From assembly GCF_003201675.2 (NCBI RefSeq), contig NZ_CP029287.2, positions 1,736,001-1,800,000 on the forward strand: DNA of 64,000 bases. The letters run 5' to 3'. The position numbers were made by a program, and so were the translations under genes. The DNA is from Metallosphaera hakonensis JCM 8857 = DSM 7519. Lineage in GTDB: Archaea; Thermoproteota; Thermoprotei_A; Sulfolobales; Sulfolobaceae. The notes under the pieces are model-generated. The model did not search any database, was not told where the DNA came from, and saw only the letters and a program-made list of their open reading frames with translations. Positions 1-64,000 of the stretch are shown here, piece after piece (the first letter of the stretch is position 1; each line of letters opens with the position of its first letter).

Positions 1-10500: not shown

Positions 10501-10973
10501 AAGTAGAGCAGGCTAATTCTCCTTCTATCACCGTAACCGTACAGCATGATCTCAAGGAAAGACGTAACAAGGGCTATCTCCAGGAATATATAGATCTCAA
10601 GGAGATTGGTGGATAGAACAGTGTAAAGCATTGAAACTGAGAAAAGAGCATATAATCCAAAGAAGAGGCCCCAATTTGCCGATCCGAGCTCATGGAACCT
10701 CTCGCTCATATACCTTACGGAGTAGGGAACGGTTAGCAGGGTTACAGCTAATATCGTAATCACAAACGGGTAGTTGAGATCGGTTACCGTGAGCCCAAAG
10801 GACCCAATGGTGTTAGCGACGTGGAATACCTCGAACAGTCCTCTCCTAGCTAGGAAGTAACCGTTTAGAGCTATAGCAATTCCAGCCAGAACTGCTGAGG
10901 AGTTCTTCCCCTTCATGAAAAACACTATTGAAGACAACACAAGGGAGACTATCATGAGATATATACCGAGCAT
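7515..10973 (-). CDS. nuoL: NuoM-NuoL fusion, complex I antiporter-like subunits
   Basis: One continuous 1152-codon frame encodes two complex I proton-pumping subunits. Residues 1 to about 490 are NuoM/ND4-like: a glutamate-bearing helix near E132, K214 in the MMVKGAQAG segment, and [19 protein letters not shown]. Residues about 495-1152 are NuoL/ND5-like: [55 protein letters not shown] with ALIHAATMV, and a C-terminal region ending in a lateral-helix-like segment with GGIDMGLN and [15 protein letters not shown]. No internal stop or restart is seen at the junction. No separate nuoM or nuoL exists in the cluster, so the fusion supplies both. The same fusion may be normal in the lineage; I cannot check. 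Confidence 0.9.
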
Positions 10974-11264
10974 TTAATCCACCTCCAACGAACCCTTCTG
11001 TCTGTAATACAAGATTACAGAGGCAAATGCCACAACTACTTCAGTTAAAGCCATACCAATAGCGAAAACCGAAAAAATCAGGGGAGTATAGGACTTACCT
11101 GCCAGAGACGAAAGGGAGAAAAGGAGCAGAATAGAGGCGTTCAAGATAATCTCAGACGAGAGGAGAACCCTAATCACGTTCTTACTGTTCAAAAGCCCGT
11201 AAATCCCTATTGCCACAAGCATCGTTGCCACAACGAAAGCCGTGTCTATGACAATGGAGTTCAT
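10974..11264 (-). CDS. nuoK: Complex I subunit NuoK
   Basis: A small three-helix membrane subunit (ND4L homologue) of about 96 residues. The segment [20 protein letters not shown] carries the conserved membrane-embedded glutamate and the SEI..NA motif of Nuo[22 protein letters not shown] carries the second glutamate. I place the start at the ATG at 11264 ([10 protein letters not shown]), because GAGGAGGGA lies 4-12 bases upstream inside the end of nuoJ; a longer in-frame version starting at 11297 would add 11 basic residues not expected for the family. It ends one base before the NuoM-NuoL fusion begins. Confidence 0.88.
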
Positions 11265-11265
11265 C

Positions 11266-11772
11266 TTAGTCCCTCCTCGCGAGCGAAAGCGCCTCAATCA
11301 TGGTAGTAAGCAATGCTATCACTAGGATGACTGCAGGGAACCAATATTGTGAAATCAATCTCTCACCAATTATAGCTAAGTTAAGCGGTTGAATGGAAAC
11401 AGAGGAAGTAGCTATGGGACCGGTTGAAAGGACTATCACCGCAAAGAGGGCCACCGCTGATAGAAGGGCCATAGCTGGAGCCCATGGAGTCCTCACTTCC
11501 TTAACCTCCAGCCCCCTGAACATTACCAGCGAAATTGAAAGAAAGACAACCGTGGCGCCCACGTAAAGAATAAGATGAAACGCTGAGTAAAGTGAGTACA
11601 CGGCAGGATCTAAGTCTGCAATTAACACTGCCACGGACATCCCTAGAAACGCCAAAGCCACTGCCGAATAGAAGACGTTCTTCGAGTTAACAATGAAAAG
11701 AGCCACTGCCAATGACAAAACTGAAAAAACAAAGAAAATACCAACCTGAAAATCACTCGGTGTCAGGAACAT
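11266..11772 (-). CDS. nuoJ: Complex I subunit NuoJ
   Basis: An ND6-like membrane subunit of about 168 residues with five hydrophobic segments. The block [27 protein letters not shown] and [25 protein letters not shown] match the NuoJ pattern (helix followed by YVGA). The start at 11772 ([10 protein letters not shown]) is preferred because GGGGA precedes it by a few bases; an upstream ATG at 11793 would add seven residues. It overlaps the end of nuoI by 20 bases and its stop lies just before the nuoK start, so translation is coupled on both sides. Confidence 0.85.
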
Positions 11773-12262
11773 ATTTGATCCCCTTATCTTCATCTACTAC
11801 TGCCTTGACCTTTCTCACGACTTGGCCAATAGGAGGTTGATCGAAATCCTGATTGAACTTCTCTGGATTGAAGATAAGTTCCCTCCTATTGGAGAACGCG
11901 GCATCGTGAACTCCTGTCTCCTTCAAGGCATCAACCGGGCAGATATCAACACAGAAGGCACAGAACACACACCTCCCGTAGTTGATCGTTGGGAACTTCT
12001 TTCCCTGATCTGTTACCATTTTCATAGCGTCTGCAGGACAAACCATGGCGCAAAGGGTGCATCCTATACAAATGTCCTTGTAGAGCCTTATCATGCCCCT
12101 ATATCCGGTCGGTAAGGACATGGACTCCTCCGGATACTTTAGGGTTATTCTCTGAGGCTTAACGAAATACTTTACCCCTGCACCTACAGCTTGTAGGTGT
12201 CCAGACACTACATTGAAAGGAGATTCCCCTTTCTTATATTCCTTGATCTTTATTGAATCCAT
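11753..12262 (-). CDS. nuoI: Complex I iron-sulfur subunit NuoI
   Basis: A peripheral-arm subunit holding two 4Fe-4S clusters (N6a/N6b). With the start at 12262 ([12 protein letters not shown]) it has 169 residues; the two ferredoxin motifs are [12 protein letters not shown] (C65, 68, 71, 75) and [12 protein letters not shown] (C98, 101, 104, 108). It has an N-terminal amphipathic region and a charged C-terminal tail, as is usual. An in-frame start at 12325 would give 190 residues but would begin deep inside nuoH. The chosen start overlaps the nuoH end by 13 bases with GGTGGTGGG upstream as a plausible ribosome site. Confidence 0.92.
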
Positions 12263-13308
12263 AGGTAACCCACCACCAAACCTAGAAACAAGGAGGCAAC
12301 GGCCAAGGGGAAAATATATTTCCAACTTCCCCTTAAGGCCTGATCTAGCCTATAACGACCGTACACTGACCTTAGGAAAACCGAGAAAAACACGAGGATC
12401 GAAGCCTTAATTACGGTGAGGAGAGCACCAGGGAAACCAGAGAGGGGGAACCAACCAGCTAAGAACATATCGGTGAAGACTAGAGCGTAGACGAAGTTAC
12501 CTACATAGGAGCCTGCCATGGTTAGCACGAATAGGAGCCCGCTGTATTCGGTAGCTGGCCCAAGTACCAGCTCCGTGTCAGCCTCAGCTATATCGAAGGG
12601 GAACCTGGCACTCCCAATTATCATGGCGATGAAAAACGTGATCGCCGCCAAGGGGTTCGCGAAGATCCCTGGAATCCCCGACTGAACTATCTTGGCTAAG
12701 TCGAGCGTGTGATACTCGAAGGCCATGGCAATTGTAGAGATCAACAATAGGACATCATAGGAAACTGAAAGATACGACTCCCTTACAGCTCCCACAATAG
12801 CGAACCTGTTATTGGTACTCCATGCCATTAGGATTATCATCGCGGGATAAACGGACTCTATGGCTAGTATCAGGAGCATGTTGTATTGGGTAAATAGTCC
12901 GGTGAGAACGCCCATCCCTATGTTGGGATCATAAAAGTCGTGGAAGTAGATTGAGAAAATTGAGCCGGACTCTGGTATCACTGACACGGGGATTACGGCT
13001 AAAGGTAGAAATGACATGGCAACTACTAGAACAGGTGCCAGAGCGAAGAGGGTAGGATTCACCTCCTCTGGGATAATTATCTCTGAGAAGACGAACTTCA
13101 AGGCGTCCGCGACCAGTTGAAGGTATCCGCCCAGCCTCTTGGATGCGTAGTAGGGTCCTACCCTCATCTGAACCCTAGCTGCGGCTTTCCTCTCAAACCA
13201 GATGGTAGTAAGTAGGAGAATCCCCGTAAAGATCAACCCTGGTAGGATTATTGGGGCGAAAAATGAAGGGTAAAGGATATAGTACCTGATATCAAAAAGA
13301 AGGTTCAT
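12250..13308 (-). CDS. nuoH: Complex I subunit NuoH
   Basis: The ND1 homologue that forms the quinone chamber and links the two arms. The 352 residues contain eight or more membrane spans and the signatures [38 protein letters not shown] and [16 protein letters not shown], which includes the conserved acidic residues lining the quinone path. It starts one base inside the nuoD stop, so translation is coupled. Confidence 0.95.
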
Positions 13309-14525
13309 TATCTATCAGCCTCCGGAGGGAAGTAGTCCAAGCTACCATAGATTGAAACTAGATCAGCGTATCTTGCTCCCTTCAACAAGTTCTTCATTAC
13401 ATATATGGATCTATAGGAAGGAGTGATCATCCTGAGCCTATAAGGCTTAGCTGATCCGTCACTGACTACGTAGTACACAAGCTCTCCTCTCCCTGCCTCT
13501 ACCCTGGAAATTGCCTCGCCCTTTGGAGGTCTGAAGGAGGCGTAGTAACCGGGCATAACCACCCTCTTCTGTCCCTCCCACCACTTCTTGAGGCGAGTCG
13601 GAGGAATTTGCTTAAAGAATCTGTCACTTAGTATCTGGCCCTCTGGTATGTCCTTGATTACCTGTTCTAAGATCCTTAGGCTTTGCTCGATTTCCTCGAA
13701 CCTAACCAATGTTCTAGCGTAGCTGTCCCCCTCCTTATAGACGGGAATTTCGAAGTCCAACTTGGAATAAGCACCGTAAGGCTCCGCCTTCCTCGCATCG
13801 TAGTAAACCCCTGAGCCCCTTAAATTAGGTCCCGCAGCTCCCCACTCTATCGCCTCTTCCCGAGTCATAACTCCAACGTCCTGCAATCTTGCCTTAATAT
13901 TGGGATTATTGAGAAATATCCTCTCCCAATCCTTCATTTTTTTCCTCATGTACGTTATGGCCTTCTTAGTCATGTCAACTATGGTAGGAGTGAGGTCTCT
14001 CCTAACTCCCCCTGGAATAACGTAAGAGTTGGTCACCCTAGCCCCCGTGAGCGCCTCCAAGATCTGTACCCAGACTTCTCTGTCCCCGAAACCCCACATG
14101 AACCCTGTGGAATGGCCTATGAATATGGCCAGGATTCCCATCCCGTAAAGATGGCTGGCTATTCTACTGATTTCGGCTGCGAAGCTCCTAAGGTACTGAG
14201 CCCTCTCTGGAACATCGACGTTGAGTATTTTCTCAACAGCTAATATATAGCCTAGGTTCATGTTTACCGAATCTAGAATCGCAGGTCTCTCAACCAAGGG
14301 AATCAGATGTATATAGTTCCTGTTCTCGCTTAGTTTCTCCACTGCCCTATGAACGTATCCTGGATCGATTTCAGCGTCCTCTATTATATCGCCATTCAAC
14401 TTCACGAAAATCCTCATATGCCCTGATCCTGGATGCTGGGGACCTACGTTGAGTTCTCCAGTGACGGGGACCACATCCAGCTCCATTCCCCCGCTTTTCA
14501 TCAAATCGTCAACTTGACTTGTCAA
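13308..14525 (-). CDS. nuoD: Complex I subunit NuoD (49-kDa homologue)
   Basis: The 49-kDa subunit, related to the large subunit of NiFe hydrogenases and forming part of the quinone site. The 405 residues include [20 protein letters not shown] with the HP quinone-site motif, [33 protein letters not shown] and [17 protein letters not shown]. The hydrogenase nickel-ligand cysteines are absent, as expected for complex I. Its start overlaps nuoC by 17 bases. Confidence 0.95.
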
Positions 14526-14991
14526 CGAACAACCCCTCCGTTCTAATCTTGAAGCTCTTTCTCAAGGGGTAAACCCCTTCGAAATCCTCAGGTAAGAAAA
14601 GCCTTCTCATATCAGGATTGCCCTCAAAGGTTATTCCCAGCATCTCATAGGTCTCCCTTTCCCCTGTCCATACGCTACCCCAGACATTTATTAGGCTGGG
14701 AACCACAGGGTCCTTATAGGACGTCCAAGTCTTGAGGGCTAAGATCACCCTTGAGAGCTCCAAATCAAACGAGGAAACATGATAGATGACCTGAAACTTA
14801 GACTGGTCTGGAAAGTCTATTCCAGTTACCGCCTTAACATGATCAAATCCTACCTCTCTCAACACCTTAGCAGTTTCAACTAGTTTGGTCTTATCGACCT
14901 CAATTGATCCCCTAGTATCTCCCTCTGCTTTAATGGGGATCTTCTTCTCCTGTAGAGTTTTAACCACTACCTCAATGGGTTTCTGGCTCAT
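14509..14991 (-). CDS. nuoC: Complex I subunit NuoC (30-kDa homologue)
   Basis: A peripheral-arm subunit of about 160 residues. The diagnostic C-terminal block is [20 protein letters not shown] followed by [20 protein letters not shown]. The start at 14991 is chosen because its ATG overlaps the TGA of nuoA (ATGA), the usual coupling arrangement; a TTG at 15006 is the alternative. NuoB, which normally sits between NuoA and NuoC, is not encoded here. Confidence 0.92.
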
Positions 14992-15377
14992 CTCCTCAAC
15001 CCCCAATAGGTTATGATGTTAATTTGCCTAATCGCATAGTAGAGTATAGGGTACATAAGGATCAGAAATGAACCTGCAACGATCACGAGGTTCCTAAACA
15101 AAACGAAGTTATTATAGAACGGGACAGCAGCGGCTATAAATAAGAGGACCACTATGGGCTCCAGGGTAGTGTATATTAACAGGTATCCGTAATACTGAAG
15201 AGGATACCAAAGCCTGCCCTCCCCAGTTGGAATGTTCCCAGCCTCGAACCTCGCAGTCTTTAATGGGTTAGGGTTCCTGGGAAGAGCCATAACAAGGAGT
15301 TTATAGGTACCATAGCCAGCCAACAGGACCAAGATAAAGGGCAAACCAAATGATAACACGGCTTGAGTGTAGGTCAT
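14988..15377 (-). CDS. nuoA: Complex I subunit NuoA
   Basis: A small three-helix membrane subunit (ND3 homologue) of 129 residues. Conserved features are [12 protein letters not shown] in the first loop, where many relatives have YECG, and the helix [20 protein letters not shown], which carries the buried acidic residue and proline pattern of the family. It is the first gene of the operon and has a TATA box about 25-33 bp before its ATG. Confidence 0.93.
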
Positions 15378-15401
15378 GCAGTGTTAGATACACTAGAAGG
15401 G

Positions 15402-15410
15402 GTATAAAAT
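15402..15410 (-). promoter_or_regulatory. TATA box of the complex I operon
   Basis: Minus-strand ATTTTATAC sits 25-33 bp upstream of the nuoA ATG, placing the predicted transcription start at or just before the start codon. No other promoter-like sequence is evident before the end of the operon, because the following genes overlap or abut. Confidence 0.5.
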
Positions 15411-15475
15411 ATTTGCTTTTGACAATCGAACTATGCTTATATATTTTAAAAAACTAAAATTATGGGGATGTAGGT

Positions 15476-16240
15476 TTACTTTATTTTTTCAAGAATTGTA
15501 CGAGAGTTTCTAATGCATTTCCAGATTCCTTCCCTTGGAACCCCCTCGATGCATCGAGAGGAGACGAAGACCTTTTCTTGGTCTAGGGACACAGGATCTT
15601 CCTCCGGTCTGACGAAGTTTTCGTGAATAATGCAGTTTGGCCCAGCGTACCTAAATAGGATTGGATGAACCCTCTTAACTTCGTCCAACATGAGCCAGGC
15701 CACTGCACGAATCTCCCATTGAGCCCTAGTACATAGGCGAAGACCAAAGAAATTATACAATTCCCGGGCATTCATTGTGACCACTAGGTTCGTATTGACT
15801 CCGTTGGGTAGAACATATCTGGCGTCCTCCTCCGGCACGCCTTGATTAAGAAGGCGGAGGTATTCCTGATATGTGGTTTCGTAGCCGTGGACGTCCTTGA
15901 AGCTCGGGGGGACCACCGGTTTGTAATACTCATCCTTGGGTTTAGCAAAACGGTGACTCATCTGGGTATAGGACGCGATCCTATGTCTCACGAATTGATG
16001 AGACGCAACCCTCGATATCCCCTCAATTGAGAAGGTGTATGAGGAGTGCTCCAACACCGACCAGTAACCGTGTATGATAGAATCACGGATCCATGTCTCT
16101 ATCTCTTGTGGAGGCATGTCCAGGTGGTGCTCCCATCCGTGCCTCGACCTGGACATCTTTGCGGCTATGGCAACCACGAGCTCTCCCTGGGGATTATAGG
16201 CCACGAGCTTGACCTTGAATGGAATCGCTTTGCTAATCAT
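15476..16240 (-). CDS. thyX: Flavin-dependent thymidylate synthase ThyX
   Basis: Makes dTMP from dUMP with FAD, NADPH and methylenetetrahydrofolate-type carbon donor. The ThyX motif RHRxxSxxQxSxR is present as [13 protein letters not shown] at residues 85-97; HWSVLEH-like ([13 protein letters not shown]) and the C-terminal [22 protein letters not shown] block also match. At 254 residues it is full length. It is divergent from nothing nearby and reads away from the nuo operon promoter, with about 100 bp between them. No thyA was seen in the window. Confidence 0.93.
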
Positions 16241-16420
16241 CTTACTTCTATGTTCTCTCTTTATTCATTATTCATAGTATAACTTTTGGTACAATATTAT
16301 GAGGGGTAACTCACTTCATGCATAAGAAAGCTCCACGAAAGAAGTGGAAAACTTGGTTCACGAGACTGAGAAGTTGTTAAAGTAATTTAGATTGAAATAA
16401 TCTCATCCAGACGCAATAAT

Positions 16421-16745
16421 GATCTTTAACCTTATGGGGGTAAGGGGGAAGTCTCCTTCCTTGAGGAGGTAAATTAATAGCCCCTTATGGAGACGTTTTT
16501 ATTTTTATACATCAAAGAAATTCTTAGACCGTGGCTGAAAGGGCTGGGTCAGTACCCTCGGGACTGGGGGAACTAAAGCCTGTGGAGAGAAAACCCTCCC
16601 TAACCTCTCTTCCACACGGGGCACCACAGAACGGTTCCGTTCGATGGGACGTCTATGGGTGAAGGGGGATCGGGGTTTCTCCGAGAAGCAGGAAATCTCC
16701 ATTGTGAGATGGAGAGGTCCCATCATTAGGGCGGGAGAGTTCACT
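16421..16745 (+). mobile_element. IS605-type remnant retaining both ends but no tnpB
   Basis: The left part (TTATGGGGGTAAGGGGGAAG ... TTGAGGAGG ... AATAGCCCC) matches the left end of the intact tnpB element at 51999-52070, and the right part (ATTAGGGCGGGAGAGTTCAC) matches that element's right end at 53332-53351. Almost all of the transposase-associated nuclease gene is missing; about 200 bp of right-end sequence remains, with stops in all sensible frames. It therefore looks like an internally deleted, non-autonomous copy that may still encode a guide-type right-end RNA. The rest of the 16241-16929 spacer shows no gene. Confidence 0.6.
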
Positions 16746-16929
16746 AGCGTACCAAGGATATCCATCCTAAGGTTAAGTTCGCGTCCTTCTACACTCTATG
16801 ATGCCCATATTCCTCCAGACTCTCACGACCTTTTTCTAGGTTTGCTCAAACATACTAACTTATTTCATATCATTGGCCACCTTGCGATCACATTGAAAAC
16901 CGTAAGGGAGTTCTTTAAAACGACCTAAC

Positions 16930-17265
16930 TTAATCCAAGACTCCGCTGTACTTCTCTACGACTCTAGTTAACATAGCAGAGTTCTTTTCGGCGTCCTTCT
17001 CTGCTTGTTCGAGGGTCTTCTTTATGTCCTCTTCCTTAATAGCGTTCATTTTCTGTTTGTATATGGTAATGTCTCTGAGCTCGTCCTCAAGCATATCCAG
17101 AACTACCTCTAACTGAGATGGTTCTATCTTGGCAGTTTTTGAAGCCTTGTCCCTAAAGCAAGTGTAATGAACCACGGTCTTTTTGCCAGTGAAGGTAAAA
17201 AGCTCGTCCCAATATATCTTGTTTTTACATAAATCACACGTCCACTTAGTTTCGGGCCTACTCAT
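16930..17265 (-). CDS. DUF2175-type small zinc protein
   Basis: A 111-residue protein with an N-terminal zinc-binding site: [10 protein letters not shown] followed by VHYTCF, giving a CxxC...HxxC arrangement within the first 36 residues. The rest is a long charged helix. This is the pattern of DUF2175, an archaeal family found mainly in Sulfolobales, of unknown function, possibly nucleic-acid binding. It is divergent from the next gene, sharing a 44-bp AT-rich spacer that probably carries both promoters. Confidence 0.65.
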
Positions 17266-17309
17266 CTGGATAGATACATTTTAAATTAAAATAAAAGTTA
17301 CGGTAAACC

Positions 17310-18446
17310 GTGATGATAACCGATAAGCTACTTTCGGACGCCAAATTTTACGGCAAATTGATTGGGATGCTCTTTGATAAGGAAGACCTGGTCTCATCTA
17401 AAATTAAGGGGACAGCCTTAGAGAGGAGATTAACGTTAATTAACGTAGACCCAGAGGAGTACCCCGATTACCTTATTAGGCTAACAAGGGGGCTTATCCC
17501 CACCCTTTCCGTTATTACTCCCAACCTGGACTTAGTAGCTATCATAGAGTCGAGTAATGTGGAGTACATGATTACATCTCTGAAGGACGTAGTCAGTGAG
17601 TATTCGTCTGGCAAGATAAATCCAGTGAGGATACCTGAGTACGCCCCTGAACCCATGGAGGCCAGTGAAGCATCAATCTATGAAGCGATCAATAGGGTCG
17701 TGGACCGGGAACCAGCGGACTTCAGAGTAATAGAATTGGTGGAAAGTATTGCGAAAGGAGAGAAGAGATATTCTTCAATAACCAAATACATCAATCCATT
17801 AGACCAAATATCACTATACTACTTAGGAAGGGGTGAGTTGAAGGGAAACTTCGCGATATATGAGGCAGTGAAGGCAATAAAGGGAGAAAACTCCGATATT
17901 GAGGATTACATTTCAGAGGGAAGGGTGTTCAGGAGCTCAAGAAAGGAAAATTGGGGGCTATTAACTGATGAGGCGATAGTAGGATATGCTCTCCTCATAA
18001 GATATTTGAGGGAAGGTAACGATTCTGATTTAAACCAGGCAATTAAGATCAAGGAATTTATCAAGAGCAACTTGGAGACCGAGAAGGGTTTCAGGGACGT
18101 TGTACCGAAGGACCCCCTTACCAACATCGTTTATCTTGAGCCTTTAGCTAACGCTGAGGCAGCTGTATTTCTTTCAGCTCTATGGCAAGCAACCGAGGAT
18201 GAGGAAGCTAAGGGAATGACGTATAAGGCCCTAGGTATTGCTGCCGTTAAATCAGGTTATTTGGCGGTCAGTGCCAGGATTGCCCACGCTTTGCTGAGGC
18301 TAAATCACGGCATTAAAACTTCAGTGCCTGGGAAATATGATGACGTCAGAGTCATGTTCAACAAGAAAGTCGAATGTAAGTTCAAACAGGGAGACAAATG
18401 CTCAGATAATTTGGAGGAATTCCATGGGCTTGGATTGGAAGAGTAG
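17310..18446 (+). CDS. Protein related to the C-terminal part of YyaL/DUF255 proteins
   Basis: A 378-residue soluble protein. The C-terminal half (residues about 170-345) has the helical repeats and motifs of the (alpha/alpha)-barrel part of YyaL/DUF255 (spermatogenesis-associated 20) proteins: NWGLLTDEAIVGYALLIRYL, VYLEPLANAEAAVFLSALWQ and KSGYLAVSARIAHALLRL. The N-terminal thioredoxin-like domain with CxxC that defines the full-length family is absent, so this is a short relative. The last 30 residues contain CKFKQGDKC. The function is unknown; family placement is from remembered patterns and is moderate. Confidence 0.5.
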   Translation: MMITDKLLSDAKFYGKLIGMLFDKEDLVSSKIKGTALERRLTLINVDPEEYPDYLIRLTRGLIPTLSVITPNLDLVAIIESSNVEYMITSLKDVVSEYSSGKINPVRIPEYAPEPMEASEASIYEAINRVVDREPADFRVIELVESIAKGEKRYSSITKYINPLDQISLYYLGRGELKGNFAIYEAVKAIKGENSDIEDYISEGRVFRSSRKENWGLLTDEAIVGYALLIRYLREGNDSDLNQAIKIKEFIKSNLETEKGFRDVVPKDPLTNIVYLEPLANAEAAVFLSALWQATEDEEAKGMTYKALGIAAVKSGYLAVSARIAHALLRLNHGIKTSVPGKYDDVRVMFNKKVECKFKQGDKCSDNLEEFHGLGLEE

Positions 18447-18928
18447 TATCAGGGCTATCCTAAACAGAAGATAAGACGGAAACCCTAAGGGCTAACAACT
18501 ATCCACAAATAAAGATATACTGAATAACATATATTGTTAAGGTAAGTCCGCTAACTAGCAAGCAGAGTCCAGTGAGAAATCGTTTAGAATGGATTCGGTT
18601 GGCTGAGGCTTCCATGTATAGATGTGTAAGAAACACTACGTTCAGGTAAAATGCACAACTGTACCCGGTAGACCCAGGTTAGCTCATAAAATCAATAGGT
18701 CAACTATCTCAATATTCATTAAAGGTCAAGTAGAATATATCTCAAAGCATTGATATAAACCCCATAATAGCTCTCCGAGCCATTCACTAGTGCATCCACG
18801 TTTGGAATTACTCCTTAAGGAGAAAAGGTAGAGTGGTTTTGTTAACCCAAAGAAATCTAAGAACGAAGAGTCGACACGAAAACCATGAAAAATTCATAAA
18901 ACCCGTAAAAACTCCTAACACGATAAAT
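18447..18928. other. Gene-free spacer of about 480 bp
   Basis: No open frame with protein-like composition, no tRNA-like fold, and no copy of the window's repeats was found here. It lies between convergent genes, so promoters are not expected. The length is unusual for a convergent spacer, and it may hold decayed sequence. Confidence 0.4.
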
Positions 18929-19615
18929 TTAGGTTAAGATTAAGTGTACTCTGTCCAGATACCTAGCAAGTTGGCGAGCGTTTCCTCCCTCACAAATGGT
19001 CCTAAATGCCCTATTCCTATCTAAGGGAACTAATTTCCCAACCGCCTCGAATCCGTATCTCTTTAACGTGTTAGGGGCCATCACCGACGATGCACCGTTC
19101 ATTATGAGATGTTCTGCCTTTAGGTTCTTCAATATCTTTTCAATATTGTTTAAGACCAATGACGATCCGAATATAACTGCCGTTGAACAGATCTCAGATC
19201 TGAAGTCAGAAAATGGCCTACTTCCCTGGACTGGCTCAGGAGAGAAGTCGTAGGAAACTACTTCAGAGAATCCCTCAACCTTAACTTGTGGGGAGTAACC
19301 GAACATGCAGAGCCTTCCCCCCTGAAAGAGTTGTAGCGGATCTCCTCTCTTCACGTCGTCAGGAGTCAAAGCGTTCATGACTGCCATTGAGATACTTCTT
19401 CGCATTGGCGAGTCGAAATTGTTAGCTACGTCAAAGGCATACTTCCCCTGCAACTCTCCGGCCTCCTCCACCTCACCATCGGTAAGAGTAATGGAGATCC
19501 CTAGGCTCTGATCGTCTAAGAGAACTCCAGTGTACGAAGTCCCAACACAAACGTTCACAACTTTCCTTCTCTTTAACTCGTAGGACAGCTCGTCTAGGAT
19601 TTCGTTAAGTATCAA
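18929..19615 (-). CDS. DUF364/DUF4213 putative metal-chelation protein
   Basis: A 228-residue protein. The N-terminal part (VVNVCVGTSYTGVLLDDQSLG, with a short GKYAFDVANNFDSPMRRSIS segment) resembles DUF4213, and the C-terminal part (AVIFGSSLVLNNIEKILKNLK, HLIMNGASSVMAPNTLKRYGF, EGGNARQLARY) resembles DUF364, a Rossmann-like domain proposed to chelate metals. In bacteria such proteins are associated with metal or pterin-related metabolism. The start overlaps the upstream nucleotidyltransferase stop by four bases, so the two are co-translated. Confidence 0.7.
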   Translation of the reverse strand: MILNEILDELSYELKRRKVVNVCVGTSYTGVLLDDQSLGISITLTDGEVEEAGELQGKYAFDVANNFDSPMRRSISMAVMNALTPDDVKRGDPLQLFQGGRLCMFGYSPQVKVEGFSEVVSYDFSPEPVQGSRPFSDFRSEICSTAVIFGSSLVLNNIEKILKNLKAEHLIMNGASSVMAPNTLKRYGFEAVGKLVPLDRNRAFRTICEGGNARQLARYLDRVHLILT

Positions 19616-20685
19616 AGTATAATCCTCCTCTCCTTGTAGACTGGATCTGAAACTTCCTTATATGGTAAAATGATTGTTCCTTTATTAAGGAGAACTCCAT
19701 CCCCAGTTATCACTTCCTCTCCTAGAATGGTAGACTCACGGATATGGTTCCACTTACCTATCTTACTACCATCGCCCACTATCACGTTTCTCAAGTAGGA
19801 GCTTTGACCCACTTCGACATCATTCATAAGAAGACTCTCCCCAACGTATGAACCTTCCTTTACTACGGAACCGAAGCCAAGTATGGAGTTGGAGTCCAGG
19901 TACGCGTTTCTCACTTCGGAGTTGTTCATTATGAAGTAGGGAGGGGTAAGCTCACTCCTTTCGTCAACTTTCGCAGAGTCTGAGATGTAGCCTCTTGGAT
20001 ATTTCCTTCTAAGTAAATCGAAATTGAGCTTCAAATAGTCTGATGGGATTCCTATATCGGCCCAAATTCCGCTATATTTATAAACAGAGACGCATCCCTG
20101 TTGCAAGACCTTAGGCAGGAAATGTCTTGCGATCGACTTCCCGCTAATTGAGGAAAACAACTTCTTATCGAATACATAAACCCCGGCATTAATCTGCTTG
20201 GAAAAGGGATTGGAAGGTTTCTCCACTATTTGAATTAATTTTTCTCCCTCAGTGTAAAGAACCCCATATCTTTGCGGATCTTCAACCTCTGCAGACATAA
20301 GAGTGGCTTGGCATTCGGAACTCTCATGAAGCGAGATAATCTCCTTGAAGTCCACTTCCATGTAAACGTCACCGTAAATTACCAAGACCTCGTCGTCCAG
20401 GCTATATTTCTCAGAAATGTACTTAAGAGGCCCCAAATCACCCAACGGTTCATGTTCCACAACTAGGTTAACCTTCCTTCCCCGACTCTCCAGATGTTTC
20501 TCGATTTTTTCTGCCATTACCCTAAGCGAGATGTATATGTCGGAGATTCCAGCTCTCTCCAGAGAGTCCAGCGTGTAGTCTATGATCGGTTTGCCTAGAA
20601 CAGGAAATAGAGGCTTCGGTTTCGTCAAGCTCAAAGGCCTCAGCCTAGTAGCCCAACCCCCAGCTAGAATGATTACAGAAACCAT
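19612..20685 (-). CDS. Sugar-phosphate nucleotidyltransferase (mannose-1-P guanylyltransferase-like)
   Basis: Activates a sugar 1-phosphate as an NDP-sugar for glycan or glycolipid synthesis. The N-terminal catalytic domain has VIILAGGWATRLRPLSLTKP with the GxxxR and KP nucleotide-binding residues, VIYGDVYMEVDF with the metal-binding aspartate, and VEKPSNP and NAGVYVF motifs. Residues after about 230 form a left-handed beta-helix of hexapeptide repeats (NAYLDSNSILGFGSVVKEGS and onward). I place the start at 20685 (MVSVIILAGG), which fits the family; an in-frame GTG at 20727 would add 14 residues overlapping the sod stop. Which sugar it uses cannot be read from the sequence. Confidence 0.85.
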   Translation of the reverse strand: MVSVIILAGGWATRLRPLSLTKPKPLFPVLGKPIIDYTLDSLERAGISDIYISLRVMAEKIEKHLESRGRKVNLVVEHEPLGDLGPLKYISEKYSLDDEVLVIYGDVYMEVDFKEIISLHESSECQATLMSAEVEDPQRYGVLYTEGEKLIQIVEKPSNPFSKQINAGVYVFDKKLFSSISGKSIARHFLPKVLQQGCVSVYKYSGIWADIGIPSDYLKLNFDLLRRKYPRGYISDSAKVDERSELTPPYFIMNNSEVRNAYLDSNSILGFGSVVKEGSYVGESLLMNDVEVGQSSYLRNVIVGDGSKIGKWNHIRESTILGEEVITGDGVLLNKGTIILPYKEVSDPVYKERRIIL

Positions 20686-20723
20686 GTTATTGATACCAAA
20701 CAAGGAAAAATAAATGAATCTAT

Positions 20724-21356
20724 TCACTTGAGGTATTTCTGTAGCTTCTTGTCAGCGTAGTCCCAATTGACTACGTTCCACCAGTTGGTTACGTAGTCTG
20801 CCCTCTTGTTCTTATATTGCAGGTAGTAAGCATGTTCGAACTCGTCAAGGATTAAGAGGATGGGCAATTCAGCAATGTGGTTCATGAAGTGATTCTCGAA
20901 GGTCATTATCTCCAGGTTTCCATTCTCCGTGTCGTAATAGAGCACAGTCCACCCTGTTCCAGGTAAGGAATTGGCAGTCTCTGTGAAGACTTGCTTAAAT
21001 CTATCGTAGCTACCATACTGTTTCACGATTAGGTCAGCTAAAGCTCCTCCTGGTTGACCTCCACCCTTTCCTGCTGGAGCCATGTTGTCCCAGTACAGAG
21101 CATGTAGCTTGTGACCATTGATGTTGAACACTATTCCTCTCATTAGACCCTGAACGTCGTATTGACCGGCCTGGAGTTCGCCCTTGATCATCTTATTAAA
21201 TCTTTCCATAAAGGTATTGGCACCAGTTACGTACCCCTTATGATGTCCGTTGTAATGTACGTCTATGATGTCTTTACTTATGTAGGGTTCCAGTGCATCT
21301 ACCTTGTAAGGTAGTGGTGGTAGTTCGAATTTTTTGAAAGATACGGGAGAACTCAT
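20724..21356 (-). CDS. sod: Superoxide dismutase (Fe/Mn family)
   Basis: Converts superoxide to oxygen and peroxide. The 210-residue protein has the four metal ligands at H34, H85, D171 and H175 (within [11 protein letters not shown]) and the signatures [11 protein letters not shown] and [10 protein letters not shown]. Sulfolobales enzymes of this type normally use iron. The C-terminus [18 protein letters not shown] is typical. It has its own AT-rich upstream region and is followed, in the same direction, by the nucleotidyltransferase gene. Confidence 0.95.
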
Positions 21357-21814
21357 AACAATACTTACTTGCTAATGACTTTTATTTTTTCCTATTTCAA
21401 ATTAGAGTGTACTCAAGAGATAGGGGTTCTCACGTTCAGGTGAAGATGTCCATTAGTGAGGCTGATTGACCTAGGAAGCTTACTTCAATCATCCATTTAT
21501 TCAAGAGCCCATTTACTTTAAGGCCTTATTGAATTATAATGATAATATGAGATTTACCACAAATCTATGTTAAAAATTCTTATATAAATTGAAATAAATA
21601 TAAGACACGTTTTCTCAGGACATGTCTTGCACTCTGACTGGAACAAATCCAGTTCACACTTGAGACATTAAGGATAGCCTGAATCATAGTAAGGAAAGAT
21701 CCACTGAACCTTTCAAGTACGATGTAACACCACCCATTTGGATAACCTTCACGCCCCGTAGAGAAGTGAGATGAATATTTATAAACTAGTTATTAAAAAA
21801 AATGTGAGAATCAT
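21357..21814. other. Gene-free spacer between divergent genes
   Basis: About 460 bp without a credible reading frame. It must contain the sod promoter at its left side (AT-rich 21363-21400) and the promoter of the plus-strand membrane protein at its right side, where AATATTTATAAAC at about 21774-21786 is a good TATA candidate about 30-40 bp before the ATG. The middle is AT-rich and shows no repeat known from elsewhere in the window. Confidence 0.4.
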
Positions 21815-23677
21815 ATGCTGAGGATTCTAGGGCTCAGTACCGTGACTTTCAATGATATAGTTGAAAGGATAGGAATTACCATGCTAAACGCATTTCTTTT
21901 CTATTCTATTACTAATATACTGAATTTTCATAACTTTCTGTTCTTTGGGATGGGGATAGTTATAATCTTGTCAGCATTATTACCTTACGTTTTAGCTCCT
22001 GCCCTAACGTTAATTTATATTCTCGGATATAATTTTTCTAGTTTATTTCTTTCCTCTACTAACACAATAACTCTTCCAATGTTAGAGAGAGCCGTTCTCA
22101 TGATTATCTTCTTCTTCATTGTACCAATCCTAGTTCAAATCAAATACACTTCTCTCCAAGGATTCCTAACCACGGAATCAATGTTAGGAAGCATTATATC
22201 CCCAGTATTTATTGGAACCGGAGTTTCAGAGAAGGGAAGAGACCCTAAGAGTAATGTTATTTCTGCCCTCCCGGCACTTTACATTATTGTTTTTAAGGTG
22301 CTTAATTCTCTGCCAGCTTTCTCTATTTCATCCATCCTTTATCCCTCGATTGGATTGGTTCTCTTGATCCTTTCATCAATACTATTCACACGTAGGAGTT
22401 TAATTAGCCTAGTGGGCGTAATACCCCTTTACCCAGGCATTTCACTTGTTCTCGGGCTTGATTATCTTTCTCCCTACGTAATCGTGGCATCCCTACTGGG
22501 GCTGGCTGTGAATGCCATACCGTCTGTAATCAATTTCACCAGAACCTTATCTCAAAATAAGAGTACCATAGAGAAGGAAAAGAGAGAGATGATATCCCAA
22601 ATAGAGGATAAGGTGAGGCTAATCAATAACATAAAGGGTGGCTCAGTGAACCTACCCGTGGAGTTCGTAGAGGTCCTAAGCGAAGCCGAGTCTAGCCTTA
22701 AATCTCAATTGGCAAAGGTCAATTCCTGCATTGATAACGACTGCGTTACAGAGTCCTTCAAGGAGTTTCAATCTGTACAAGAATCCGTAGATAAAATGAT
22801 AAATGATGCAGTTTTCAAGATAGTTATTGATTACAACAACGTTGTAAACAACATAAGAAAACTTGGAGTTAATGCTGAGGAAATTCCTATTCCACCCGTC
22901 TTGAAACTTAATGAATTAGACGTGAACACCATAGTTAGGATATTAAACACAATAGATAGAAATATTTATTACACAACAAATAAGGTTAACCAAATCTTGG
23001 AAGGGGTAGAGAAGACTGTTGGAGGAAAGTACAGTAGGATTCTTGTCACAGATTATAAATCCCTCGATAAGATATCGGCAATTCTAGGAGACCAAGTCAT
23101 AAGAAAGGGGACAGAGGAATGCTTAGCGATTCAAGCAGACGTGGTAAGGGAACTCAGGTTAAGTCCGCTCAATGATCAGAGGATAGTCCTTTCTAAAAAG
23201 ATAAACCAAGTAATGATTGAGAACTTCTCTCTTGATAAGATCAATAACATAGTTAGTATTACTGACGAACACATAGCTCTATTGAAAAAATACCTCGAAC
23301 TCCTATCGAATAAAAGAGATGAAATAAGGAAGTTGGAGTTACCAGAAATGAAGGATTACGTTAAGGTGATAGAGGACTTAACTTTCGTAATAAATAGCAA
23401 TCTCCAATTATGTGAAAAAATTAGAAGAGTTTACTCCTTCATCAGCGTACTGAACGACGTGGACACAATTATTAGCGACATAGAGTCAATCTCAGCCCTC
23501 TTCCAACTACTTGAAAGTCTCGGAGATATGATAACAATTAAGATCTCAGAGGAAGGATGCGTAAACCTTGATGAAGTTGGTATCGAACAGAAATATGGTA
23601 GATATGTAGTGAGTTGGCTAAAGGTCAGGGGAGTAGAAACTTTACTGAAGGGAAACCAGATTTGCAGGGCTAACTAA
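21815..23677 (+). CDS. Unknown membrane protein with long cytoplasmic helical domain
   Basis: A 620-residue protein that I do not recognise. Residues about 20-240 contain roughly eight hydrophobic segments with short loops; residues about 250-600 are soluble, charged and predicted helical, rich in E, K, I, N and D, and look like two or three antiparallel coiled-coil hairpins. Three cysteines cluster in the middle (CIDNDC, EECLAIQ). This layout resembles membrane-tethered helical proteins, but no enzymatic motif is visible. Codon choice is more AT-rich than that of the flanking housekeeping genes. A leaderless promoter is likely. It is convergent with the TusA-like gene, with nine bases between the ends. 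Confidence 0.6.
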   Translation: MLRILGLSTVTFNDIVERIGITMLNAFLFYSITNILNFHNFLFFGMGIVIILSALLPYVLAPALTLIYILGYNFSSLFLSSTNTITLPMLERAVLMIIFFFIVPILVQIKYTSLQGFLTTESMLGSIISPVFIGTGVSEKGRDPKSNVISALPALYIIVFKVLNSLPAFSISSILYPSIGLVLLILSSILFTRRSLISLVGVIPLYPGISLVLGLDYLSPYVIVASLLGLAVNAIPSVINFTRTLSQNKSTIEKEKREMISQIEDKVRLINNIKGGSVNLPVEFVEVLSEAESSLKSQLAKVNSCIDNDCVTESFKEFQSVQESVDKMINDAVFKIVIDYNNVVNNIRKLGVNAEEIPIPPVLKLNELDVNTIVRILNTIDRNIYYTTNKVNQILEGVEKTVGGKYSRILVTDYKSLDKISAILGDQVIRKGTEECLAIQADVVRELRLSPLNDQRIVLSKKINQVMIENFSLDKINNIVSITDEHIALLKKYLELLSNKRDEIRKLELPEMKDYVKVIEDLTFVINSNLQLCEKIRRVYSFISVLNDVDTIISDIESISALFQLLESLGDMITIKISEEGCVNLDEVGIEQKYGRYVVSWLKVRGVETLLKGNQICRAN

Positions 23678-23686
23678 CTTCACTGA

Positions 23687-23938
23687 TTACCTTATTCTTC
23701 TTATTGTAATTTCGGCGTGATCCCCAACAACGTCCCCCTTAAACAGATATCTAGGGGCATTCTTGAGTAATTGATGCGTACACAAGATCCTATCGGAGTC
23801 TGCAGTAAGGGAGAGAACATCTCCAGGTTTCATGGCTACTAAAACTTTAGATATTTCAACCATGAACTCATCGCAGGATTTACCCCTAAGATCTAAAGTG
23901 AAGGTCTGCGGCATACCTAATCTCAAACTACAGGACAT
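23687..23938 (-). CDS. TusA/SirA-like protein
   Basis: An 83-residue protein with the TusA fold pattern: a first strand [12 protein letters not shown], a helix [16 protein letters not shown] and a strand SLTADSDRI. TusA-family proteins carry sulfur on a cysteine that is normally followed by proline (CPxP); here the motif is CDEF, so the cysteine is kept but the proline is not. Two further cysteines (near the N-terminus and in ILCTHQLL) are present. Sulfur trafficking is expected for Sulfolobales, but the altered motif means the role is inferred. Start chosen at the ATG at 23938; a short Met-Ser-Cys extension precedes the domain. Confidence 0.65.
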
Positions 23939-24298
23939 TTTTAAGCATTTTTAATAAACGTGTTTTATGTGTCGCTTCAGATTTTACAAGGCTCGCTAAA
24001 CTCGGTTTTAAATTGACGTTTGGTTTTGAATTTGGGGGAGATAATGTGCCTTACATCTATATGAGTAGAAGTTGTTCGCAAAAAGTGGTTCATAAGATGA
24101 CATCATGGGATCGTCAGATCGAAATTATGCACTTACTCGCAGTTAAAAAAGATTGAAGATACGGAAAATTAACCTGAAACGAGGCGGGAGATTCAATATA
24201 CTTCATTAACACGGAATCATTGTCGTCTTCTTTCACTTCCCCTTGTTTTTTGGGAATTCCTAGAACATTTAAGTTTTGCGAAAAACATATAAATTAAC
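23939..24298. other. Spacer left of the integrase relic
   Basis: About 360 bp with no convincing gene. If the adjacent integrase fragment marks an old integration, the body of the element would have extended in this direction, but no integrase C-terminal part or second copy of the tRNA-Gly 3' end was found here or further left in the window. A TATA-like ACATATAAATT lies at 24285-24295. Confidence 0.4.
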
Positions 24299-24535
24299 AT
24301 GAATCAACTTCCTGTTTATTTGGACGTAAATGGGATAATTTTACGCCTTAAGAACGGGAGGTATTATGTTTCAATTATAGAGAATGGTGAAGGAGGAAGC
24401 GTAAAGGTGCTTTATGTGGGACCTTTAGAAAAGATCGTGAAAAATTACTTAGAGGATATGACCCTAAAGGTGCGACCGCCGGGATTTGAACCCGGGACTT
24501 CTGGCTTGGAAGGCCAGCGTCCTAATCCAGGCTAG
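24299..24535 (+). pseudogene. SSV-type integrase N-terminal fragment, int(N), overlapping tRNA-Gly
   Basis: A 78-codon frame. Its first 57 codons give a short N-terminal domain of the type seen in SSV-like crenarchaeal integrases (ILRLKNGRYYVSIIENG and VKVLYVGPLEKIVKNYL). It then runs antisense through the 3' half of tRNA-Gly, where translation gives PPGFEPGTSGLEGQ, and stops inside the tRNA. SSV-type elements carry their attachment site inside int, so integration into a tRNA leaves exactly this arrangement: int(N) abutting and overlapping the tRNA 3' end. The catalytic C-terminal part (R..HRY) is not in the window, so the element has been lost or rearranged. The family call is from pattern memory and arrangement together. 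Confidence 0.75.
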
Positions 24536-24546
24536 ACTACGGCCGC
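24471..24546 (-). tRNA. tRNA-Gly (anticodon TCC)
   Basis: On the minus strand the acceptor GCGGCCG pairs with CGGTCGC (one G-U), discriminator A. The anticodon loop is CTTCCAA with anticodon TCC, reading GGA; anticodon stem CTGGC/GCCAG; T stem CCGGG/CCCGG with loop TTCAAAT. No intron and no encoded CCA. Its 3' half doubles as the attachment site of the integrase fragment described at 24299-24535. The gene remains intact, as expected after SSV-type integration. Confidence 0.93.
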
Positions 24547-24657
24547 ACTTAACCTAGCCCAGAGGCCTCACTTAACCGTATCACGGGTAAGTGAAGCCCG
24601 TGAAAAGGATAATGAATCAGATAATATTTATGCTTTTCTAATCTATCCCTACATACA

Positions 24658-26592
24658 TCACCCTCGTGACGGCGAGATCACGGTGAACTTCTCGCCTAAC
24701 AATTCCGTTGCATTGGTCCCCAAATCCGCATCATATTCCCTGAGGATCTCTTTTAGTTCTTTCGCCTCTTCCTCATTTAACTCCCTGTACTCGTAGGTTG
24801 GGATACCCACTTTCTCTTCGAACAGTCTCCTGGCGTACTTCTTAGCCTCTCCCTTGAGCCTATTCATCACATCGACGTAGGATGTGGGCTCGATATCGTC
24901 GATGTAACCCTCCATCTTAAGGGCTTTCAACAATCTAGCTACTTCGAGCCTATTGGGCTGGATGCCAATTTTCTCTGGTTCAACTTTTCCTCTGACAAAT
25001 ATTTTACCCCCTACCATTCCAGTTCCAACGAAGTTCCCAGTCTTCTCTCCTTTCACTCTCAATCCAAGAACTACAATGACTCCACCGGCCATATACTCTC
25101 CAAGGTAGTCGTCTACTCTTCCGCCTATCACCAGATAGGGCCTTTTATTTGCATATTCACGCATCTGTATTCCCACCCTGTTACCAGCGTTGCCTCCAAC
25201 AAAGACCTTCCCACCCTGTAGAGTCTGGGCCAATACATCGCGGGCGTCCCCGGTAATTACCACCTTTCCCCCGTGCATGGTGTCGCAACAATCGTCAGCA
25301 ACGTTCCCGTAAACGTAGAATTCGTTGTTCTCGTTAAGGTTAGCCATGGCGTTTCCCACAACTCCGTAGAGCCTCACCTTCATCCCAGCCCTGGGAAAGG
25401 TCAATCCTACGTACCTATGTCCCATCACATTGATTACCTTGACCTCCTTCTTACCTGTTTTCAGTATCTCCCTGTTTAAGTCCTTGTAACCCACGCGACT
25501 AGCATCTATGTCATAGTCCGATGAAGTGAAGCTTGGGTAAGCGGAAAAACTACGAATTTCCTCAATGTCCCTTCCATAACTAATAACCCCCTTCTTAAGG
25601 GAAGCAATGAAATAGGAACCAGGATTGAGTGTCCATACTTTAGCCTCTCGGCTCATCAATCTTATCTGGCTTTCCTCGCTCGCGATATAGTAATAATACT
25701 CGTCTTCACCAATAAGCACGGGCCTGAACTTAGACCTATCAGCCAGTCCCACTATGTAGAGGTCTTCTCCAGAATCATACCCTATGATCGCGGTAAATGG
25801 ACCGTCCAGCCTAGCGTTTCTATAAAGGTAATCGTGATGGGGAGAGATCGCACTGGTCCTCCTCGATGGGTTCACTAAGATCTTAGATACTTCCTCTACT
25901 GTCAACCCCTCGCTTATTAATTCCTCAAAGAGAAAAGCCATGACCTCACTGTCCGTCCCCACAAAGCCTCCCCATCCCCTAGACTGAAGGAACTCTAGGT
26001 TTGCCCCAAAGGAACTAACGTCACCGTTGTGAACTATAGCAACGTCAAAGGACGAGAACGGGTGAGACCAATAGGGATAACTCCCAGGAGAGTTAGTGGG
26101 TTGTCTCGTGTGGGCAAGCCACATGTCCCCTGAGTACTTACTCACGTCATAGATCTTGGCGATGTCCTTCGGATATCCAACGCCCTTAAAGACGTTAAGC
26201 GATCTTCCCATGCTATATATTCTTCCCCTCCTGTCGGGCCAGAGCATCTCGTTTAGATTCCTAACCGCCTTCCTTAGCTGAGCTATGTTCCCAATGGAGA
26301 CCTTGTAATTACAACTACAAACCCCAGAGTCCTCTACCTCAACTTGTTCCTCGAGGACCTGCAACCCCTGATCTTCCATTACCCTCTTCATCTTTGAGGG
26401 ATCGTCAAGGAAAAAGGCTTTCAAATAGTAATAATTACCTTCTTCCTTGTTAAATACTGCAAAACCTGCCCCTTTGTCGCTTCCCCTATAGCTCACCGCG
26501 TCTATGGCAGTGACTACCTTGTCCCCAGGTATTTTAGGGGCGTGGGGCTTTCTTAAAATTCCGAAAACTCCGCAACCGGATGGAGATATCAT
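24658..26592 (-). CDS. Glutamate synthase, glutaminase and GXGXG domains
   Basis: Half of a two-gene archaeal glutamate synthase. The N-terminal class II glutamine amidotransferase domain begins at C7 in [10 protein letters not shown], with [24 protein letters not shown] and [11 protein letters not shown] motifs; it releases ammonia from glutamine. The C-terminal part (residues about 400-560) is the GltS alpha GXGXG beta-helix, with [37 protein letters not shown] and [12 protein letters not shown] repeats. The catalytic cysteine lies behind a six-residue leader that must be removed to free its amino group. The ATG overlaps the stop of the upstream FMN-domain gene by four bases. Confidence 0.85.
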
Positions 26593-28724
26593 AGCGAACC
26601 AGCCTGCCTGACCCTGATTTTCCTAGCCAAGTAAGAGTTGAGATTGATCGCCCTGAGAAGTTCCCTGTTCCCCGTAAGACTGGACTGAATACTGTAAATT
26701 CCTGCAGATCCCGCAAGTAGCGCTATTTCTTTCCTCATCCCAGCTATTAAATTGAAAGTTCTCTCCTTCAGGTTTCCCTTGCTTCCTTCTCCGATGGCAA
26801 CTTCTAAGATGGTAAAGGGCATTATCACAGAATCCGCACCTAAGGCGACCAGCTTGAACACGTCCGCGGAGTCCCTTAATTTGGAGGACTTCGCCAGTAA
26901 ATCGTATCTGTTCCTAACTCCGGCCTCCTTGAGCCTCAAATCTGCCTCTGAGATCACTAGCTCAATGTCTTCTCCAAGCAAGTCTTCGTCTAGAATGAAC
27001 CCTGGAACTTCCCCTTCGTTAGCTAGGTCCTCCATCTCGTCTAGGTCCTCGGGAACAAAGTAACTACCAATTTTTGGTCTTGTGGACCAAGTTAAGGCCC
27101 CCCTCCCGTCTGAGGAGAAGGAGATCTCTTCGTAGGGATGAAGAGAGTCAATTGAGAAGACCAAAGTTCCCAGGGCTAAGGAAGACCACGCAAAGGCTTG
27201 AGCGAACTCGGGTGAGGCGCCGGTTACGTCAAAGATTACGGGGAGAGAAATATAGATATCTCCACCCCTCAGTAGAAAGCTCGTGTCTATGTCTTCCCTA
27301 TAAGGGTCTATGGAAGGCCTAGTCACCTGAGCCCCATCTGACCTCAACCAATCCAGTATCCGCGCGGGTTTCTCGACGTCTGGAGGTGCAGTACTTCCCA
27401 TGCTGGTGAGGGAGGGCTCTCCCTTGTTTAGAAGGTCGTGAAGGGCATTTCTCCGCCTCTTTGTCCAAAGTTCTCCAAGCTTGGGGTTCATCTCCTCAAC
27501 TTCTCCACTCACCCCTAGGATCTCAAGCGTGTCCCTGGAGAGGCCATACCCGTAAAGTAGGTCTCTCCTACCCTTGAGCTCATTCACGGATGAAAGGTTA
27601 AGGTTATCTAGAATATTCGCCAGTTCCGCTGAAAACCCCCTAATGAAGTTCACTAAAGTCTTAACCCCGAACTCCATGTCCATTAGCCTGGTGCCGTCTA
27701 TCTTGTTAGTCAAGGCAGTGGGACAGGAACCTATATGACACTTATGAACCATCACGCACCCCATGGCTACCAAGGCACCTGTCCCCACACTGACCACGTC
27801 AGCTCCCAGAGCCAGGAGCTTTGCCGCGTCGGTAGCGTCACCCACTCTCCCAGCTGCTATGATGGTGAACTTGCTTCTCAATCCCTCCTTCTTTAGGACT
27901 GAGTCCGCCGAGGCAACTGCCAGCTCTATGGGTATACCGACGTTGTCCCTTATCACTGCGGGAGTTGCCCCTGTCCCTGCTCCATGTCCGTCTATTATGA
28001 CGCCGTCAGCTCTCATTCTGGCTATACCTGAGACCACGTAAGGTATGTAGTTAGTTGCCGCAACCTTAACGAAGACGGGTTTGCCCGTGAGCTCCTTTAG
28101 GGCCTCAATCCTCTGTCCCAGGTCCTCAATTGAGTATATGTCGTGGTGCGGTGCGGGGGATATAGCGTCCATACCCACCGGAATTCTCCTGGTCTTGGAG
28201 ATGGGCTCCGTAACCTTACTTCCTGGAAGATGGCCTCCGATCCCCGGCTTAGCCCCTTGACCTATCTTGATTACAACCCCGAGTCCTGAGTTCAAGACGT
28301 CCACGTCAACTCCAAATCTCGCCGACGCCCACTGAACGAATATCCTCTTGTGTTTGGCTACCTCAGGGTGAAGTCCACCCTCACCAGTCCCCGCCAAGGT
28401 CTCGGTGAGGTCAGCTGCTTTGGCAATCGCAATGTTTGGGTTCCCACTAAGGGCCCCGTAGGACATGTCTCCTAGATACAAAGGAGCTGACATGGAGATT
28501 CCACTGAAAGATGTTCTAGTGCTCGCGATTGGATCTCTGGTAAGTTTGGTCTCGGCTATCTTGAACTCCACCCTATCCAAAATCCTGAGACTACTCCTCC
28601 TACTCGTGAAAATGCTCTGAGGTTCTCCAGTCAAAGCCAATTGCCTGATGTGCTCAAGTCTATCCACTGTCCAGAACTCGGAATCCGTCTGTTTGGGAAC
28701 AGGCAAATACTTGTTTATTATCAT
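26589..28724 (-). CDS. gltB: Glutamate synthase, FMN-binding catalytic domain with extra C-terminal half
   Basis: Residues about 60-420 are the (beta/alpha)8 FMN domain that converts 2-oxoglutarate and ammonia to glutamate: [68 protein letters not shown] and the 3Fe-4S ligands C323, C329 and C334 in [16 protein letters not shown]. Residues about 470-711 look like a degenerate second copy of the same barrel: a [20 protein letters not shown]-like segment then [15 protein letters not shown] parallels [20 protein letters not shown] then [15 protein letters not shown], but the iron-sulfur cysteines are missing. A TATA-like AATATTTTAC lies about 25-35 bp upstream. Confidence 0.85.
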
Positions 28725-29000
28725 TGGATCGCAAAAACACGTTTGAGTAAAATATTATTTATTTGTTCATGCAGATTCCTCGCAAGATATAGATTCGAAG
28801 TCATGAATCTAAATGTTCGTATTATGGTCATTATCTTTCACATACTCAGTCAAGAAAAGTCCACTATTCGGATTTAACATGAAAGAAGCGTACTTCAATA
28901 GAAAATATTCGTCCGAATCCCTTAAACAAATAACAAGTTTTAATTGCCAAACCTAGCCTATTATCTTAAGATTGAGCGAAAATTCCGTTATAACTTCGAA

Positions 29001-29240
29001 TCAGCCCAAAACCTTGGTTAACATATCCACATGGGCCAATATCTCATCAATGGTGTTTCTCAAAGTGAGAATCGATTTGGGAGAGGTAATCTCAATCTCC
29101 ACAGATATTTCAATTTCATTCCCTAAGTCCGTCATCTCAATCTTCATTTCCTCAGGTATGTCCACGTTATCGACCTTTATGGACTCCATTATCTCCCTTG
29201 AGTGGTCGGTGGCTAACCTCACGATTACCCTGAGACTCAA
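29001..29240 (-). CDS. pcc1: KEOPS complex subunit Pcc1
   Basis: A 79-residue protein of the Pcc1/CTAG family, the dimerisation subunit of KEOPS, which makes t6A37 on ANN-reading tRNAs. The pattern is a single alpha-beta unit: strand SLRVIVRLATDHSREIMESIKVDN, strands with EIEISVEIEITSPKSILTL and a final helix RNTIDEILAHVDMLTKVL. Length is normal. It overlaps the end of the preceding DHH-like gene by four bases, the arrangement in which many archaea place a RecJ-like gene upstream of pcc1. Confidence 0.8.
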   Translation of the reverse strand: MSLRVIVRLATDHSREIMESIKVDNVDIPEEMKIEMTDLGNEIEISVEIEITSPKSILTLRNTIDEILAHVDMLTKVLG

Positions 29241-30229
29241 GATGTATCTTGTTTTCCAAAGAAACGCGAGGTTATAATCTTGCCCCCGTCGCTTACCACG
29301 ACTGGTTTATTCCCCTTCACTTTACCCAGTTGCCTTAAGGCAACGTAAACTAATAGTGGAGACTGAAGTTGCGTATCCACCACATATCTACCCTTCTCCT
29401 CCCTTACGTCGTACGTGAAACCCTTGGCCAAGGCCTCCCTATAGCCCTGAACTGCTGTAATGAATAGAGAGGGATCCAGGGTCAGATCTAGAAGACCTGG
29501 ATACCCTAGCCTGTCCAGTGTGTAGAGGGACACTAACCCCAACTCCAAGAAATCGTAACTTAGAAAGTAATATCTATCTACCAGCAAATCGTCCCTACTT
29601 ACCTTGGGGTTTATCTTCACTATCAATGATATCAACTTGAAGATAAGGGTGTTAAGCTGTCCCTCATCTAGCTCCTCAAGCTTGGTGAACTCGTTCCCAC
29701 CTAACTCCCTCACGAGTTTCAAGGAGTTCTCCCTGTTACCTGAGATCTCTGGAACAAATGGATCCAGGGAATAGGTAAGGGAGAGGAACAGGGGAACATC
29801 CTTATAGCCCGGGATTTTCAGGGATTTCTCCCACGTCACCCCAAGGTTTTCTGCCTTTCTTAGAAGATTTACCTCCCAATCGCTCAGCTTTCTCCTGTAG
29901 AGGATCGAGTCCGACGATATCCCGGCCAGGATCGGAACTAGGTCTTCCACGGTTAAAGGAAGGAGAGACGTAAAGGACGTGTTTCCTATATAGATTTCCT
30001 TGTCCTCTACCACTAGGAAGTTCCCGATCTCCCTCTTCTCTAGGCCAATCCTGCACTGGGAATTGAAACTAACGCCAATCTCTCCCTTGAAATACTTGGT
30101 GAGCAAACCCGCAAAGATCGCATAATCTGTATCATATGGGCCTCTCACACACAGGCTCCTTTGACTGTAAAACGAGGAAATTAGCTTGGACGCTTCCTCA
30201 GGCATTGGGTCTCTCAGAAAGTTTTCCAT
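29237..30229 (-). CDS. Probable degenerate DHH/RecJ-like protein
   Basis: A 330-residue soluble protein that I do not recognise with certainty. Its place directly before pcc1 is where many archaea have a DHH-family (RecJ-like) gene. The N-terminal stretch RSLCVRGPYDTDYAIFAGLL resembles the DxD-type motif I region of such proteins but lacks the usual D-x-D-G; ILAGISSDSILYRRK could be a relict of a following motif. The C-terminal 80 residues have a beta-hairpin-rich end (VSDGGKIITSRFFG). No complete DHH motif is present, so a catalytically dead member is likely if the placement is right. It overlaps the start of the gene on each side. Confidence 0.45.
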   Translation of the reverse strand: MENFLRDPMPEEASKLISSFYSQRSLCVRGPYDTDYAIFAGLLTKYFKGEIGVSFNSQCRIGLEKREIGNFLVVEDKEIYIGNTSFTSLLPLTVEDLVPILAGISSDSILYRRKLSDWEVNLLRKAENLGVTWEKSLKIPGYKDVPLFLSLTYSLDPFVPEISGNRENSLKLVRELGGNEFTKLEELDEGQLNTLIFKLISLIVKINPKVSRDDLLVDRYYFLSYDFLELGLVSLYTLDRLGYPGLLDLTLDPSLFITAVQGYREALAKGFTYDVREEKGRYVVDTQLQSPLLVYVALRQLGKVKGNKPVVVSDGGKIITSRFFGKQDTS

Positions 30230-31127
30230 TTGCTCTTATCTCGTCAAATTGCCTTTTTAGATCTTTAAGGCTTATCTCCTTGATTAGGACAAAACCAATG
30301 GAGAAGTCTATGAGTTCCAGGATCCTAAGAGCCACCACCACCCTGGGGACGAAATATATGGATAAGCCCAACTCCGCGAATCCAGAACTCGCTGGAACGG
30401 GGATTAACGACGCAGCGAAATATGTCATGTTGACTAAGACGTCAAGAGGGAACGAGGGGACAATGTAAAAGAACGCCACAGACTGTACGAGGTAACCTAA
30501 AACTGTGAGAATGGAGTTGACTATCAACGATTTCCCAGTGGTCACGTTCTTAACGCTGTCCTTACCCTTTTGTAATAGAGAGTAGTAATTCTCAAGCTTA
30601 AACGTCCGTATCAGTTTCTCTTCCATTTTCACAACCTTCTTTGAGGTAAAGATCACATATCCCGTGCCCAGGGTCCACCCAATAATATTGCCCAAGGTAG
30701 CTATAATGTAAATGAAGTCCACCGGAGAGGCCTTTATCTCAATAAGTAATAGGAACATTAGGGATCCGACGACCACGTCGTAAAAGGCCTCCGTTAAAGA
30801 CAGGGCAAAGGACTTGACTAGGTCGTTATTATACCTGGAATATACCGTTGCCCTAGCCAAGTCCTGACCAGCCCATCCAGGTATAATGAGACCGATGGCA
30901 TTACCCAGGAGTCTGGCCTTGAATGCAGTGAAGTACGGTACCTGAGCAATTCTAGAGTCCCTAATGGCCAGGATCATGAGTTGAGCAAGATAAGTTGTCA
31001 CAAATAGGGCAAATAGAACTGGGTCCATGGTCTTTAGCACATTGATAAAATCAATGTGAAAGTAAACAGAGTAGGCAACTATCACTGCCGGCGGTATCAG
31101 TACTGCTGCCAGTAACTTCTTCTCCAT
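30198..31127 (-). CDS. Flippase-like LPG-synthase-TM membrane protein
   Basis: A 309-residue integral membrane protein with about eight hydrophobic segments, of the lysylphosphatidylglycerol synthase TM/UPF0104 family, members of which move or modify lipids. The two signature blocks are GNAIGLIIPGWAGQDLARA (family pattern N..L.P...G...R) and SLIPVPASSGFAELGLSIYF (family pattern P.P...G..E). The catalytic transferase domain found in true LPG synthases is absent. It overlaps the start of the DHH-like gene by 32 bases and follows the E1-like gene by 7 bases, so the group is one operon. Substrate unknown. Confidence 0.75.
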   Translation of the reverse strand: MEKKLLAAVLIPPAVIVAYSVYFHIDFINVLKTMDPVLFALFVTTYLAQLMILAIRDSRIAQVPYFTAFKARLLGNAIGLIIPGWAGQDLARATVYSRYNNDLVKSFALSLTEAFYDVVVGSLMFLLLIEIKASPVDFIYIIATLGNIIGWTLGTGYVIFTSKKVVKMEEKLIRTFKLENYYSLLQKGKDSVKNVTTGKSLIVNSILTVLGYLVQSVAFFYIVPSFPLDVLVNMTYFAASLIPVPASSGFAELGLSIYFVPRVVVALRILELIDFSIGFVLIKEISLKDLKRQFDEIRANGKLSERPNA

Positions 31128-31134
31128 CCCTAGT

Positions 31135-32055
31135 TTATCTTCCTAACTTCTTAAAACAATTTTCGTAGCAGATAACTAAACCGTCCTTTGTCCTTCTCAC
31201 TAAGGGTTTCCCTCCTTCAGGGGGGATCTCCTTGATTCTAATTAATCCGCAGTTCATCTTTATTCCCTTCAGATATTTAAATTCGTGAAGGGAACAGGCC
31301 TCACAGGAAGGGTTCCTCTTGATATCTATGACCTGCAAGGATAGGGTTCTGGCATCTATGTAGTAAAGTCCCCTAGGAATCTCGCCTCGAAGGTAATTGA
31401 GCATCATCTGTACCTGAAGGTTCGCTACGAAGGACACAACCATAAACGTGGTTCCCATGGTTTCACAAGCATCCGCTTGCTCTACGGGCTCCATGAAGCA
31501 TGATAGGCACGGGGTGTCTTCAGGGTTCACGAACATCACTGAACCGTATTCTCCTGAGACCCCACCGTAAATCAAGGGAACGGAGTTCCTCACACAGGCG
31601 TCGTTAAGGATTAACCTAGGATTTACGTTATCTAGGGCATCGAATACGAAGTCCTTTCCCTTGATAAGTGACTCTGCGTTGGTCTCATCCACAATATCGA
31701 GGACTGAAGTGATCACTGTCCCGCTCCCTATTGCTCTCGCTCTCTCCGCGCATATCTCTGCCTTTGGTTTCCCTACATCCTCAACCGTGAAAAAGTGAGT
31801 CCTATGTAAGTTGGACGTCTCAACGATATCTGCATCCACCACCGTGATTCTTCCCACCCCCAATCTAGTTAGGATCTCAACAAGGGCAGTTCCAAGAGCT
31901 CCACAACCTGCAACCAACACATGGAGAGAGGATAGCTTCTCTTGAATCTCGGGACCCAACACCAACAATTGCCTTGTAAACATTTCCAGATTGCTCAGCT
32001 GAATCCCCCCCTTGTTCTCCCAAGGTGGTATAGAGTTATCCCAATGAGGTAACAC
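31135..32055 (-). CDS. E1-like/ThiF-family adenylyltransferase (MoeB/UbaA type)
   Basis: Activates the C-terminus of a small ubiquitin-like or sulfur-carrier protein by adenylation. The nucleotide-binding loop is VLVAGCGALGTALVEIL, followed by VDADIVETSNLHRTHFF, VGKPKAEICAERA and VFDALDNVNPRLILNDAC. Zinc cysteines are in CLSC and CEAC, and a candidate catalytic cysteine lies in EPVEQADACETMG. In Sulfolobales such proteins serve Urm1/SAMP-like thiolation or molybdopterin synthesis. The exact start is unsure: the first ATG at 32055 gives 24 residues before MFTRQLLVLG. The unusual C-terminal 50 residues hold two more cysteines. Confidence 0.8.
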   Translation of the reverse strand: MLPHWDNSIPPWENKGGIQLSNLEMFTRQLLVLGPEIQEKLSSLHVLVAGCGALGTALVEILTRLGVGRITVVDADIVETSNLHRTHFFTVEDVGKPKAEICAERARAIGSGTVITSVLDIVDETNAESLIKGKDFVFDALDNVNPRLILNDACVRNSVPLIYGGVSGEYGSVMFVNPEDTPCLSCFMEPVEQADACETMGTTFMVVSFVANLQVQMMLNYLRGEIPRGLYYIDARTLSLQVIDIKRNPSCEACSLHEFKYLKGIKMNCGLIRIKEIPPEGGKPLVRRTKDGLVICYENCFKKLGR

Positions 32056-32462
32056 CCTTCAGTTCTTTTCCTCGACTTAACAAAGGGACTCCAAAGGTCA
32101 TTAAGTTGGTCACTACCCCACATGACAACGTGTGAACCTAATCCCAATTTAACAAAGGAGTCTCTCATGAATCTCCACTTCGACTGAGACCTAGTCGCAC
32201 TTACTCCTGTATTCGCTCTCACTAGTTTAGTGAACAGGAAGGTACTAAAAATTTTATAACGGTTTAAGATCGCGTTTTCGCCACGTTCCGATCTCGCATT
32301 TCTTGAAAGATGATTACTCTCCACCCCGTCGAATCTATAGTGACGAGAACGCAAGCCCGCTCCTATTGAGCTTCTCTCAAGGGTCAAATTCGAAGAGATT
32401 ATGATAATGAAGACTTAAAAAAGGGAAGTGTTGCATTAATCCGGGGGTTAGTTGTTGCACCA
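32056..32462. other. Spacer between divergent operons
   Basis: About 400 bp between the E1-like gene and the transketolase operon. A minus-strand TATA-like TTATAAAATTTTTAG near 32245-32260 could drive the left operon with a long leader; a minus-strand frame of about 75 codons downstream of it is not protein-like enough to annotate. The right side carries the aro operon promoter. Confidence 0.35.
32413..32422 (+). promoter_or_regulatory. TATA-like box of the transketolase/aro operon
   Basis: The sequence ACTTAAAAAA lies about 41-50 bp upstream of the first ATG, implying a short leader of roughly 15-20 bases. A GGGGGTTAG stretch between the two could serve as a ribosome-binding site. Position and composition are the only support. 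Confidence 0.4.
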
Positions 32463-33284
32463 ATGGAAAAAGGTGGGCGTGATGGAATTCCAATATCAAT
32501 AGAGGAGCTAAACAAGCTCAAGGAGATGGCCGATAGGGCCAGGAGGAACGTCATCAAAATGCAGTTCTATGATCAATCAATACATGTAGGGTCCTCCTTG
32601 AGCAGTATTGAGATCCTGACAGCGCTGGAAATGAAAGTAATCAGGGACTCAAATGATCCAATTAATAAAGACTGGTTAATTTTGAGCAAGGGGCACGCAG
32701 CTCCGGCCCTTTACGCCGTTCTACATGAGAAAGGGCTAATAAAAGAAGAGGAATTGTGGAAGATCCAGGACATTTCAGGACTACTTCAGGGACATCCAGA
32801 GACATTTATCCCGGGTGTAGATATGTCAACAGGTAGCTTGGGCCAGGGTCTAAGCTTCGGAATAGGAGTTGCCACTGGAATAAAGATATCCAAGGGAACT
32901 GGGAGGGTCTTCGTCATAATGGGAGATGGAGAGCAGGACGAAGGTGAGATTTGGGAGGCCATGACTCATGCTGTGGCAAGGAACCTTGACAATCTCGTGG
33001 CCATAATAGAAATGAACGGATTTCAGCTAGATGAGAGTACCAAGGACGTTAAACCAAAGGACTTCCTTCCAGAGGTATGGAGAGCCGTGGGTTGGAGGGT
33101 ATTCCATTGCGACGGACATGACATTGCTGGAGTGATCTCCACTGTTGACGAGGCGATTAAAACAAGGAAACCGGCGGTCATATTCGCCGATACGAAGAGG
33201 GGAAAAGGTTTCACCCCAATTGAAAACACCAAGAGACAGAGGACTGTTCCAGATGTTGCAAGGCAGTTTCTCCTCAATTCGTGA
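32463..33284 (+). CDS. Transketolase, N-terminal subunit
   Basis: The thiamine diphosphate-binding half of a split transketolase. The 273-residue protein has [55 protein letters not shown] and the ThDP motif [15 protein letters not shown] (GDG...N pattern), then [12 protein letters not shown]. In organisms of this group, which lack the oxidative pentose pathway, it supplies erythrose 4-phosphate for the shikimate pathway, and here it is the first gene of the aro operon. The C-terminal subunit gene starts 31 bases before its stop. Confidence 0.9.
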
Positions 33285-34191
33285 GGCCTTCGGTAAAACC
33301 CTAGTGAAGCTAGGGGAGAAGGACAACGACATAGTAGTGATCACTGCGGACGTAGGGGATTCGTCCAGGGCGTCATACTTCAAGGAGAAGTTCCCTGACA
33401 GGTACTTCAACATAGGGATATCTGAACAGGACATGGTCAACTTCGGTGCCGGGCTCTCCGCTGTTGGGAAGAAGCCCGTAGTTGTGGGATTTGCGATGTT
33501 CCTAATGAGAGCCTGGGAGCAGATGAGAAACAGTATCGGAAGGATGAACCTCAACGTTAAGGTTTTCGTGACCCATTCAGGTTACAGTGACAGTGGAGAT
33601 GGATCAAGCCATCAGGCGCTGGAGGACATTGCGCTCATGAGAGTAATACCAAACTTCAAGGTAGTGATTCCAGCAGACGCCGCGGAAGTAGAGAGAAGCA
33701 TGCCGGTAGTCCTTGAAGAGAAGGGGCCTCTATATTACAGAATGGGGAGGGACTACTCTCCTCCTATCACCTCTTCACTGGATTACAAGTTCGAGATAGG
33801 TAAGGCCTACGTAATAAAGGAGGGAGACGATCTAACCTTGATCGGAGCGGGAGTAGTGTTATGGGACGCACTTAAGGCAGCTGAGGAACTGGAGAAAATG
33901 GGAATAAGCACCGCGGTGGTCAATGTACCGACCATTAAACCCATGGATCAGTCCACGATTGAATACTACGCAAGGAAAACTGGGAGAATAGTTACCGTAG
34001 AGGAGCACAACGTAATAGGAGGAGTGGGATCTGCCGTAGCTGAGACCGTCGTCAAAACTTACCCCGTTCCCATGAGGTTTGTGGGAGCGACAACTTACGG
34101 GAGATCGGCCAGAAGTCAGCGGGAGCTTCTAGATTACTATGGGATAACACCCAAGAACATAATCAACTCAGCCCTCGAGTTGATAAAGTAG
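33253..34191 (+). CDS. Transketolase, C-terminal subunit
   Basis: The pyrimidine-binding and C-terminal half of the split transketolase, about 312 residues. Motifs are [41 protein letters not shown] with the catalytic glutamate, [21 protein letters not shown] and VVTVEEHN-like ([20 protein letters not shown]). I place the start at the ATG at 33253 ([15 protein letters not shown]); an in-frame start at 33145 would add 36 basic residues that lie wholly inside the first subunit gene and do not fit the family. Confidence 0.9.
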
Positions 34192-35226
34192 ATGAGGGAA
34201 CTTGATCAACTTAGGGCTGAGATAGACAAGGTAGACGAGGAACTGTTCAAACTATTTTTTAAACGCCTTGAGTTAGTTGCGGAAGTGGGGAGAATTAAGA
34301 GGAGGGAAGGCCTCCCGATCACAGACGAGAGGAGGGAAATAGAAGTTAGGGAAAGATGGAGGAGGATAGCTAAGTCCTACGATATCCCTGAAGTCCTGGC
34401 TGATAACCTTCTTACCACCATGTTTTCGGTCTCTAAGATGAGGGAGGTCAATCCTTCTGAGAAGAGGAAGATAACCCTAGTTGGATACGGGGGGATGGCC
34501 AGATCCCTCGCATCCCTATTTAAGTTGGCCAAGCACGAGGTGGTCATAACCGGGAGGGACCTGGAGAAGTCCCTGAAGCTGGCCCAGGAGTTCAACTTCA
34601 CCACAATGGCAATCCCACAGGCCCTCCAATGGGGAGAAATGGTTATCCTAGCCTTACCCCCAGAGGGGGTTCTCTCAGACGGAATTACGAGGTTCCTCCA
34701 CCTTGCTGAGGGAAAGGTGGTTATGGACATCCTCTCGAGCAAGGCTAAGCTTTTCAAGAAGCTCGAGGAGATGTCAAAGGAGAACGGATACAGGTTCGTG
34801 TCTACTCATCCGCTCTTCGGTCCTTATCTGTATCCCGTTGGCGAGAAGATCGTTCTGATCCCCTCAGAGACCTCTAAGAGCGTAGAGGAAGTAGCCAAGT
34901 TTTGGACAGACACGGGATTAACCACGGTGATAACGGACGTTGATACCCACGAGAAGGCAATGGCCATGGTCCAGGTATTGCCCCATTTCTTCGTGTTAGG
35001 ACTATCGAGGAGCTTAGATTTTTTGGAGAAGGAGTTAGGGGTAGAGTTCACCGAGTTCCAGACCACTAACTTCAGGGAGATATACAAGATCGTGAAAAGG
35101 GTGAAAGAGCTGGAACCCGTGATCACAGAAATACAGAGGTTGAACCCATACGCTCGGGAGACGAGGTCTATTGGGGTTAGAGAGTTAAATACTCTTTTCT
35201 CTACTCTTGAAGAGGAAAAGAAATGA
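34192..35226 (+). CDS. tyrA: Chorismate mutase-prephenate dehydrogenase fusion
   Basis: A bifunctional enzyme for tyrosine synthesis. Residues about 1-85 are an AroQ-type helical chorismate mutase (LDQLRAEIDKVDEELFKLFF and RLELVAEVGRIKRREGLPI). Residues about 93-344 are the dehydrogenase: Rossmann motif ITLVGYGGMARSLASLF, then FVSTHPLFGPYLYPVGEK and a C-terminal helical dimer domain. It starts directly after the transketolase stop (TAGATG) and overlaps the DAHP synthase gene by four bases. Prephenate dehydrogenase rather than arogenate dehydrogenase is assumed from family habit. Confidence 0.9.
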   Translation: MRELDQLRAEIDKVDEELFKLFFKRLELVAEVGRIKRREGLPITDERREIEVRERWRRIAKSYDIPEVLADNLLTTMFSVSKMREVNPSEKRKITLVGYGGMARSLASLFKLAKHEVVITGRDLEKSLKLAQEFNFTTMAIPQALQWGEMVILALPPEGVLSDGITRFLHLAEGKVVMDILSSKAKLFKKLEEMSKENGYRFVSTHPLFGPYLYPVGEKIVLIPSETSKSVEEVAKFWTDTGLTTVITDVDTHEKAMAMVQVLPHFFVLGLSRSLDFLEKELGVEFTEFQTTNFREIYKIVKRVKELEPVITEIQRLNPYARETRSIGVRELNTLFSTLEEEKK

Positions 35227-36212
35227 TCCTTTTCGTCCTAAAGGCGGATAGTTCCTCTTTCAAGGAGAAGCTTAAGTCAACTTCAGCCTCATATAGGATG
35301 GTCAACCTTTACGGTAAACATGTAGCTGTGGCGTGGCCAGACTCCGAAGTGGAGGGAGTGAAGGACGAGGCCGTGGAAATAATGGTGAAGACCAAGAAGT
35401 CCTATGTCCTGGCAGGGAACGAGTGGAAGAGAGATCCAACCGTGGTCAAAGTCGGAGACGTGGAAATTGGGGGAAACAAGGTTGTGGTGGCAGCAGGTCC
35501 ATGTGCTGTGGAATCCGAGGAACAAACTGAGACCGTCGCCAAGGCAGTTAAGAGAGCGGGCGCCTCCCTCTTACGAGGAGGGGCCTACAAGCCGAGGACC
35601 AGTCCCTATTCCTTCCAGGGACTTGGAGAGGAGGGCTTAAGGATACTGAGAAAGGCCGGGGACGAGACGGGTCTCCCAGTGGTGTCAGAGATCCTGGACC
35701 CCAGGGACAGAGAGGTCTTCGGGAAGTACGCCGATATGGTACAGGTAGGGGCTAGGAACTCCCAGAACTTCACCCTTCTCAGGGAGCTGGGGAGACTAGG
35801 GAAGCCGGTCCTCTTGAAGAGGGGATTGGGAAACACGGTTGAAGAGCTAATACAGTCCGCCGAGTACATCATGATGGAGGGAAATGGGAACGTAGTTCTT
35901 TGCGAGAGGGGGATTAGAACCTTCGAGAAGTCGACCAGGTTCACCCTGGACATTGGCGGGATGGTGGCTGGGAAGCTCATGACCCATCTTCCCTTCTGTG
36001 CGGATCCCAGTCATCCCGCGGGGAAGAGAGAGCTGGTGCACTCCCTTGCCTTAGCCTCAGTGGCTGCTGGGGCAGACATGCTCTTGGTGGAAGTACACCC
36101 AAGGCCAGAGGTGGCCCTGAGCGATTCGGAGCAACAGCTCACTCCAGAGTCCTTCCAGCTCCTTATGGAGAGAGTTAGGGCCCTGGCCTCCGTTCTAGGT
36201 AGGTCCACATGA
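35223..36212 (+). CDS. aroF: DAHP synthase (3-deoxy-7-phosphoheptulonate synthase, type I-beta)
   Basis: Catalyses the first committed step, joining erythrose 4-phosphate and phosphoenolpyruvate. Residues 1 to about 80 form an N-terminal ferredoxin-like domain; the barrel follows with [81 protein letters not shown] and [14 protein letters not shown]. These supply the metal-binding cysteine and histidine and the phosphate-binding arginines. At 329 residues it is normal for the I-beta (AroA(G)-like) class. Overlaps its neighbours by four bases on each side. Confidence 0.92.
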
Positions 36213-37264
36213 TCGAGTTCTCCGAGAAAGTATGCTGTTCCGAGGTTAAGGTCAAGGTCGGTAGAGGAGTCCTGGGGGAACTGGATTCCATCAAGGGTAG
36301 GAAGTGTGTAGTCCACCCCAAATCGCTCCCCCTGGAAGTTAAGGGGGACTTAGACATAACCCTGGAGGACGGTGAGAGGGGAAAGGACATCAGTAACGCT
36401 CTCTCCATCGTGGACAAGTTACTGGACGCAGGGTTCACCAGGGGAGACAGCCTTGTGGCAGTAGGTGGCGGGACGGTGATGGACGTGGCTGGGTTCTCAG
36501 CCTCGATCTTCATGAGAGGGTTGAACTTGGTCAACGTTCCAACTACTCTTCTGGGAATGGTGGACGCGGGAATAGGCGGAAAGACCGGAGTGAATTACGG
36601 AAATGCCAAGAACATGATAGGGACGTTCTATCAGCCTTCCCTTATCCTGGACGACTTATCCTTCCTTGATACCTTACCCGAAGAGGAGCTAAGGAGAGGG
36701 CTCGCTGAGGTCATTAAGTATGCCTTGGTGTTGGATAAGGAGCTCTACGATTTCCTTTCGCTTAACTCGGGGGCAATCCTTAGGAAGGACAACGATGCTT
36801 TGGAGAGGGTGATCTCGTCATCGGTCAAAGACAAACTGGCTGTTGTCTCCGAGGACGAGAGGGAGACCAAGGGGATACGCATAGTGCTCAACTTCGGGCA
36901 TACCATAGGCCACGCCATCGAGGCCGGCTCCAACTTCCAAGTTCCCCACGGGTTAGCCATATCCGCGGGAATGGTATGCGAGGCGAAGATGGCTGAGGAA
37001 TTGGGTTACGCTGAAGAGGGAGTTGTGGAAGACGTCCTCTGGTTGCTTCACCTCTTCAGGTTACCTATCTCTGTGGAACAGCTGAACTCAAGGGTAGAAG
37101 TTGAGAAGGCCTTAAGTGCCATGGTCAAGGACAAAAAGAGGAGAGGAGAGGAGATCCTGATGCCCTTCCCCACTAGGATAGGAAACTGGAGAGCGGTGAA
37201 AATCCCTCTGGAAACTCTGGAGGGATTGGCCAAGCAATGCTTGAGTAACGGGGGAGGCCCATGA
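36209..37264 (+). CDS. aroB: 3-dehydroquinate synthase
   Basis: Cyclises DAHP to 3-dehydroquinate with NAD+ and zinc. The 351-residue protein has [74 protein letters not shown] and [14 protein letters not shown] with the zinc-binding histidines. Start ATG at 36209 overlaps the DAHP synthase stop by four bases; stop overlaps aroE. Confidence 0.95.
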
Positions 37265-38055
37265 AATGCCTTGAGATCGACTCGAGTACCAAGCTCCTGG
37301 GAGTGTTGGGGGAGAAGATAAGTTACTCCCTCTCTCCAAGGATCCACAACTTCTCATTCAACGAACTAGGAATTGGGGCAGTGTACGTTGTTTTTGACGT
37401 TCCAAGGGAGAACTTCCAAAGGGTTTTCCCTGGCCTCCTGGAGATTGCGTACGGGATCAATGTAACTATTCCTTACAAAGAGAACGTTATACCCTACCTT
37501 GACGATCTTTCAGGGGAGGCTGCAAAGATCGGGGCAGTAAACACTATCCATGAAAAGAGAGGGCATAACACGGACTACCTAGCTGTGAAGGGACTTATAG
37601 CCTCAAAGACCAAGGAGATCTCGAAGGTCCTAGTGCTGGGCGCCGGAGGCGCATCCAGGGCAGCCTCTTTCGCCCTAGGGGAGATGGGGGCTGAGGTGAC
37701 CATTGTGAATAGAACCAGGGAGAGGGGAGAGGAGCTCGTTTCAAAACTTAAGGGTGAGGGAATAAGGGCAAAATTCGCGGATAACTGCGAAGGTGACTAC
37801 GACGTTGTGGTTAACACCATACCCGACCCTGAGGGAATCCCTGTGGAATGCGTTAAGGGAAAAGTCGCGGTTGAGTTCGTGTATAAGGAGGAAACTCCCT
37901 TCCTGAGAAGGGCCAGGGAACTCAAGATGATGACCGTCGACGGTCTGGAGATACTGGTGAGACAGGCCATGGAGGCCCAAAAAATATGGTTTGGGAAATC
38001 TCTTGATGATTCAACGGTGGTGAATTTCATAAATGCCGGGAAACAGCATAGGTAA
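37261..38055 (+). CDS. aroE: Shikimate dehydrogenase
   Basis: Reduces 3-dehydroshikimate with NADPH. The 264-residue protein has [40 protein letters not shown] with the catalytic lysine, [21 protein letters not shown], the Rossmann loop [20 protein letters not shown] and [10 protein letters not shown], whose arginine suggests NADP preference. It overlaps aroB by four bases and the chorismate synthase gene by 23 bases. Confidence 0.94.
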
Positions 38056-39202
38056 AGCTTTCTCCCTAACCACCTTTGGGGAGAGTCACGGTGCAGCTGT
38101 GGGGGTAGTGATTGATGGGGTTCCGGCCGGTCTCAGGCTCTCCCAGGAGGACATTCAGTTTGAACTCTCCTTTAGGAGACCTGGGAGAATGTACGTCTCT
38201 GGAAGGAGGGAAAAGGACGTTCCAGAAATCCTCAGCGGTGTCTACAACGGTAGAACAACGGGGTCTCCCATAGCCATAGTGATTAGGAACACTGACGTTA
38301 TCTCATCCTTTTACGAGGAAGTTAAGGTTAAACCCAGGCCCGGTCACGCTGACCTTCCCTTCATAATTAGATACGGATACGAGAACTGGGACTACAGGGG
38401 AGGCGGGAGATCGAGCGCCAGGGAGACTGTTGGGAGAGTTGCAGCTGGAGCAATAGCCAAGAAACTGCTCATGTTTCACGATACGTGGATAGCCGGTCAC
38501 CTCAAGAGCTTGGGACCTGTGGACTCTCCGCCTGCGGATTTCCTGCAAGTTCTTTGTTCCAAATACAGCCCGGTGAGGGCCTCGGACAAGGAGACGGAGG
38601 CCAAGTTCGAGGCTCTCGTGAAACAGGCAACGGTAGAGGGGGACAGTTACGGTGGGGTAGCGGAGATAGTAGCCAAGAACCCTCCTCCGGGACTTGGAGA
38701 ACCCGTCTTTGATAAGATTAAGGCCGACTTGGCCAAGGCAATCCTCTCCATTCCGGCAGTAACTGGCTTTGAATACGGTCTGGGATTTCAAGCCTCGAGA
38801 ATGAGGGGGAGCGAGGCTAACGACGTGATCGTGAAGAAGGGAGAAAAGCTAGGGTGGAGGGATAACAAGTCTGGCGGAATACTTGGGGGGATAACCACGG
38901 GAGAGGACATAGTGGTGAGATGTGCATTCAAGCCCACTAGCTCCATAAGGAAACCACAGGGCACTATAGACCTGAGGACCGGGGAACCTGCGGAGATATC
39001 GGTCCTAGGTAGACACGACCCTGCGGTGGCAATACGTGGGGTATCTGTTGCTGAATCCATGATGGCCATCACCCTCGTGGATCACTCATTAAGGTCAGGG
39101 GTAATCCCCCCAGTTAAGTTGGAGGAGAGGCAAGCAGAGGTGATAGAGGACAGGTGGAGGAGGTACATGGAGGAATGCAAGCCTACGGCGGAGTCTCAAT
39201 AG
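38033..39202 (+). CDS. aroC: Chorismate synthase
   Basis: Converts EPSP to chorismate using reduced FMN. The 389-residue protein starts [20 protein letters not shown] and contains [67 protein letters not shown] and [24 protein letters not shown] and [16 protein letters not shown]. All major signatures are present. The aroK start lies inside its last ten codons. Confidence 0.95.
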
Positions 39203-39957
39203 TCAATGCCCTCCCCTCATGGTACGGTTCGACCATGGCCGTAAATCTCAAGGTGGAAGTCAAGGTAAGGGAGGGGAAAAGGAAGACCGAGGATCCCCTG
39301 ATCGCGGAAATTCTGGAACACTTCTCCAGAAATTACGGGGTTCCCCAGTTGGAAGTAGAGGTTAACTCTGAGATACCTGTAGGAAGTGGACTCAAGAGCA
39401 GTAGCGCAGTCTCCACTGCATTGATAGGGGAGATAGCCCACAGGTTCTCCCTGAACGTGGACGTTCCCAAACTCTCGGCCATACTTTCTCTAAAGGCTGG
39501 AGTCTCATATACCGGGGCACTAGATGACGCCGTTGCCGCTTGGTTCGGAGGAATATCCTTCACTTACAACAAGGATTTTAAGGTAATCAAGAGGGAGAGA
39601 GCTCTCAGGGACGTGTCCGTGATTCTGCTGGCCAGGGGCGGTAAGGGAAGAATAGACATGGAGAAGCTGAGGTCTTTCAAGCTCCTCTTTCACGAGATCT
39701 TCAGGGAGGCCCTTCAAGGGAGAATAATTGAGGCAATGAAACTTAACGGAATTGCAATAGCTGAAATCCTTGGGTTCGACACTGAACCCATAGAGGGAAC
39801 ACTTACTCGGGGGGCAATGGCCTCGGGGATCTCCGGGAACGGACCCTCTTACTTCGCAGTAACTCGGGAGGGAGAGGAGGGCCCTATCGTTGATTTCCTC
39901 TCGAGGTATGGGGAAGTAAAGGTCGCGAGGGGGGTAGACGTTGAGGGTAGAGATTGA
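39175..39957 (+). CDS. aroK: Archaeal (GHMP-type) shikimate kinase
   Basis: Phosphorylates shikimate. This is the archaeal GHMP-kinase type, not the bacterial P-loop type: the ATP-binding motif is [20 protein letters not shown], preceded by [20 protein letters not shown] and followed by a C-terminal [14 protein letters not shown] motif. I choose the ATG at 39175 because GGTGGAGGAGGT lies about 10 bases upstream and the family starts near this residue; an in-frame GTG at 39154 would add seven residues. It overlaps aroC by 28 and aroA by 17 bases. Confidence 0.9.
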
Positions 39958-41119
39958 GCCTTCAAGGATAGAGGGGGAGGTCGGGGCTCCTCCCTCAAAG
40001 AGCCTGGGGATTAGATACGTACTTCTCTCGCTTCTAACAGAAGTGTCCCTGGAACAGCTTCCAGACTCGGACGACGTTAAAGTTGCGACCAAGGTGGTCC
40101 AGGACTTGAGAGAGGGTAGGGAGGAGCTTTACCTTGGGGGGTCGGCCACTACCCTGAGAATGATAATTCCCATCCTCTTGGCCATGGGTAGGAAGATGAA
40201 GTTGGACGGAGATGAGACCCTGAGGAGAAGACCGCTGAGAGCCCTTAAGTCACTGAGCGCTAAGTTCTCGTCTTTCAACTTGCCCCTCACCGTTGAGGGA
40301 CATCTGAACGAGGAGGTGGAGATAGAGGGATGGGAGAGCAGTCAATACGTGTCAGGGCTAATATACGCCCTCTGCCTCAAGGGTGGAGGAAGAATCAAGC
40401 TCATCCCCCCGATCTCTTCCAAGGGTTACATCTATATGACTGCAGACGTGATCAGAGCGGTGAACGGTGAGGTTAGGTTCCAGGATAACGTAATTGAGGT
40501 TAGATGCGGGAAATTGTCCAAGTTCCGGGGTAAAGTTCCAGGGGACTACGCCTTGGCCTCCTTCTACGCTGTTGGAGCAATATTAACAGGGGGGAAAGTT
40601 AGGATATCCAATCTTTACCCTCCCCCAAACTACGTCGGGGATCACGTGATCGTGGAGATGTTGAGAGAGAGCGGGGCCAAAAGCCAAGTGAATCAAGATA
40701 CGTGGACTGTTGAGTATCGGGGCCAAGTGAGACCTCTTCACGTCTCCATTAACGACGTCCCGGACCTAGCTCCCTCCCTTGCTGGTCTAATGGCTCTGGG
40801 CTCCGGGGAGTCAATAATGGAAGACGTTGAGAGGTTAAGACTCAAGGAAAGCGACAGAATCGCCACCATTCTGGACACCTTGAGCAGGTTCGGGATCAGG
40901 GGAAGCTATGATGCGGGGAAAATCACCGTCACGGGAGGAAACCCAAGGCGTGGAGAAGTGGAGTGCCCCAACGACCACAGAATCGCAATGATGGCCGGAG
41001 ATCTGGCTCTCAAGGCTGGAGGATCCGTGAGCAGGGCAGAGTGCGTAAGGAAGAGCAACCCAAGATTCTGGACCGATATTTCCTCACTCGGGGGCAAATT
41101 GACATTGAAGGGCTCATGA
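39941..41119 (+). CDS. aroA: EPSP synthase (3-phosphoshikimate 1-carboxyvinyltransferase)
   Basis: Adds the enolpyruvyl group to shikimate 3-phosphate. The 392-residue protein has GEVGAPPSKSLGIRYVLLSL (substrate-binding lysine and serine), LYLGGSATTLRMIIPILLAM with the GxxxTxxR pattern, GDYALASFYAVGAILTGG, INDVPDLAPSLAGLMALGSG and RLKESDRIATILDTLSRFG, ending in DHRIAMMAGDLALKAGG. It starts at a TTG preceded by GAGGGGGG. It is the last gene of the contiguous operon; AroD, the one missing pathway enzyme, is encoded about 6 kb further on. Confidence 0.94.
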   Translation: MRVEIEPSRIEGEVGAPPSKSLGIRYVLLSLLTEVSLEQLPDSDDVKVATKVVQDLREGREELYLGGSATTLRMIIPILLAMGRKMKLDGDETLRRRPLRALKSLSAKFSSFNLPLTVEGHLNEEVEIEGWESSQYVSGLIYALCLKGGGRIKLIPPISSKGYIYMTADVIRAVNGEVRFQDNVIEVRCGKLSKFRGKVPGDYALASFYAVGAILTGGKVRISNLYPPPNYVGDHVIVEMLRESGAKSQVNQDTWTVEYRGQVRPLHVSINDVPDLAPSLAGLMALGSGESIMEDVERLRLKESDRIATILDTLSRFGIRGSYDAGKITVTGGNPRRGEVECPNDHRIAMMAGDLALKAGGSVSRAECVRKSNPRFWTDISSLGGKLTLKGS

Positions 41120-41169
41120 TCCCAATGCCTAACAACGGGCAATACAATCCCGTCTTCACAGGACAGTAT

Positions 41170-42540
41170 CTAGGTACCTCTGTCAGTCAGATAGGAAGAG
41201 CTGGGTGCAAATGCGTCTAAATCATAACAGATCAAGTCTTCTTCATGGGGACATCTTTTAAAAGACTTGGCGAACACCCCATAATACTCTCTCTTCCCTT
41301 TGTTTACCTTGCTCATTATTTTCCTCATCATGTTAAGTAAAGGCCTGACATCAACGTTTTCACTCCATTTCACCTCTCCAAGGAAGATGGCGTTCTCTCC
41401 CTCAACTACGACATCCACTTCCTCTCCTTTATGGGAGTAAAACGAAACTGTATGGTATTCGAACGGTAATTTCAAGGTTTTTTGTCTTATGGATTCCTTT
41501 ACCAGTTTTTCAAACTTCTTAGCGTAATGTTCTTGCAAGTTCACTTTCCTAACTACGTCCTCTATCTGATCCATTTCGAGGTGATCTAAGTTGTTATACA
41601 CAAATTTAAACCAAAACTCAATGAAGTTATCCTTAATTTCATACCATCCTTTCTTTTTACCGTAAGGTATGGCTCTCTCTATTATTCCGTTCTCCTCTAA
41701 CCTATCAAGATATGACGAGAGGTTACTTCTATCGATTCCTGTAAATTGGGAAATGAGGGAGACCGAATTATGCCCTTGCGAGATCGCCCTCAAGACGCTG
41801 AGGTAAACTCTTTGCTCCCTAAATTCTTCTCTCAATAAGAATAACGGTTCATCATATAGTATGTTCCCCTTTTTTAGAATCTTCTCCTTTAGGTTATCCT
41901 CAACCGATTTGTTAACATCAAACTGAATAAGGTAGAGGGGAACTCCACCTAGTACGCTCCACGCTTTGATGACCTCCTCAACCGTATACCTGGGGAAAAA
42001 TTGGAAAAGGTAAGGGAAAGCTATTTCGTTGACCTTCCAACTTCCAGTTCTCCTCCCATATAAAGGCGATTTGTTTGAAAGGACTTCGTTTTCCATCATA
42101 CCTATACTTGAGCCGGTGAGAATCAGAAACATCCTAGTCCCACTGAGTTTCTCATCCCATGCCTTTTGGAGTAAAGAGGTAACACTTCTATCACTCTGAA
42201 CTAAGTATTGGAACTCATCAAGTACCAGGATAACTCTTTGATCCTTCACCTCATCGGCGAGGTAGATCAGTAGCTCGTCCAGCTTAACATTCATGGATCT
42301 GAAGTAATTCTTGCCCGTAAATAGGGAAAACTCCTCCTTCAATCTGTTCATGTTTTCTAGAATTCCATCGGAAGTACAGAGATGATAAATGGCCCCTTTC
42401 CCTTTTATGAACTGTTTTATTAGCTCGGTCTTCCCGATTCTCCTCCTTCCGTAAATTATTACAAACTGCGCCCGATCTTCTTGGTATTTAAGTTCGAGAA
42501 ACCTTAGCTCCTGCTCTCTGTCGATAAATTGTGGTACCAC
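41170..42540 (-). CDS. Archaeal AAA ATPase with DUF234-type nuclease-like C-terminus
   Basis: A 456-residue protein of the archaeal DEXX-box ATPase family. Walker A is IIYGRRRIGKTELIKQF at residues about 28-44, and Walker B is QRVILVLDEFQYLVQ. A winged-helix region (SVSLISQFTGIDRSNLSSYLDRL) follows at about residues 260-300. The C-terminal 100 residues match DUF234, with EEVDVVVEGENAIFLGEVKW, a D-x(n)-ExK pattern typical of PD-(D/E)xK nuclease folds. Such genes are frequent in mobile archaeal regions, with no settled function. It is read against the aro operon and ends 51 bp after aroA. Confidence 0.75.
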   Translation of the reverse strand: MVPQFIDREQELRFLELKYQEDRAQFVIIYGRRRIGKTELIKQFIKGKGAIYHLCTSDGILENMNRLKEEFSLFTGKNYFRSMNVKLDELLIYLADEVKDQRVILVLDEFQYLVQSDRSVTSLLQKAWDEKLSGTRMFLILTGSSIGMMENEVLSNKSPLYGRRTGSWKVNEIAFPYLFQFFPRYTVEEVIKAWSVLGGVPLYLIQFDVNKSVEDNLKEKILKKGNILYDEPLFLLREEFREQRVYLSVLRAISQGHNSVSLISQFTGIDRSNLSSYLDRLEENGIIERAIPYGKKKGWYEIKDNFIEFWFKFVYNNLDHLEMDQIEDVVRKVNLQEHYAKKFEKLVKESIRQKTLKLPFEYHTVSFYSHKGEEVDVVVEGENAIFLGEVKWSENVDVRPLLNMMRKIMSKVNKGKREYYGVFAKSFKRCPHEEDLICYDLDAFAPSSSYLTDRGT

Positions 42541-42629
42541 GAATATTATAATCTGAATACCACTATTTTAGGCTATGGAGGGTCCAGGTTGATTCATGTC
42601 CCTCTAGATAAAATCTCCGACGTAGGTAG

Positions 42630-42675
42630 GAAAATTATTTTCATTGGAGGCTCAAGGGGACGGAAGACTTCACTA
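42630..42675 (+). mobile_element. IS605-type left-end fragment
   Basis: The segment ATTATTTTCATTGGAGGCTC followed by AAGGGGACGGAAGACTTCAC matches the left end of the tnpB element at 51999 (TTTATCTTAATGGGGGTTCA then AAGGGGCGGAAGACCCCAC). No tnpB and no right end of this type follow, so this is an orphan left end. Confidence 0.5.
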
Positions 42676-42678
42676 GTG

Positions 42679-42742
42679 TTTCTGACAAGTTCTCAGCTGG
42701 GGACAAGAGATGTCTAGGTCAAATACTTACTGGAACTACTAA
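42679..42742 (+). repeat. 64-bp repeat, first copy (inverted partner at 48148)
   Basis: Bases 42679-42730 match the reverse complement of 48160-48211 at 48 of 52 positions by eye, and the match continues more weakly (9 of 12) to 42742. It shares no frame or promoter. It lies between an IS605 left-end fragment and MITE copy B. Confidence 0.75.
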
Positions 42743-42744
42743 CC

Positions 42745-42908
42745 CGGGTGATTCACGTCTTCATTGCGAATTCAGTTTATTAAGAGAATTAGGACGAATT
42801 TAATCGAACGCTCCCCACATTCAAGAAAGAGATTCACGCTTTACAATTCCTATTATTTGGGCTTACTTAAGCATAATTACAATTCACAATGGACTCCTGA
42901 GTCGCCCG
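42745..42908. repeat. MITE-like repeat, copy B
   Basis: A 164-bp unit. The left end CGGGTGATTCACGTCTTCAT followed by TGCGAATT is an imperfect inverted repeat of the right end AATTCACAATGGACTCCTGA followed by GTCGCCCG. No reading frame of note lies inside. The ends match those at 888-1045, 57268-57421 and the solo end at 54021. Confidence 0.65.
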
Positions 42909-42965
42909 GTGAGGTCCCACTTTTAACCCCCATTAAGATAAAAATAACCTAAAATATTTCTCTTC

Positions 42966-44153
42966 TTATTTCTCTATTTTTAAGAGGAAGATTGGTATCT
43001 CGGTTTCTGATAAGATAGTCGTCTCTCTGGGATAACCCCTATGTGCCCTCTCCTTCTTTACCTCTATCTTATAATCACCTGCTATCACGTCAATTTCATG
43101 ATTGTTCTTAAAATAGAATACTTCACCAAACTTTCTCAGTAAGTGTTCTTGAACGATATGTTCGAGCAACGCCTCCTCCTTCATCTCTTTATGAACCCAC
43201 CTGGATAGAGCTCCATAAGCGAAAGGATCTCTGAAGAATATCTTTTTCTCCTTCCTCTTATTCACCTCGTTCCCCACCTTATGGTAAGCTATTTGAAGTA
43301 GGAACAGGTCCTTAAGGAACTCAATGTACTCTTCAACAGTAACATGAGAAATTCCCAAATCGTTGGCGATGGAATTAAAGGATAACGCAGAAGGCACTTT
43401 GCTCATAACGGATCTCAAGATATCTTGTACCCTTCCAAGCTCTCTCTTCGCTTTATAAATTTCCGATACAATTCCATCTATTAGCGCTTCTTCAGCGTCC
43501 TTATGTTCATTTATTGATTTAGGGAAACCTCCCTTTATCTTGTACTCATCGAAAAGCGAGACAGTTAGTGCTGAGTCACTTAGTACCTCTTCCGGTCTAT
43601 ATCCTTTAACTTCCACGAACTGAGGGAAGGACAGGGGTAGAACGAGAACCTCCTTACCTAAACCCCTCCTACCTGGAAACCTTTCTACGCTTTTAGATAT
43701 TCCCAACGACGAGGAACCACTGATCACGATAACGTCTTTAGAGAACTCGCCCTTATCTACATGAAATTTTACGACCTTCCACCAATCGTCCACCGAGGTA
43801 ACTTCGTCCAATATAAGTACTACACCGTTAATCTTCCTCTTTCTCTTTTCCTTCACGAACTCAGAAATGATCTCCCTAAATTCTTGAAATGAAGCAATAT
43901 AATCTAAATCAAGATAAAATATGGAGTTAGGATCCCTTCCCTTTTTTATCAGCTCCTTAATGAGGATCTTAATCCCCGTGGTTTTACCAGTTTGTCTTGG
44001 TCCATAAAGGAAGTTTAGGCTGAAAGGCGTCAAGGAGATTTCGTCTATCCATTTCGGTCTCCACTTCACTCTCTGCGTCTCCCATTCCAGCAAATGTTTA
44101 TCCTTCCAATTATCGCTGTACCACCATGGATTTAGGTCACCAAATTCTTCCAC
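42966..44153 (-). CDS. AAA ATPase with DUF4143-type nuclease-like C-terminus
   Basis: A 395-residue protein of the AAA_14/DUF4143 group. Walker A is FLYGPRQTGKTTGIKILI near residues 48-65; Walker B is GVVLILDEVTSVDDWWKV; a sensor-like SGSSSLGISKSVERFPGRRG follows. A helix-turn-helix-like segment (SFNSIANDLGISHVTVEEYI) lies near residue 270. The C-terminal domain has HEIDVIAGDYKIEVKKE, a D-x(n)-ExK pattern like a PD-(D/E)xK core. It reads toward the DUF234 gene. Families of this kind are widespread in archaea without a proven role. The upstream spacer holds MITE copy C. Confidence 0.75.
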   Translation of the reverse strand: MEEFGDLNPWWYSDNWKDKHLLEWETQRVKWRPKWIDEISLTPFSLNFLYGPRQTGKTTGIKILIKELIKKGRDPNSIFYLDLDYIASFQEFREIISEFVKEKRKRKINGVVLILDEVTSVDDWWKVVKFHVDKGEFSKDVIVISGSSSLGISKSVERFPGRRGLGKEVLVLPLSFPQFVEVKGYRPEEVLSDSALTVSLFDEYKIKGGFPKSINEHKDAEEALIDGIVSEIYKAKRELGRVQDILRSVMSKVPSALSFNSIANDLGISHVTVEEYIEFLKDLFLLQIAYHKVGNEVNKRKEKKIFFRDPFAYGALSRWVHKEMKEEALLEHIVQEHLLRKFGEVFYFKNNHEIDVIAGDYKIEVKKERAHRGYPRETTILSETEIPIFLLKIEK

Positions 44154-44261
44154 TTGTTAGTAGAGTGACAAGACATATTTAAGCTCTTGATAGTCGAATA
44201 ACAAGATAGTAAGCAAATACTTTATTGTAGATGAGATAAAGTAAGCTATTTTGCTTCAAGG

Positions 44262-44421
44262 AGCTATTCGTGGATCCTTTACAAATTATAACTCATGAGT
44301 AAGACAGATTCAATGGTAGGGTATTGAACATGTAACCCTTCCCACTCGGTATGACAGCGCTCAATCATATTCGTTACGGTTATTCAAACAAACTCAACTC
44401 ACAATGAGTAAGTGAATCGTC
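44262..44421. repeat. MITE-like repeat, copy C (degenerate)
   Basis: About 160 bp. The right end (ACTCAACTCACAATGAGTAA then GTGAATCGTCG) clearly resembles copies B and D; the left end (CTATTCGTGGATCCTTTACA then AATTATAA) is more diverged. Spacing between the ends equals that of the other copies. It fills the spacer between the DUF4143 ATPase and vapB. Confidence 0.45.
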
Positions 44422-44502
44422 GTGTCTCAAAACCGAAGTCGACCCAATCATCCCCTAAAAATTTTATATGCGTTTAACTAGTTTAACTATGGTAAAGCTG
44501 GC

Positions 44503-44760
44503 TTGACTGTAAGGATCGAAGTGGGTAAGAAAGGTTATATTGTCATCCCAAAGAGCGTCAGGGATCTAGTGGGAATTAAGGAAGGAGACACGTTGGCTCT
44601 GAGAGTTGAGAACGGAAGGATAGTACTGGAGCCTGAGAGAGAGGTGGACATTAACGACGTCATCAGGAAACTTAAGGAACACGCCAATAGGATATCCTAC
44701 GCCAAGAAAGCTAAACTAGGCGATTTGGTGGAGACGAGCTTAGAGGAGGAGTTCCAGTGA
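44503..44760 (+). CDS. vapB: VapB-type antitoxin (AbrB/SpoVT fold)
   Basis: An 85-residue antitoxin: the N-terminal swapped-hairpin DNA-binding domain has RIEVGKKGYIVIPKSVRDLV and IKEGDTLALRVENGRIVLEP; the C-terminal helix binds and blocks the toxin. The frame begins at TTG 44503. A TATA box (TTTTATATG, about 44461-44469) predicts a start of transcription near an ATG at 44489, but that ATG opens a five-codon frame (MVKLA) that ends in TGA just before the antitoxin frame; a one-base shift would join the two. The stop overlaps vapC as GTGA. Confidence 0.85.
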   Translation: MTVRIEVGKKGYIVIPKSVRDLVGIKEGDTLALRVENGRIVLEPEREVDINDVIRKLKEHANRISYAKKAKLGDLVETSLEEEFQ

Positions 44761-45143
44761 TATTCTTGGACGCAAACTTTCTCATTTACTTGAACTTGGG
44801 GGTTAAGGAGGTGGAGGAGGCTTACCTCAAACTGCTGAGAGAGGAGAGTTTAGCATTAGATCCCTTGGTGTTAGACGAGGTCATCTACGTCTCGAGAAGG
44901 AAATATGACGTCGAGTTTAAGGATACTATCGAGTTCCTTGACGAGATAGTGCTGAGGAACTCGGTGCTCCTTCCTATAACTTCCAACGAATATGAGAGGG
45001 CCAAGGACCTGATGATAAGATATTCCTTGAAACCCTCCGATGCCTTTCACGTGGCGGTCATGTTAAACAATTCAATTAAAAAGATTTTAAGTGAGGACAA
45101 AGACTTTGAGAAAGTCAAGGAAATAGAGAAAGTTTGGGTATGA
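44757..45143 (+). CDS. vapC: VapC-type PIN-domain ribonuclease toxin
   Basis: A 128-residue PIN-domain toxin that cleaves RNA when not held by its antitoxin. The acidic metal-binding residues are visible: D5 in IFLDANFLIYL, E41 in LVLDEVIYVS, D96 in KPSDAFHVAVM and D114-D116 in SEDKDFE. Length and spacing are normal. It starts with GTG overlapping the vapB TGA. The pair looks intact. Confidence 0.87.
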   Translation: MIFLDANFLIYLNLGVKEVEEAYLKLLREESLALDPLVLDEVIYVSRRKYDVEFKDTIEFLDEIVLRNSVLLPITSNEYERAKDLMIRYSLKPSDAFHVAVMLNNSIKKILSEDKDFEKVKEIEKVWV

Positions 45144-45357
45144 GGAACCACACTTAGTCTCTAATGGACCTGAATCTGAAATTGTGAGGAGATCAGTTAG
45201 GTGGCTTGACCTGAAGAGCAACCTTAGGACAATGAAACATCACATAAGGGAACTGTCATCTCTCGACTGAAGGATGTCACATCCTTAAGTCCCGTAAAGA
45301 CTTTCAATCAGATCAATTATTGGCTTTTGATCGACAAGAAGATTTAAGAGGAGACCT

Positions 45358-45609
45358 TTGGGCCCTGGTGTTCTTAGGTGGGAGATAGAGAAGTTACATA
45401 GGGACGTGAAGGCTCTAGGAATGCAGGACTCCTCCTTCCTCAGGAGGAAAAGGCTTCAAGGTTACCTGCTCCTCTTCGTGATGGTAGTAAACGCGGTAAG
45501 GGACCTGATCGGGTCCCTCAACCTGAAGAGCGTGGAGGAGCTCCTCAGGTTCGTTGAAATTCGTTTAGGGGGCACACAGGGTCTGATGAAAATGTTTAAG
45601 CTACGTTAA
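45358..45609 (+). pseudogene. Transposase C-terminal fragment (DDE type)
   Basis: An 83-codon frame whose sequence LRWEIEKLHRDVKALGMQDS, then LQGYLLLFVMVVNAVRDLIG, is the typical end of an IS4/IS5-like DDE transposase, where the E of RWEIEK would be the third catalytic residue. No N-terminal part with the two catalytic aspartates lies upstream; 45144-45357 gives no continuous frame. It is therefore a relic, lying directly after vapC and before the dead tnpB. Confidence 0.6.
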
Positions 45610-45638
45610 AGTAGAACAACTGCTAAAACCAACTTAAC

Positions 45639-47004
45639 ATGGACTTTCTTGTGACACCTCCTGGTCAATTTACTGGGGATGAGGAGCGGGAGCCGACTTC
45701 TACTCCCGCAATACCGGGGGGTGTCCACGAAGTTGAGTTCAAAAACAAAAGAACAAACGTAGTTCGTCTCCTTCCAAACTGCTATCAACACAGGAAATTA
45801 CTAAAACTTGCGGACACCTCAGCTAAGTTGTTCAACGAGATAAACTACGAGAGGAGGCAACAATTCTTCCGAGAAGGTAAAGTGGACTTCAAGGGGACGT
45901 AGAGCAAGTGCTATGAGAAGTACAAGGGTGTACTTGGTGTCAACGCTCAGGCGGTGATGCAGAACAACGAAGCTTGGTCGTCCTTCTTCTCCCTTCTGAA
46001 GCTGAAGAAACAGGGAAAGTTACCGCCCCACATGGGTCGCGTTTCTCCTCCACGTTATTGGAAGGACAGGGAGAGCAAGGAGAGGGAGAAGATACTGGTG
46101 GTTAGGCAAGACCGTTATGAAGTGCATGAGGAGAGTCATAAGATCGTCCTCAAGGACTTCATGGAGATCAATTTTGTAGGTAGGCTCAGATGGTACGGTA
46201 AGCAAGGTAGGCTGGAGATTATATACGATGAGGGTAAGTGGTACGCTCACGTTCCGGTTGAGGTAGGCGTTGAGACCACTAAGAGAGGTAAACAGTCTAA
46301 ACACGTAGTTCACGGTGAGAGGAGGTCAATTCAAGTTTCACCGAAAGGTAATAAGGTAGCTTCCATTGACCTGGGTGTAAACGTTTTGGCAAGTGTAGCG
46401 GTGGACGACGGCACTTGGTATACAAGGGAGTTAGGGCAAAGGAGGACTACTTTCACTTTGAGAAGAGGGTTGCGGAAGTTCAATCATTAGCTGACAAAGC
46501 TAGAAACGTAGGTGAGTGTGAGGCCTACGAGGAGTTAACGAGAGAGAAGAGGAGTTCAAGAAGTTAGAGAGGAGGTTCCTCCATCTATACAGAACATTGG
46601 CGAGAGGTCTCGTTGAGGAACTTCACAAGTTGGGCGTATCCACCCTCTACCTGGGCTATCCTTACAACATCTCTCAAGATAAGGGCAACAAGTACGCTGT
46701 GAACGTATGGTCTTACCGTAAACTCATTGACGCAATCGAACTTAAGGCTCAGGAGTACGGCATGAAGGTGTATGAAGTAGTTGAGTACAACACGTCCAGA
46801 CTATGCGCTTATCATAACGTTGAGGTGAGGAGGAAACCTAGGGGAGTAATAACGTGCCCACTCAACCACAAACTGCACAGCGACTTGAACGCCTTGAACA
46901 TTCTGAAAAAGGCCACGGGAAATATCATCAACGCGGTAAAGAAGCCTCTCTCCTTCATCGTAGACCATAACCGAATAGCTCCCGTAAAGGGGAGTAACCC
47001 TTGA
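45639..47004 (+). pseudogene. tnpB: Inactivated TnpB (IS605 OrfB)
   Basis: The reading frame is broken three times: an in-frame amber at 45900-45902, a frameshift near 46440, and another near 46550. The pieces still show the family: helical N-terminus, RuvC-I KVASIDLGVNVLASVAV, the LYLGYPYNISQDKGNKYAVN region and a zinc-ribbon-like SRLCAYHNVEV, VITCPLNHKLHSDLNALNIL segment with histidines in place of two cysteines and the RuvC-III aspartate. The right end (CGCCCTTTAGGGCGGTGAGG then AGGTCAG, 47020-47046) lies 46 bp before aroD. It belongs to a different tnpB group from the intact copy at 52053. No tnpA is present. Confidence 0.8.
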
Positions 47005-47012
47005 GACCTCGG

Positions 47013-47047
47013 GGAACCATCGCCCTTTAGGGCGGTGAGGAGGTCAG
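47013..47047 (+). repeat. Right-end hairpin of the dead IS605 element
   Basis: CGCCCTTTAGGGCG is a perfect palindrome followed by GTGAGGAGGTCAG, the usual terminal layout of tnpB-carrying elements. A 22-base identical stretch (TTTAGGGCGGTGAGGAGGTC plus AG) reappears, inverted, at 47724-47745 as one end of the AT-rich element. Confidence 0.65.
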
Positions 47048-47091
47048 ACTTCCTAGAAAAAGCATTTTTACAATCCAGGCAATCTTAACCC

Positions 47092-47709
47092 ATGTTCAAA
47101 CCCATAGTGGTGGCATCTCTACCTGTAAGGTCGCGTGAGGACATCAAGAGAGTGGACGAGATCGAGAGCGATCTGGTTGAGCTCAGGCTAGATTACGCCA
47201 AGGATCTCCCCGAGCCCGAGGAAATCCTCAGCTACAAGAACAAGGTCCTTGTAACCTTGAGGGATAGAGGAGAGGGAGGAGTTGGAGACTTCAGCGACGA
47301 TAAGAAGAAGGCCTTTCTCTCAAAGCTTGCAGACCTGGGGATTCTCTATGACGTTGAGGCCTCATTCCTCATGAGAAGGGAAGTAGAGTTCAGGGAGAAG
47401 GTAGTCTCAGCCCATTACTTCGATAGACTCCCTACTAGAGAGGAGATCGACGCTCTGTTCAGAACCTATAGTCAAGCCTTCACGGTCAAGATAGCGGTTT
47501 CTGACTTACCTGGATATAGGGAAGTCTTGGCCTACGTTTCGACCAAACAAAACGCCACCTTTATGCCCATGTCCCAGGACCCACTGGAAAGATTGGCTCT
47601 CTCACTCCTAGGTTCCAAACTCCTCTACACTTACATCGACTCACCAACAGCCAGGGGACAGCTCAACTACCTAGAGGCCAAAAGGATTCTTGACTGTATC
47701 TTTAAGTAG
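47092..47709 (+). CDS. aroD: 3-dehydroquinate dehydratase, type I
   Basis: Removes water from 3-dehydroquinate via a Schiff base. The 205-residue protein begins PIVVASLPVRSREDIKRVDE and has DLVELRLDYAKDLP with the substrate-binding ELRLD, VLVTLRDRGEGG, YDVEASF, VVSAHYFDRLP with the catalytic histidine region, and FTVKIAVSDLPGY with the catalytic lysine. It completes the shikimate pathway encoded at 32.4-41.1 kb but is separated from aroA by the insertion. A T-rich segment at about 47060-47070 might serve as its promoter. Confidence 0.93.
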   Translation: MFKPIVVASLPVRSREDIKRVDEIESDLVELRLDYAKDLPEPEEILSYKNKVLVTLRDRGEGGVGDFSDDKKKAFLSKLADLGILYDVEASFLMRREVEFREKVVSAHYFDRLPTREEIDALFRTYSQAFTVKIAVSDLPGYREVLAYVSTKQNATFMPMSQDPLERLALSLLGSKLLYTYIDSPTARGQLNYLEAKRILDCIFK

Positions 47710-47723
47710 ATTTAGCGTCGCAG

Positions 47724-48097
47724 CTGACCTCCTCACCGCCCTAAACGGTAGACCCAAAATCATTTAGTTAAATATAATAATGATTGATTAATAAATCTAT
47801 ACAATCCTATATATAGTAAAATACGTCGAAAGAGGATTCTTAATATAAATTTTTATAAAATAGATGTGCCGTTTTACCTTTTTCCTGATAATTATGAGGA
47901 AATATGAGAATAATCCCTAGAATTATAATGCAGTCTCTTAAGTAATACACACGTATCTGATCATTTGATAGGATTATACTTAAAATCTTTAATAATTGCT
48001 ATAGATTATATACTTTAATTTCGAAAATGATATGATACCTTAATATGGATTATTTCTGAGAATAGATTTTGGGTCTATCGGTTAGGGCGGGGGTCAG
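47724..48097. repeat. 374-bp AT-rich element with terminal inverted repeats
   Basis: The left end CTGACCTCCTCACCGCCCTA then AACGGTAGACCCAAAATC is inverted at the right end as GATTTTGGGTCTATCGGTTA then GGGCGGGGGTCAG. The outer part of each end resembles the right end of the dead IS605 element at 47020-47046. The interior is very AT-rich with no gene. It begins 15 bp after the aroD stop. Confidence 0.6.
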
Positions 48098-48147
48098 AAC
48101 ACGGGTAATACAATAAATGTGCTACTGGTTATAGTTATGTTTTCACC

Positions 48148-48211
48148 TTAGTCATTCCTGTGAGTATTTGACCTAGACATCTCTTATCCCTAACTGAGAA
48201 CTTGTCAGAAA
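48148..48211 (-). repeat. 64-bp repeat, second copy (inverted relative to 42679)
   Basis: The reverse complement of 48160-48211 matches 42679-42730 at 48 of 52 positions, including the shared core ATGTCTAGGTCAAATACT. The two copies face each other across the aroA-aroD insertion. The stretch 48212-48418 that follows shows only a TATA-like CTTTTATACAC (about 48237-48247) and a 43-codon frame at 48285 that I do not consider coding. Confidence 0.75.
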
Positions 48212-48418
48212 TAACTGAGGATGACATTTCTTACACTTTTATACACGGAGGCGTCTTTCTGATATGATCTTAACCTGAGATTAATGGCATGCAAGATAAA
48301 CGCTGGATGGAGCCGAAGCTACTGGGGTAACGCGCACAGGGACAGAACCCATGCCCATCACCTTGGTCAATCCAGGAAATACCCCGGTTGGGACTGCGGG
48401 ATCTCAACGTGACTGGGA

Positions 48419-48739
48419 TCACTGGGAAGGTTTACCATCCACAGGGTTAAGAATTAACTTATCCCCCTCCACCTCTACGCGGTAAACCCTTATGGGCCTC
48501 TTCGATGCTCCCTTCAAGGGCCTTCCGTCCTTCACCGAGAAGTGGCTGAAGTGGCACTGACAAACTAACTCCTCCCTTATCAGAACTCCATACTTGCTTA
48601 AATCGCAACCCAGGTGAGGGCACTTATTGTCGAAGGCGAAATATCTTTCCCCTCCAAGGTATATTAGGAGGATTTCGCTCCCCTGAACCTCTACCTTCCT
48701 TTTCTCCCCTACCCTCATCTCAGGTTTCTGAACTATCAC
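48419..48739 (-). CDS. Rieske-type 2Fe-2S protein
   Basis: A 106-residue soluble Rieske domain. Cluster ligands are C40 and H42 (KCPHLGCDL) and C60 and H63 (VCQCHFSHFSVKDGR). There is no signal or membrane anchor, so it is a cytoplasmic ferredoxin of the kind used with oxygenases, not a bc1-type Rieske protein. The flanking strands (RPIRVYRVEVEGDKLIL) complete the fold. It stands alone, divergent from the small XPD-linked gene; AT-rich sequence at 48780-48870 probably holds both promoters. The partner oxidoreductase is not evident. Confidence 0.88.
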   Translation of the reverse strand: MIVQKPEMRVGEKRKVEVQGSEILLIYLGGERYFAFDNKCPHLGCDLSKYGVLIREELVCQCHFSHFSVKDGRPLKGASKRPIRVYRVEVEGDKLILNPVDGKPSQ

Positions 48740-48879
48740 AAGTTAACAATTCTCACTGCGGTTAAAAGTTCCACGACTCTCCCTCATTATAATTAACTTA
48801 ATAATCAACTTATAAGAGCCCAATTCCCTTGAGACTTTAGTAGATTATTTTATAATGTTAAAACACTAAGATATCTTAG

Positions 48880-49179
48880 GTGTATGAAATGATAAGTTAC
48901 AACGAAGCCTTAAGAACTAAGGTCGATTACAGGATAGTTGAGATAGTGCAGAGTTCCCCCAGCACTGAGATTAGGGCCATCCTAGTTCTGGACACCTCTC
49001 CCTCAGAGGACGTCCTTAAGGAGATCTCATCACTTGCTACCATTGACAACGTGTTCAGCTTCATGATGACTGTGAAGGTCAGAGGGAAGGCAGTCAATAT
49101 AGCCAGGCTCGGGGAGAAGTCCTTCATAAGGTATATAATGTTAGACGAGGTAATTGCAAGGACTCAAGAGTGGAGCTAA
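48880..49179 (+). CDS. Small conserved protein coupled to XPD, unknown
   Basis: A 99-residue protein that I do not recognise. It looks like a compact alpha-beta protein: DYRIVEIVQSSPSTEIRAIL, then SEDVLKEISSLATID, VFSFMMTVKVRGKAVNIARL and a last helix IRYIMLDEVIARTQEW. There are no cysteines, so no metal site. Its stop overlaps the XPD start by ten bases, so the two are translated together; a function linked to the helicase is possible but is inference. Confidence 0.7.
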   Translation: MYEMISYNEALRTKVDYRIVEIVQSSPSTEIRAILVLDTSPSEDVLKEISSLATIDNVFSFMMTVKVRGKAVNIARLGEKSFIRYIMLDEVIARTQEWS

Positions 49180-50789
49180 GGGATTGGCAACTAGTACTCA
49201 AGGATAAGGTAGTTAAGGGATTAAAGGAAGGGCTTTTAGTAGCTCTACAATCTCCCACTGGGAGTGGGAAAACTCTTTTCTCTTTAGTTTCAGCACTCGA
49301 AGTCAGACCCAAGGTCCTGTTCGCAGTTAGAACTCACAACGAGTTCTACCCAGTTTACAGGGAGAGCAAGAGACTAGGGAAGACGTTCGCCTTCGTCATG
49401 GGTAAGGCCAGGTCTTGCCTATATGCAGGGGAAGGGACGGATCCAGAGGACATTAAGTGTTCCCTCTGCGATTCAAGCTCCTCGATCTTCCTAGAGGAGA
49501 ACGATCCACCGTTCACCGTCCTGAAGGAACTCAAGGAGAGGGGGATGAGGGAGAAGTTCTGTCCCTACTTCTCACTACTTAACTCGGTCTCCGAGGCAGA
49601 TGTGGTCGCAGTTACCTATCCCTACGTCTTCACCCCGTGGATGGGGGAGTCCCTAGGCCTAGAGATGAGCGATTACGTCCTGGTAGTCGACGAGGCCCAT
49701 AACCTAGATAGCCTCAACGAACTAGCTGAGAGGAGACTCAGCGGACAGACCCTAGACCTTGCATTGAGAGAGGTCAAGAGCCCTGAGGCAGTGAGGATCC
49801 TCAAGAGACTGAGGGAGGAATTGAACAACGTAGTGAGCGACGAGGAGAGGTACCTTAAGGTCGAGAACTACCCTAAACTCGAGAAGGAGGAACTCAAACT
49901 CCTCGAGGAGGAGTACGAAGATAGGCGCAAGGAGATGATAACCAACAAGTCCATAAGGAAACTCCACATTGGAACGGTCCTGAGGTTTTACTCCAGCGAT
50001 GGGGTAGTGTTCTCCCACAAGGGTAGCTTAGTGGTCAAGCCCCTCCTCTCAACCCCCTTCATCTCCACTCTCAACCAGGACATACCTGTGATCCTCATGT
50101 CGGGGACCATGCAACCCAAGGACTACCTGGTCAAGGTCCTGGGAATAACCAGGAAGATCCTATACATAGACGTGGAGAAGGAGCTCAGGACCAAGGTGAC
50201 GGGAACCTTCGATTGCATGTTGGCAATCGATGTCACCTCAGCCTTCTCCCTCAGGAGTCAAGAGATGTGGAGGAAGTACGCCAGTTACCTCCTCAGGATA
50301 TATTACACGGCCAAGGCCAACGTGCTCGCGATCTTTCCAAGCTACTCCATCATGGAGAAGGTCATGGACCACGTCAAGGTTGACAAATTCGTTGAGGGGT
50401 CTAGGACTAACTTGGAGGAGGTTATGAGGGAGTCCAAGGAAAGGAAAATCGTAATTGCGGGAGTAGCCAGGGGAAAGCTATCCGAGGGGATAGAGCTTAC
50501 CGTGGACGGCTCCAGCGTAATCAGCGATGTGGCCATCTGCGGAATTCCCTATCCGTCTTTTGATGACTACCTGAAGTTAAGGAGCCGGGAAATATACAAG
50601 ATCACGGGTCAGTCCATGAGGGACGCTCTCATGGAAATCCCGGCCCTAATAGCGGTAAAGCAGGCCATCGGGAGGGCCATAAGGGGAAAGGGAGACCACG
50701 CCACGGTATGGCTCCTGGACAAGAGGTTTGAGACTCCGTGGTGGAAGATGAGGATAAACTGTTTTAATCCTAAAAAGGTTAAACTCTAG
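49170..50789 (+). CDS. xpd: XPD/Rad3 DNA helicase with iron-sulfur cluster
   Basis: A 5'-3' superfamily 2 helicase acting in repair. The 539-residue protein has Q-motif-like RDWQLVLKDKV, Walker A LQSPTGSGKTLFSLV, a 4Fe-4S domain with C83, C97, C100 and C131, the DEAH box VLVVDEAHNLDSL at about residues 172-184, motif III VILMSGTMQP and motif VI AVKQAIGRAIRGKGD. Residue spacing of the four cysteines is as in characterised archaeal XPD. The arch domain lies between about 220 and 360. It is preceded by the 99-residue gene and followed by a thioredoxin-fold gene one base later. Confidence 0.95.
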   Translation: MELRDWQLVLKDKVVKGLKEGLLVALQSPTGSGKTLFSLVSALEVRPKVLFAVRTHNEFYPVYRESKRLGKTFAFVMGKARSCLYAGEGTDPEDIKCSLCDSSSSIFLEENDPPFTVLKELKERGMREKFCPYFSLLNSVSEADVVAVTYPYVFTPWMGESLGLEMSDYVLVVDEAHNLDSLNELAERRLSGQTLDLALREVKSPEAVRILKRLREELNNVVSDEERYLKVENYPKLEKEELKLLEEEYEDRRKEMITNKSIRKLHIGTVLRFYSSDGVVFSHKGSLVVKPLLSTPFISTLNQDIPVILMSGTMQPKDYLVKVLGITRKILYIDVEKELRTKVTGTFDCMLAIDVTSAFSLRSQEMWRKYASYLLRIYYTAKANVLAIFPSYSIMEKVMDHVKVDKFVEGSRTNLEEVMRESKERKIVIAGVARGKLSEGIELTVDGSSVISDVAICGIPYPSFDDYLKLRSREIYKITGQSMRDALMEIPALIAVKQAIGRAIRGKGDHATVWLLDKRFETPWWKMRINCFNPKKVKL

Positions 50790-50790
50790 C

Positions 50791-51561
50791 ATGCAAGTGG
50801 AGATTTTCACTCATAAGAACTGCACCGAGTGCAACTTACTGGTGGAGTACCTGGAACAGAGGGGACTCCTAGGAAAGGTGAAGCTAATAGATACTGAGGC
50901 CTACCCCTTCCTTGCCCTGGAGAAGGGAGTAATCTCAACTCCTTCGGTCTTCGTTGACGGAAAAATGGTGTACGCCGGTAAGGTGGATTTCGCCGAGTTC
51001 GAGGAGTTGCTTAAGGGGAACGGCGTGGAAAGGAAGTTCAATAGAGATGAGCTGGTGACCAGGTTCATGGAGGGAATAGTGGACTCCTTTGCGGCAACTG
51101 CCTGGCTTTACGTTAACAGGGACTTCGACTCCTTCATGGAACAAAAGGACTTCGTGTTCGCAGTGACCGGGTTAGCCCTATCCGAGGGAGGAGATGAGGG
51201 CTATCAATACCTGAGGAACGTGCTCTTGAAGGACAGGGACAAGATACTCCAGGAATGGGAACCCAAGATGTTCAGGAACATATCCTCTAACTTCGTTAGG
51301 GAGATTTACTGGTTATACCAAAGGAAACTACCTAGGGATGAGATCTTCTCCAGGTATCCCCTAGAGGTGTTCGCACACTGGCTAATGATCAGGGGTGGAG
51401 TAGTGGGGAGAGTGGGGCTTAGAATTCACCCCCTTTCCGAGGTGGAGACGATGACCAGGATCGCCAGGGTCTACGGTTATACCATGGAGAACTACGACTC
51501 CATCTGGGAGAGGGTTGAAAAGGAGCAGAAGAGCCTGGAGAAGATGCGGACTATCCAGTGA
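50791..51561 (+). CDS. Thioredoxin/glutaredoxin-fold protein with unknown C-terminal domain
   Basis: Residues 1 to about 75 form a glutaredoxin-like domain: EIFTHKNCTECNLLVEYLEQ with the CxxC active site at C11 and C14, ISTPSVFVDGKMVYAGKVDF with the cis-proline. Residues about 80-256 are helical, charged and not recognised; similar two-domain proteins are known in Sulfolobales. The start follows the XPD stop directly, so the three genes from 48880 form an operon. A disulfide-related role is inferred from the CxxC alone. Confidence 0.75.
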   Translation: MQVEIFTHKNCTECNLLVEYLEQRGLLGKVKLIDTEAYPFLALEKGVISTPSVFVDGKMVYAGKVDFAEFEELLKGNGVERKFNRDELVTRFMEGIVDSFAATAWLYVNRDFDSFMEQKDFVFAVTGLALSEGGDEGYQYLRNVLLKDRDKILQEWEPKMFRNISSNFVREIYWLYQRKLPRDEIFSRYPLEVFAHWLMIRGGVVGRVGLRIHPLSEVETMTRIARVYGYTMENYDSIWERVEKEQKSLEKMRTIQ

Positions 51562-51639
51562 TGGAAACGCACCGAATTTCGGTCGATTCTAAATTCTTTC
51601 GTAAATTGCGATATCTCGTCTAAATTGAAGTAAATTGAT

Positions 51640-51775
51640 GGAGAAACAATCATAAAATTTTATACAAATTCTATTTAGGTATATTTTACCATTTATAAGA
51701 TGATAATGTTTTATTAATATTATTATATTTAGTTAAGCGATTTTGGGTTTACGCATGAAGGCGAGGGTTCCCCTG
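51640..51775 (+). repeat. Partial copy of the AT-rich 374-bp element
   Basis: The segment ending ATTATTATATTTAGTTAAGC then GATTTTGGGTTTACGC resembles the reverse complement of the left end of the element at 47724 (ATTATTATATTTAACTAAAT then GATTTTGGGTCTACCG), including similar AT-rich sequence for about 70 bp. The opposite end is missing. The remainder of 51562-51998 shows no gene. Confidence 0.45.
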
Positions 51776-51998
51776 TGAAAGGTTCATGTTTTCTACCATC
51801 GATTCGGGTTTATATCTCTCATTTAGTAGGCAGTTGGGGTAGACAGGGAGCCCTCATATAGTTGGGAACCATTACCCACGTTACCTGAATCCCGTGAAAG
51901 AGTAGGAAGACGACGATAGCTCCTCCCACAGTCCCATTGAGCCCTCAATGGAGCTGGGGAAGGGCGTCATTAACGTCACTAAGAAATATTAAGAAAGA

Positions 51999-53351
51999 GA
52001 TTTATCTTAATGGGGGTTCAAAGGGGCGGAAGACCCCACCCGTGAGGCGGGGATGGATAGCCCCCTTGTAGTAAAAGATAAATGTACGTTCTTCAAAATT
52101 CTCCTAATGCCTGACGTAGGATTCAGGTTTCGAGCCTACACAAATTCGCAAACGTTGAGGGCGTTAAAGGCCCAGTTAAGGATGGCGTGTGAGCTGTACA
52201 ACACCCTGCGTTGGGCAGACTCCTATTTCTATGCAAGAGATGGAAAAGGTCTGAACCAAACCCAGTTGAGGCAACTAGCCCTAGACCTGAGGAAGCAGGA
52301 CGGGGAGTATAAACAAATGCACTCTCAGGTGGCGCAGAACGTTGCAGATCGTTTCTACGAGGCTAGGGAGAGGTTCTTCAAGGGACTATCCAGGTTCCCC
52401 AAGGAGAGGAAGCCCCACAGATGGTACTCGCTTGTGTACCCGCAGAGCGGGTGGAAAGTGCTGAGCGCGAAGATAATCAGGAAGAATAGCAGGGAGGCGA
52501 GGGAGGGCCACCCCAAGAAGTTGATTAAGCTGAGCCTCTCCCACCTTGGGGTGTTCAAGGTTCTGGTGCATAGGGACTTTCCCCTGGATAAGGTAAAGAG
52601 AGTGATCGTGAAGTTGATGCCTTCGGGGAGGATCTACATCTCCTTCGTGGTCGATTACGAGTTCCCCAAGCTACCTCAGGTCAACAAGGTAACTGCACTT
52701 GATGTTGGTGTCAAGACCCTCATCATGACGTCCCATGGGGAGTACTTCCCCAACCTGAAGCCTTACGAGAAGGCCTTGTGGAAGGTGAAGCACCTACACC
52801 GAATCCTGTCCAGGAAGAAGTTCCTCTCCAAGAACTGGTTCAAGGCGAAGGTCAAGTTAGCCAAGGCCTACGAGCACCTCAAGAACCTGAGGAAAGACCT
52901 CTACATGAGGTTAGGTAAACACTTTGCAAGGAACTACGACGTCCTCGTTATGGAGGACATACAAGTCAAGAAGCTCGTGGGCAACTCCCTCCGAAGGATG
53001 AGGATGAGACTCCATGACGTCGCCTTCCACGAGCTCAAGATGATCTTGAAGTATCAGATGGAGAAGCACGGTAAATCCATTGCCCTTGTGGATCCGGCGT
53101 ACACGTCTAAAACCTGCGCCAAATGCGGTTACGTGAAGGAAGACCTAACCCTCCTTGACCGAGTGTTCTCCTGTCCACGATGCGGATGGATCACAGACCG
53201 TGATTACAACGCCTCCCTGAACATCTTACGTAGATCGGGGTCGGTGCGACCCTTAGGGCCTGTGGAGTTCCGCCCTCTACCGGTACTTCGGTACTGGCAA
53301 GGTGGAGCTAGGAAGCAGGAAGTCCAGTCCGTAAGGGCGGGGTGAGTTCAC
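51999..53351 (+). mobile_element. Stand-alone IS605-type tnpB element
   Basis: Bounds are set by homology with the remnant at 16421-16745: left end GATTTATCTTAATGGGGG with the hairpin-forming GGCGGAAGACCCCACCCGTG and AGGCGGGGATGGATAGCCCC; right end GTAAGGGCGGGGTGAGTTCAC. It carries one tnpB and no tnpA, so movement would depend on a transposase elsewhere. The 3' end of tnpB and the right end would encode the guide (omega/reRNA). Confidence 0.7.
52053..53345 (+). CDS. tnpB: TnpB, RNA-guided nuclease of an IS605-type element
   Basis: TnpB proteins are RNA-guided DNA nucleases ancestral to Cas12. The three RuvC acidic residues are present: D217 in [14 protein letters not shown]301 in [15 protein letters not shown] and D384 in [13 protein letters not shown]. 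The zinc ribbon is complete with C355, C358, C374 and C377 (CAKCGYV, CPRCGWI). No stop or shift interrupts 430 codons. The family N-terminus suggests that the real start is the ATG at 52107 ([11 protein letters not shown]), as the ATG at 52053 lies in the left-end hairpin. C-terminal residues after about 395 overlap the predicted guide RNA. Confidence 0.9.
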
Positions 53352-53463
53352 TCAAACAACTATCATTTCGGCCTTAAAAGGCTATGCTTTCAATCTGTTG
53401 TAAAGCGGTATACAAGCTAGGCTTTCCTTTAATTTTTAACCTCTATATTTTATACTTTTTCGT

Positions 53464-54009
53464 ATGGAATCGAAAATTCCGACGATTGAAAAGAACAAGG
53501 ACGGGTACATAAGGGTTAGATTACTGGAGTGCTTGCAAGAGCTCGAGTTATCATTGCTGATGCTTAAAGAGGGATTCAGCAGGAATTCTGCAGGAAAAGC
53601 GTTCATGGCGTGGAAGGCGTTTATCAGTGCTCTGGTAGTGTTAAACCTTGATAAAATGTATAGGGATGAGAAGGAGAGGGAATGGTATTACAAGACAGGC
53701 TTTCTGGCTCCAACCACAGGGTTAAAGGGTATTTCACAAAGACTTGAGGAATTGGGTTATGAGGTTATTGACACAACTTCAACTGCTCTTATGTTACACC
53801 GTTATGCTTGCAATGGACTACATAAAGGTGCAAGCGACTATGCTGATAGGAGTGAGGCTGTAAAAGATATTTTACATTTGATAAACAAGATAATTACGTT
53901 ATTGAGAGAATATTTCAAGGGTAGATGGAACGAGGAGATTGAAACGCTTTACAAAAAGGTGGAGGAAGAGTTGAAAGATTTTTCAGGTAATAGATCTATC
54001 AGTTTCTGA
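53464..54009 (+). CDS. PaREP1-family protein
   Basis: A 181-residue helical protein of the PaREP1/PaREP8 type found in many copies in crenarchaea: ELSLLMLKEGFSRNSAGKAF, MAWKAFISALVVLN, FLAPTTGLKGISQRLEELGY, LHRYACNGLHKGASDYADRS. The helical layout and Asn/Lys positions are HEPN-like, but no RxxxxH nuclease motif is seen. A TTTTTAAC box about 25-30 bp upstream supports a leaderless start at 53464. It sits right of the TnpB element in a variable region; function unknown. Confidence 0.7.
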   Translation: MESKIPTIEKNKDGYIRVRLLECLQELELSLLMLKEGFSRNSAGKAFMAWKAFISALVVLNLDKMYRDEKEREWYYKTGFLAPTTGLKGISQRLEELGYEVIDTTSTALMLHRYACNGLHKGASDYADRSEAVKDILHLINKIITLLREYFKGRWNEEIETLYKKVEEELKDFSGNRSISF

Positions 54010-54020
54010 TTTCTCGCAAG

Positions 54021-54055
54021 GGCGATTCAGGTGTCCATTGCGAATTGTAATATCG
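54021..54055. repeat. MITE-like repeat, solo left end E
   Basis: GGCGATTCAGGTGTCCATTG then CGAATTGTAAT is the best match to the left end of copy D and, inverted, to the right end of copy B. No partner end is found within 200 bp; the nearby promoter of L10e may mark where the other end was lost. The 54056-54253 spacer also holds a 32-codon frame at 54109, not convincing as a gene. Confidence 0.5.
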
Positions 54056-54253
54056 AATTCTGAATTACACTTATTGATGTAGGAATTATTGGGTATATTT
54101 CTGAAAAGATGAGAACAATGAGGATTCATGTAATATTATTAGATGAGAAAACAGGTCAAAAGGTTGTAGTAGATGGAGAGGGGCCAGGCTTCTCATTCAT
54201 TCTGTGAATAACGTCACGTGAAAACTGTGAATATCACGAAAAGTACCGTTGCC

Positions 54254-54261
54254 GTTATATA
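54254..54261 (+). promoter_or_regulatory. TATA box of the L10e-TFS operon
   Basis: GTTATATAC about 22-29 bp before the ATG at 54283 predicts a leaderless start for L10e, and decides the choice of that ATG over an in-frame GTG at 54265. Confidence 0.55.
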
Positions 54262-54282
54262 CTTGTGGGGGCATTCTATCTC

Positions 54283-54810
54283 ATGCCACTAAGACCAGGA
54301 AGATGTTACAGACATTTCTCGGGACCGGCTTACACTAGGAAAGAGTACATCCCGGGAGTTCCACAACCTAAGATAACCAAGTTCACAATGGGAGATCATA
54401 AGAAGGACTACGATTATGAGGTCAGGATCCTAACAAAGGAGATAGGCCAGATTCGGCACAACGCCCTGGAAGCGGCCAGGGTTATCGCCCTAAAGCAGAT
54501 GACCTCAATGGTTGGTAACGAGACGGACTTTTACCTATATGTGACCAAGTACCCCCATCACGTGATAAGAGAGAACAAGATGATGGCCTTCGCTGGTGCG
54601 GACAGGCTTCAAGACGGAATGAGGCTGTCCTTCGGTAAGCCCATTGGGACTGCGGCCAGGATAACGAGATTGGGAGACTTAATCATGGCCATAAAGGTAA
54701 AGAAGGAACACGTGGAGTTCGCCAAAAAGGCGTTCAAGGTGGCCACAAGTAAGCTCCCCTTGGATACCGAGATAGTTGTGGTTCCTCTAAAGGAGGAAAA
54801 AACTCAGTGA
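54283..54810 (+). CDS. rpl10e: Large-subunit ribosomal protein L10e (uL16 family)
   Basis: A 175-residue ribosomal protein near the peptidyl transferase centre. It begins [20 protein letters not shown] and has [52 protein letters not shown] and [20 protein letters not shown]. The start at 54283 fits both the family and the promoter. It is the first gene of an operon that also makes diphthamide, exosome and transcription proteins; its stop overlaps dph2 by four bases. Confidence 0.95.
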
Positions 54811-55805
54811 GTTACGTTTTTGATGAGGAACTCCTCAAGTCAGAGATAAGGAAGAGGGGGGCCAAGAGGGTCCTCCTTCAGTTTCCTGAAGGTTTACGTT
54901 ACTTCTCAACTGAGCTGGTGGACAGGTTGTCCTCCTCTCTACCCGACGTGGAGTTCGTGATCTCCGGGGAGCCCAGTTGGGGAGCATGCGACGTCTCCGA
55001 GGACGAGGCCAACCTTCTGAAGGCGGACCTCCTGATCCACTTCGGCCATTCCCCCTACACTTGGTATTACCCCAAGTTCCCGACCCTTTTCGTTAAGGCC
55101 GAGAGCACAATTGACCTTGGAGAGGAGACCCTCCTAAAGCTCAAGGAGGCCCTTCGAGAGAGAGGGGCAAAGTCTGTTGCCCTGACGTCAACAGTACAAC
55201 ACGGGAGGCTCTTGAGCAAGGTCAGGGAATATCTCTCCCCCCACTTCAAGGTAGAGGTGGGTAGGCCTTCCTCCCCGTTCATGGGAGAGGGCCAGGTTCT
55301 GGGGTGCGACTACAAATCGGCGCAGGTTGATGCTGACGTCCACGTAAACGTCTCAGGAGGAGTATTTCATGCCCTGGGGTTGGGTCTGGCGACCGGTAAA
55401 CCAGTCCTCAAGGTCGATCCCTACACCAGGGAAGTGGAGGACATAACACCCCAGGTGTACAAAGTTCTGAAGATTAGGTATTCCAAGATAGTACAGGCCA
55501 TGGACTCGAACACATGGGTAATAGTCCAAGGACTCAAGGTGGGACAGAACAGGCCCCTTATGGTCAAGTCCCTCGAGTCCAGGTTGAGATCCTTGGGTAA
55601 GAAGACGTTCGTGGTCACAAGTAAGGTACTCAATCAGGACTCCCTCAGGAACTTGGACAGGAGTTACATAGACGTCTTCGTGGTCACCTCCTGCCCAAGA
55701 TTACCCACGGACGACCTCTTCCTCTATGAGAAGCCCGTCTTAACGCCTGGGGAGGCGAAAATGATTATAACCAATAAGTTAGAACCATACATATTTCCGT
55801 GGTAA
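54807..55805 (+). CDS. dph2: Diphthamide synthase subunit Dph2
   Basis: An unusual radical SAM enzyme that starts diphthamide formation on elongation factor 2. The three cluster cysteines come from separate domains: [19 protein letters not shown] and [10 protein letters not shown]. The N-terminal [20 protein letters not shown] and [12 protein letters not shown] motifs are typical. The 332-residue length is normal for the archaeal homodimer. Confidence 0.92.
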
Positions 55806-55807
55806 AT

Positions 55808-56383
55808 ATGGGAAAACAGGGAGATCTAACGCTTCCGGGGGACGTCCTGGGAGTGATCGAGGAGTTCACGCCCGGTGAGGGATGTTACGAGCTTAAGGGA
55901 GAAATTAGAGCAGCGATAATTGGAAAAGTCTTTTACGATATGATAAACAGGAAGAGCAACATCATACCGGAGAAGAAGGGCCTGGCCTATAAGCTGAAGA
56001 AAGCTAAGTACGTTTACGGTCTAGTCTCCAGCATCAAGGAGGACTACGCCGTGGTAGAGGTGAGCGGGATCGAGGAGAGGTTCGTGAGTCCCTCAGTCAC
56101 CGGCTACCTTCACGTGTCCCAGATATCCCACAAACACGTTAAGTCCCTCAGGGACGCAGTGAGACCTTCTGACGTTATTAAGGCTAGGCTAGTCTCCACC
56201 ACTTACCCCCTCCAACTCAGTCTAAGGGGTAAGGACCTGGGAGTGATCGTGGCGTCCTGTTCAATCTGCGGTACAGTGATGCTGAAGGTAGACGATGAAC
56301 ATTTAAAGTGTCCCAACTGTGGTAATGTGGAGACCAGGAGAGTTGGACCCTACACGGTGAAGCCCAATGGAAATCGCAGTTGA
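55808..56383 (+). CDS. csl4: Exosome RNA-binding subunit Csl4
   Basis: A cap subunit of the archaeal exosome, which degrades RNA 3' to 5'. The N-terminal domain (PGDVLGVIEEFTPGEGCYE), a central S1 domain (YGLVSSIKEDYAVVEVSGIE, GYLHVSQIS) and a C-terminal zinc ribbon (CSICGTVML, CPNCGNVETRR) are in the usual order. I choose the ATG at 55808 (MGKQGDLTLPG); a GTG at 55799 inside the dph2 stop would add three residues. Its end overlaps the rpoL start by 17 bases. Confidence 0.92.
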   Translation: MGKQGDLTLPGDVLGVIEEFTPGEGCYELKGEIRAAIIGKVFYDMINRKSNIIPEKKGLAYKLKKAKYVYGLVSSIKEDYAVVEVSGIEERFVSPSVTGYLHVSQISHKHVKSLRDAVRPSDVIKARLVSTTYPLQLSLRGKDLGVIVASCSICGTVMLKVDDEHLKCPNCGNVETRRVGPYTVKPNGNRS

Positions 56384-56651
56384 GAAGAGCGACGAAAACT
56401 ACCTCGAGTTGAGGATCTTAGGGGAAGATCACACCCTGGGGAACCTGATCGCGGGGAGATTGAGGTCGGTGCAGGGAGTGACCCTGGCAACCTACTACTT
56501 ACCCCATCCCCTCAAGGACGAGATAATCCTAAAGATCAGGACAGACGGCACAATCTCCCCCAGGGATGCCCTCGTCAGGGCAATAGATGAAGTGAAGAGC
56601 TTGGGAGAGAGCTTCCTTCAGGACCTGGAACATGTCCAAGAGGGGAGTTAG
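56367..56651 (+). CDS. rpoL: RNA polymerase subunit Rpo11 (L)
   Basis: The 94-residue alpha-like small subunit that pairs with Rpo3. The signature ILGEDHTLGNLIAGRLRSVQ is followed by TYYLPHPLKDEIILKIRTDG and a C-terminal helix VRAIDEVKSLGESFLQDLEH. Family length is about 90 residues. It overlaps csl4 upstream and the next small gene downstream by 20 bases. Confidence 0.93.
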   Translation: MEIAVEKSDENYLELRILGEDHTLGNLIAGRLRSVQGVTLATYYLPHPLKDEIILKIRTDGTISPRDALVRAIDEVKSLGESFLQDLEHVQEGS

Positions 56652-56871
56652 GACCGCAATCCTGATTGGAGAGGCTGTGTGCGTCTTCAGGGGAGAGTAC
56701 CTGGAGCACCTCTTTCTTGATAAAGAGGAGTTCTTGAGGAGCAGTGTGGTGAAGGAGGTCAACTTCAGCAACTTCAACCTGGGGAAGGAGTACCACGGGG
56801 AACTGGAAGGGGAGTGTTCAAGGATAGTGGGGCTCATAACAAAAAAATTAAAAAAGATGGAGCAGACTTGA
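56632..56871 (+). CDS. Small protein of the RNA polymerase/TFS operon, unknown
   Basis: A 79-residue protein that I do not recognise. It begins MSKRGVRTAILIGEAVCVFR and has a beta-strand-rich first half and a basic C-terminal helix (IVGLITKKLKKMEQ). Its position between rpoL and tfs, with overlap upstream and 16 bases downstream, and its codon use like that of its neighbours, argue that it is a real gene of the operon. A role in transcription or RNA handling is guessed from context only. Confidence 0.65.
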   Translation: MSKRGVRTAILIGEAVCVFRGEYLEHLFLDKEEFLRSSVVKEVNFSNFNLGKEYHGELEGECSRIVGLITKKLKKMEQT

Positions 56872-56887
56872 TTGAGGTGTTCTTTAC

Positions 56888-57220
56888 TTGAAATTTTGTC
56901 CAAAATGCAGATCCATGATGACCCCTAGGAAAGTGAACGGGGCTACAATATATAAATGCGTCAAGTGCGGTTACGAGGAGGAGGGACCCAAGTCCCACAT
57001 CATTAGTTCGAAAGTGAAGCACAGCGAGACCGAGAGAACCATAGTCCTGGAGGACGAGGAGATACCCGCTGGGACTCAGAAAATGAAGGGAGTGATGTGT
57101 CCCAGTTGCAGGAACGACGAGGTTTACTTCTGGATGCTTCAGACCAGGGCCGCGGACGAACCCCCAACTAGGTTCTACAAGTGCACCAAGTGCGGTAAGG
57201 TTTGGAGAGAGTACGAATAA
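56888..57220 (+). CDS. tfs: Transcription factor S (TFS, TFIIS-like cleavage factor)
   Basis: Stimulates RNA cleavage by stalled RNA polymerase. The 110-residue protein has an N-terminal zinc ribbon (C4, C7, C24, C27) and a C-terminal TFIIS zinc ribbon (C71, C74, C99, C102) with the catalytic acidic pair D90-E91 in RAADEPPTRFYKC. It starts with TTG at 56888, with GAGGTG about 12 bases upstream. Presence of the acidic pair says that it is the active cleavage factor, not an inhibitory paralogue. Confidence 0.93.
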   Translation: MKFCPKCRSMMTPRKVNGATIYKCVKCGYEEEGPKSHIISSKVKHSETERTIVLEDEEIPAGTQKMKGVMCPSCRNDEVYFWMLQTRAADEPPTRFYKCTKCGKVWREYE

Positions 57221-57267
57221 GCAGGGGAGTTCTCCCAATCAAAGAATAGAGGATAGCGTAGCGCTGG

Positions 57268-57421
57268 GGCGATTCAGGCGTCAATTGTGAATTGTAATCG
57301 GGAAAGATGATCAGATAATAAGAACTGAAGAATGTGAATCCCTGCCTTAAATGTGAGGAGTGTTCAATTAAATTCGTTCTACTTCTCTAAACCTTAATTC
57401 GCAATGAAGATATGAATTGCC
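57268..57421. repeat. MITE-like repeat, copy D
   Basis: A 154-bp unit. The left end GGCGATTCAGGCGTCAATTG then TGAATTGTAAT is an imperfect inverted repeat of the right end TTAATTCGCAATGAAGATAT then GAATTGCC. It lies in the gene-free stretch 57221-57744, which otherwise shows nothing of note. Confidence 0.6.
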
Positions 57422-57744
57422 TGAAATTCCATTCCCTTTCCATTATACCCTCGGGCAGGTTCCGGTATTCTGACACATCGCCCTTACTGTTGTTGTCTTG
57501 TATGGGAATGCATATCTTTTGCCCCTACAAAAATTTAACATAGGGATACATAATAGGTATACTTAGTCATAGTCTAAAGCGCAATGCAACATCCAAATTC
57601 ACTCGATATATCAGAGAAGGTTACGTTGCCCTTTAAAGTCTTTTGAATAACCCTCTATGAACTTGAATATAGATTTATTCGATTATTTGCACTTAGGACA
57701 CTCTCTCGAGAATCCCTAAAGGGTTAGAAGACGAAAGGATTTTA

Positions 57745-57776
57745 ACTCAGGGGTGCTGATTACTCAGGGGTGCTGA
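57745..57776 (+). repeat. Tandem 17-bp duplication before an ATPase start
   Basis: ACTCAGGGGTGCTGA occurs at 57745-57759 and again at 57762-57776, directly before the TTG start of the ATPase gene. The second copy supplies the GGGGTG that could act as ribosome-binding site. Confidence 0.8.
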
Positions 57777-57777
57777 G

Positions 57778-58794
57778 TTGATCTTCGATGTCAAACCCAA
57801 GGAGAGCCAAAAGGAACTACTCTTCCGTGATGAGGAGGTGAGAAAGTTGACCGGCCTCATGGAGGCAGGAATATGGACTGTGGTGATGGGGCCCAGGATG
57901 GTGGGGAAGACCAGCCTGATAAAGGTGGCCTCTAAGGGCATCAGATCCGTATACGTGAACCTGTGGGGGGCCAGGGGGCTTAACGACCTGCTAGAACGTA
58001 TGTTAAGGGGGCTCTCACGCGACTCAGTGTGGAGGAGGGTCCTGTCCAGTGTGGATTCACTCAGTCTAGGTCCCCTCCCCTCAATCACCCTCAGGAACAG
58101 GAGTAAGGTGATAGGGGACATCCTGGGGGAGTTGGGGAGCCAAGGGAAGGTTGTGGTAATACTGGACGAAGTCCAGGAACTCAGGTCCGTCACGAAGCCC
58201 CTCTGGGATCTCCTGTCCTACACGTTCTACACCTACCCCAACGTATCCTTCGTGTTTACAGGGTCAGTGAGCGGTCTCATTCGGGTTATCCTTTCCCCTC
58301 CACCTGGGTCACCACTCGTGGGGAGGAAGCCGGTGAAACTGGAGCTCGCCCCGTTCACAGAGAACCAGTCCAGGGAGTTCTTAAGGCTGGGGTTCAAGGA
58401 GGCAGGGTTGCCGGTCGGAGGTGAGATAGAGGAGGCCACCTCTGAACTCGACGGGATTCCCGGTTGGTTGACCCTTTACGGTTACCTGAGGTTGCATCAA
58501 GGGTTATCCCACCTGGACGCGATCGAGCAGACGAGGGTGGAGGCGTGCAAGGTGTTGAAGGAGGCATTCTCCCACTTCCTTGAAGATAAGAGAAACAAGG
58601 ACCTCTACCTTGAGTTGATCAGGAGGTTGCCCAGTAGATGGAGTGAGATCAAGAGGAGTCTCAACGTGAGCGACGAGGTATTGAGCGAGTCCCTAAAGTC
58701 CCTTCAAGATTGGTTCTTTATAAAGAAGATAAATGAGACCTACGACGTACAGGACAGGATGATGAGGTACTGTGCGCTGAGCGGCCTCCTCTAG
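57778..58794 (+). CDS. Archaeal ATPase (ATPase_2 family)
   Basis: A 338-residue P-loop ATPase of the archaeal-type family found beside mobile elements. Walker A is VVMGPRMVGKTSLIKVA near residues 36-52; Walker B is VVVILDEVQELRSV, followed by sensor FVFTGSVSGLI and the family motif LELAPFTENQSREFLRLGF. A C-terminal winged helix (RWSEIKRSLNVSDEVLSESL) ends with DVQDRMMRYCALSGLL. Unlike the two ATPases at 41-44 kb, it has no D...ExK nuclease-like tail. It starts with TTG at 57778. The role is unknown. Confidence 0.75.
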   Translation: MIFDVKPKESQKELLFRDEEVRKLTGLMEAGIWTVVMGPRMVGKTSLIKVASKGIRSVYVNLWGARGLNDLLERMLRGLSRDSVWRRVLSSVDSLSLGPLPSITLRNRSKVIGDILGELGSQGKVVVILDEVQELRSVTKPLWDLLSYTFYTYPNVSFVFTGSVSGLIRVILSPPPGSPLVGRKPVKLELAPFTENQSREFLRLGFKEAGLPVGGEIEEATSELDGIPGWLTLYGYLRLHQGLSHLDAIEQTRVEACKVLKEAFSHFLEDKRNKDLYLELIRRLPSRWSEIKRSLNVSDEVLSESLKSLQDWFFIKKINETYDVQDRMMRYCALSGLL

Positions 58795-58851
58795 AGATGA
58801 AACCATTTTCCACATTGATGGGTCAGGGGAAAATTGGTCTCACCGATTCCT

Positions 58852-59234
58852 GATGCCGTTGCTAACAGTTACCAATAAAACATGAATTTTATATACTTTG
58901 AATGAATAATTAGTAACTACTGAAGTTAAAGTAAGCCGTACCTCACATCTAAGTCCTGCCCCAGATGTGGATGGGTTTCCCGAAAGGTCGGCAGAACTTT
59001 CAAGTGTGAGAAGTGCGGGTTCACCCTAGACAGACAACTAAACGCATCACTGAATATCTACCTCAGGATGTGCGGGTTTCCCCACATCCGTGAAACCCCA
59101 AGGGTGTGGGTTGGGGGTTATCTCGCTAAAGGGGCGGAGGGGTATGAACGGGGCAATGCCCCGTAACTCTGGTGAAGCCCAAGGGCTGAGGATTGATATT
59201 AAATATTATGAAATCCTATGAAGCCCAAACCCCA
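58852..59234 (+). mobile_element. Internally deleted IS607-family copy
   Basis: The left 60-80 bp (GATGCCGTTGCTAACAGTTA onward) resembles the sequence just before tnpA of the intact IS607 element (GACGCCGTTATCAACAGTTT at 61717), and 58941-59234 closely matches the last 290 bp of that element, including its tnpB zinc ribbon (CPRCGWV, CEKCGF) and the shared end AGCCCAAACCCC. tnpA and most of tnpB are gone. Confidence 0.75.
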
Positions 59235-59375
59235 AAAACTGGGAATATCCTACACACTACAGTACTATGTGAAGAGAGGTTAATGGTTATTAGAAAGTAG
59301 GGAAATAATATTCGGAAGGATATCATCGGAATTTTGAGCGTAAATCTTTTTTGATACCTACCGTTGTAAGTGTAG

Positions 59376-59463
<88 letters not shown>

Positions 59464-59682
59464 TGATAATAACTGGTAAATGGAAAACATATTGGTTAAA
59501 TCTGAGATAGCTGTTCACCGACTTTTATGCTGGTTCAGATTGCCTGGGCCCTTGTTAGAAAGGACCATAAAATTCTAGGTTAGATTTGAGGTTGAAATAC
59601 TTCCTAACGCGAGTTGGGTTTCCCGCAGAGATATTAAGGACCAGGATTAGAGACTAGAGGCGCTTTCACTCCCTCTCCCAGG

Positions 59683-61035
59683 TCACCTCAATGCAACTCC
59701 TCTCAAAATCGATTCCAGTTGCCTCTTCAAATTATCCTTAAGCTCCTCTACGCACCTGCCCTCTCTCAAGGCCTTCCATATGGCCTTATTGGACAGGTTC
59801 ACAGTAAATCCTGGAAAATCGAACACTTTCCCGTTCGTGAAAACAATAACCCCTCCCACAGTGTACTTCTCCCTCTCTATCTCCTGCGTGCCAATTCCAA
59901 TCACGTCCATTACGTTCTCCATGGAGTTACCCTTAACAACTTCACCGTTAGTGAGCTTAACGTCTCCCAGGAAAAGGTAGCCGTGAGAGACGAACACAAT
60001 GTCGATGTTCCTTGACGACCTATTTCCGGTCACCTTCTTCCCGGTCTCGAACACCCTCTCTATCCCAAGTTCATCCTTCAACTCAACGAGGCATTCCCTA
60101 ACTATGGACTCCATTTCCTTGGAGACCTTCTGAATTTCAGTTATTTGACCGTGCTTCTTCACGTTCTCCTCAACGCAGGATAAGTCCTGCTTGCACTCGT
60201 AGAGCAGGTCTCTGTACGTCGATTTCGCCTCTGTGATGAGCTGGGCAATGGTCATCCCATGATCGTAAACTGTCTCCGCTAAGTCCTTCCCTATTTCCTT
60301 ACACATCCCCAAGAGGATTTCCACAGCGTCCTCCAGTTTCAGGGGGTCCAATTGAACGAAGTTCTCCCTGATTCTCCTGAGCACCGCCTCGTCCTTTACC
60401 GTGGCCAGCACTCCCGTGGGTGACGCCACAGCCAGGTAAACCTGACCCGAGTTCACGAGCTTGTGAATGAACGGGAAAAAGTGCTCACCTCTTGCCTCGT
60501 CCATCAAGAGAACGGGAGATAGGTTAAGCGAACTCAGGTCCGATAGGAAAGTCACGATCCCGTCCAGGCCATCGTAAACCTTGCAGTCCTGAAAGTTCAG
60601 GGAATATAGCCTAATCAACGGATCCTGCGAGTTCCTACACCTGGATTTCATCCAGGTTTCAAAGTCCTTTTTAAGTTGCTCCCATTTGGTGTAACCTATT
60701 TCCCTCCTTCTACTTGAGATCATCCCAGATATCATGGGAACTATCGTCGAGTTCCTCACGTAGAACCAGAACTCCTCCGTGAACGACTTATCTGAGGAGA
60801 GGTCCATGTAGATGGGGAGGTATCTCTCTGAGATCTCCCTAAGTTCCCTAGAAATGTTCAGGAGAATCGTGGTCTTCCCCATCCCGGGATCGCCGAAAAT
60901 GAAAACCTTACGAGCGCTCAGCAGTCTCTCTTTGATTTCATTGTAATATCTCTTGTACTTGGTGCCCAAGATCTCGTTTTTACTGCCCCAAGTCGAAACC
61001 GTGTCGGGAGGGAAGTTGCAGGACATCGGGTTCAC
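59683..61035 (-). CDS. AAA ATPase with C-terminal nuclease-like domain
   Basis: A 450-residue protein. Walker A is VFIFGDPGMGKTTILLNISR near residues 43-62; Walker B is LSPVLLMDEARGEHFF. A long helical middle (residues about 255-310) follows. The C-terminal domain has NRSSRNIDIVFVSHGYLFLG then DVKL, a D-x(n)-DxK layout resembling the PD-(D/E)xK core, then VGGVIVFTNGKVFDF. I do not recognise the exact family. Its start overlaps the wHTH gene by four bases, so the two act together. It may be a genome-defence or DNA-processing ATPase; this is inference. Confidence 0.65.
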   Translation of the reverse strand: MNPMSCNFPPDTVSTWGSKNEILGTKYKRYYNEIKERLLSARKVFIFGDPGMGKTTILLNISRELREISERYLPIYMDLSSDKSFTEEFWFYVRNSTIVPMISGMISSRRREIGYTKWEQLKKDFETWMKSRCRNSQDPLIRLYSLNFQDCKVYDGLDGIVTFLSDLSSLNLSPVLLMDEARGEHFFPFIHKLVNSGQVYLAVASPTGVLATVKDEAVLRRIRENFVQLDPLKLEDAVEILLGMCKEIGKDLAETVYDHGMTIAQLITEAKSTYRDLLYECKQDLSCVEENVKKHGQITEIQKVSKEMESIVRECLVELKDELGIERVFETGKKVTGNRSSRNIDIVFVSHGYLFLGDVKLTNGEVVKGNSMENVMDVIGIGTQEIEREKYTVGGVIVFTNGKVFDFPGFTVNLSNKAIWKALREGRCVEELKDNLKRQLESILRGVALR

Positions 61036-61511
61036 CTCTTAATGAGACCGAAGATCACTCCGCCCTTCACTATTCCCTCTTCCCCTCCGCGGAAGAGCTG
61101 ATAGTGGGACTCTATGTGAGTTGAAAACTTGGGGTAGAACTCCTCCCTTGAGAGTCCCATTCTCTCCCTAATATCTTTAAGGACGGCTATCCCCATGGGG
61201 TTCTTCACCTCCTCGAAAACCCTATCGAACTCGAGTTCGTTTCCCTTGCGAAACGTGGAGAGGAGGAGATCGAGTTTAGCGTTGATCTCCTTGAGAAGAT
61301 CCAGAACCGTGGGTTGGTTCTGTGCACTGCCTGAAGTTGTAGCGTCAAGCAGAACAACGCGGATACCGCTACCGACCTTCTGTAGCTTAATTTTCCCCTC
61401 CAATTCCATTTCCCTAAGGACGTCGTCGGAGTACTTTCGGAGTGCTGACCTGGGCGCGGATCCCCCTCGTTCTTTCAGAAACTTAATGAGCGACTCTTTT
61501 TGCTCCTCCAT
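61032..61511 (-). CDS. wHTH protein paired with the AAA ATPase
   Basis: A 159-residue protein. Residues 1 to about 55 form a winged helix (LIKFLKERGGSAPRSALRKY, DDVLREMELEGKIKLQKVGSG); residues 68-85 are a coiled-coil-like helix (VLDLLKEINAKLDLLLSTF), and the C-terminal part (KNPMGIAVLKDIRERMGLSR, YPKFSTHIESHYQLFRGG) may be a second helical domain for ATPase contact. There is no metal site. It overlaps the ATPase gene by four bases. A DNA-recognition or regulatory role for the ATPase is likely but inferred. Confidence 0.6.
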   Translation of the reverse strand: MEEQKESLIKFLKERGGSAPRSALRKYSDDVLREMELEGKIKLQKVGSGIRVVLLDATTSGSAQNQPTVLDLLKEINAKLDLLLSTFRKGNELEFDRVFEEVKNPMGIAVLKDIRERMGLSREEFYPKFSTHIESHYQLFRGGEEGIVKGGVIFGLIKR

Positions 61512-61559
61512 GTATTAATCATGGCAATCCATTATAATTATGTTACGGTAAGTATTACC

Positions 61560-61587
61560 GCAATTTCACAATGAACTGGAGTTCAAG
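61560..61587 (+). repeat. MITE-like repeat, solo right end F (weak)
   Basis: GCAATTTCACAATGAACTGG then AGTTCAAG resembles the right end of copy B. No left end is seen at the expected distance, which would lie inside the wHTH gene. It may be chance. Confidence 0.3.
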
Positions 61588-61783
61588 ATCAATATGGTGC
61601 AAATCCAGCCCCAAAATTATCTCGTTAGATTTCCGGTAAATATTTGCCCTAAGCACCTGTGGTCACTAGCTAGGAACTTATGAGAAACGCTAGTGACATG
61701 GACCGAAGAAAACCATGACGCCGTTATCAACAGTTTCCGATACACCGTAAAGTTTATATTATTTCATCATAAATTCTTATACA

Positions 61784-62365
61784 ATGCTTAGGCCTAAGGA
61801 AGTCTGCCAACGCCTAGGAATATCCTATGCAACACTTAGAGAATACGTTAAGAAAGGATATGTCAAGCCAGTAATACTAGAGACTGGAAAGTGGAGGTTC
61901 AGAGAGGAGGACGTGGAGAAACTGATGGGTATTGTTAGAAGGAGGAAAGTGATCCTTTATGCTAGGGTATCATCGAACACACAAAGAGACGACTTGGTAA
62001 ACCAAGTAAAATATTTACAAGAGCAAGTAAAGGACTACGACCAGGTAATAACGGATGTAGGTTCCGGGTTAAACATGAGGAGGAGGGGATTCCTCAAGTT
62101 GTTGAGGATGATACTGAACAACGAGGTGTCGAAAGTAGTTATTGCATACTCAGACAGACTAGTTAGATTCGGTTTCGAGATAATAGAGGAGGTCTGCAAA
62201 GCACACAACTGTGAGATAGTCGTGTTGAACAAGGAGGACGAAACACCAGAACAGGAGTTAATCGAGGACTTAATTTCCATACTGGTATCATTCAGAGGGA
62301 AGCACGGTATGAGGAGTCATAAGTACGAGAAGGTGAAGAAGTGTGTCGAAGAGCTTAAGGCTTGA
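61784..62365 (+). CDS. tnpA: IS607 transposase TnpA, serine recombinase
   Basis: A 193-residue serine recombinase. The N-terminal MerR-like helix-turn-helix (LRPKEVCQRLGISYATLREY and WRFREEDVEKLMG) is followed by the catalytic domain with the nucleophile serine in ILYARVSSNTQRDDLVNQVK, VITDVGSGLNMRRRGFLKLL and VVIAYSDRLVRFGFEIIEEV with the catalytic arginines. Domain order (HTH first) is diagnostic of IS607. It appears intact. An AT-rich promoter precedes it, and the tnpB start lies inside its last codons. Confidence 0.92.
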   Translation: MLRPKEVCQRLGISYATLREYVKKGYVKPVILETGKWRFREEDVEKLMGIVRRRKVILYARVSSNTQRDDLVNQVKYLQEQVKDYDQVITDVGSGLNMRRRGFLKLLRMILNNEVSKVVIAYSDRLVRFGFEIIEEVCKAHNCEIVVLNKEDETPEQELIEDLISILVSFRGKHGMRSHKYEKVKKCVEELKA

Positions 62366-63637
62366 ATCATTCCAACCAGAAGAAGAATACATTTACCTAA
62401 CGTACTCCTTGAAGAACGATAAGAAGGAGGAAAGCAGAGTATTACTAGAGAACTACAAAGTCCTACTACAGAAAGCATTAGACTGGTTGTGGGAGAGGAC
62501 TAAGGTCGAGAGAAAAGAAGTGAAGAAGGGCAAGAAAGTATTTACGAAGATCAAAATAACATTACCTAAGAAGAAGGAAGTGTACAAAACGTTAAGAGAC
62601 GAGTTGGAGAGGATTGACGTTTTGGCTTCAAATTACGTTGATAAGGCAATAAACGACACTTACTCAATATTGAGGAGTTGGAAGAGAAGAGCTGAGAAGG
62701 GGCAAGCATCGTTAAGGAAACCTAGGTTGAAGAGAGTTTATGTTAGGATAAAGTCAACACTTAGGAAGGTTGTGGATGAAGACGTTAGGATTACAATAAG
62801 ACCTTACGAGTATATTACCTTCTCTTGGTCTCGTACTTGGTTTTCACGAAAAGTTAAGGGGCTAGAATTGGGCGAGCCCATAATTAAGGAGGATAAGGTG
62901 TATTTACCATTTCGTTATAAGTTACCTTGGTTTAATCCCATAGATTTCCTAGCAATTGATAGCAACCTTTACACACTAGACGCTTATGATGGAGATAAGT
63001 TCGTTACATTTTCCTTGAAGGAGTTGTACAGCATAAAGTATGGTATGGAGTTGAAGAGGAGTAAAATACACGTCTTGCTTCAAAACACGGTAGGAAGGGG
63101 AAAGTATTGATGGAGAAGTATTCCCACCGTGAAGAGAACCGCGTGCTGGATTATATTCACAAGTTTGTGAATAAGTTGCTGGAGATGTATCCCACTACGA
63201 TGTTTGCTGTTGAGAAGTTGAATAAGCAAGGGATGTTTAAAGACGCTAATTATTCTCTATCTAAGAAAATCTCTAAGACTGTATGGAGATCAATTCATCG
63301 TTTGCTTAAATACAAGGCTCCTCTTTACGGTTCCTTTGTTAAGGAGGTTAATCCGCACCTCACATCTAAGTCCTGCCCCAGATGTGGATGGGTTTCCCGA
63401 AAGGTTGGTAGGACTTTTATGTGTGAGAAGTGCGGGTTAACCTTGGACAGACAACTGAATGCGTCACTTAATATCTACCTCAGGATGTGCGGGTTTCCCC
63501 ACATCCGTGAAATACCAAGGGTGTGGGTTGGGGTTATCTCGCTAAAGGGGCGGAGGGGTATGAGTGGGGCTATGCCCCGTAACTCTGGTGAAGCCCAAGG
63601 GCTGAGGATTGATATTAAATATTATGAAATCCTATGA
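62343..63637 (+). pseudogene. tnpB: IS607 TnpB with one frameshift
   Basis: Two frames (62343-63110 and 63107-63637) together encode one TnpB. RuvC-I is FLAIDSNLYTLDAYDGDKF, RuvC-II is TMFAVEKLNKQGMF, the zinc ribbon is CPRCGWV and CEKCGLT, and RuvC-III is LDRQLNASLNIYL. At about 63072-63080 one base appears to be missing: GTCTTGCTTC would restore VLASKHGRKGKVLMEKYS if one base were inserted. All catalytic residues survive, so the loss is recent or the site is a programmed shift. It begins with GTG inside tnpA. Confidence 0.85.
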
Positions 63638-63806
63638 AGCCCAAACCCCATCAAGTATGAGCACGGGTCCGTACTACGCAAGCTCTAATTCGACAAGTCG
63701 CCACCACGCTCCTCCCCGGGATGCCTGGTGAGGAAACCCTATTAAACGAAACGATCGCTGAGATCGGGGGCCCTTAGCGCTCCCTTAGATCTCTCTCCGT
63801 ATGTGT

Positions 63807-64000
63807 TTATACTAAATACGCCTTAACCCCTTCCTTTAACGCGACCTCGTACTGCCCTTTATCCGACGTTATTAACTCCAGTTTACTGGACTTCGCCAAG
63901 GCTATAAACAACGCATCGTAAATCGTTATCTTATTCCTATTCGCCACCCTAAAAGCCTCTACGAGGTAATCGTCCTGGTTCGCCATTGAAATGGCCTCAC
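63807..64000 (-). CDS. vapC: VapC-type PIN toxin, C-terminal part
   Basis: The minus strand encodes 64 codons to a TAA at 63807-63809, with the N-terminus beyond the window. The sequence ITIYDALFIALAKSSKLEL followed by ITSDKGQYEVALKEGVKAYLV is the classic end of a PIN domain: aspartate in YDALFIALA and aspartate in TSDKG bind metal. Its antitoxin would lie outside the window. It sits 157 bp after the IS607 element. Confidence 0.8.
   Translation of the reverse strand, partial: EAISMANQDDYLVEAFRVANRNKITIYDALFIALAKSSKLELITSDKGQYEVALKEGVKAYLV

Follow-up and report, generated by a model that had tools for sequence, protein, structure and literature searches.

The tRNA-Gly(TCC) gene in the window, by which we mean the whole 64,000-nucleotide stretch of DNA that was analyzed, very probably bears the neutral scar of a lost SSV-type element, of which the N-terminal piece of the integrase gene, int(N), was shielded by the tRNA while the rest was deleted. 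The fragment matches SSV-type integrases and is fused in antisense to the 3' half of the tRNA gene, the C-terminal part of the integrase gene, int(C), and the second att copy are missing, and sister genomes hold both empty and full versions of the site. The identity of the fragment, its fusion to the tRNA, and the sister-genome sites support the attL-type footprint of a lost SSV-type integration that the initial annotation had proposed. The host is a heat- and acid-loving archaeon of the genus Metallosphaera, and its genome (G000) is one closed contig of 2,544,115 bases (2.54 Mb). The features of the locus are listed in Table 1.

Table 1. Features at the tRNA-Gly(TCC) locus, in window coordinates, with the evidence on which each was called.
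Feature	Coordinates	Strand	Evidence or remark
TusA-like gene, left chromosomal neighbor	23687..23938	-	PF01206, E value 4e-5, below the curated cut-off; orthologues
Dispersed repeat copy	23958..24083	.	At least 5 further places in the genome are 65-90% identical
Leftover element DNA that includes CGGAATCATTGTCGTCTTCTTTCA, upstream of int(N)	24188..24256	.	Similarity to DNA upstream of other int(N)
TATA-like sequence, possible remnant promoter	24268..24275	+	By eye; the int(N) ATG follows about 25-30 bp downstream
int(N), N-terminal piece of an SSV-type integrase	24299..24468	+	PF07935, SSV1 integrase, alignment A2
Intact tRNA-Gly(TCC), host target gene	24469..24546	-	ARAGORN; fold; orthologues syntenic in sister genomes
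att core, 44 bp of the tRNA 3' half read through by int(N)	24471..24514	.	100% duplicated in the G009 element
Glutamate-synthase-like gene, right neighbor of the tRNA	24658..26592	-	Syntenic in G006 to G009

SSV-type integrases carry attP within their own gene, and this attP copies the 3' half of the tRNA. On integration, the tRNA is restored and int is split, so that int(N) adjoins the restored tRNA and int(C) lies at the opposite end of the element. At the locus, a plus-strand ORF of 78 amino acids (24299-24535, ATG at 24299) consists of 56 complete codons without internal stops upstream of the tRNA and stays open inside the tRNA as far as 24535. The att core, identical to the tRNA-Gly(TCC) 3' half, sits inside this int frame, and the translated frame contains the peptide PPGFEPGTSG, which is encoded by the tRNA itself, as had been described from the start. 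The fragment was matched by the Pfam profile PF07935 (SSV1_ORF_D-335) with an E value of 1.9e-12 and 47.7 bits (cut-off 22), and by the SSV1 integrase in tblastn with 3e-10 and about 50% identity, beneath the integration site annotated in the SSV1 record. Since the tRNA-encoded stretch could inflate such scores, a separate search was run with the 56 codons upstream of the tRNA, and these alone found int(N) matches in 25 of 31 family genomes, with the best match outside the own genome at 2.3e-9 and 54% identity. Judged from the sequence comparison, the similarity to int(N) is independent of the tRNA-encoded residues.

These matches bear out the integrase-like N-terminus of about 57 codons running into the tRNA-Gly 3' half, and the comparison with SSV-type integrases that the initial annotation had suggested identifies the fragment as homologous to their N-termini. 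SSV-type integrases split their own gene on integration, int(N) and int(C) being known products, and in the pNOB8-type class the gene remains whole (PMC8371274), so that the pNOB8-type integrases, which had also been named for comparison, are not candidates. Amounting to the first fifth of an integrase gene and devoid of the catalytic domain, the fragment cannot act as a recombinase. Among solved structures, none was relevant to it, and a search of viral contigs with the single 78-amino-acid query returned no confirmed relatives. The tRNA-Gly(TCC) gene folds as a complete cloverleaf (z = -3.4) and, being intact, can still be a putative integration target. Elsewhere in the window, ARAGORN called a tRNA at 59376-59463 that it assigned to no known type and whose anticodon has four bases (ctaa), likely an intron-bearing or doubtful tRNA.

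The remainder of the element was not found in the closed genome. The 33-base core of the tRNA 3' half has one exact occurrence there, and no second att was detected with up to three mismatches, the sole other place being the tRNA-Gly(CCC) gene; a search of the genome with the whole tRNA returned other tRNA genes and short partial matches and no second attachment half of tRNA-Gly(TCC). An int(C) with the catalytic domain was found in the closed genome neither with the PF16795 profile nor with a profile built from the C-terminal parts of five integrases. The five-sequence profile detects int(C) in relatives (E values down to 6e-134, and 9e-114 in G009), so that its empty result in the own genome is meaningful. 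The lack of int(C) and of a second att, first noted to the left of the fragment, thus extends over the entire closed genome, and the suggested genome scan for attR with int(C) beside it yielded no second copy and no adjacent int(C). Of the two fates that had been offered for the element, loss is upheld, and a move elsewhere is contradicted by int(C) being found nowhere in the genome. The search for a decayed second att to the left of int(N) gave only a chance-level score, so that the point where the lost element ended on the left is not fixed. The sequence GGTTTTGAATTTGGGGGA near 24020 was tried as a decayed second att and rejected, as it scored at chance level and the stretch is part of the dispersed host repeat.

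The distance from int(N) to the conserved host gene on its left is 360 bp. No phage or plasmid record, viral DNA, or protein family was matched in the DNA between the TusA-like gene and int(N), and the Fuselloviridae genes (VP1, VP3, and DnaA-like) are absent beside int(N) at the locus; with only this short stretch beside int(N) and no viral matches in it, the lost element could have been either a virus or a plasmid. Part of the interval (24188-24256) resembles the DNA lying about as far upstream of int(N) at other tRNAs in other genomes, with scores of up to 30 versus a maximum of 17 in reversed controls, so that about 110 bp of element DNA are left beside int(N). The motif in this part was present within 400 bp upstream in 41 of the 153 int(N) surveyed, and SSV1 and pSSVi also have it at their integrase end. 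Its conserved stretch near AGGAATCTTTGCCGTCTTCTTTCAATTC was located at 24209-24232 in the window and upstream of 40 other int(N), mostly 70-125 bp from the int(N) match. The motif may be a promoter, an arm site, or an RNA; reading it as coding sequence found no support, the frames being different and interrupted among the copies.

The border of the deletion on the left falls between the dispersed repeat and position 24188. The repeat itself, of about 100 bp, is degenerate, with several copies in the genome (L237, L238, L239, L240, and L242) and one in G011, and the window copy had no matches among phage and plasmid records. A 47-amino-acid ORF at 24013-24156 matched no Pfam family.

The same site was compared in the sister genomes. 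The gene order superoxide dismutase, membrane protein, TusA-like gene, tRNA-Gly(TCC), and glutamate-synthase-like gene, the last of which we take to be so from its sequence, is common to the window and G006, and parts of it are retained in G007, G008, and G009 with the TusA-like gene turned or moved. In G006, the site is empty: the TusA-like gene borders it at 86 bp from tRNA-Gly(TCC), and int(N) is absent. The orthologous tRNA-Gly(TCC) of G009 carries a complete element in the order att, int(C), about 5.3 kb, int(N), and att/tRNA (L078, G009:C1:565924-571275, minus strand), with a far-end att copy of 44 bp at 100% identity (G009:C1:571232-571275), a PF16795 match on int(C) at 3e-56 and a PF07935 match on int(N) at 1e-29. 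This element includes an open frame of 845 codons without Pfam matches, which by eye looks like a helicase/ATPase. In G007, the tRNA-Gly(TCC) orthologue is joined to a different int(N), which is decayed, and G008 has 1.7 kb of unrelated DNA at the site and no int(N). The int(N) of the sister genomes differ in sequence and in the spacer to the tRNA, from which it follows that tRNA-Gly(TCC) was hit independently more than once. The initial annotation had named as contrary signs a lack of similarity to any integrase, a lack of att duplication anywhere, and conservation of the same frame in strains without an element; the fragment matches PF07935, att is duplicated at the same tRNA in G009, and the element-free G006 is also without the frame. 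The orientation of the TusA-like gene beside tRNA-Gly(TCC) varies among the sister genomes (L078, L080, and L082), and in G009 it lies on the other side of the tRNA.

The course of events would have begun with the insertion of a fusellovirus or a small plasmid with an SSV-type integrase into tRNA-Gly(TCC), and later deletions would have removed int(C) together with the second att, leaving very little of the element DNA. On the simplest explanation, shielding, int(N) would have survived through its position beside an essential tRNA, as a deletion running on past int(N) would kill the cell, and it presumably persists because its removal needs a breakpoint in a very short interval by that tRNA. 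Int(C) and the second att would have been without any such shielding neighbor. A local rearrangement instead of a simple deletion is possible, given that the TusA-like gene changes side and orientation among the sister genomes.

The fusion of int(N) to a tRNA gene recurs throughout the genome of the window and the family. PF07935 has 10 places in G000, and at every one of them int(N) overlaps, in antisense, the 3' half of an intact tRNA gene; the tRNAs are Gly(TCC), Gly(CCC), Gly(GCC), Val(TAC), Arg(TCG), Arg(CCG), Ala(GGC), Met(CAT), Gln(TTG), and Asn(GTT). The int(N) of the window is at genome position 1760299 and the others at 1300468, 1362084, 1388192, 1388651, 1394364, 1508138, 1534092, 1961493, and 2019399; some int(N) in this genome contain stops or are truncated. 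Stretches of 10-19 kb around the nine others contained no full-length second att, the single long extra att match being the neighboring tRNA-Gln(CTG) gene. In a survey of 31 Sulfolobaceae genomes, the counts per genome at E ≤ 0.001 add up to about 207 int(N), as against 26 int(C) matches below 1e-40, corresponding to about 24 loci once split ones were merged; the ratio of 207:24 is approximate, as the two profiles differ in length and make-up. The excess of int(N) over int(C) looks like one-sided decay next to tRNA genes. Fusion in antisense to an intact tRNA was observed for 134 of the 153 int(N) surveyed in the fetched family loci, and in 104 of these 134 there is no stop before the tRNA. 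Open frames, like that in the window, are more numerous than expected of very old neutral scars, a mild argument for recent turnover or weak constraint.

The prevalence of open frames, together with the candidate TATA-like sequence upstream of the frame in the window and the great surplus of int(N) over int(C), would also suit an orphan int(N) retained as a small protein, for instance, a binder of att or arm sites that hinders elements at the same tRNA. This reading is considered improbable. The pooled dN/dS was 0.82 and not different from 1 (binomial P of 0.56) in what is a weak test, comprising three selected int(N) pairs, each likely from a single integration event, that were chosen for flanks shared on both sides and low dS and that include no orthologue of the int(N) in the window. 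Pairs with low dN/dS were left out, being mostly independent integrations or having a dS too high for one shared event; in the independent-integration pairs, selection acted while the integrase was whole, so that their low ratios, indistinguishable from the effect of selection before integration, were not used. The stops and truncations among the int(N) of G000 and the presence of different int(N) or none at tRNA-Gly(TCC) of the sister genomes argue against a retained protein as well. Little credence is accordingly given to the wider proposal that int(N) outlast int(C) in Sulfolobaceae since some of them are att-binding proteins that limit re-integration at their tRNA.

Two further readings concern the locus itself. 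The complete element at tRNA-Gly(TCC) in G009 could suggest that the site in the window is occupied too, the element being still present to the left or elsewhere and int(N) forming one of its ends, but the absence of int(C) by two profiles and of the second att refutes this for the present assembly, and conserved host genes start immediately beyond the 360 bp, which makes such an arrangement extremely improbable. An origin of the ORF by chance, antisense to the tRNA, is refuted as well: the antisense of the tRNA 3' half gives a PPGFEPGTSG-like peptide with or without an integrase, but the 56 codons outside the tRNA match int(N) alone, and the element DNA upstream has its own matches.

Read as the remnant of a lost SSV-type element, the locus belongs to an already described type of scar and is in itself ordinary. 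In the available part of PMC3718332, int remnants over tRNA targets in Sulfolobus islandicus LAL14/1, REY15A, and HVE10/4 are taken as signs of ancestral integration, and 13 tRNA-gene insertion events are reported in one S. islandicus genome; an imbalance of int(N) and int(C) does not appear in that part of the source. As far as they are described there, the S. islandicus remnants are the same type of scar as that in the window, in a different genus and at different tRNAs. Together, the window and the sister genomes clearly show a single tRNA gene before, during, and after SSV-type integration. The int(N)-tRNA fusions make up a durable and countable record of past integrations and could serve to date and count the attacks of mobile elements per tRNA gene.

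Among known systems, SSV1 (ORF D-335) has the N-terminal domain, the att-core peptide PPGFEPGTSG, and the fusion of int(N) to the tRNA 3' half in common with the window, whereas the window keeps int(N) only, at about 50% identity, and has lost int(C), the second att, and the element itself. The att-core peptide of ASV1 is nearly identical to that of the window. The small Sulfolobus plasmids pSSVi and pXZ1, with SSV-type integrases whose N-terminus is 42-48% identical to that in the window, are intact circular elements, unlike the scar described here. The 5.3-kb element of G009 has the same tRNA, 44-bp att core, and fusion as the window, but it is complete with int(C), and its int(N), 31% identical to that of the window (alignment A2) and with att in another frame, comes from a separate integration event at the same tRNA gene.
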